This document shows positions 1-34,585 of a stretch of DNA of 34,585 bases, in pieces. How positions within the stretch are numbered: the stretch's first letter is position 1; every line of letters begins with the position of its first letter. Source of the DNA: Nocardioides sp. (lineage in GTDB: Bacteria > Actinomycetota > Actinomycetes > Propionibacteriales > Nocardioidaceae); contig JAOPXG010000264.1 of the NCBI GenBank assembly GCA_025965275.1, positions 1-34,585 of the forward strand. The letters run 5' to 3'. The position numbers and the translations under genes were made by a program. The notes under the pieces were generated by a model. That model saw only the letters and a program-made list of their open reading frames with translations, was not told where the DNA came from and searched no databases.

Positions 1-1
1 C

Positions 2-2386
<2,385 letters not shown>

Positions 2387-2392
2387 CCCGGC

Positions 2393-2398
2393 TACCCT
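2393..2398 (+). promoter_or_regulatory. Candidate leaderless -10 element of degV
   Basis: TACCCT (TANNNT type) lies 7 nt before the degV ATG, and no Shine-Dalgarno sequence is visible. This is the spacing expected when transcription starts at the start codon, a common arrangement in actinobacteria. It is inference from spacing only. Confidence 0.4.
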
Positions 2399-2405
2399 CG
2401 CCGTC

Positions 2406-3260
2406 ATGCCGGCCGTGATCGTCACCGACTCGACCGCCAGCCTCCCCCCGGAGGTGGCGGCCGAGCGCGGGATCGTCGTCGTACCCCTCCAGGTGGTGAT
2501 CGGCGCGACGGTGTACGACGAGGGCGCCGACGGGGCCACGCCCGACCTGGTGGCCGCGGCCCTCAAGGAGTGGAAGCCGGTCAGCACGTCGCGTCCCGGC
2601 CCGGCCGCGCTGCTCGAGGTCTACGAGAAGGCGGCGCGCGACGGCGCCACCGAGATCGTGTCGGTCCACCTCTCCGGCGACATGAGCGGCACCTTCGAGT
2701 CCGCGCAGGTCGCGGCCCGCGACGCGTCGATCCGGGTGATCCCGGTCGACACCCGCCAGGTCGGAGTGGCGACGGGGTACGCCGCGCTGTCGGCCGCCGA
2801 CGTCCTCGACGCGGGCGGGTCCGCCGATGACGCGGCCGAGGCCGCGCGGGATCGGGCGGCGAGCGCGTCGTCGCTGTTCTACGTCGACACCCTCGAGTAC
2901 CTCCGTCGCGGCGGCCGGATCGGTGCCGCCGCAGCGCTGCTCGGCGGTGCGCTGTCGGTGAAGCCGTTGCTCCAGATCGAGGACGGGAAGGTCGCCTCGC
3001 TGGAACGGGTGCGGACGTCGTCGCGCGCACTGAGCCGGCTCGAGGAGCTGGCCGTCCAGGCCGCGGGGGAGGCGCCGGCCGATGTCTGCGTCGCCCACCT
3101 CGCCAACCCCGAGCGCGCCGGACAGCTCACCGAGAAGCTGGCGCAGCGACTCGAGGCCAACCTCGAAGGTCGCGACGTCTGGTGCGGCGAGCTCGGCGCG
3201 GTCCTCGGCGCCCACGTCGGGCCCGGCATGATCGCCGTCTGCGTGGCGCCGCGGCTCTAG
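2406..3260 (+). CDS. DegV family fatty-acid-binding protein
   Basis: Two-domain DegV/FakB-like protein of 284 aa, full length for the family. These cytoplasmic proteins bind a single fatty acid; in Firmicutes they present it to the kinase FakA, but the role in actinobacteria is less clear. Family hallmarks seen are the N-terminal IVTDSTASLP, the ligand-loop STSRPGP, HLSGDMSGTFE, and LEYLRRGGRIG followed by LLGGALSVKPLL. It follows leuS by 19 nt and is convergent with the crotonase gene (18-nt gap). The ATG at 2406 is chosen because the family N-terminus begins there and a -10-like box sits 7 nt upstream. In many actinobacteria degV lies close to comEA, comEC and holA, which here begin 24 kb downstream. 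Confidence 0.93.
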   Translation: MPAVIVTDSTASLPPEVAAERGIVVVPLQVVIGATVYDEGADGATPDLVAAALKEWKPVSTSRPGPAALLEVYEKAARDGATEIVSVHLSGDMSGTFESAQVAARDASIRVIPVDTRQVGVATGYAALSAADVLDAGGSADDAAEAARDRAASASSLFYVDTLEYLRRGGRIGAAAALLGGALSVKPLLQIEDGKVASLERVRTSSRALSRLEELAVQAAGEAPADVCVAHLANPERAGQLTEKLAQRLEANLEGRDVWCGELGAVLGAHVGPGMIAVCVAPRL

Positions 3261-3278
3261 CCTCGATGTACCGGCGGC

Positions 3279-4040
3279 TCAGCGGCCCAGCCAACGCGGG
3301 GTGCGCTTCTCCGCGAAGGCCGTTGCACCCTCGGTGGCGTCGTGCGAGCCCATGATCTCGGCGACCTTCTCCCGCTGCGGCTCCCAGGTCGTCGCGCCGG
3401 TCCACCCGCTCGCGGTCGCCATGATCCACTTGCTGGTGCGCACGGCGAGCGGTCCGTTGGCGGCGACGGCCCCCGCGAGCGACAGCGCCTCGGTCAGCGC
3501 CTGGCCAGGCTCGACGAGACGGTTGACCATCCCGAAGGAATGCGCCCGCTCGGCGCCGATCGGCTCGCCGGTCAGCGCCAGCTCCATCGCCACCTGGTAG
3601 GGCAGTGCGAGCGGCAGCCGGCTGAGACCCCCGGCGGCGGCGACCAGGCCGCGCTTCACCTCCGGGATCCCGAACTGGGCGTCCCGGGCCGCGACGAGCA
3701 GGTCGCACGCGAGGGCGATCTCGCACCCACCGGCGAGGGCCCAGCCCTCCACCGCGGCGATCACCGGCTTCTCGGGCGGGCGCTCCGTGATGCCCCCGAA
3801 GCCCCGGTCGGTCGCCACGCGCTCGCCGCGCGCGAACGCCTCGAGGTCCATGCCGGAGCTGAACGTGCCGCCCGCGCCGGTCAGGACGGCGACCGAGAGG
3901 CCGTCGTCCGCGTCGAGGTCGTCCAGGGCTGCTGCGATCGCTGAGGCGAGGGCCTGGTCGATGGCGTTGCGCACGTGCGGGCGAGACATCGTCAGGACCA
4001 GGATCCGATCCCGACGCTCGATCTCGAGTACGCCGTCCAT
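3279..4040 (-). CDS. Enoyl-CoA hydratase/isomerase (crotonase) family protein
   Basis: Cytoplasmic crotonase-fold enzyme of 253 aa, normal length, expected to add water to or isomerise an enoyl-CoA. The CoA/oxyanion-hole segment GTFSSGMDLEAF and the second segment GWALAGGCEIALACDL are clear. Both catalytic glutamates of true hydratases appear present: E107 (in GGCE) and E127 (in FGIPEVKRG). The ATG at 4040 has an AAGGAG ribosome site 7 nt upstream. It diverges from the E1-alpha operon, and a perfect 16-bp palindrome matching the other TetR-type operators here lies between its -10-like box and its start codon. It is therefore placed in the same regulon. Substrate is not predictable; another crotonase activity (isomerase, or C-C hydrolase) is possible. 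Confidence 0.92.
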   Translation of the reverse strand: MDGVLEIERRDRILVLTMSRPHVRNAIDQALASAIAAALDDLDADDGLSVAVLTGAGGTFSSGMDLEAFARGERVATDRGFGGITERPPEKPVIAAVEGWALAGGCEIALACDLLVAARDAQFGIPEVKRGLVAAAGGLSRLPLALPYQVAMELALTGEPIGAERAHSFGMVNRLVEPGQALTEALSLAGAVAANGPLAVRTSKWIMATASGWTGATTWEPQREKVAEIMGSHDATEGATAFAEKRTPRWLGR

Positions 4041-4053
4041 CGCGTCACTCCTT

Positions 4054-4071
4054 CCGACTCGCGAGTCGGTT
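4054..4071 (-). promoter_or_regulatory. TetR-type operator, site 1 (crotonase promoter)
   Basis: Read on the minus strand it is AACCGACTCGCGAGTCGG, whose inner 16 bp (4054-4069) form a perfect palindrome. It sits immediately downstream of the TAGGTT -10-like box and 14 nt upstream of the crotonase ATG, a position where a bound repressor would block transcription. It shares AACCGAC-N6-GTCGG with three other sites in the window. Confidence 0.75.
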
Positions 4072-4072
4072 G

Positions 4073-4078
4073 AACCTA
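4073..4078 (-). promoter_or_regulatory. Candidate -10 box of the crotonase gene
   Basis: TAGGTT on the minus strand, identical to the -10 box of the arm-2 promoter at 9831 and likewise followed directly by an operator. No good -35 sequence is seen 17 nt upstream. Confidence 0.4.
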
Positions 4079-4185
4079 GCAGGGCCCGTCCGGCCTGCCG
4101 GGACTGATTGACCAGCCGCCAGAACTTTCAGCCTTCATCGGTAGTCAAATCCGCCCCGAATGTGGCAGCCTTCACTCGATCGCCG

Positions 4186-4203
4186 AACCGACTCATCGGT
4201 CGG
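4186..4203 (+). promoter_or_regulatory. TetR-type operator, site 2 (E1-alpha operon)
   Basis: AACCGACTCATCGGTCGG matches the shared AACCGAC-N6-GTCGG pattern. It lies 17 nt upstream of the E1-alpha GTG and just before the AGGAGGAG ribosome site. I see no convincing -35/-10 pair upstream of it. The rest of the 180-bp divergent region (4041-4220) holds no gene. Confidence 0.7.
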
Positions 4204-4220
4204 GTCACAGGAGGAGAGTC

Positions 4221-5189
4221 GTGACTTCAACGCACGTGCCCGACCAGCGGACACGCCACGAGCATCTGATCGAGATCTACCGCAAGGTGGTCACGGTCAG
4301 GTTCGCCGAGCTGCGCATCCGCGGCCACGTCGAGGCCGAGGGCTTCGGCGGCTTCTGGCACCCGGGGATCGGGCAGGAGGGCCTGCAGGTCGGGGCGATC
4401 GCCGCGATGCAGCCCGCCGACTACCTCTACTACGCGCACCGCGGCTTGGGCTACGCCTACGCCAAGGGCATGGACCTCACGGCGCTCTTCGGCGACCTCC
4501 TCGGCCGCGCCGTCGGCAGCACCGGCGGCAAGGGCGGCGGCACCGTCCACTTCGCCAGCGCCGAGCACGGCGTGCTCGGCCAGGGCGGCACCCTGGGCTC
4601 CAACTTCGTGCTCGGCGCCGGCACGGCGCTTGCCTCGCAGCTCCTCGGTGACGGTCGGGTGACGGTCGTGTTCTTCGGTGACGGCGCCGCAGCGCGCGGC
4701 ACCTGGCACGAGGCCGCCATCCAGGCCTCGGTGTGGAAGCTGCCCGTCGTCTGGGTGTGCGAGAACAACGGGTGGGCGCTGTCGGCCCGCTTCGAGGACC
4801 AGAGTCCGACCCCGAACGTCGCCGACCGGGCGCCGGCGTACGGCATGCCGGGCGTGATCGTCGACGGCCAGGACGCGATGGCGGTCATGGACGTGACCGC
4901 CCAGGCGATCGACCGGGCCCGGCGCGGTGAGGGCCCGACCCTGATCGAGGCCAAGACGCTTCGCATCCGCGGCCACTACGAGGGCGACCGGCAGCCCTAC
5001 CGCCAGGACCAGGTCCAGGGCGACGAGATCCCGAACGACCCGGTGCACCGGCTCGGCGAGCACATCGCCGTCGAGGAACGACGGGCGATCGACGCCGAGG
5101 CGCGCCGGACCGTCGAGGAGGCGTTCGACGCCGCCCTGGCGGCACCCCGGCCGGACCGATCCGTGATCTTCGAGGACGTGTGGGCATGA
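4221..5189 (+). CDS. 2-oxoacid/acetoin dehydrogenase E1 component, alpha subunit
   Basis: Thiamine-diphosphate E1 alpha subunit of 322 aa. It forms the alpha2/beta2 E1 that decarboxylates a 2-oxoacid, or cleaves acetoin, and acylates the E2 lipoyl group. The ThDP/Mg motif runs from GDG (153-155) to NN (182-183) in FFGDGAAARGTWHE...VCENNGWALS. The phosphorylation-loop-like segment RIRGHYEGDRQPYR is also present. Length is close to acetoin dehydrogenase AcoA and shorter than typical pyruvate or branched-chain E1-alpha. The GTG at 4221 is preceded by AGGAGGAG, and the gene overlaps the next by 4 nt (ATGA). First gene of a four-gene operon under operator site 2. True substrate (acetoin-like diketone or 2-oxoacid) is undetermined. 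Confidence 0.92.
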   Translation: MTSTHVPDQRTRHEHLIEIYRKVVTVRFAELRIRGHVEAEGFGGFWHPGIGQEGLQVGAIAAMQPADYLYYAHRGLGYAYAKGMDLTALFGDLLGRAVGSTGGKGGGTVHFASAEHGVLGQGGTLGSNFVLGAGTALASQLLGDGRVTVVFFGDGAAARGTWHEAAIQASVWKLPVVWVCENNGWALSARFEDQSPTPNVADRAPAYGMPGVIVDGQDAMAVMDVTAQAIDRARRGEGPTLIEAKTLRIRGHYEGDRQPYRQDQVQGDEIPNDPVHRLGEHIAVEERRAIDAEARRTVEEAFDAALAAPRPDRSVIFEDVWA

Positions 5190-6196
5190 CGACGACACAG
5201 GCACCGCCGGCGACCGACCGGGTGACGAGCTACTCGCGCGCCATCAACGAGGCGCTGGCCGAGGAGATGCGTCGCGACGAGCGGGTCTTCATGATGGGCC
5301 AGGACATCGGCACCCTGGGTGGGGTCTTCGGGCTGACCCGCGGGCTGCAGGAGGAGTTCGGCCCGGTGCGGGTCCGCGACACCGCCATCAACGAGACGTT
5401 CATCGTGGGCGGCGCAGCCGGCGCCGCGCTGGGCGGCACCATCCCGGTCGTCGAGCTCCAGTTCGCCGACTTCCTGTTCACCGCGGCCGACGAGGTGTTC
5501 CACAAGCTCGCGAAGTGGCGCTACATGCACGGCGGTCAGTTCACGATGCCGGTCGTGGTGCGGCTGCCCAGCGGAGTGGTGGGCGGCGCCGGTGCCGAGC
5601 ACTCGCAGAGTCTCGAGACCATCGCCATGCACGTGCCCGGTCTCAAGGTGGCCGTCCCGGCGACCCCTGCGGACGCCAAGGGTCTGCTCAAGTCGGCGAT
5701 CCGCGACCCCAACCCGGTGCTCTTCTTCGAGCACAAGGGGCTCTACCGGATCAAGGGTCCCGTCCCGGAGTCGTCGGACGTGCTGGTGCCCTTCGGGTCC
5801 GCGCGGGTCGCCCGGTCCGGCACCAACCTGACCGTGGTCGCCACCGGCCTGATGCTCGGCCGTGCCCTGGAGGCCGCCGAGCAGCTGGCTCCCCGCGGCA
5901 TCGACATGGAGGTCATCGACCCGCGCACCCTGGTGCCCCTCGACATCGACACCATCGTCGCATCGGTCGAGAAGACGCACCGGCTGATGGTCGTCCACGA
6001 GGCTTCGCGGACAGCCGGCTTCGGTGCCGAGATCGCGACGCAGGTGCAGGAGCGGGCGTTCTTCTCCCTCGATGCACCGGTCTGGCGCGTCTGCGGCACG
6101 GACACCCCGCTGCCCCAGGACCCCGACCTCGAGCAGGCGTGCATCCCCTCGACCGACGACATCGTCACCGCGGCGCTCGCGCTCGCGGCCGTGTAG
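5186..6196 (+). CDS. 2-oxoacid/acetoin dehydrogenase E1 component, beta subunit
   Basis: Transketolase-like E1 beta subunit of 336 aa, the usual AcoB/PdhB length. The N-terminal pyrimidine-binding domain contains MMGQDIGTLGGVFGLT and the ThDP-activating glutamate in DTAINE; AGAEHSQS carries the conserved active-site His. The C-terminal transketolase domain runs from about residue 200 (LTVVATGLM) to GTDTPLPQDPDLEQ near the end. The ATG at 5186 is preferred over the GTG at 5180 because it makes a standard ATGA overlap with E1-alpha, implying translational coupling. Partner of the preceding E1-alpha and following E2. No E3 (dihydrolipoamide dehydrogenase) gene is in the window, so the complex would have to use one encoded elsewhere. 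Confidence 0.92.
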   Translation: MTTTQAPPATDRVTSYSRAINEALAEEMRRDERVFMMGQDIGTLGGVFGLTRGLQEEFGPVRVRDTAINETFIVGGAAGAALGGTIPVVELQFADFLFTAADEVFHKLAKWRYMHGGQFTMPVVVRLPSGVVGGAGAEHSQSLETIAMHVPGLKVAVPATPADAKGLLKSAIRDPNPVLFFEHKGLYRIKGPVPESSDVLVPFGSARVARSGTNLTVVATGLMLGRALEAAEQLAPRGIDMEVIDPRTLVPLDIDTIVASVEKTHRLMVVHEASRTAGFGAEIATQVQERAFFSLDAPVWRVCGTDTPLPQDPDLEQACIPSTDDIVTAALALAAV

Positions 6197-6204
6197 GAGC
6201 TGGC

Positions 6205-7947
6205 GTGGCAGAGGTGATGATGCCCCGGCTGGGCGTCTCCGTGACCGAGGGCACCCTCACGACCTGGCTGAAGGCCGTCGGCGACACCGTCGAGGTGGGT
6301 GAGCCGATCTGCGAGGTGGCGACCGACAAGGTCGACACCGAGATCGAGAGCACCGTCGCCGGGATCCTGGCCGAGCAGCGGTACGCCGAGGGCGAGGTCG
6401 TGCCCGTGGGCGAGCCCCTCGCGGTGGTGACGGTCGCCGGCGAGGCGTCGGCGCCGCCGCCGGCCCCGGCCCCGCCTCCGGTGCCCGTCGAGCCGCCCGC
6501 TCCGGTGGCCGTCGGGGAGCCCGACGTGGTGCCTGACGTGACCGCCGAGGTGCCGGCCGCCGGCAGTGGGCTGGTGCTGATGCCGCGGCTCGGGGTCTCG
6601 GTGACCGAAGGCACGGTCTCCACCTGGCTGAAGGCCGTCGGCGACGCCGTCGAGGTGGGGGAGCCGATCTGCGAGGTGGCGACCGACAAGGTCGACACCG
6701 AGATCGAGAGCACCGTCGCCGGGATCCTGGCCGAGCAGCGGTACGCCGAGGGCGACGTCGTGCCCGTGGGCGAACCCCTCGCGGTGGTCACGCCCGACGG
6801 TGTGGTTGCTGCCGCGGCGCCGGCGGCCCCACCTGTCCCGTCCTCGGTCGACCCCGAGCCGTACGCAGCGCGGGCGACCTCGACCGAACCGCTCCCGACC
6901 GAGCCGGGCGCGCCGGCCGAGCTGCGTCCCGGGCCCTTCGACCACACCGCCGCCGTGGCGCGGCTGCACGCCGGCATCGCCCGTTCGGGCCGCCCGGCGG
7001 TCTCGCCGGCTGCGCGGCGCCTCGCCGCCGACCTGGGCGTCGACCTCACGGGTGTGACCGGCACCGGCGGCGGCGGCCACGTCACCCGGGCCGACGTGCA
7101 GCAGCGGGCCACCGACTGGCCCGGTTCCCCGAATCCCCCCGCGACCCCGCGACCGGCGGCCGCACCCGCCCCGGCACCGGCCCCGCCATCCGCCCCGGTG
7201 GTGGCGCCCGGAGGACTGCCCCCGGGCTACGAGGACGTCCCGTTCGAGGAGATCGCGACCAGCCGGATCCGACGGGTCACCGCCGAGCACATGAGCCGGT
7301 CGCGGCGCACCGCCGCGCACATGACGACCGAGGTCGACGTCGACCTCGGGACGCTCACCGACGTCCGGGCCCGGATGAACGCCCGGCGCCAGGCGGACGG
7401 GCAGCCCAAGCTGTCGTTCCTGCCGTTCGTCGCCCGGGCCGCGTGCGCCGCCCTGCTCGAGCACCGCGACCTCAACGCGACGTTCGAGACCGAGCGTCTC
7501 CTGCGCTGGGGCGAGGTCAACCTCGGTATCGCCGTCGACACCCCGCGCGGGCTGATGGTCCCCGTCGTCCGCTCCGCCGAACGACTCACCGTCGAGTCGC
7601 TGGCGAGCAGCATCGTCGCCGCGGCGGAGCGGGTCCGCACCGGTCGGATGGAGGCCGACGACTTCCGCGCCGGCACCTTCACGATCAGCAACCCCGGCTC
7701 CGTCGGCGCGGTCTCGGCGCCGGCGATCATCAACCAGCCGCAGGTTGCCATCCTCGGGATGCCGACGATCGTGCGACGTCCGTGGGTCGTCCGTCTGTCC
7801 GACGGGCAGGAGACCATCGCGATCCGGCCGATCGTCCGGCTCGCCCTCACCTTCGACCACCGAGCCGTCGACGGCGCCGACGCGACCCGCTGCCTGGTCG
7901 ACATCGGCCGACGCCTCGAGGCGTGGGGAGCCGATGACTATCGGTGA
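6205..7947 (+). CDS. Dihydrolipoamide acyltransferase (E2) with two lipoyl domains
   Basis: E2 core of the 2-oxoacid/acetoin dehydrogenase, 580 aa. Domain order: lipoyl 1 (1-77, lipoyl Lys K42 in ATDKVDTEIES), Pro/Ala/Val-rich linker, lipoyl 2 (about 121-197, K162 in the same sequence), linker, E3/E1-binding domain (about 263-300, RPAVSPAARRLAADLGVDL), a Pro/Ala linker, and the catalytic acyltransferase domain (about 345-580) with the HxxxDG motif HRAVDG (H552, D556). The GTG at 6205 is chosen because MAEVMMPRLGVSVTEG is the family N-terminus and AGGAG lies 5 nt upstream; the longer ORF call from 5515 reads through E1-beta in another frame. The two lipoyl domains are almost identical at DNA level, suggesting recent duplication or gene conversion. 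It overlaps the next gene by 14 nt. Confidence 0.94.
   Translation: MAEVMMPRLGVSVTEGTLTTWLKAVGDTVEVGEPICEVATDKVDTEIESTVAGILAEQRYAEGEVVPVGEPLAVVTVAGEASAPPPAPAPPPVPVEPPAPVAVGEPDVVPDVTAEVPAAGSGLVLMPRLGVSVTEGTVSTWLKAVGDAVEVGEPICEVATDKVDTEIESTVAGILAEQRYAEGDVVPVGEPLAVVTPDGVVAAAAPAAPPVPSSVDPEPYAARATSTEPLPTEPGAPAELRPGPFDHTAAVARLHAGIARSGRPAVSPAARRLAADLGVDLTGVTGTGGGGHVTRADVQQRATDWPGSPNPPATPRPAAAPAPAPAPPSAPVVAPGGLPPGYEDVPFEEIATSRIRRVTAEHMSRSRRTAAHMTTEVDVDLGTLTDVRARMNARRQADGQPKLSFLPFVARAACAALLEHRDLNATFETERLLRWGEVNLGIAVDTPRGLMVPVVRSAERLTVESLASSIVAAAERVRTGRMEADDFRAGTFTISNPGSVGAVSAPAIINQPQVAILGMPTIVRRPWVVRLSDGQETIAIRPIVRLALTFDHRAVDGADATRCLVDIGRRLEAWGADDYR
6301..6432 (+). repeat. Lipoyl-domain repeat, copy 1
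   Basis: Direct repeat with 6661-6792, offset exactly 360 bp (120 codons). By eye 129 of 132 bases match, with mismatches at 6396, 6414 and 6429; 6301-6395 is identical over 95 bp. Weaker similarity continues upstream to about 6217. Confidence 0.9.
6661..6792 (+). repeat. Lipoyl-domain repeat, copy 2
   Basis: Second copy of the 6301-6432 repeat, encoding the second lipoyl domain of the E2. Synonymous positions are conserved along with coding ones, so selection on the protein alone does not explain the match. Confidence 0.9.
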
Positions 7948-9001
7948 ACGGGTCCTGGGCGTCACCCTGCCGTTCGACGACGTGCCGCTCCACGCCCACC
8001 GGCCGCTGCTGCGTGCCCTGGTCGCCGGCGGCTACGACGAGATCTGGACCGGCGAGGTAGCCGGGACCGACGGCTTCGGGCCGCTGCTGCTCTTCCGCGG
8101 CTGGGAGGAGGGCATCACCGTCTCCTGCGCGGCGGCGAGCGTGTTCACCCGCGGTCCGGCCGTGCTCGCGATGACCGCCGCGACCCTGGCCGAGGCCGCC
8201 CCCGGCCGCTGCCGGTTCGGGATCGGTGCCGGGTCGCCGGTCCTCGCCGAGACCTGGAACGGCGTGCCGTTCGAGCGGCCCTACCAGCGGGTGGTCGACA
8301 CCGTCCGCTTCCTGCGCCGGACGCTGGCAGGGGAGAAGGCGGAGGACCTGCCGACCGTGCACGGCGCCGGCTTCAAGCTGGCCCGGCCGGTCGAGGTGCC
8401 GCCCCGCCTGCTGGTGGCTGTGGCGGGGCCGCGGATGCAGGACTTCGCCGCGGCGGAGGCCGACACGATGGCGCTGAACTTCCTGTCGGCCGCCGACGTC
8501 GCGACGATCCGGGCGCGCACCGCCGGCATCGCCCGGGTCGTGCCCACGCCCCTCGAGACCGCCGTCCGGGTCTTCCTGGTGCCGGGGGAGGGGCCCGCCG
8601 CGGAAGCGGTAGCCCGGCGCTTCCTGGCCGGATACCTGACGGTGCCGACGTACGCCGCCTTCCAGAACTGGCTCGGGCGCGAGGAGGTCCTGGCACCGAT
8701 GAACGCAGCGTGGCAGGCCGGTGACCGCCGTGCCGCGATGGCGGCCGTGCCCGACGAGGTGCTGCACGAACTCGTCGTCTTCGGCACGCCCGCCGAGTGC
8801 GCGCGCTCGGTCGACCTCTACCTCGACGCGGGCGCCGACGTGGTGACGCTGGCCCTGCTCCCCGACGCCGACGGGGTCGACCCGATGGCCCGGGTGGAGT
8901 TCCTCACCCAGCTGGCGGCGGAGCGAGGCCGGGCTCAGGCCTCAGGAGGCGTCGCCCGGCCGAAGGGGACGGTCCCGAGCTCGTCGGTGCCGAGCCCGTA
9001 G
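7934..9001 (+). CDS. LLM-class (luciferase-like) flavin/F420-dependent oxidoreductase
   Basis: TIM-barrel oxidoreductase of the bacterial luciferase-like superfamily, 355 aa; actinobacterial members often use F420 or FMN to oxidise or reduce small organic molecules. Family features: the N-terminal strand LGVTLPFDD, GYDEIWTGEVAGTDGF, FTRGPAVLAMTAATLAEAAPGRCRFGIGAGSP, the GVPFERPYQRVVDTVRFLR helix, and PPRLLVAVAGPRM. Which cofactor is used cannot be read from sequence. The ATG at 7934 has GGGGAG just upstream and overlaps the E2 stop by 14 nt, so it is the last gene of the E1/E2 operon. Its 3' end overlaps the convergent tetR by 67 bp; the last roughly 20 residues (Gly/Pro/Ser-rich) look like read-through beyond the conserved domain. 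Confidence 0.88.
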   Translation: MTIGERVLGVTLPFDDVPLHAHRPLLRALVAGGYDEIWTGEVAGTDGFGPLLLFRGWEEGITVSCAAASVFTRGPAVLAMTAATLAEAAPGRCRFGIGAGSPVLAETWNGVPFERPYQRVVDTVRFLRRTLAGEKAEDLPTVHGAGFKLARPVEVPPRLLVAVAGPRMQDFAAAEADTMALNFLSAADVATIRARTAGIARVVPTPLETAVRVFLVPGEGPAAEAVARRFLAGYLTVPTYAAFQNWLGREEVLAPMNAAWQAGDRRAAMAAVPDEVLHELVVFGTPAECARSVDLYLDAGADVVTLALLPDADGVDPMARVEFLTQLAAERGRAQASGGVARPKGTVPSSSVPSP

Positions 9002-9588
9002 ATCAGGTAGTTCCAGAACTGGTAGGCGATCTCGCGCGACCGCAGCGCTCCTCCGGGGCGGTACCACTGGTAGGCCCAGTTGCACATCCCGAACGTCGCG
9101 AGCGTGGCGAGGTGCGCGTCGGTCTGGCGCAGCACCCCCATCGCCATGCCCTCGGCGATGAGGTCCTCGACGATCTTCTCGTAGTGGTCGCGCTTGATCC
9201 GGATCGGCCCGCGCGCCTCCGAAGGGAGCTCACGGTGGTGCTCGAAGAACACCCGCACGTGACCGCGGTGGGTCTCCATCAGCTCGAGGATGTCGGCCAT
9301 CGCCTCGAGCAGCAGCTGCTCGGGCCGCAGGCCGGTGCCGGCACGGGCCTCGTGCCGGCTGATGAGCAGGTCGATGAACTCCTCGTGGATCGCGTGGAGG
9401 ATGTCGTCCTTGCTCGGGAAGTAGTGGTACAGCGTCGGCTTCGCGACACCGACCTCACGCGCGATGTCGTCCATCGTGGTGTTGGAGTAGCCACTCTGGT
9501 CGAACAGGCCGGCAGCCAGGGAGATGATCTGCTGCCGTCGTTCCGCGGGGGACATGCGGCGTCGAGCCGCCCGCTCAGCTGTCTTCAC
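8935..9588 (-). CDS. TetR/AcrR family transcriptional regulator
   Basis: One-domain DNA-binding repressor type, 217 aa. The N-terminal helix-turn-helix (about residues 18-64) shows QIISLAAGLFDQSGY, TTMDDIAREVGVAKPTLYHYF and PSKDDIL, a textbook TetR pattern. The ligand-binding C-terminal domain has AMADILELMETHRGHVRVFFEHHREL and ends in a helical dimer region. The GTG at 9588 is chosen over the ATG at 9627 because GGAAGGAAGG precedes it and the 13 extra residues are not TetR-like. It lies between the two arms of the catabolic block, diverges from arm 2 and has operator site 3 about 60 nt upstream. Autoregulation and control of all four operators is therefore the simplest reading. The inducer is unknown; an acyl-CoA intermediate is plausible. 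Confidence 0.93.
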   Translation of the reverse strand: MKTAERAARRRMSPAERRQQIISLAAGLFDQSGYSNTTMDDIAREVGVAKPTLYHYFPSKDDILHAIHEEFIDLLISRHEARAGTGLRPEQLLLEAMADILELMETHRGHVRVFFEHHRELPSEARGPIRIKRDHYEKIVEDLIAEGMAMGVLRQTDAHLATLATFGMCNWAYQWYRPGGALRSREIAYQFWNYLIYGLGTDELGTVPFGRATPPEA

Positions 9589-9650
9589 GCAGGATCCCTT
9601 CCTTCCATGCCGCAGCGTACGCGGCAACGGTGCCGTGGTGGTGCCGATTC

Positions 9651-9670
9651 AACCGACCAGCGGGTCGGTT
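9651..9670 (-). promoter_or_regulatory. TetR-type operator, site 3 (tetR promoter)
   Basis: AACCGACCAGCGGGTCGGTT: two perfect 8-base arms around a 4-base centre, the longest arms of the four sites. It lies 62 nt upstream of the tetR GTG, consistent with autoregulation. Confidence 0.75.
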
Positions 9671-9676
9671 CCGTCG

Positions 9677-9693
9677 AACGAACTGCGTTCGTT
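9677..9693. repeat. Small inverted repeat beside operator site 3
   Basis: AACGAA-CTGCG-TTCGTT, six-base perfect arms, six bases from operator 3. It differs from the operator consensus. It could bind a second regulator or be chance. Confidence 0.4.
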
Positions 9694-9748
9694 GGCGGCG
9701 ACCGAGCACATGGGCGCCTGGAGTCGGATACATCGTCGCCTGCGCGCC

Positions 9749-9773
9749 GCTGAGCGTCAAGCGGGCGCTCAGC
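9749..9773. repeat. Inverted repeat in the tetR/arm-2 intergenic region
   Basis: GCTGAGCG and CGCTCAGC, eight-base perfect arms separated by nine bases, about 35 nt upstream of the arm-2 -35 box. It may be a regulator site or an RNA hairpin in a tetR leader. The rest of 9589-9884 (296 bp) shows only promoters and operators, no gene. Confidence 0.4.
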
Positions 9774-9807
9774 AGGGAAATTCGTGAACGCGATCACGCC
9801 GAACTGC

Positions 9808-9836
9808 TTGACAGTGTGACCGCGGTTACTTAGGTT
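9808..9836 (+). promoter_or_regulatory. Promoter of the 16-gene arm-2 operon
   Basis: A perfect -35 TTGACA, 17-nt spacer and -10 TAGGTT. The expected start is near 9843, so operator site 4 (9847-9864) covers the first transcribed bases. This is the best sigma-70-type promoter in the window. Confidence 0.75.
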
Positions 9837-9846
9837 CCTCGGTACC

Positions 9847-9864
9847 AACCGACCGACGAGTCGG
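9847..9864 (+). promoter_or_regulatory. TetR-type operator, site 4 (arm-2 promoter)
   Basis: AACCGACCGACGAGTCGG, again AACCGAC-N6-GTCGG, just downstream of the predicted start site and 20 nt before the first ATG of arm 2. Its placement suits repression. Confidence 0.75.
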
Positions 9865-9884
9865 GTGGCTACAGGAGGAAGTTC

Positions 9885-10475
9885 ATGGTCGACCGACCTG
9901 ACGTGTCGCTCGGGATCCGCCGTACGGCGTCCGGGGTCGTGCTCGTCGACCGGTCCTGTGACGACTGCGCTTCCTGCGCCGCCGGCGCGACCCTGTGGTG
10001 CGCCCGCCCCGATCCCGAGGGGCGGGACCTGACGGCGGTTTTCGCAGTCGAGCGGGCCGACGTCCTGGTCACCGCGCTCACCGCAGCGGCGGCTCTCGCC
10101 GAGGCCCCCGCGACCTCGACGGTCCTGGTGGTCGGCGACGAGGACGGTCCGCTGGCGACTCTCGTGCGGGCGCTCGTGCCGACGCGGGTCCTGGTGAGCC
10201 CAGACCCTTTCGATGCCACCACCAAGGCGGCGCTGGGCGACCTGGAGCCGTCCGGGCGCGCCCCGGTCGTCGTTGCCGGGGCGGACGCGCGGGCCGCGGT
10301 CAAGGCGGTCCGGCGCGGCGGACACGTGTGCGTCGGGCTCCCGGACGCGCGGATGCCCAGCGTCACCGAGCTCGTGCAGCGCGAGGTGACGCTCGTCGGC
10401 CCCCGGGACGTCGCCGGCACGGTCCGGCGCCTCGGTGAGCCGGCCTGGGCGGCAGCGGTCTCGGCAGCGGCCTGA
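9885..10475 (+). CDS. Truncated MDR-like protein with structural-zinc motif
   Basis: 196-aa protein that I recognise only in part. C25-x2-C28-x2-C31-x7-C39 has exactly the spacing of the structural-zinc lobe of medium-chain dehydrogenases (compare C88/C91/C94/C102 in the MDR at 19289). After it come a Rossmann-like stretch (STVLVVGDEDGPLATLVRAL, about 78-97) and MDR-like strands ending in RRGGHVCVGLPDARM and LVQREVTLVGPRDVAGTV. The N-terminal GroES-like catalytic domain with the GHE zinc motif is absent, and the GxGxxG dinucleotide loop is altered (VVGDEDG). The ATG at 9885 follows AGGAGG. It leads the arm-2 operon and precedes the cyclase. A non-catalytic subunit, a zinc-bound scaffold or a decayed enzyme are all possible; intact frame and first position argue against simple decay. 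Confidence 0.7.
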   Translation: MVDRPDVSLGIRRTASGVVLVDRSCDDCASCAAGATLWCARPDPEGRDLTAVFAVERADVLVTALTAAAALAEAPATSTVLVVGDEDGPLATLVRALVPTRVLVSPDPFDATTKAALGDLEPSGRAPVVVAGADARAAVKAVRRGGHVCVGLPDARMPSVTELVQREVTLVGPRDVAGTVRRLGEPAWAAAVSAAA

Positions 10476-10545
10476 GCCACCGAACCCCGGGCGTCGCCGA
10501 CGCCACCTGACTTCGACTGATCACCAACCAAGGAGGAACAACAGC

Positions 10546-11559
10546 ATGGGTCGTACCGCAGATGGAAAGTGGTCGGACGAGTGGACTCCGCCCGTCTTCT
10601 CGGTGGACGCCAATGGCAAGGTCATCGGCTACGTCAACGACCGGACCCCGAACAACTGGGGCCGGTGGGGTGACCTCGACGAGAAGGGCACCGCGAACCT
10701 GCTGACACCCGAGCGGGTGGCGGCGGCGGCGAAGCTGATCGAGACCGGCAAAGTCGTCAGCTGCGCCATCCCGCTCGACAGCAGCGGTCCGGTACACCCG
10801 ACCCGCACCGGCGTCGTGCACCTCTACGGCTACACGGGCTCCGACTTCGTCGCCGGCACCAAGGCCGGCCAGGACTACCCGAACTTCCAGGGCACCGACG
10901 ACTACATCTTCATGCCGCTCCAGGGCAGCACGCAGTGGGACGGCCTGTCGCACTTCTTCTACAAGGACACCATGTTCAACGGCTTCTGGATCGGCAACGT
11001 CGAGTCCTACGCCGGTGCCCGCCGAGGCTCGATCCACCAGATGAAGGACACCCTGGTCGGTCGCGGTGTGCTGCTCGACCTCCCGCGGTTCAAGGGAGTC
11101 GACCGCCTGCAGCCGAAGTACGGCATCACGCCCGACGACCTCGACGAGTGCGCGAAGGCGCAGGGCGTCGAGATCGGTGAGGGCGACATGCTGGTCATCC
11201 GGACCGGTCACGTGCCCTGGTACTACCAGCTCGAGGACAAGATGGAGTACTGGAAGGTCGGCGCCCCGGGCATCACCCGCGCGGTCGTGGACTGGCTGGC
11301 GGACAAGGACGTGGCATCCCTGGCGATGGACAACATCGCGGTCGAGGTCGAGCCCCACGAGGAGCCCTTCGAGCACGTCTACCCGCTGCACGCGCGGCTG
11401 ATCCGTGACCTCGGCCTCACCCTCGGCGAGGTGTGGTGGCTGGAGGACCTGGCCGACACCTGCGCCGAGCTGAACCGCTACGAGTTCTTCCTGTCGGCCC
11501 CGCCCCTGAACGTGACCAACGCGTCGGGCTCCCCGGCGAACCCGGTCGCGGTCTTCTGA
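10546..11559 (+). CDS. Cyclase family protein (PF04199-like), variant metal site
   Basis: 337-aa member of the cyclase/kynurenine-formamidase-like superfamily, which hydrolyses amide or C-C bonds of cyclic or aryl substrates with a metal. The family motif HxGTHxDxPxH appears here as QGSTQWDGLSH (126-136): spacing 0/4/6/10 is kept, but the first two His ligands are Gln (Q126, Q130), while D132 and H136 remain. Later conserved stretches are GVLLDLPRFKG (start of the C-terminal half), GDMLVIRTGHVPWYY and DNIAVEVEPHEEPFEHVYPLHARLIRDLG. The ATG at 10546 follows AGGAGG by 11 nt. Similar TQWDG variants exist in fungal and actinobacterial homologues as I recall them, so this is a subfamily rather than a damaged enzyme. 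Reaction and metal are unknown. Confidence 0.85.
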   Translation: MGRTADGKWSDEWTPPVFSVDANGKVIGYVNDRTPNNWGRWGDLDEKGTANLLTPERVAAAAKLIETGKVVSCAIPLDSSGPVHPTRTGVVHLYGYTGSDFVAGTKAGQDYPNFQGTDDYIFMPLQGSTQWDGLSHFFYKDTMFNGFWIGNVESYAGARRGSIHQMKDTLVGRGVLLDLPRFKGVDRLQPKYGITPDDLDECAKAQGVEIGEGDMLVIRTGHVPWYYQLEDKMEYWKVGAPGITRAVVDWLADKDVASLAMDNIAVEVEPHEEPFEHVYPLHARLIRDLGLTLGEVWWLEDLADTCAELNRYEFFLSAPPLNVTNASGSPANPVAVF

Positions 11560-11562
11560 GCC

Positions 11563-11593
11563 GGTGCCGGCCGGCCCCCCGCCGGCCGGCGCC
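11563..11593 (+). terminator. Strong GC hairpin between cyclase and acyl-CoA synthetase genes
   Basis: GGTGCCGGCCGGC, a CCCCC loop, then GCCGGCCGGCGCC: a 13-bp stem with one G-U pair, directly after the cyclase stop. No T-run follows. It could be a partial terminator or an mRNA-stabilising 3' end that sets different levels for the first two genes and the rest. Confidence 0.5.
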
Positions 11594-11624
11594 GTTCCAC
11601 CCAGCACGTCTCCACGAGGTAGGT

Positions 11625-13208
11625 ATGGACACCACACTGCAGGATCGCGAGCTCTCCCGGAGCCGACGGCTCGTCCTGGGCGAGATCCTGGCCCGCAACG
11701 CGCGCCGCGAGCCCGACCGCACCGCGCTGGTCTTCGGCGAGGACGCCCTGACCTTCGCCGAGCTCGACACCCGGGCCAACCGGCTCGCCAACGCCCTCTC
11801 GGGCAGGGGCGTGGGTCGCGGCGACCAGGTCGCCGTGCTGATGTACAACAGCCTCGAGGTCATCGAGTCGTTCTTCGCCTGCCAGAAGCTCGGCGCCTGC
11901 CCTGTGCCGGTCAACTTCCGGCTGGCGCCGAGCGAGCTCGCCTACATCCTCGAGGACTCCGAGTCGGTGGCGGTGCTCACCGACGGCCAGCTGACCTCGC
12001 TGGCCCTCGAGGCGACCGCCGGCCTCGACGCCGTACGCCTCGTCGTGACGACCGGCGAGGTCGTACCCGGCTCGGAGTCCTACGAGGAGCTCCTGGCGAG
12101 CGGCACCGCCGACGCGCCCGACGTCGACGTCCACGAGGACGACCTCGCGTTCCTCATGTACACGTCCGGCACGACCGGACGGCCCAAGGGCGCGATGCTC
12201 ACCCACCAGAACCTGGTCGCCAACACGATCAACTGGTCGATCGAGATGGAGGCCCGGCCGGGCGACGTCTGGCTCTCCGGGCTGCCGCTCTTCCACATCG
12301 GCGGCGTCAACGGCGTGCTCCCGTTCATCTACGTCGCCGGCACCTGCATCATCACGCCGTCGACCAACTTCGACCCGCTCGAGTCGCTGAGGCTGCTCGA
12401 GAAGCACCGCGCCACGATGTGCTACTTCGTGCCGACGCAGTGGCAGCAGATCTGCTCGCTGCCGGAGGCGGCCGAGGTCGACACGTCGGTGCTCCGACGG
12501 GCGCTGTGGGGAGCCTCGCAGGCTCCGCCGAGCACGCTCGAGCTGCTGGTGAAGACCTTCCCGTCGGTCGGCATCGTGAACGCCTTCGGACAGACCGAGA
12601 TGTCGTCCAACACGTGCTTCCTCAAGGCCGACGACGCGGTCCGCAAGATGGGCTCGGTCGGACTCCCCGCCGTCAACGTCGAGGTGCGGATCGTCGACGA
12701 CGAGGGCAACGACGTGGCCGTCGGCGAGGTGGGGGAGATCGTCTACCGCGGGCCGACGGTGATGAAGGGCTACTACAAGAAGGAGGAGGCGACTGCCGAC
12801 GCCTTCCGGGGTGGCTGGTTCCACAGCGGCGACCTGGTCCGCCAGGACGACGAGGGCTTCATCTACGTCGTCGACCGCGTCAAGGACATGATCATCAGCG
12901 GCGGCGAGAACATCTACCCCGCCGAGGTCGAGCGCGCGGTCGAGCGGCACCCCGCGATCCGCGAGGTCGCGGTCATCGGCGTGCCGCATCCGCGCTGGGT
13001 CGAGACTCCGGTCGCGGTGGTGGTCGCGGACGGCCCGCAGCACCCTGACCAGGCCGCGGTCCTCGAGTTCATCAAGTCCGACCTGGCGTCCTACAAGAAG
13101 CCCTCCGCCGTCGTGTACGTCGACGAGCTCCCGCGCAACGCCTCCGGCAAGGTCCTCAAGCGCACCCTGCGCGACAGCTACGAGCACCTCTTCGAGGAGC
13201 GCGCGTGA
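11625..13208 (+). CDS. Acyl-CoA synthetase (AMP-binding), paralog 1
   Basis: ANL-superfamily ligase of 527 aa, which activates a carboxylic acid as acyl-AMP and transfers it to CoA. The P-loop-like motif YTSGTTGRPKG is at 179-189, then LFHIGGVNGVLPF, the acyl-AMP motif NAFGQTEMSS, the hinge-region Asp/Arg segment HSGDLVRQDDEGFIYVVDRVKDMI, and the catalytic C-terminal lysine K509 in NASGKVLK. This layout matches FadD-type fatty/aromatic/alicyclic acid CoA ligases. The ATG at 11625 is chosen because the conserved N-terminus (LGEILARNARREPDRTALV) starts just after; a weak AGGTAGG lies upstream. It overlaps paralog 2 by 4 nt, so the two are probably translationally coupled. Acid substrate unknown. 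Confidence 0.92.
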   Translation: MDTTLQDRELSRSRRLVLGEILARNARREPDRTALVFGEDALTFAELDTRANRLANALSGRGVGRGDQVAVLMYNSLEVIESFFACQKLGACPVPVNFRLAPSELAYILEDSESVAVLTDGQLTSLALEATAGLDAVRLVVTTGEVVPGSESYEELLASGTADAPDVDVHEDDLAFLMYTSGTTGRPKGAMLTHQNLVANTINWSIEMEARPGDVWLSGLPLFHIGGVNGVLPFIYVAGTCIITPSTNFDPLESLRLLEKHRATMCYFVPTQWQQICSLPEAAEVDTSVLRRALWGASQAPPSTLELLVKTFPSVGIVNAFGQTEMSSNTCFLKADDAVRKMGSVGLPAVNVEVRIVDDEGNDVAVGEVGEIVYRGPTVMKGYYKKEEATADAFRGGWFHSGDLVRQDDEGFIYVVDRVKDMIISGGENIYPAEVERAVERHPAIREVAVIGVPHPRWVETPVAVVVADGPQHPDQAAVLEFIKSDLASYKKPSAVVYVDELPRNASGKVLKRTLRDSYEHLFEERA

Positions 13209-14773
13209 GCGGCACCGTCGCCACCCGCGTCGACGAGCGGGGGGTGCGCTCGTACGACGTCCCGCTGCCCGCCGACCTGGTCGCGGGGCTGCGGGAGACG
13301 GTGGCGAGCCGAGGCTCGCACCCGGCCTACGTCACCGCGACCGGGCAGGTCACCTGGAACGAGGTCGCGAGCGAGGTCGACGCGCTCGCCCGCCGGCTGG
13401 CCGGAGACGGTGTGTCGGCCGGCGACCGGGTCGCCGTGCTCGCGGGCAACGGGCTGTCGTTCACGACCGCGGTGTTCGCGGCGTGGCGGGTCGGGGCCAT
13501 CGCGGTCCCGCTGAACTTCCGGCTGACCGCCGCCGACCTGGGGTCGCTGATCGCCGACAGCGGTTCCCGCCTGCTGCTGGTCGGCCCCGGCATGGGCGAG
13601 CTGGCGGTCGCGGCGGTGGCCGGCCAGGTCGACGGCCCCGTCGTGGCGCACGCGGACGGTGACGGACGGTTCCTGCTCGGTGTGCCGGACGGCGACGTGC
13701 CGGACCACACGCCGGGCGCCGACGCGCCCGCCGCGATCATGTACACGTCCGGCACGACCGGACGCCCGAAGGGCGTGGTCATCAGCCACGGCAACGCCCT
13801 GCAGAACAGCGTCACCTGCACCGCCGTGATCGGCCGTCGAGCAGACGACGTCGAGCTGGTGATGGTCCCGCAGTTCAACATCACGGGCCTCTGCTCGCAG
13901 ACGGTGCCGGCGATGCTCCTGGGCATGACCGCCGTCCTCCTGGACGGCTTCGACGCCGCCCGGGCCCTGGACGCGATCGGCGCGCACGGCGTGACGTCCA
14001 CCGTGGGGGCGCCGACCATGTGGTGGCGTCTCCTGGAGCAGGCCGAGCTGCACGACCGGTCCGAGCTGAAGGGCTTGCGCCTCGCCCTCTTCGGCGGTGC
14101 GCCGATGCCGACCGCGCTGGTCGAGCGGATGCGCGCGGCGATGCCCGAGGCGTCGTTCGGCAACGGCTACGGGATGACCGAGACCTGCTCGATGATCATG
14201 TACGTCGGCGGCGACGACGCGGTCTCCAAGCCGCACACCGTCGGCCGCCCGCTGCCGCTGACCGAGCTCCGGCTCGTGTCGCCCGACACTGGCGCTGACG
14301 CCGGCCCCGGCGAGATCGGCGAGATCGTCGTGCGCGGCGGCCAGGTCGCCGTGGGCTACTGGACCTCCGACGGCATCGTGCCGTTGACGGATGAGAACGG
14401 CTGGATCGCCACCGGCGACGCGGCCGAGATCGAGGACGGCTTCGTGGTCCTGCGGGACCGCCTGAAGGACGTCATCAAGCGTGGTGGGGAATCGGTCTTC
14501 AGTTTCGAGGTCGAGAACTGCCTCCACCAACACTCGGGGATCCTGGACGCCGCTGTCGTGGGCGTCCCGGACGAGCAGTACGGCGAACGCGTAGTGGCCT
14601 ACGTGGTCGCGAAACCGGGGCACGACCTCACATCCGACGAGGTCCGCGCCTTCTGTCGAGAACATCTCGCCCACTTCAAGGTTCCGAGTGTGGTCGAGGT
14701 GCGGGAAGAGCTACCGCGAAATCCCGGCGGCAAGGTGGTCAAGTCCCTGCTGCGCAGCGACTCCGACGCCTGA
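13205..14773 (+). CDS. Acyl-CoA synthetase (AMP-binding), paralog 2
   Basis: Second ANL ligase, 522 aa, divergent from its neighbour outside motifs. YTSGTTGRPKG begins at residue 180, followed by VPQFNITGLCSQTVPAML, the acyl-AMP motif NGYGMTETCSM, ATGDAAEIEDGFVVLRDRLKDVIKRGGE and the C-terminal lysine K510 in NPGGKVVK. All catalytic motifs are intact. The GTG at 13205 overlaps the previous stop (GTGA). Two ligases in tandem suggest that two acids of the pathway are activated, for example the starting compound and a ring-opened or side-chain fragment (inference). The last 300 bases use more A/T-ending codons (GAA, TCA, TTT, CTA) than the rest of the gene. Confidence 0.91.
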   Translation: MSGTVATRVDERGVRSYDVPLPADLVAGLRETVASRGSHPAYVTATGQVTWNEVASEVDALARRLAGDGVSAGDRVAVLAGNGLSFTTAVFAAWRVGAIAVPLNFRLTAADLGSLIADSGSRLLLVGPGMGELAVAAVAGQVDGPVVAHADGDGRFLLGVPDGDVPDHTPGADAPAAIMYTSGTTGRPKGVVISHGNALQNSVTCTAVIGRRADDVELVMVPQFNITGLCSQTVPAMLLGMTAVLLDGFDAARALDAIGAHGVTSTVGAPTMWWRLLEQAELHDRSELKGLRLALFGGAPMPTALVERMRAAMPEASFGNGYGMTETCSMIMYVGGDDAVSKPHTVGRPLPLTELRLVSPDTGADAGPGEIGEIVVRGGQVAVGYWTSDGIVPLTDENGWIATGDAAEIEDGFVVLRDRLKDVIKRGGESVFSFEVENCLHQHSGILDAAVVGVPDEQYGERVVAYVVAKPGHDLTSDEVRAFCREHLAHFKVPSVVEVREELPRNPGGKVVKSLLRSDSDA

Positions 14774-14826
14774 CTTCACCTCTCCAACCCCTCTTTTTCG
14801 ATCCCATGCTTTTGAAGGAGCACGGA

Positions 14827-15876
14827 ATGAAGCGCAACATCCGCGTGATGGCAGCCGGTCTGGTGGCGGTCCTCGCACTCGCCGGCTGCTCGATGAGCAG
14901 CGACGACTCCAAGGACAGCAGCTCGAGCAGCACCAGCAGCAGTTCCGCGAGCGCTGACTCGGGCACCGCCAAGGACACCAGCAACCTGAAGGTCGGTCTG
15001 GTCGCCGTCAACCTCAACTCCCCGAGCATCGCCGCCATCAAGGACGCGTTCGTGAAGTCCGCGGAGGCCAAGGGCTGGAGCGTGGACGTCTTCGACGGCC
15101 AGGGTGACCAGAACGCCACGAACAACGCCGCCGACGACTTCATCAGCCGCGGCTACGACGTGATCGTCAACAACTCCTCGCCCAACGAGCAGATGACGGG
15201 CGTGATGGAGAAGGCGCACGCGGCCGGGATCCCGTTCGTCTCCATCTACGGCGGGTACGTCGACGGTGTCGACGCCGAGATCGGCACCAACGAGTTCGTG
15301 AACGCGTCCCTGATCACCCAGGAGATGGTGAACCGCCTCGGCGGCAAGGGCCGGGTCCTCAAGCTGAACTGGACCGTGCTGCAGGCGCTGCGTGACCGCG
15401 ACGCCGGTTTCCACGCGGTCATGTCGGAGAACCCCGGCATCGACGTCGTCAAGGAGATCGAGGTCAAGGTCCCCGGCCAGGTCGACGACTCCTACAACCA
15501 GATCACCAACGTGCTCCAGTCGGACAAGGACATCGACGCGATCTGGATCGGTTGGGACGAGCTCGCTCCGTCGGCCGTCCGCGCCATCCAGGAGGCCGGC
15601 CTCGCCGACAAGACCTTCGTGATGGGCTTCGACGGCAACTCGTTCGCCTGGGACCTGATCCGGGACGGTTCGCCGTACGTCATGGAGCCGGCCAACCCGT
15701 TCCCGCCGATGGGTGAGAAGGCCGTCCAGGCCGTCGAGACCCTCGCCGGTGGCGGCACGCTCCCGAGCAAGGTCATCTACATGAAGCCTTGCCTGATGAC
15801 GATCGACACGGTTCCCGCCAAGGGCGAGCAGCCCGACTGGGACACCTGCGCGTTCTTCCCGGGCGAGATCAGCTGA
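14827..15876 (+). CDS. Ribose-type ABC importer, substrate-binding lipoprotein
   Basis: Cluster-B (RbsB-like, periplasmic-binding-protein 4 type) solute-binding protein of 349 aa. An N-terminal lipoprotein signal MKRNIRVMAAGLVAVLALAGC has the lipobox LAGC with C21, so the protein is membrane-anchored outside the cell. A Ser/Asp-rich flexible linker (about 22-50) precedes the two-lobe domain: LKVGLVAVNLNSPSIAAIKDAFVKSAEAKGW, DDFISRGYDVIVNNSS, GKGRVLKLNW, IDAIWIGWDELAPSAVRAIQEAGL. The ATG at 14827 is preferred over 14806 because AAGGAG lies upstream and the signal peptide starts there. First of three importer genes. The family usually binds sugars, but also inositol, autoinducers and other polar compounds, so the ligand may be a glycoside or a polar alicyclic acid. 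Confidence 0.92.
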   Translation: MKRNIRVMAAGLVAVLALAGCSMSSDDSKDSSSSSTSSSSASADSGTAKDTSNLKVGLVAVNLNSPSIAAIKDAFVKSAEAKGWSVDVFDGQGDQNATNNAADDFISRGYDVIVNNSSPNEQMTGVMEKAHAAGIPFVSIYGGYVDGVDAEIGTNEFVNASLITQEMVNRLGGKGRVLKLNWTVLQALRDRDAGFHAVMSENPGIDVVKEIEVKVPGQVDDSYNQITNVLQSDKDIDAIWIGWDELAPSAVRAIQEAGLADKTFVMGFDGNSFAWDLIRDGSPYVMEPANPFPPMGEKAVQAVETLAGGGTLPSKVIYMKPCLMTIDTVPAKGEQPDWDTCAFFPGEIS

Positions 15877-15894
15877 CCTGAGGATGACGAGCCA

Positions 15895-17445
15895 GTGACG
15901 AACACGGTCGAGCCGGGGCGGGAGGTCGCCTCCCGCCCCGGCACGCTCCTGCAGGTCAAGGGAGCAGTCAAGGACTATCCGGGCCAGCGGGCCCTGGACC
16001 ACATGGACTTCGACCTCCGGGTCGGCGAGGTGCACGCCCTCCTCGGTGAGAACGGCGCCGGGAAGTCCACGCTGATCAAGGCGGTCTCCGGGGTCATCTC
16101 GCTGACCTCCGGCACCGTCGAGATGGACGGCGTCGAGGTCGACGTGCGCAACCCGCAGCGCGCGCAGGGCCTCGGGGTCTCCGTGGTCCACCAGCACGGC
16201 AACCTGGTCGCCGACCTGTCGGTGACCGAGAACGTGCTCATGGTCGACGGTCTTGGTCGGCGCGCCGGCGTGCTGGTCGACTGGAAGGGTGCGCACCGGC
16301 GGGTGCGCGACCTGCTCGACCGGGTCGGCCTGGGCGGGCTGGATCCGCGCCGCGAGGTCTCCACCCTGGGTGCGCACGAGTCCGCGATGGTGGCTGTCGC
16401 CAAGGCGCTGGCCAGCAACGCCCGGGTGATCATCCTGGACGAGCCGACGACCGCCCTGCAGCCGGCGGAGGTCGACACCCTGTTCGGCCAGATGCGCAGG
16501 CTGGCAGCGGAGGGCATCGGTTTCGTCTTCGTCACGCACCGGCTCGGCGAGGTCTTCAAGGTGTGCGACCGGATCACGGTCATGCGCGACGGCCGCCTGG
16601 TCGGCACCTGGCAGTCCGACGAGCTGGACCACGACTCGCTCGTGGACCAGCTCGTCGGGCCCGAGAAGTCGATCGCACAGGATGCGTTCGTGGGCGGCTC
16701 GACCCCCGGGGACGTCGTTCTCGAGGTACGGGACCTGACCGGCGACGTGCTGCGCGGCCTGAGCTTCGAGGCCCGGTCCGGCGAGGTCGTGGGCGTCGCC
16801 AGCCTCCCCGGCGAGGGTGCGGGAGAGGTCGTCGAGTCGCTCTACGGCATGTGCCGCGCCAGCGGTGAGATCGTCATCGAGGGTCGCCGGCGCAGGATCA
16901 GGTCTCCCGAGCAGGCCGTCGCCGCCGGCATCGGCCTGGTGCCCCGGGACCGGCTCGCGCAGGGCCTGGTCGCCGACATGAGCGTCCGGGAGAACGCGAC
17001 CCTCGCGAGCACCCGCTCGTTCGTCTCCGACCCGGTGCTGCGCCTGATGCGCCGCGGTCGGGAACGCATCCGGGTCGGCGAGGTGATGGATCGCCTGAAC
17101 CTCAAGGCGTCGAGCCTCGAGGCGGAGGTGCGCACCCTGTCGGGTGGCAACCAGCAGAAGGTGGTCATCGGCCGCTGGCTGCTCCGGCGGTCGAAGGTCT
17201 ACCTCCTCGACTCGCCCACCGCGGCGGTCGACGTGCACACCAAGGCCGAGATCTACGCCCTGGCCCGGCAGCTCGCGGACGACGGCGCCGCCGTCATCTT
17301 CACCTCGACGGAGCTCGAGGAGTTCGCCCGCGTCTGCGACCGGGTCCTCGTGCTTCACGACGGGATGGTCGCCGGCGAGCTGTCCGGCGACGACAACACC
17401 GTCAACTCGATCATGCGTTTGTCCTTCGGGAGGAAAAGTGACTAG
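15895..17445 (+). CDS. Ribose-type ABC importer, double ATP-binding protein
   Basis: RbsA/MglA-like fused ATPase of 516 aa with two nucleotide-binding domains, powering the adjacent permease from the cytoplasmic side. NBD1 has an intact Walker A (GENGAGKST) and Walker B (VIILDEPT) with H-loop (VTHRL), but a degenerate signature (LGAHESA). NBD2 has an intact signature (LSGGNQQ), while its Walker A is degraded (SLPGEGAGEVV) and its Walker B reads LLDSPT, Ser replacing the catalytic Glu. Thus one composite site (NBD1 Walker plus NBD2 signature) looks functional and the other dead, an exaggerated form of the asymmetry usual for this family. The GTG at 15895 follows the lipoprotein gene by 18 nt; the 3' end overlaps the permease gene by 8 nt. 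Confidence 0.93.
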   Translation: MTNTVEPGREVASRPGTLLQVKGAVKDYPGQRALDHMDFDLRVGEVHALLGENGAGKSTLIKAVSGVISLTSGTVEMDGVEVDVRNPQRAQGLGVSVVHQHGNLVADLSVTENVLMVDGLGRRAGVLVDWKGAHRRVRDLLDRVGLGGLDPRREVSTLGAHESAMVAVAKALASNARVIILDEPTTALQPAEVDTLFGQMRRLAAEGIGFVFVTHRLGEVFKVCDRITVMRDGRLVGTWQSDELDHDSLVDQLVGPEKSIAQDAFVGGSTPGDVVLEVRDLTGDVLRGLSFEARSGEVVGVASLPGEGAGEVVESLYGMCRASGEIVIEGRRRRIRSPEQAVAAGIGLVPRDRLAQGLVADMSVRENATLASTRSFVSDPVLRLMRRGRERIRVGEVMDRLNLKASSLEAEVRTLSGGNQQKVVIGRWLLRRSKVYLLDSPTAAVDVHTKAEIYALARQLADDGAAVIFTSTELEEFARVCDRVLVLHDGMVAGELSGDDNTVNSIMRLSFGRKSD

Positions 17446-18454
17446 CACGGCCTCAGTGTCCGAGCCGCAGGTGGCCGGACCACGCCGACAGACGTCGGCC
17501 AGCGATCGCCTCATCGACGTGGCGAGCCGCTACGGCACCATCGTCAGCCTGGTCGTGTGCGTGCTGATCTTCAGCGCGCTCCGCCCCGACGTCTTCGCCA
17601 CCACCCAGAACTTCCTCAACATCCTCAACCAGGTCTCGATCCTCGGCATCATCGCGCTCGGTCTCACCGTCGCGCTGGTCCAGGGGCTGTTCGACCTCAG
17701 CCTCGCCTCGATGGCGACGCTCGGCGGTTTCATGGTCACGAAGTGGCTCGCCGAGGGCACGATCAGCAGTCCCGTGCTGGCGGTCGTCCTCATGCTGCTG
17801 GTCGCGCTGGTGATCGGCTGCCTCAACGGCATCGTGGTCGCGTACGGCGGGGTGTCGGCGTTCATCGCCACGCTCGCGGTCGGCTCGATCCTCACCGGCG
17901 TGGTGCTCGGCATCTCGAAGTCGGCGACGATCCTGTCGGGCATCCCCGACGGCTTCCTGGTCATGGGTCAGGGGAAGGTCGGCCCGGTCCCGGCGCCGGT
18001 CGTCTTCCTGGCGATCGTCGCGGTGCTGCTCTACGTCTTCTTGGAGCAGACGCAGGTCGGCCGGCACATGTACGCGATCGGCGGCAACGCCGAGACCGCC
18101 CGGCTCTCCGGCATCGCGGTCAAGCGCTACGCCCTGATCGCGCTCGGCATCTCGGCGATGTGCGCCGCGCTCGGCGGCATGATCGTGGCCGCCAACCTCG
18201 GCGTCGGCCGGCCCCAGGGGGTGGGGGACACCTATCTCCTCGACTCGTTCGCGGCCGCCTTCATCGGTGCGTCCACGCTGCGCCCGGGCCGCTTCCACAT
18301 CATCGGCACCGTCATCGGCGTCCTCCTGATCGGCGTGATCAACAACGGCCTGTCCATCATGGGCGTCGAGACGTTCTGGCAGTACGCCGTGCGCGGCATG
18401 ATCCTGCTGCTCGCGGTCTTCGGGGCCAGCTTCCTGGTGGCGAGGCGCCGATGA
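17438..18454 (+). CDS. Ribose-type ABC importer, permease
   Basis: RbsC-like inner-membrane permease of 338 aa with about eight to ten hydrophobic segments, starting with IVSLVVCVLIFSALRP after a 30-residue cytoplasmic N-terminus. Family hallmarks: NFLNILNQVSILGIIALGLT, GLFDLSLASMATLGG, the GGNAETARLSGIAVKRY coupling-loop segment and LRPGRFHIIGTVIGVLLIGVINNGL. The GTG at 17438 has GGGAGGA upstream and overlaps the ATPase gene; its stop overlaps the SDR start (ATGA). The importer genes sit between activation and dehydrogenase genes in one operon, which ties uptake to this pathway. Confidence 0.93.
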   Translation: MTSTASVSEPQVAGPRRQTSASDRLIDVASRYGTIVSLVVCVLIFSALRPDVFATTQNFLNILNQVSILGIIALGLTVALVQGLFDLSLASMATLGGFMVTKWLAEGTISSPVLAVVLMLLVALVIGCLNGIVVAYGGVSAFIATLAVGSILTGVVLGISKSATILSGIPDGFLVMGQGKVGPVPAPVVFLAIVAVLLYVFLEQTQVGRHMYAIGGNAETARLSGIAVKRYALIALGISAMCAALGGMIVAANLGVGRPQGVGDTYLLDSFAAAFIGASTLRPGRFHIIGTVIGVLLIGVINNGLSIMGVETFWQYAVRGMILLLAVFGASFLVARRR

Positions 18455-19287
18455 GCGACGAAGGCTCCCCGCGCGTCGTCGTCCTGACCGGCGGCGCCCG
18501 CGCCGGCGGCATGGGCCGGGCGATCGCGGAGTCCTTCCTCCGGCTCGGCGACGTGGTCGTCCTGTCGGACGTCGGCCAGCCGCTGTCCAGCCACCCCGAC
18601 TACGAGGTGGCGCCCCCCGACCACCTGCGCCAGGCCGCGGCCGAGTTGGCCGGGCTCGGCCCGGTGCTGCCGGTCGCCTGCGACGTCACCGACGAGGCCC
18701 AGGTGGTCGCGCTCTTCGACCGTGCGGTCGACGAGCACGGCCGGGTCGACGTCGTCGTCAACTGCGCCGGCCTCGCGATCGGGCTCTCCCCGGTGACCGA
18801 GCTGACGCTGCGCGACTGGCAGGTCAACATCGACGTGATGGCGACCGGCGCCTTCCTGGTGGCGCGGGAGGCCGCCCGCCGGATGGTGCCGCAGGGCTCG
18901 GGCCGGATCATCACCATCGCCTCCCAGGCCGGCAAGACGGGGATGCCGCTGCTGGCGGCGTACTCGGCCGCGAAGTTCGCGGTGATCGGGCTGACGCAGA
19001 GCATGGCCGGCGAGCTCGGCGAGCACGGCGTCACCGTCAACGCGATCTGCCCCGGCACCATCGACACCCCGTTGCTCGCGGTGAAGGGCGGCGTCTACGA
19101 GACCTTCTCGGGCGCCGCGGGCCGCACCGAGGAGGACTACCGGCGCCGGCTGGCCCGGCAGATCCCGGCCCGCCGGTTCGGCACCCCGCAGGACATCGCG
19201 GCGGCCGCGGTCTACCTCGCTTCGGAGGGCGGCTCGTTCGTGACGGGCGAGGCGCTCAACGTCACCGGCGGCCAGGAGATGCACTGA
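18451..19287 (+). CDS. Short-chain dehydrogenase/reductase, SDR 1
   Basis: Classical-type SDR of 278 aa that would oxidise an alcohol or reduce a ketone with NAD(P). The dinucleotide loop is TGGARAGGMG (13-22), an expanded TGxxxGxG. NCAG (104-107) and the catalytic S158-Y171-K175 triad (IASQAG... YSAAK) are present. The C-terminal region ends FVTGEALNVTGGQEMH, the usual SDR finish. An insert after strand 2 (QPLSSHPDYEVAPPDHLRQ) lengthens it beyond the average 250 aa. The start overlaps the permease stop (ATGA), so it is co-translated with the importer; the MDR gene begins 1 nt after its stop. Likely acts on the imported compound or an early hydroxyl intermediate (inference). Confidence 0.91.
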   Translation: MSDEGSPRVVVLTGGARAGGMGRAIAESFLRLGDVVVLSDVGQPLSSHPDYEVAPPDHLRQAAAELAGLGPVLPVACDVTDEAQVVALFDRAVDEHGRVDVVVNCAGLAIGLSPVTELTLRDWQVNIDVMATGAFLVAREAARRMVPQGSGRIITIASQAGKTGMPLLAAYSAAKFAVIGLTQSMAGELGEHGVTVNAICPGTIDTPLLAVKGGVYETFSGAAGRTEEDYRRRLARQIPARRFGTPQDIAAAAVYLASEGGSFVTGEALNVTGGQEMH

Positions 19288-19288
19288 C

Positions 19289-20284
19289 GTGAAGGGTGTC
19301 GTCTTCCACGGTCCGGGCGTGGTCAGCACCGAGGACCTCGACCTCCCGCCGGTCGGTCCGACCGACGTGGTGCTCGAGGTGGAGGCCTGCGGTGTCTGCG
19401 GGTCCGACCTCGCGTCCTACGCCCACGGCCACTACGTCGAGGCGGGTCAGGTGATGGGCCACGAGATGTCGGCCGTCGTCGTCGACCGCGGTGCAGGGCT
19501 CGCGGGGCTGTCCGTCGGGCAGCGGGTCGCGGTCCGGCCGATGCGGTCGTGCGACGCGTGCGCCTACTGCCGGGCGGGCGACACCCACCTGTGCGGATCG
19601 ACGTACGGCCGCTCGCTCGGGTACGGCGTGCCGGGCGGCTTCGCCCAGCGGCTGCACCTGGCCGACGTCGTGGTCGGGCGTGACGTGGTGCCGGTGCCGG
19701 CCGAGGTCGACCCGTTCGACCTGCTGTGGGCCGAGCCGCTCGCGGTCGCCCTGCACGCGCTCGGCCTCGCCGGTGGCGCCGGGATCTCCCGGCTCCTCGT
19801 CACCGGCGCCGGCGCCGTCGGGCTGTCGGTCACGGCCGCCGCGGTCGCCGAGGGCGTCGCGGTCGACGTGGTCGAGCCCGTCACCGAGCGTCGGGAGGCG
19901 GCCCGCGAACTGGGTGCGGGCGCCTGGGCCCCGGGAGAGCTGCCCGCGGAGCCGACGTACGACGCCCTCGTGGACGCCTCCGGCGTGCCGGCGGCGGTCG
20001 AGGCGGCGCTCCCGTTGCTGTACCCGCCGGCGACGGTGGTGCTCGTCGGCCTCAACGACGCGCCCGTGCCGTGGCCGCTGGGGGCCCACCGGGTCACCGG
20101 GGCCTTCGGCTACCGCGACGCCGACTTCGCGCGCGCCGTCGAGCTGGTCGCCACCGGGCAGGTCTCCCTCGGAGGCCTGGTCACCCACCGATACGCCCTC
20201 GAGGAGGCGGACCGAGCACTCGCAGCACCCCGGCCGGAGGACAACGTCGTCAAGGCCGCGCTCGTCCCGAACCCCCTGTCCTGA
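19289..20284 (+). CDS. Zinc-dependent alcohol dehydrogenase (MDR family)
   Basis: Complete medium-chain dehydrogenase of 331 aa. Catalytic zinc ligands are visible as C37 (ACGVCGSD) with GHE (57-59) and E149 (WAEPLAVALHA). The structural zinc lobe is C88/C91/C94/C102. The Rossmann loop is GAGAVG (173-178). It resembles threonine/sorbitol/2,3-butanediol-type dehydrogenases acting on secondary alcohols. The GTG at 19289 follows the SDR stop by one base, with AGGAG about 10 nt upstream. It contrasts with the truncated relative at 9885, which retains only the zinc lobe and a Rossmann-like part. The specific substrate is not predictable. Confidence 0.92.
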   Translation: MKGVVFHGPGVVSTEDLDLPPVGPTDVVLEVEACGVCGSDLASYAHGHYVEAGQVMGHEMSAVVVDRGAGLAGLSVGQRVAVRPMRSCDACAYCRAGDTHLCGSTYGRSLGYGVPGGFAQRLHLADVVVGRDVVPVPAEVDPFDLLWAEPLAVALHALGLAGGAGISRLLVTGAGAVGLSVTAAAVAEGVAVDVVEPVTERREAARELGAGAWAPGELPAEPTYDALVDASGVPAAVEAALPLLYPPATVVLVGLNDAPVPWPLGAHRVTGAFGYRDADFARAVELVATGQVSLGGLVTHRYALEEADRALAAPRPEDNVVKAALVPNPLS

Positions 20285-20340
20285 TCTCGATGGTGCCGAC
20301 GACGCCGTCCGCGCTCGCTTGCACCCCTAGGAGAACCCAC

Positions 20341-21126
20341 ATGAATGCAGCACCACGATCCGAACCGGTGACCTTCGACTTCACCGGACGACGGGTCTGG
20401 GTCACCGGCGCCAGCCGGGGACTGGGCCGGGCCATGGCCCTGGGCTTCGCCGCGGCGGGTGCCGACGTCGCCCTCACGGCCCGGACCGCGGACGCCGTGC
20501 AATCGGTGTCCGCCGAGGCCGAGGCGCTGGGCGCCAAGACGCTGGTGCTGCCGGCGTCGGTCTCCGACCCGGCCGCGGTCACCGGTGCGGTCGCCGACAT
20601 CGCCGCCGCGTGGGGAGGCCTGGACGTCCTGGTCAACTGCGCCGGGGTGAGCCCGACGTTCAAGCGCGCCGAGCTCGTGGAGGACGAGGAGTGGCGGCAC
20701 GTGCTCGACGTGAACGTCACCGGCTCCTTCATCTGCGCGCGCGAGGCCGGCCGGCTGATGCTCGACGCCGGGAGCGGCGCCATCGTCAACGTGTCGAGCA
20801 TCCACGGCCAGGTCGGCATGGAGCGGATGGCGGCCTACAGTGCGAGCAAGGGTGCGGTCGACGCGCTGACCCGCACGCTCGCGCTGGAGTGGGCCGGCCG
20901 TGGGGTCCGGGTCAACACGCTGTCGCCCGGCTACTTCGAGACCGACATGACCGAGGCCCTGCGCGGCCACAAGAAGTGGCGGGGCCACCTGCTCTCGCGG
21001 ATCCCGCTCGGTCGCTTCGGCGTCCCTGAGGAGCTGGTCTCCGCCGCGCTCTTCCTGTCGTCGGACGCCTCCGGTTTCATCACCGGGTCGAACCTCGTCG
21101 TGGACGGTGGCTGGACCGCGGCATGA
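20341..21126 (+). CDS. Short-chain dehydrogenase/reductase, SDR 2
   Basis: Classical SDR of 261 aa, standard length. TGASRGLG (22-29) binds NAD(P), NCAG (99-102) supports the fold, and the catalytic residues are S153, Y166 and K170 (VNVSSIHG... YSASK). It ends with FITGSNLVVDGGWTAA. The ATG at 20341 has AGGAG upstream and is preferred over the track's longer frame, which reads through the MDR gene. The similarity to FabG and gluconate-5-dehydrogenase-like SDRs is typical of enzymes on hydroxyacyl-CoA or cyclic alcohols. Its stop overlaps the nitroreductase start (ATGA). Confidence 0.92.
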   Translation: MNAAPRSEPVTFDFTGRRVWVTGASRGLGRAMALGFAAAGADVALTARTADAVQSVSAEAEALGAKTLVLPASVSDPAAVTGAVADIAAAWGGLDVLVNCAGVSPTFKRAELVEDEEWRHVLDVNVTGSFICAREAGRLMLDAGSGAIVNVSSIHGQVGMERMAAYSASKGAVDALTRTLALEWAGRGVRVNTLSPGYFETDMTEALRGHKKWRGHLLSRIPLGRFGVPEELVSAALFLSSDASGFITGSNLVVDGGWTAA

Positions 21127-21797
21127 CCGGTGACCAGGCGGACATCTGGGAGTCGCTCTACACGACGCGCGCGATGCGGCGGATGCGACCGGACCCCGTG
21201 CCGATCGACGTGCAGGCGCGGATCCTGGACGCGGCGATCCGCGCCCCCAGCGGCGGGGACAGCCAGCCGTGGCGGTTCCTGTTGGTCGACGACGCCGACG
21301 TGAAGGCCCGGCTGGCGGCGCCGTACCGCGAGTCGATCGCCCTGCTGTGGCGCGGCCACTACGCCGACCAGGTCGCCGCGGCCGCGGCCGACCCGGAGGC
21401 ACCGGCGTCGCAACGCTTCCTCAAGCTGCAGTCGAGCGTGCAGTACCTCGCCGACCACTTCGAGGAGGTACCGCTGCTGCTCTTCGCCTTCTCGCGCAAC
21501 GATCGCGACGGCGGCTCCATCTTCCCGGCCGTGTGGAGCGCGATGCTCGCCGCCCGGGCCCAGGGCGTGGGCAGCGCGCTCACCAACGTGCTCGACATCT
21601 TCCGTCCCGACACCACCCGCGCCGTCCTCGGCGTGCCGCCCGACCGCGGTTGGCAGCTCAAGGCCACCGTGGCGATGGGCTACCCGAAGGGCCGCTGGGG
21701 GGTCGCCGCACGGCAGCCCGCGCACGCCGTCACCTACCGCAACACCTGGGGCGCGGACGCCGGCTTCACCGTCGACCAGCCGCTGTGGTCGCCATGA
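21123..21797 (+). CDS. Nitroreductase family FMN protein
   Basis: 224-aa flavoprotein of the nitroreductase superfamily, which uses FMN and NAD(P)H to reduce or dehydrogenate varied organic substrates. FMN-binding features are TTRAMRRMRPDPV near the N-terminus, APSGGDSQPWRF (about 40-51), AVWSAMLAARAQGVGSALTNV and the C-terminal MGYPKGRWG. A long middle insertion (residues 60-110) with YRESIALLWRGHYADQ covers the usual lid region. Starts and stops overlap both neighbours, so translation is coupled from SDR 2 through the ADC-fold genes. In this context a role on an enone or ring intermediate is more likely than on a nitro compound (inference). Confidence 0.87.
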   Translation: MTGDQADIWESLYTTRAMRRMRPDPVPIDVQARILDAAIRAPSGGDSQPWRFLLVDDADVKARLAAPYRESIALLWRGHYADQVAAAAADPEAPASQRFLKLQSSVQYLADHFEEVPLLLFAFSRNDRDGGSIFPAVWSAMLAARAQGVGSALTNVLDIFRPDTTRAVLGVPPDRGWQLKATVAMGYPKGRWGVAARQPAHAVTYRNTWGADAGFTVDQPLWSP

Positions 21798-22579
21798 TGC
21801 CGATCGCGGCGCCGCTCTACCCGCCGCCGCCCTACGAGTTCCGTGCCGCTCGCCAGACCTGGGTCGTCTACGAGGCCGAGCCGTCGCAGATCGCGCCACT
21901 GCTGCCGGACGGCGTGCGGATCGACGGCGACCCGGCGATCTGCGCTGCCTGGGCCTGTCACTACCCGGCATCGAGCTTCGGTCCCTATCTCGAGGCGTAC
22001 GTCGTCGTGCGGGTCGAGGTGGCGGGGGAGCGGTTCTGGTACCAGCCGGTGATCGTGACCGACGCCGAGGCGCCGATGGCCGCGGGCCGCGAGGTGTGGG
22101 GCTACGGCAAGAAGCTCGCGCACATCACCTGGTCGGACCGGGGCTCCGGCGGGCCGGGCACCGAGCAGCTCGTGATGACCGTGGAGCGGCCGCGCGGGGT
22201 GCGCCTGATGACGCTGTCGATGCTGCCCGATCGGATGGTCGACGGGCCCGAGCTGATGTCGTCGGAGGCCGCCGAGCCGCTGCCGACCCTGAGCCACCGG
22301 GTGATCCCGGCCTCGGAGGCCGGAGCTCCGCCGCTGGTCGACGAGCTGGTCGCGGTCGACGTGCGCCCCCGGTCGCACCGCGGCGCCGACGGCCGGCTGG
22401 AGCTCTGGCGCGGCCGGGGCGCCGTCGAGCTGGGCTCGGGGAGCGCAGCCGACCCGTGGCACGTCTTCCGGCCCACCCGGGTGCTCGACGCGTTCAGTGC
22501 GTGCACCGACTTCGTGCTTCCCCAGGGTCGCGTGGTGCCCCGGGGCCCGACCACCACTGCACCAGCACCCGAGGAGTGA
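21794..22579 (+). CDS. Acetoacetate decarboxylase family protein 1
   Basis: 261-aa ADC-fold protein. The Schiff-base lysine region reads GREVWGYGKKLAH (K106/K107), matching the family pattern GRE-x-(W/F)-G-(Y/F)-P-K-K-L except that the usual Pro is Gly. Family flanks such as YVVVRVEVAGERFWYQPVIVTDAEAPMAAGRE are clear. True family members decarboxylate beta-ketoacids; ADC-like homologues catalyse aldol, dehydration or hydrolase reactions. The ATG at 21794 overlaps the nitroreductase stop; the second ATG at 21797 is equally possible. The C-terminal tail is Pro/Thr-rich. It is paired with a second, divergent ADC-fold gene immediately downstream. Confidence 0.88.
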   Translation: MMPIAAPLYPPPPYEFRAARQTWVVYEAEPSQIAPLLPDGVRIDGDPAICAAWACHYPASSFGPYLEAYVVVRVEVAGERFWYQPVIVTDAEAPMAAGREVWGYGKKLAHITWSDRGSGGPGTEQLVMTVERPRGVRLMTLSMLPDRMVDGPELMSSEAAEPLPTLSHRVIPASEAGAPPLVDELVAVDVRPRSHRGADGRLELWRGRGAVELGSGSAADPWHVFRPTRVLDAFSACTDFVLPQGRVVPRGPTTTAPAPEE

Positions 22580-23379
22580 TGAGCATGGGCTTCCGTCGTA
22601 CCCCCGCCGAGATCGCCGAGATCCAGCAGACCCTGTCCGACGTCGAGTTCGTGGGCGGGGAGTCGCTCAGCGTCGACTTCCTGACCCGGCCCGAGATCGT
22701 CCGGGCGATCCTGCCGACCGAGCTCGAGCCCGGCGACCGGCCCCGGGTCACCGCCCAGGTGAGCCGCTGGCGCAGCAACTGCGTGGGCGACTTCGACGCC
22801 TCCGCGATCTACGTGAGCGCTCGCTACGGCGACGTGGCCGGTGACTACGTCCTCACCATGTTCATGGACACCGACGTGCCGATGCTCTTCGGCCGCGACC
22901 TGTACGGCGAGCCCAAGAAGATCGGTGCCTCGAAGATCTACCGCAACGACGGGCACATGTCCGGCCACCTCGAGCGCGGCGGCACCCGCCTGATCGAGAT
23001 CGAGGCGGAGCTCGACGAGGACAGCGGCCCGACGTCGGTGCTCGGCCGCAACTTCAACGTGAAGTACGAGCTCGCCCCCGACGGCAGCGCCCTCGTCGGC
23101 AGCCCCACGCTCACGATGGCGGAGTTCGACCAGGCCATCACGGTGCGCCGCAAGGCGCGGGCGACCCTGCGCCTGGGCAGCACGGTGCACGACCCGCTCG
23201 GTGACCTCGAGATCGTCGACGTCCTCGGGGCCGTGTACGTCGAGACGGGCATGAAGGCCAGCTGCGTGCCGGTGGCGCCGCTCGACGCCGACGCGTTCCT
23301 GCCGCTCGCCCTCGGACGCTCCGACTACTGGCCGGCCCTGGTCACCGCGCGCCTGCCCGAGCCGGCCGCGGCCCGCTGA
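22579..23379 (+). CDS. Acetoacetate decarboxylase family protein 2
   Basis: 266-aa ADC-fold protein, divergent from its neighbour. The lysine motif reads GRDLYGEPKKIGAS (K113/K114), here with the usual Pro but Glu before it. Other recognisable segments are VTAQVSRWRSNCVGDFDASAIYVSARYG and DYVLTMFMDTDVPMLFGRD. The ATG at 22579 overlaps the previous stop by one base; the ATG at 22585 has better spacing from GAGGAG and may be the real start (264 aa). The acyl-CoA dehydrogenase gene follows after 32 nt. The two proteins could be separate enzymes or form a heteromer. Reaction unknown; beta-keto acid decarboxylation or retro-aldol cleavage fits the rest of the cluster (inference). Confidence 0.86.
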   Translation: MSMGFRRTPAEIAEIQQTLSDVEFVGGESLSVDFLTRPEIVRAILPTELEPGDRPRVTAQVSRWRSNCVGDFDASAIYVSARYGDVAGDYVLTMFMDTDVPMLFGRDLYGEPKKIGASKIYRNDGHMSGHLERGGTRLIEIEAELDEDSGPTSVLGRNFNVKYELAPDGSALVGSPTLTMAEFDQAITVRRKARATLRLGSTVHDPLGDLEIVDVLGAVYVETGMKASCVPVAPLDADAFLPLALGRSDYWPALVTARLPEPAAAR

Positions 23380-23411
23380 CCGACCCCTCACCCCCCAGAG
23401 AAGAGAGACAC

Positions 23412-24617
23412 ATGGACTTCGCGCTGTCAGCGCAGGCAGAGGACCACTGCACCCGGATGTGGGACTTCATGCGAGAGGAGGTGTTCCCGGCCGAGAAGGA
23501 GTGGGCGGAGCACCTCCGCACCCACGGCGAGCACACGCACCCCCCGGTGATGGAACGGCTCAAGGCATCGGCGCGCGAGCGTGGTCTGTGGAACCTCTTC
23601 CTGCCGAAGCTCGCCGGGCTGAGCAACGTCGAGTACGCCGCGATCGCCGAGATCTCGGGGTGGTCGCCGGTGATCGCGCCCGAGGCCATCAACTGTCAGG
23701 CGCCCGACACCGGCAACATGGAGACGCTCGAGCTGTTCGCGACCCCGGAGCAGCGCGAGCAGTGGCTGGAGCCGCTGCTCGCCGGGGAGATCCGCTCGGC
23801 GTTCGCGATGACCGAGCCCGACGTCGCGTCCTCCGACGCCACCAACATCGAGACCCGGATCGTGCGTGACGGGGACGAGTACGTCCTCAACGGCCGCAAG
23901 TGGTGGATCACCGGCGTCGCCGACGAGCGTTGCCGGCTGCTGATCGTGATGGGCAAGACCGACCCCGGCGCCGAGCCGCACCGGCAGCAGTCGATGCTGC
24001 TCGTCCCGATCGACACCCCCGGGGTCGAGGTGGTCCGGCACCTGCCGATCTTCGGCTACCAGGACCAGCACGGCCACTCCGAGCTGGTGTTCCGCGATGT
24101 GCGGGTGCCGGTCTCGAACCTGCTCGCGGGCGAGGGCGACGGGTTCACCATCGCCCAGGCCCGCCTCGGCCCGGGTCGCATCCACCACGCCATGCGTGCG
24201 ATCGGCATGGCGGAGCGCGCGCTCGCCCTGATGGTCGACCGGGCCAAGTCGCGGGTCGCGTTCGGTCAGCACCTCTCGGAGCAGGGCGTGGTGCGCGACC
24301 TGATCGCGCAGTCCCGGATCGAGATCGACCAGGCTCGGCTGTACGTCTACAAGACCGCTTGGCTGATCGACCAGTACGGCGCCAAGGGCGCCCGCACCGA
24401 GATCGCCGGCATCAAGGTCGCCGCACCGGCGATGGCGACGCAGGTGATCGACCGGGCGATCGAGGTCTTCGGGGGCATGGGCGTCAGCGACGACGTCCCG
24501 CTCGCCTACTTCTACGCGTGGGCGCGCGTGCTGCGCATCGTCGACGGGCCGGACGCGGTGCACCGCCGCTCCATCGCCCGCGACGAGCTGCGCCGAGTCC
24601 CGCCGTACGTCGGCTGA
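23412..24617 (+). CDS. Acyl-CoA dehydrogenase, ACAD10/11-like
   Basis: 401-aa FAD enzyme of the acyl-CoA dehydrogenase superfamily. It has the alpha-helical N-terminal domain, the FAD-binding signature AFAMTEPDVASSDATNIETRI, the central NGRKWWITG and the C-terminal helical domain (LGPGRIHHAMRAIGMAERAL, EVFGGMGVSDDVPLAYFYAWARVLRIVDGPDAVHRR). The position of the usual YEGT catalytic Glu reads VDGPD (D378), a feature of the ACAD10/ACAD11/LvaC-type clade. That clade works with an APH-fold kinase to turn hydroxyacyl-CoA into enoyl-CoA through a phosphorylated intermediate. Such a kinase is encoded two genes downstream. The ATG at 23412 follows AGAGAAGAGAG. Ordinary acyl-CoA oxidation remains possible. 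Confidence 0.9.
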   Translation: MDFALSAQAEDHCTRMWDFMREEVFPAEKEWAEHLRTHGEHTHPPVMERLKASARERGLWNLFLPKLAGLSNVEYAAIAEISGWSPVIAPEAINCQAPDTGNMETLELFATPEQREQWLEPLLAGEIRSAFAMTEPDVASSDATNIETRIVRDGDEYVLNGRKWWITGVADERCRLLIVMGKTDPGAEPHRQQSMLLVPIDTPGVEVVRHLPIFGYQDQHGHSELVFRDVRVPVSNLLAGEGDGFTIAQARLGPGRIHHAMRAIGMAERALALMVDRAKSRVAFGQHLSEQGVVRDLIAQSRIEIDQARLYVYKTAWLIDQYGAKGARTEIAGIKVAAPAMATQVIDRAIEVFGGMGVSDDVPLAYFYAWARVLRIVDGPDAVHRRSIARDELRRVPPYVG

Positions 24618-24621
24618 CCGG

Positions 24622-25980
24622 ATGACCGACGACGCCCGCCGCGTCCCCTTGCTGATGGGGCTGCTCTTCGGCCTCACGGGACTCGGCTCGGCGTCGGCGG
24701 CGATCGTGCTGCCCGTGCTCGGCCGCGACCTCGGGATCGACGTCGGGCACGCCAGCTGGACGATCAGCCTGTACGCGCTGATGCTCGCCGTCGCGACCCC
24801 GGTCTACGGCCGGGTCTCCGACCTGGTCGGGATCCGGCTGCCGCTGCTGGTGGGCGTCTGCCTGATGTCGCTCGGCGCCCTGCTCGCGGCAGCGGCCCCG
24901 ACGTACGGCGTGCTCCTCGGGGCGCGGGTGCTGCAGGGCGCCGGAGCCGCAGCGATCCCGACGCTCGCGGTCGCCGCCGTCACCCACCGGTACGACGGCG
25001 TCGTGCGCGCCGTCGCGCTCGGTCGGCTGGCCGGGGTGACCGCCGCGCTCAGCAGCATCGGACCGCTGGTGGGCGGCGTCGTCGCGGACGCGTTCGGGTG
25101 GCGCACGGTGCTGGCGCTGCCGGTGCTGGGCCTGCTGGTGCTGCCGTTCGTGTGGCGAGCCCTGACGTCCGAGGGCACCGGTGCGACCCTCGACATCCTC
25201 GGCGCGGTCCTCGTCGGCGCGACGGCGGCCGGGCTGGTGCTCCTGGTGCAGTCGCCGTCGACGGGCGTGGGCGTCGCGCTCGCCGGCCTGGTCCTGCTGG
25301 TGGCCGGCGTCCCTGTCGTCGCGCTGCACGTGCGCCGACGTCCGCACGGCTTCCTCCCTCGCTCGGTCGCGGGCAATGCCACGGTCGTCCGCAGCGCGGT
25401 CGCGGCGGCGACGGTGCCGAGCGCCTGGTTCGGCCTGCTGATCGCGGTGCCCGCCGTCCTGGTGGGGGACGGCTGGCGGACCTGGCAGGTCGGGCTGCTG
25501 CTCGTGCCACCTGCGGTGCTGTCCCTGGTGGCACCGCGCTACGCCGGACGGCTGCTCGACCACCTCGGACCAGCCCGCACGCTCGCCGTCGCCGCGGCCC
25601 TGGCCGGCTTCGCCCTGCTGCTCGCCTCCGTCTCGACTGCCTATGTCGCACCGGTCCCGATCGTCGTCGCCGTCGCCTGCGTGACCACGGCCTACGGGCT
25701 CGGCCAGCCGGCGATGACGGCCGCCGTCGCCGGGGCCGTGCCCGTCGCGGTCCGGGGCGCCGCCCTCGGCATCGCGACCCTGGTCTTCATGGTCGGTGCC
25801 TCCGTCGGATCCGCCGCCGTCGGGGGCATCGGGGACGCGATCGGGATCCCCGGCGCGCTCGCCGTGCTCGCGGGGCTGCCCGCGCTCGCCCTCCTCATCC
25901 TCCTGCCCAGCCTGTCGTCCCACCCCGGAAGGAACCCTGTCGTGACCGATCTCGACCCGCACGAGGTGCCCGGTGGCTGA
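24622..25980 (+). CDS. MFS transporter, about 14 transmembrane segments (DHA2-like)
   Basis: 452-aa inner-membrane protein with about fourteen hydrophobic segments by eye, as in the drug:H+ antiporter-2 group. The loop 2-3 motif A reads GRVSDLVGIRLPLL, and ARVLQGAGAAAIPTLAVAAV and GPLVGGVVADAFGWR follow as in that group. It starts 4 nt after the acyl-CoA dehydrogenase stop and its 3' end overlaps the kinase gene by 8 nt, so it belongs to the same operon. Export of a toxic intermediate or uptake of substrate are both possible. The short hydrophilic C-terminus (HPGRNPVVTDLDPHEVPGG) is cytoplasmic. Confidence 0.88.
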   Translation: MTDDARRVPLLMGLLFGLTGLGSASAAIVLPVLGRDLGIDVGHASWTISLYALMLAVATPVYGRVSDLVGIRLPLLVGVCLMSLGALLAAAAPTYGVLLGARVLQGAGAAAIPTLAVAAVTHRYDGVVRAVALGRLAGVTAALSSIGPLVGGVVADAFGWRTVLALPVLGLLVLPFVWRALTSEGTGATLDILGAVLVGATAAGLVLLVQSPSTGVGVALAGLVLLVAGVPVVALHVRRRPHGFLPRSVAGNATVVRSAVAAATVPSAWFGLLIAVPAVLVGDGWRTWQVGLLLVPPAVLSLVAPRYAGRLLDHLGPARTLAVAAALAGFALLLASVSTAYVAPVPIVVAVACVTTAYGLGQPAMTAAVAGAVPVAVRGAALGIATLVFMVGASVGSAAVGGIGDAIGIPGALAVLAGLPALALLILLPSLSSHPGRNPVVTDLDPHEVPGG

Positions 25981-26995
25981 GCTCACCACGACCGAGCTGG
26001 ACGCCGTCGCCCAGGTGCTCGCGGACGCGGGCGCCGAGGTCGTCGGCCCGCTCGACGCCACGCTCATCGCGGGCGGCCGTTCCAACCTCACCTTCCGGCT
26101 GAGCGACGGCGTGACGCGCTGGGTGCTCCGCACCCCGCCGCGGGCCGGTCGGACCCCGTCGGCGCACGACGTGGCCCGGGAGTACCGGGTCACCAGGGCC
26201 CTGGGTGCCGCCGGTGTCCCGGTGCCGGCGGCCGTCGCCCTCTGCGAGGACGAGAGCGTCCTCGGCGGGCCGTTCACGGTCGCCGGCTTCGTGGACGGCG
26301 TCACGGTCCAGACCCGCGTGGACCTCGACCGGCTCGACGACGCGACCGTCGACAGCTGCGTCGACGGGCTCGTCGAGACGCTGGCCAGGCTGCACGCCGT
26401 CGACCACGTCGCGGCCGGGCTCGAGCGCTTCGGGCGTCCCGACGGCTACTCCGAGCGCCAGCTCCGGCGCTGGTCCTCGCAGTGGGAGATCGTCGGCGCA
26501 CCGGCGCTGACCGGCCTCGCGACCGAGACGGCGGGCCTCCTCGGTGCTGCGTTGCCCGAGCAGCGCGCGGTCGGCATCGTGCACGGCGACTACCGCATCG
26601 ACAACACCATCCTGCGCCTCGACGCTCCGGTCCAGGTGGCCGCAGTCGTCGACTGGGAGCTCTCGACGGTCGGCGACCCGGTGGCCGACGTCGCTCTCAT
26701 GTGCGTCTATCGCCACCCGGCACTCGACCTGGTCCTCGGCTCACCCAGCGCGTGGACGAGCGGCCGGCTGCCGGCGCCGACGGAGCTGGCGGCGCGGTAC
26801 GAGGCGGCCGGCGGCGTCGAGCTGGCGGCCTGGGACTTCCACCTCGCGCTCGGCTACTTCAAGCTCGCCGTCATCGCCGCCGGGATCGACCACCGGCACC
26901 GGGCCGGCGCGACGCACGGCGAGGGCTTCGACACGGCCGGCGACGCCGTGGCGCCCCTCCTCGAGGCCGCCCGCGAGACCGCCCGCAGCCTCTGA
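25973..26995 (+). CDS. APH-fold phosphotransferase (ACAD10/11- or LvaA-type kinase)
   Basis: 340-aa aminoglycoside-phosphotransferase-fold kinase. Brenner's motif HGDYRIDN holds catalytic D206 and N211 (204-211), and the Mg-binding Asp is D227 in VVDWELSTVGDPVADVA. The N-terminal lobe has LIAGGRSNLTFRL and WVLRTPPRAG with extended GTPSAHDVAREYRVTRAL-like helix. This subfamily is found fused to, or next to, ACAD11-like dehydrogenases and phosphorylates hydroxyacyl-CoA, as in bacterial levulinate breakdown. The GTG at 25973 overlaps the MFS gene. It is the last gene of the arm-2 operon; comEA begins 103 nt later. Resistance to an antibiotic is a less likely alternative given the context. Confidence 0.86.
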   Translation: MAELTTTELDAVAQVLADAGAEVVGPLDATLIAGGRSNLTFRLSDGVTRWVLRTPPRAGRTPSAHDVAREYRVTRALGAAGVPVPAAVALCEDESVLGGPFTVAGFVDGVTVQTRVDLDRLDDATVDSCVDGLVETLARLHAVDHVAAGLERFGRPDGYSERQLRRWSSQWEIVGAPALTGLATETAGLLGAALPEQRAVGIVHGDYRIDNTILRLDAPVQVAAVVDWELSTVGDPVADVALMCVYRHPALDLVLGSPSAWTSGRLPAPTELAARYEAAGGVELAAWDFHLALGYFKLAVIAAGIDHRHRAGATHGEGFDTAGDAVAPLLEAARETARSL

Positions 26996-27086
26996 GCGAC
27001 GGCCCACCTTCCGTCCCCAGGCCGGCTCCGCCGCGGGAGTCTCCACAGGGCCGTGCCGGGCCGGCCCGGGGAACGCCGCCGCTGCC

Positions 27087-27092
27087 TAGCGT
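27087..27092 (+). promoter_or_regulatory. Candidate leaderless -10 element of comEA
   Basis: TAGCGT six bases before the comEA ATG, with no Shine-Dalgarno sequence. It suggests that comEA restarts transcription at the end of the catabolic block with a leaderless mRNA. The remaining intergenic bases (26996-27086) show G+C-rich sequence and no gene. Confidence 0.4.
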
Positions 27093-27098
27093 CGGCGC

Positions 27099-27980
27099 AT
27101 GCCGAACCGTCGCCCCAGCCCCGAGCACCAGGAAGCCGTCTCCCGACGGCTCGCACTGCTGAGCGCCGAGCTCGCCGCGACCCGACCGGAGCCGGACGCG
27201 TGGCCGTCCGAGCACACCCGGGTGCGACCGCTGCGGGTTGTCGACGACGAGGAGGACGCGCTCGTCGGGGCGGCGCCGGTGGTGCCGACGCCGGGGCGAC
27301 ATGCGTCCCGGCGAGGGCTCGCGGGCGCCGTGCCCGAGACGCTGCGCGGCCGGTTCGCGCTGGGGCCGGCCCACGTCGCGGTGGTCGCGGTCCTGGTCGC
27401 GGTCGGCCTCGCGGTGACGTGCTGGTGGGTGCTGCGGGGCGAACCCGACAGCCTGGAGGCGCCGACGATCAGCACCCCCTCGGCGGCCGGCTCGAAGGAG
27501 CCGCTCACCGACGCCTCGCCGGTGGCGGCTCCTGCCGCGGCCGCCACCGGCGGGTCGGTCACGGTCGACGTCGAGGGCAAGGTGCGGCGTCCGGGCATCG
27601 CGGTCCTCGACGCCGGAGACCGGGTCGTCGACGCGATCAAGGCGGCCGGAGGTGCCCGGCCCGGGGTCGACCTCGCCGGCCTGAACCTGGCCCGGGTGCT
27701 GGTCGACGGCGAGCAGATCCTGGTCGGCACGCCGGCCCCGACCGGGGTCGCGGCGTCGTCGGTGCCGACGCCGGGCGCGCCGGGTGGTCCGCTGGTCAAC
27801 CTCAACACCGCCTCGCAGACCGAGCTCGAGGCGCTGCCCGAGGTCGGCCCGGTCACCGCGCAGGCGATCCTCGCGTGGCGCGACGAGCACGGCGGCTTCA
27901 CCGCGGTCGACGAGCTGCTCGAGGTCGACGGCATCGGCGACGCGACCCTGGGGCAGCTCGCCCCCTACGTCACGGTGTGA
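27099..27980 (+). CDS. comEA: ComEA-like DNA-binding protein with helix-hairpin-helix domain
   Basis: 293-aa membrane-anchored DNA-binding protein related to ComEA, the DNA receptor of transformation. It has a 90-residue charged N-terminus, one transmembrane segment (about 91-111, VAVVAVLVAVGLAVTCWWVL), an Ala/Pro linker, an SLBB-like domain (about 152-210, VTVDVEGKVRRPGIAVL) and a C-terminal pair of helix-hairpin-helix motifs (VNLNTASQTELEALPEVGPV, DELLEVDGIGDATLGQL). The long N-terminus is typical of actinobacterial members. It is followed after 1 nt by comEC. Natural competence is not established for most actinobacteria carrying these genes, so the role may differ. Confidence 0.9.
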   Translation: MPNRRPSPEHQEAVSRRLALLSAELAATRPEPDAWPSEHTRVRPLRVVDDEEDALVGAAPVVPTPGRHASRRGLAGAVPETLRGRFALGPAHVAVVAVLVAVGLAVTCWWVLRGEPDSLEAPTISTPSAAGSKEPLTDASPVAAPAAAATGGSVTVDVEGKVRRPGIAVLDAGDRVVDAIKAAGGARPGVDLAGLNLARVLVDGEQILVGTPAPTGVAASSVPTPGAPGGPLVNLNTASQTELEALPEVGPVTAQAILAWRDEHGGFTAVDELLEVDGIGDATLGQLAPYVTV

Positions 27981-27981
27981 G

Positions 27982-30300
27982 GTGCCGACGCTCGATGAGC
28001 GACGCGAGAGGCCCGACCTGCGGATGCTGCTGCTCGGCGCGACCGCCTGGGCGGGCGCGCTGGCGGGGCGGTGGGCCGGGTGGTGGGGGCTGCTGCCACC
28101 GGTCGCGGTCACCGGGGCCGCCCTGCTCGTCACCGTCGCCGGGCGCCGGGGGAGTGGACGGGCGCTGCGGACGACCGCCGCCGCGGCGCTCGTCTTCGGA
28201 GCCGTCACGACGGTGGCCGCACTACGCCACGACCAGATGGCGGGGAGCCCGGTGGCCCGGCTCGCCGCCGACGGAGCGGTGGTGAGCGTGACCGGCACGG
28301 TCGCCTCGGACCCGCGGCGGACCGCGGGGCGGTTCGGCGACGTGGTGCTGACCCGGCTCGAGGTCCGGGAGGTGACCGGCCGCGGCGCGACGTACGCCCT
28401 CGCGGCGCCGGTGCTGGTCATGGCCGACGACGGGTGGGGCGACGTGCCCCTCGGCAGCACCGTGCGGGTGAGCGGGCGGCTGTCGCCGGCCGACAGCGAC
28501 GACCTGGCGGCGGTTCTCGGCGCCCGCGGGCCGCCGTCGGTGGTGGCGCCCCCGGACCTGTGGTGGGACGGCGCGGCCGCCGTGCGGAGCTCGATCCGCG
28601 ACGCGGTCGCGCACCGCCCCGACGACCAACGGGCGCTGGTGCCGGCGCTGGTCGACGGCGACGACGCGGGCCTCGACCCCGCCCTGGCCGACGACTTCCG
28701 GACCACCGGCCTCACCCACCTCCTCGCCGTCTCGGGCACGAACCTGACCCTGGTCGTCGGGTTCCTCCTGGTGCTGGCCCGGTGGGGCGGGGTGCGCGGG
28801 CGGTGGCTGTACCTCGTCGGTGCCGCCGGCATCGGGGGCTTCGTGCTGCTGGCGCGCACCGAGCCGAGCGTGCTCCGGGCCGCGGTGATGGGGGCCGTCG
28901 CACTGTTCGCGATGGGGACCAACGGGCGGCAGCGCGGCACCCGCGCCCTGGGCGTGGCCGTGCTCGTCCTGGTGCTGGTCGAGCCCGGGCTGGCCGGGTC
29001 GGTCGGGTTCGCCCTGTCCGTCCTCGCGACCGGCGGCATCCTGCTGCTGGCGCCCGGCTGGCGCGACGCCCTCGCCCGGTGGCTGCCGCGCTGGGTCGCC
29101 GAGGCCATCGCCGTCCCGGCGGCCGCCCAGCTCGCCTGCACGCCGGTCGTCGCCGCGATCTCCGGGCAGGTGAGCCTGGTGGCGGTCGCCGCCAACCTGG
29201 TGGTCGCCCCGGTCGTCGGTCCGGCCACCGTCCTCGGGCTCGGCGGCGGCCTGGTCGGCCTCCTCTGGTCCCCCGGCGGCCGCGCGCTCGGCACGGCGGC
29301 CGCCTGGTGCGTCGCCTGGATCATCACCGTCGCCGAGCACGGCGCGCGCCTGCCCGCGGCGGCCGTCGCGTGGGGGACCGGAGCGGGCGCCCTGGTGTTG
29401 CTCTCGCTCGTGGTTTTGGCGGTGGCGCTCGCTGGGCCGTACCTGCTGCGCCGCCCGGCGACCGGGCTGGGCTGCTGCGCGCTCCTGGTGGTCGTCGTGC
29501 TGGTCCGGCCGCCGACGCCCGGCTGGCCGCCCGGCGGCTGGGTGCTCGCGGCCTGCGACGTCGGCCAGGGCGACGCGCTGGTGCTCAACGCCGGCCCGCA
29601 CGCCGGGGTCGTGGTCGACGCCGGGCCCGACCCGGCCGCGGTCGACGCGTGCCTCGACCGGCTGGAGATCCAGGTGGTGCCGCTGGTCGTGCTCACGCAC
29701 TTCCACGCCGACCACGTCGACGGGCTGTCGGGCGTGCTCGACGGGCGCGAGGTCGGGGCGATCGAGACCACCCGGCTGCTGGACCCGCCCCAGGGCGTCC
29801 GCGAGGTCGACTCCCTCGCCGGGGCGGCCGGGCTGACGCCGACGCCCACGCCGTACGGCGTGACCCGCACCGTCGGCGACGTCACCCTCCAGGCGCTGTG
29901 GCCGCCGCCGGACTCACCGACCGCCGGGCCGGGCGACGGCAGCACCGCCAACGAGGCGAGCGTGGTGCTGCTGGTCGAGGTGCACGGGGTGCGGATGCTG
30001 CTCTCCGGCGACGTCGAGCCCGAAGGACAGGAGGCGCTCGCCGCGGCACTCCCCGGGCTCCAGGTCGACGTGCTCAAGGTGCCGCACCACGGCAGCCGAT
30101 ACCAGGACGAGGACTGGCTGCTCTCGCTCGGCGCCAGGGTCGCGCTGGTGTCGGTCGGCGCCGGCAACGACTACGGCCACCCCGCGCCGGAGGCGCTGAC
30201 ACCGCTCGAGGCGACCGGGGCGCGGGTGCTGCGCACCGACCTCGACGGCGACCTGGTGGTGGTCGAGCGAGACGGTGAGCTGAGCACCGAGACGCGCTGA
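27982..30300 (+). CDS. comEC: ComEC/Rec2 DNA-uptake channel protein
   Basis: 772-aa inner-membrane protein that moves single-stranded DNA in competent bacteria. An N-terminal DUF4131-like region with three hydrophobic segments is followed by an OB-like part (VSVTGTVASDPRR), the Competence domain with the hallmark TTGLTHLLAVSGTNL and further membrane helices. A C-terminal metallo-beta-lactamase-like domain follows (ACDVGQGDALVL, metal-binding THFHADHVDGL, KVPHHGSRYQDEDWL). The GTG at 27982 is chosen because it follows comEA by one base and the longer track frame runs through comEA. All expected domains are intact. Normal neighbour of comEA and holA. Confidence 0.92.
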   Translation: MPTLDERRERPDLRMLLLGATAWAGALAGRWAGWWGLLPPVAVTGAALLVTVAGRRGSGRALRTTAAAALVFGAVTTVAALRHDQMAGSPVARLAADGAVVSVTGTVASDPRRTAGRFGDVVLTRLEVREVTGRGATYALAAPVLVMADDGWGDVPLGSTVRVSGRLSPADSDDLAAVLGARGPPSVVAPPDLWWDGAAAVRSSIRDAVAHRPDDQRALVPALVDGDDAGLDPALADDFRTTGLTHLLAVSGTNLTLVVGFLLVLARWGGVRGRWLYLVGAAGIGGFVLLARTEPSVLRAAVMGAVALFAMGTNGRQRGTRALGVAVLVLVLVEPGLAGSVGFALSVLATGGILLLAPGWRDALARWLPRWVAEAIAVPAAAQLACTPVVAAISGQVSLVAVAANLVVAPVVGPATVLGLGGGLVGLLWSPGGRALGTAAAWCVAWIITVAEHGARLPAAAVAWGTGAGALVLLSLVVLAVALAGPYLLRRPATGLGCCALLVVVVLVRPPTPGWPPGGWVLAACDVGQGDALVLNAGPHAGVVVDAGPDPAAVDACLDRLEIQVVPLVVLTHFHADHVDGLSGVLDGREVGAIETTRLLDPPQGVREVDSLAGAAGLTPTPTPYGVTRTVGDVTLQALWPPPDSPTAGPGDGSTANEASVVLLVEVHGVRMLLSGDVEPEGQEALAAALPGLQVDVLKVPHHGSRYQDEDWLLSLGARVALVSVGAGNDYGHPAPEALTPLEATGARVLRTDLDGDLVVVERDGELSTETR

Positions 30301-30346
30301 CGCCCGGTCCTGGGACGTCGGCGAGCTGTGGCAGGCTTGCCGCACC

Positions 30347-31339
30347 ATGGCAGGTCCTTCGCATCCGCGCGCAGCAGACGTCCTCGGCCGGGTCACGCTC
30401 GTGACCGGCAAGGAGGAGTTCCTCAACGAGCGCACGGTCGCCGCCGTCCGCGACGTCGTGCGTCATCACGACGCCGAGTCGGAGTTCTCCGAGACGGTCG
30501 GCTCCGACCTCTCGCTGGCGACGCTCGGCGAGCTCGCCGCCCCATCGCTCTTCTCGAGCATCCGGTGCGTGGTCGTGCGCGGGCTGGAGAACCTGCCCGA
30601 GGAGTCGGTCGAGGGGCTCCTGGCGTACGCCGCGGCGCCGGCCGACGAGGTCGCGCTGGTCCTGGTGCACGGCGGCGGGCAGAAGGGCAGCGGCACCCTC
30701 ACCAAGCTGCGCAAGCTCGACACGGTCTCCGAGTCGAAGTCCGGCGAGCTCCGGCCCTCGGAGTACGTCAACTTCGTCGCCGCCGAGGTCCGCGGCCACG
30801 GCTCGTCGATCGACCAGGACGCCGCCGACTTCCTCGTGCAGGCCGTCGGTCAGGACCTGCGCTCGCTCGCGGCGGCGGCCGACCAGCTGACCAGTGACTT
30901 CGCCGGCGCGGCGCTGAGCGTCGAGAAGGTCAAGCAGTACTTCGGCGGTCGCGCGGAGGCGAAGTCCTTCGCGGTGGCCGACGCGGCGTTCTGGGGGCGC
31001 CGCACGGTGGCGCTCGAGGAGCTCCGCTGGGCGCTCGACGGCGGCACCGCGCCGGTGCTGGTCACGTCGGCGTTCGCGGGAGGCGCGCGCGGGGTGGCCC
31101 GCTACAAGTCGGCACCGCGCGGCATGCGGGAGGCGGACCTTGCTCGCGAGGTCGGCGTGCCGCCGTGGAAGCTGCGCACGATCCGCGACCAGTCCCGCGG
31201 CTGGTCCGACGGCGCCATCGCCCGGGCCATCCAGGCGATCGCGCGCGCCGACGCCGACATCAAGGGCGCCGCCAGCGACGCGTCGTACACCCTGGAGCGG
31301 CTGGTGCTCACCGTCACCGGCCTCCACGACCAGCGCTGA
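30347..31339 (+). CDS. holA: DNA polymerase III subunit delta
   Basis: 330-aa clamp-loader delta subunit, which opens the beta sliding clamp during replication. The AAA+-like N-terminal part shows VTLVTGKEEFLNERTVAAV, then LFSSIRCVVVRGLENL, ALVLVHGGGQKGSGTLTKL, the ADQLTSDFAGAALSVEKVKQYFGG segment and the C-terminal collar helices (WKLRTIRDQSRGWSDGAIARAIQAIARADADIKGA). Length is normal. The ATG at 30347 is chosen for the family N-terminus; no strong ribosome site is seen and the gap from comEC is 46 nt. Converges with rpsT across two hairpins. Standard order comEA-comEC-holA. Confidence 0.93.
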   Translation: MAGPSHPRAADVLGRVTLVTGKEEFLNERTVAAVRDVVRHHDAESEFSETVGSDLSLATLGELAAPSLFSSIRCVVVRGLENLPEESVEGLLAYAAAPADEVALVLVHGGGQKGSGTLTKLRKLDTVSESKSGELRPSEYVNFVAAEVRGHGSSIDQDAADFLVQAVGQDLRSLAAAADQLTSDFAGAALSVEKVKQYFGGRAEAKSFAVADAAFWGRRTVALEELRWALDGGTAPVLVTSAFAGGARGVARYKSAPRGMREADLAREVGVPPWKLRTIRDQSRGWSDGAIARAIQAIARADADIKGAASDASYTLERLVLTVTGLHDQR

Positions 31340-31356
31340 AGTGGCCCTGAAATGAC

Positions 31357-31391
31357 GTCGACCCGCCCGTCAGACTGACGAGCGGGTCGAC
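31357..31391. terminator. Bidirectional terminator-like hairpin after holA
   Basis: GTCGACCCGC and GCGGGTCGAC form a perfect 10-bp stem; inside it a further CGTCAG/CTGACG pair extends the hairpin after one mismatch. It lies between convergent holA and rpsT. There is no T-run, as often in actinobacterial terminators. Confidence 0.65.
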
Positions 31392-31404
31392 CAACGACCG
31401 ACGT

Positions 31405-31427
31405 GCCGCCTGAGGTGCTCAGGCGGC
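31405..31427. terminator. Hairpin terminator of rpsT
   Basis: GCCGCCTGAG-GTG-CTCAGGCGGC, a perfect 10-bp stem with a three-base loop, 8 nt beyond the rpsT stop. It serves rpsT on the minus strand, with the 31357 hairpin as a second terminator. Confidence 0.7.
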
Positions 31428-31435
31428 GGGGTGGA

Positions 31436-31696
31436 TCAGAGCGAAGCGGCCTTCTTGGCGATCGCGGACTTGCGGTTCGCGGCCTGGTTCTTGTGGATGA
31501 CGCCCTTGGAGGCGGCCTTGTCGAGCTTGCGGGCAGCGTCGCGGCTGGCCGCCAGCGCGACGTCCTTGTCTCCGGCCTCGGCGGCCTCGCGGAACTTGCG
31601 GACGGCGGACTTCAGGCCGGTCTTGACGGCCTTGTTGCGCTCGTGCGCCTTCTCGTTCTGCTTGTTGCGCTTGATCTGGGACTTGATGTTCGCCAC
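31436..31696 (-). CDS. rpsT: 30S ribosomal protein S20
   Basis: 86-aa basic protein of the small ribosomal subunit that binds 16S rRNA. The family start [21 protein letters not shown] and the segment [14 protein letters not shown], followed by [20 protein letters not shown], identify it. The GTG at 31696 gives the normal S20 length and N-terminus and has AAAGG 10 nt upstream; the track's ATG at 31765 adds 23 unrelated residues. A promoter-like pair lies about 80 nt upstream. Convergent with holA, the usual arrangement in actinobacteria. Confidence 0.97.
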
Positions 31697-31780
31697 TGGT
31701 GTGCCTTTGCGTCGAGGATGATCGGTCGTTGTGAACGTCGGGTCGCGAGCACGGTGGAACCACACGTGACGCGACGGACA

Positions 31781-31809
31781 AGGCTAGCAGCGGCGCTCGG
31801 CACCGCCAA
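31781..31809 (-). promoter_or_regulatory. Candidate rpsT promoter
   Basis: On the minus strand, TTGGCG, a 17-nt spacer and TAGCCT. The start would lie near 31774, leaving a leader of about 80 nt before the S20 GTG. Confidence 0.5.
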
Positions 31810-31825
31810 AACGGCCGGCGCCGGC

Positions 31826-32791
31826 TCACGTCCAGCCACGCCGGTCAGCCAGCCAGCGCCAGCACACCTCGCCCTGCCAGCGCTGCGCCTCCCGGATGTA
31901 CGGCGAGGTCGGGGGCACCGGCTGGTCCGCGGACATCAGGAAGTAGCCCGTGACGAGCGCGAGCACGATGTCGACCGCCTCGGGCGGCACGTCCCTGGTC
32001 AGTGCGGCCCCGGCGAGCACCCGGTCGACGTCGATCCCGTCGCCGCGCGGGCCGATCATCAAGAACACCGTGTCGAGCCACGCGGCGCCGACGACCGGCC
32101 AGTTCCAGTCGCAGAGCAGCACCCGGCCGTCGGCGGCGAGCATCAGGTTGTCGTCGCGGATGTCGGTGTGGACCAGGGTCGAGCCGCCGGTGACCTCCCG
32201 GAAGCGCGCCGCCAGCGCGGCCGCCTCGTCGAGCCGCTCGGCGAGGGCCGGCAGGTCCGGCATCGTCCGGCGGACCTGGTCCCAGTACGCCGGCCACCCG
32301 GCGAACTCGGTCGCGAAGTCGTCGGTGACCAGTTCGTCCGGCGGGGGAGTGAGGGCGGCGGCCATCTGCTCGACCATCGCGACGCACGCCTGCAGGTCGG
32401 CCTCGCGCCAGGGCCGGCGCGGCTGCCGCGACTCGACGTACTCGGTCGCGAGCGCCACCCAGTCGTCGGCGTCGTGCAGCCAGAGCAGGCTCGGCGCGGG
32501 CGCCGCGTCGGGGAGGGTGCCGAGCTTGGCGGCCTCGACCCGGTAGGCCTCGGCGAACATCCGCTGTGCCTTGAGGGAGGCCGCCTTCACGAAGTGCCGG
32601 GTGCCGTCCGCGCAGGTCAGCACGGACGCGAAGCCGGGCGTGAAGCCGGCGCCCTGCGAGCGGGCCTCGACCACCGGCGAGCCACACCGCTGCTCGACGA
32701 GGGCGCGCACGTGCGGCGGCAGGTGTGCCCACTCGAGCCGCCGGGCCGTGCGGCCGTGCGGGATGGTCGTCGGGAGGGGTACGGCGCTCAC
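31826..32791 (-). CDS. APH-fold phosphotransferase family protein (distinct from the 25973 gene)
   Basis: 321-aa kinase-fold protein. Brenner-type motif reads VHTDIRDDNLML (Thr replaces the usual Gly after His; catalytic Asp and Asn intact) and the Mg-binding Asp lies in LLCDWNWPVVGAAWLDTVFL. The N-lobe has GFASVLTCADGTRHFVKAAS. It resembles actinobacterial aminoglycoside/homoserine-kinase-like proteins of unknown target rather than the ACAD-linked kinase at 25973. The GTG at 32791 is chosen for its GAGGA 7 nt upstream; the ATG at 32809 (six residues longer) is an alternative. The track's 640-aa frame reads back through the next gene and is not real. It is divergent from the glutamate-synthase-domain gene. 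Substrate unknown. Confidence 0.85.
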   Translation of the reverse strand: MSAVPLPTTIPHGRTARRLEWAHLPPHVRALVEQRCGSPVVEARSQGAGFTPGFASVLTCADGTRHFVKAASLKAQRMFAEAYRVEAAKLGTLPDAAPAPSLLWLHDADDWVALATEYVESRQPRRPWREADLQACVAMVEQMAAALTPPPDELVTDDFATEFAGWPAYWDQVRRTMPDLPALAERLDEAAALAARFREVTGGSTLVHTDIRDDNLMLAADGRVLLCDWNWPVVGAAWLDTVFLMIGPRGDGIDVDRVLAGAALTRDVPPEAVDIVLALVTGYFLMSADQPVPPTSPYIREAQRWQGEVCWRWLADRRGWT

Positions 32792-32853
32792 GCACCCATC
32801 CTCGGACATGCGCCGGCCCGCTCCACCACGCGGGGCGATCACGGGCCCGGTGG

Positions 32854-32859
32854 TACAAC
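32854..32859 (+). promoter_or_regulatory. Candidate leaderless -10 element
   Basis: TACAAC seven bases before the GTG of the glutamate-synthase-domain gene, with no Shine-Dalgarno sequence; consistent with a leaderless transcript. Confidence 0.35.
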
Positions 32860-32866
32860 TCGACAC

Positions 32867-34447
32867 GTGCTGCGCTTCTTCGTGATCGGCGTCCTGGCGT
32901 TCCTCGGCGCGGTCGCGACGCTGGCGGCCACGATCGGCGGACCCGGATGGTGGTTCTTCCTCGCCGTCATCGTGGTGCTCCTGGCCGTCGGGGTCTACGA
33001 CCTGCTGCAGAAGAAGCACTCGATCCTGCGCAACTATCCGGTCCTGGGCCACATCCGGTTCCTCCTCGAGGAGGTCCGGCCCGAGCTCCAGCAGTACTTC
33101 ATCGAACGCAACTTCGACGGCCGCCCGTTCGACCGCAACACTCGCTCCTCGATCTACCAGCGCGCCAAGGGTGTGAAGGAGGAGCAGCCGTTCGGCACCG
33201 AGCGGGACCTCTACGCGGTCGGCTACGAGTACCTCGTCCACTCCACCGTGCCGGTGAAGAAGATGGCAGAGCCGCCGCGGGTGCGGATCGGCGGGAAGGA
33301 CTGCACGCAGCCGTACGACATGGCGCTGCTCAACGTGTCGGCGATGAGCTTCGGCAGCCTCAGCGGCCACGCGATCGAGGCGCTCAACCGGGGTGCGGCG
33401 GCCGGCGGTTTCGCGCACGACACCGGCGAGGGCGCGATCAGCCCCTACCACCGCCACGGCGGCGACCTGGTCTGGGAGATCGGCTCCGGCTACTTCGGCT
33501 GCCGCACCGACCAGGGCGGCTTCGACGAGCGCGAGTTCGCCGACAAGGCCGCCGACGAGCAGGTGAAGATGGTCAGCATCAAGCTCAGCCAGGGTGCCAA
33601 GCCCGGCCTCGGTGGGGTGCTGCCCGGTGCGAAGGTGACCCGCGAGATCGCGCAGACCCGCGACGTCCCGCAGGGGGAGACGGTGATCTCCCCGCCGTAC
33701 CACCAGGTGTTCTCCACCCCGCGCGAGCTGGTCCAGTTCATCGGGCACTTCCGCGAGCTCGCGGGCGGCAAGCCCGCGGGGTTCAAGCTCTGCCTGGGTT
33801 CACGCACCGACTTCCTCGCGATCTGCAAGGCGATGGTCGAGGAGGACACCTATCCCGACTTCGTGATCGTCGACGGCGCCGAGGGTGGCACCGGTGCGGC
33901 GCCCCTGGAGTACGAGGACCACGTCGGCATGCCGCTGACCGAGGGCCTGATGACCGTCCACAACGCGCTCCTGGGCGCCGGGGTGCGGGACAAGGTCAAG
34001 GTCGGCGCCTCGGGGAAGGTCGCGACCGGCGTCGACGTCGTCAAGCGGGTCATCCAGGGCGCCGACTACACCAACGCGGCGCGGGCGATGATGATGGCGG
34101 TGGGCTGCATCCAGGCCCAGACCTGCCACACCAACACCTGCCCGGTCGGGGTCGCGACCCAGGACCCGAAGCGGCAGCGGGCGCTCTACGTGCCCGACAA
34201 GACCCAGCGGGTCACGAGCTACCAGCGCGGCACCGTCGAGCAGGCGATGCAGGTCATCGCCTCGATGGGCCTGCACTCCTTCGACGAGCTGCGGCCGCAC
34301 ATGCTCCGGCGCCGGATCGACCACGGCACCATCCAGTCGTACGCCGAGATGTTCGAGCACCTCGCGCCCGGCCAGCTCTACCGTGACCCGCCGCGTTCGT
34401 GGGAGCGCGACTGGGTACTGGCGAACCCAGACCGCTTCACCCCCTGA
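32867..34447 (+). CDS. Membrane-anchored FMN-binding glutamate synthase-domain protein
   Basis: 526-aa protein carrying only the FMN/Fe-S (GltB central, PF01645-type) domain, without the glutaminase domain. Two N-terminal transmembrane segments (FFVIGVLAFLGAVATLAATI, WWFFLAVIVVLLAVGVYDLL) anchor it. The catalytic barrel shows MSFGSLSGHAIEALNRGAAAGG, DTGEGAISPYHRHGGDLVWEIGSGYFGCR, KLSQGAKPGLGGVLPG and DGAEGGTGAAP. The 3Fe-4S cysteines are C414-x5-C420-x4-C425. The GTG at 32867 is chosen because the hydrophobic N-terminus begins there and a -10-like box precedes it; the 1014-aa track frame is a shadow upstream. These stand-alone proteins are of uncertain function and need not make glutamate. 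The oxidase-like gene follows after 24 nt. Confidence 0.9.
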   Translation: MLRFFVIGVLAFLGAVATLAATIGGPGWWFFLAVIVVLLAVGVYDLLQKKHSILRNYPVLGHIRFLLEEVRPELQQYFIERNFDGRPFDRNTRSSIYQRAKGVKEEQPFGTERDLYAVGYEYLVHSTVPVKKMAEPPRVRIGGKDCTQPYDMALLNVSAMSFGSLSGHAIEALNRGAAAGGFAHDTGEGAISPYHRHGGDLVWEIGSGYFGCRTDQGGFDEREFADKAADEQVKMVSIKLSQGAKPGLGGVLPGAKVTREIAQTRDVPQGETVISPPYHQVFSTPRELVQFIGHFRELAGGKPAGFKLCLGSRTDFLAICKAMVEEDTYPDFVIVDGAEGGTGAAPLEYEDHVGMPLTEGLMTVHNALLGAGVRDKVKVGASGKVATGVDVVKRVIQGADYTNAARAMMMAVGCIQAQTCHTNTCPVGVATQDPKRQRALYVPDKTQRVTSYQRGTVEQAMQVIASMGLHSFDELRPHMLRRRIDHGTIQSYAEMFEHLAPGQLYRDPPRSWERDWVLANPDRFTP

Positions 34448-34471
34448 CCCGGTCCCACCCGAGGAGGACCC

Positions 34472-34585
34472 ATGTCCACCGTTGCCGAGCTGCTGATCGA
34501 CGCGCTCGCCGAGCACGGCGTCACCCAGGTCTGGGGAGTCGTGGGCGACGCCCTCAACCCCGTCACCGATGCGATCCGCCGCGAG
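34472..34585 (+). CDS. Thiamine-diphosphate enzyme, pyruvate oxidase/dehydrogenase-like, cut by the window end
   Basis: First 38 residues only: MSTVAELLIDALAEHGVTQVWGVVGDALN and TDAIRRE. This matches the N-terminal ThDP (pyrimidine-binding) domain start of PoxB-like quinone-dependent pyruvate dehydrogenases and related acetolactate-synthase-type enzymes, where VxGxxGDxLN is typical. The ATG at 34472 is preceded by GAGGAGG. It probably shares an operon with the upstream gene. The exact enzyme cannot be fixed from this fragment. Confidence 0.75.
   Translation, partial: MSTVAELLIDALAEHGVTQVWGVVGDALNPVTDAIRRE

Follow-up and report, generated by a model that had tools for sequence, protein, structure and literature searches.

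A short zinc-MDR homologue without a GroES-like domain, linked to one SDR and one full-length MDR in Nocardioides, as a possible non-catalytic dehydrogenase subunit

We analyzed a 34,585-nucleotide stretch of Nocardioides sp. DNA (contig JAOPXG010000264.1; here called the window) in which positions 9885 to 10475 (+ strand) encode a 196-amino-acid protein, mini-MDR (MDRl), belonging to a family of short proteins with the structural-zinc lobe and Rossmann-like domain of zinc-dependent MDRs. In every arrangement of the locus that we found, the gene is accompanied by the same short-chain dehydrogenase (SDR1) and the same full-length MDR. We judge the chances to be roughly even that mini-MDR is a non-catalytic accessory subunit of an SDR/MDR dehydrogenase unit, derived from a zinc MDR.

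Architecture and homology of mini-MDR

The mini-MDR reading frame begins with ATG and is intact, and a ribosome site (AGGAGG, positions 9873 to 9878) is followed six bases on by the start codon. An N-terminal beta hairpin leads into a Cys4 zinc lobe (amino acids 25 to 39), a linker helix, and a Rossmann-like domain (amino acids ~79 to 194). The four cysteine codons lie within positions 9957 to 10001 (+ strand) in the spacing C25-x2-C28-x2-C31-x7-C39, and the predicted lobe would be expected to bind zinc. Coordinates, length, start codon, ribosome site, and cysteine spacing agreed in full with the original prediction. That prediction had also called the protein "zinc-lobe-only." The lobe was found as described, but "only" understated the protein: the Rossmann-like domain is whole and confidently predicted by AF2, with alternating beta and alpha elements, and most of the invariant residues other than cysteine sit within it (RGG 144-146 and LVQR 163-166; G124 and A138 are invariant as well; 16-member alignment).

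Single-sequence searches of Pfam, NCBIfam, and the PDB with mini-MDR returned no ADH signal. In contrast, a profile built from the family alignment matched PDB alcohol dehydrogenases (E = 9e-5), both in the zinc lobe and over the Rossmann part. When profiles were compared with each other, the co-encoded full MDRs scored an E value of 7e-5 at a probability of only 62%; with the divergent L045 branch, the figures were 1e-5 and 82%. The AF2 model of mini-MDR alone was confident (pLDDT = 93.4, pTM = 0.88), and its best PDB matches by Foldseek were zinc ADH/MDR structures (E = 8e-6, query TM of about 0.55, high rmsd); among the matches listed below an E value of 1e-3, all had the MDR fold and nearly all were zinc ADH/MDR. 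The high rmsd is consistent with a zinc lobe that, in the model, is placed differently following loss of the catalytic domain. The L045-branch model was weaker (pLDDT = 69) but still matched MDRs. Matches of mini-MDR to Penicil_amidase, Sir2, and a designed TIM barrel were weak and at odds with the fold, and were rejected. Profile, AF2 model, and Foldseek all place a Cys4 lobe ahead of a Rossmann domain, as in homologous zinc MDRs.

With the polyol/threonine/alcohol dehydrogenase branch of zinc MDRs (PF08240 plus PF00107), mini-MDR shares the Cys4 lobe with identical spacing, the lobe-then-Rossmann order, and the RGG and LVxRE positions. However, it measures about 190 to 220 amino acids across the family rather than about 330 to 370, and it has lost the GroES-like domain, the catalytic zinc ligands, the GxGxxG motif, and the last C-terminal segment of the catalytic domain. 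No PF08240 match reached the cutoff in mini-MDR, and the homologues are of similarly short length. The L045 gene overlaps the gene before it, so that no space is left for a GroES-like domain. None of the catalytic zinc ligands of zinc MDR enzymes were found in mini-MDR. The window protein carries VVGDEDGPLATL in place of GxGxxG, which is absent from most members, with a partial GxG only in L045 and L068 (GSGVV/GTGAV). Judged by these motifs, mini-MDR is probably without dehydrogenase catalysis. The expectation of a zinc lobe and a degenerate Rossmann part without a GroES domain was upheld by profile, model, structural matches, and short homologues alike.

As the homologue of active enzymes that lacks catalytic residues and is under selection, mini-MDR resembles pseudoenzymes, which PMC5106787 and PMC10211241 describe as enzyme folds without catalytic residues kept by selection. 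Unlike the pseudoenzymes described there, mini-MDR misses an entire catalytic domain, not residues alone. We found no description of an MDR without a GroES domain in the open-licence literature.

Family membership and selection

To determine how widely mini-MDR is conserved, we searched for homologues in Nocardioides and in a sample of genomes from its order, class, and phylum. Fifteen homologues are as short in architecture as the window protein, have uninterrupted frames, and keep each of its four cysteines; those from genomes of the genus measure about 190 to 210 amino acids. The cysteines are therefore invariant in 16/16 aligned members, down to 26 to 27% identity, although L051 and L052 are 97% identical and hence not independent. 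Neither full-length MDR homologues with a truncation local to the window nor a loss of cysteine conservation, either of which would have spoken against the original prediction, was observed. A first contig scan with the single mini-MDR sequence found nothing, whereas a scan with the alignment recovered members. They occur in Nocardioides abyssi, N. deserti, N. oceani, and Nocardioides sp. J54, as well as in a Marmoricola MAG, an Actinomycetota MAG, and an uncultured-bacterium bin. No further members turned up in the wider samples, and the family therefore appears narrow within the limits of that sampling. Matches near an E value of 1e-4 in those genomes lay in longer open frames, mostly at the zinc lobe, and were taken as a group to be full MDRs or chance; L054 (a Brevibacterium MAG) was a false match whose open reading frame is SnoaL-like. 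A plasmid search gave no match.

We calculated pairwise dN/dS with our own NG86 script for the 14 closest pairs of each gene. Values were 0.03 to 0.51 for mini-MDR and 0.05 to 0.33 for the full MDR; those of the PF04199 "cyclase" family hydrolase encoded next to mini-MDR did not exceed 0.11. Mini-MDR is constrained, yet the least so of the three, and it evolves fastest among the operon proteins compared. With intact frames in its homologues and dN/dS below 1, the gene looks functional, as had been argued from its sequence. The rate contrast within one operon is sharp: the cyclase (10546 to 11559) reaches 96% identity between species where the adjoining mini-MDR reaches 49 to 60%.

Operon context and gene linkage

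Mini-MDR proved to be the first gene after a divergent TetR-type promoter, as anticipated. A promoter-like TTGACA-17-TAGGTT (9808 to 9836, + strand) can be read upstream, followed by an operator-like palindrome (ACCGACCGACGAGTCGGG, 9848 to 9865) that is kept upstream of mini-MDR in type A loci (see below). A second operator-like palindrome (ACCGACCAGCGGGTCGGT, 9652 to 9669) lies in the promoter region of tetR, which encodes a divergent TetR-family regulator (8935 to 9627, − strand). A third ACCGAC...GTCGG palindrome lies at 4187 to 4204, before the E1-alpha gene; all three have the form ACCGAC-N6-GTCGG, and similar sites occur in related loci. These sites suggest that a single TetR controls the mini-MDR and E1/E2 operons as well as its own gene. 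The E1/E2 operon encodes 2-oxoacid-dehydrogenase-like E1-alpha and E1-beta, then a lipoyl/E2-like frame (4221 to 7947); an E1-beta homologue is linked in type D loci too.

Downstream of mini-MDR on the + strand lie the PF04199 hydrolase, whose close ortholog is linked in the type A operon only, and acyl-CoA ligase A (11622 to 13208), a relative of which also adjoins mini-MDR in L051 and L052. SDR1 (18451 to 19287) and the full-length zinc MDR (19289 to 20284) are the constant companions. The latter has its structural cysteines intact at residues 88, 91, 94, and 102 (spacing 2-2-7), in keeping with the expected full MDR of the same spacing 9.4 kb downstream. The operon goes on (20326 to 22579) with SDR2, a nitroreductase-family protein, and an acetoacetate-decarboxylase-family protein. 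Because the neighbors include an importer, several dehydrogenases, the PF04199 hydrolase, acyl-CoA ligases, and 2-oxoacid-dehydrogenase-like E1/E2, they suggest a pathway in which a polar cyclic or vicinal diol is oxidized and cleaved.

Four arrangements of the locus were distinguished: type A (the window and eight other genomes; divergent tetR, then mini-MDR, cyclase, two acyl-CoA ligases, a sugar-type ABC importer, SDR1, MDR, and SDR2), type B (L043 and L011; mini-MDR, SDR1, MDR, and tetR), type C (L051 and L052; mini-MDR, ligase, SDR1, and MDR), and type D (L045, L068, and L069; importer, mini-MDR, SDR1, MDR, and E1-beta). Mini-MDR, SDR1, and MDR are the only genes common to all four, and their linkage persists throughout. 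The proposed linkage to the cyclase held in the type A operon but not elsewhere; SDR1 and the full MDR are the partners to which mini-MDR is linked throughout. Across 219 genomes of the genus, 13 carry the MDR ortholog (E at most 1e-50), and 13/13 of these carry mini-MDR in the same cluster. No mini-MDR without MDR was found in the genus genomes by a search profile that missed two type D copies and that a divergent orphan could escape. Trees of mini-MDR, SDR1, and MDR give the same four groups. The co-occurrence of the three genes may reflect linkage, through joint inheritance or cluster transfer, rather than independent gain.

In G897, one of the 13 genomes, a deletion (L044:7758-8539) fuses the interior of the mini-MDR gene to that of the full MDR gene with loss of the intervening genes; this type A copy is broken, and the genome retains a second, intact type D locus. 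In L043 (8291 to 9995), two SDR1-like copies stand in tandem beside mini-MDR (one genome).

Proposed role and alternatives

In the xylitol dehydrogenase tetramer, the zinc lobe is a major inter-dimer contact and a Rossmann strand makes the dimer; in MDRs that have a structural zinc lobe, its removal has been described as costing stable folding or activity (PMC9895041). Because mini-MDR retains these contact parts without the catalytic part, we favor a subunit of the MDR, or else of SDR1, that serves for contact only. Without the GroES-like domain, the protein would lack a catalytic zinc site and a substrate pocket; without GxGxxG, it would lack canonical NAD(P) binding. The retained lobe and Rossmann sheet would correspond to the two subunit-contact surfaces of polyol-type MDRs. 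The most likely partner would be the co-encoded full MDR at 19289, possibly with SDR1 as well; binding of mini-MDR could form, stabilize, or regulate a mixed dehydrogenase complex for consecutive oxidations in the catabolic pathway. That the family is intact, under selection, and found next to a single SDR and a single full MDR suggests a non-catalytic partner subunit and speaks against a broken gene. Three points count against a subunit: the full MDR and SDR1 retain their own active-site motifs, so that neither has an obvious need for a helper; fast evolution is unusual for an obligate interface; and the co-occurrence may in part stem from a cluster inherited or transferred as a whole.

A precedent is BbsCD, reported as a heterotetrameric SDR with inactive pseudoenzyme subunits (von Horsten et al., cited in PMC10818641). 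The likeness is that a catabolic operon encodes a non-catalytic dehydrogenase homologue together with an active one; BbsCD, however, is an SDR, and the companion here is a truncated MDR in a putative complex. The fuller proposal, that a protein made of MDR contact surfaces alone brings a full MDR together with an SDR in one mixed complex for consecutive oxidations, would be a new kind of assembly, and we hold it only tentatively, as improbable on balance. A natural lobe-plus-Rossmann protein without catalysis would show that the two parts are self-sufficient, both in folding and in making contacts. The strict pairing of mini-MDR with one SDR and one MDR raises the question of whether MDRs have dedicated inactive subunits.

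Alternatively, the partner could be SDR1 and not the MDR, with mini-MDR serving that enzyme as an accessory or assembly factor. Mini-MDR lies directly upstream of SDR1, overlapping its start by 4 bp, in L043, L045, and L068, and SDRs with inactive subunits are known, BbsCD being the precedent. We nevertheless consider this unlikely, since the fold and zinc lobe are of the MDR type, known MDR contacts are MDR to MDR, and neither the window operon nor type C has mini-MDR next to SDR1. Somewhat less likely still is a stand-alone zinc sensor, redox switch, or regulator responding to a small molecule or to NAD(H) level, and not a subunit at all. Its position at the head of the window operon next to tetR, the Cys4 site, and the partial GxG of the L045/L068 branch would fit such a role, but the examined stretches of types C and D hold no homologue of the window TetR, and most members lack GxGxxG.

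The invariant residues outside the zinc site could instead mean that the Rossmann domain carries a new active site, making mini-MDR an enzyme in itself; we think this quite improbable, because RGG and LVxRE are ordinary structural positions of MDRs too and the catalytic domain, catalytic zinc ligands, and cofactor motif are gone. Rapid evolution and the broken L044 copy might point to a decaying gene or truncated pseudogene, a very slim prospect given dN/dS below 1, 16 intact copies, invariant cysteines, strict co-occurrence, and an L044 break caused by a deletion that reached beyond mini-MDR and took out most of the operon. The least probable reading, scarcely credible, is that the cysteines carry an iron-sulfur cluster, as weak Pfam matches to the NADH_4Fe-4S region in five members (best E = 0.036) might hint: NuoF-like 4Fe-4S domains have C-x2-C-x2-C with a distant fourth cysteine, whereas in all mini-MDRs the fourth cysteine follows at x7, the 2-2-7 spacing of MDR structural zinc, within an MDR fold.
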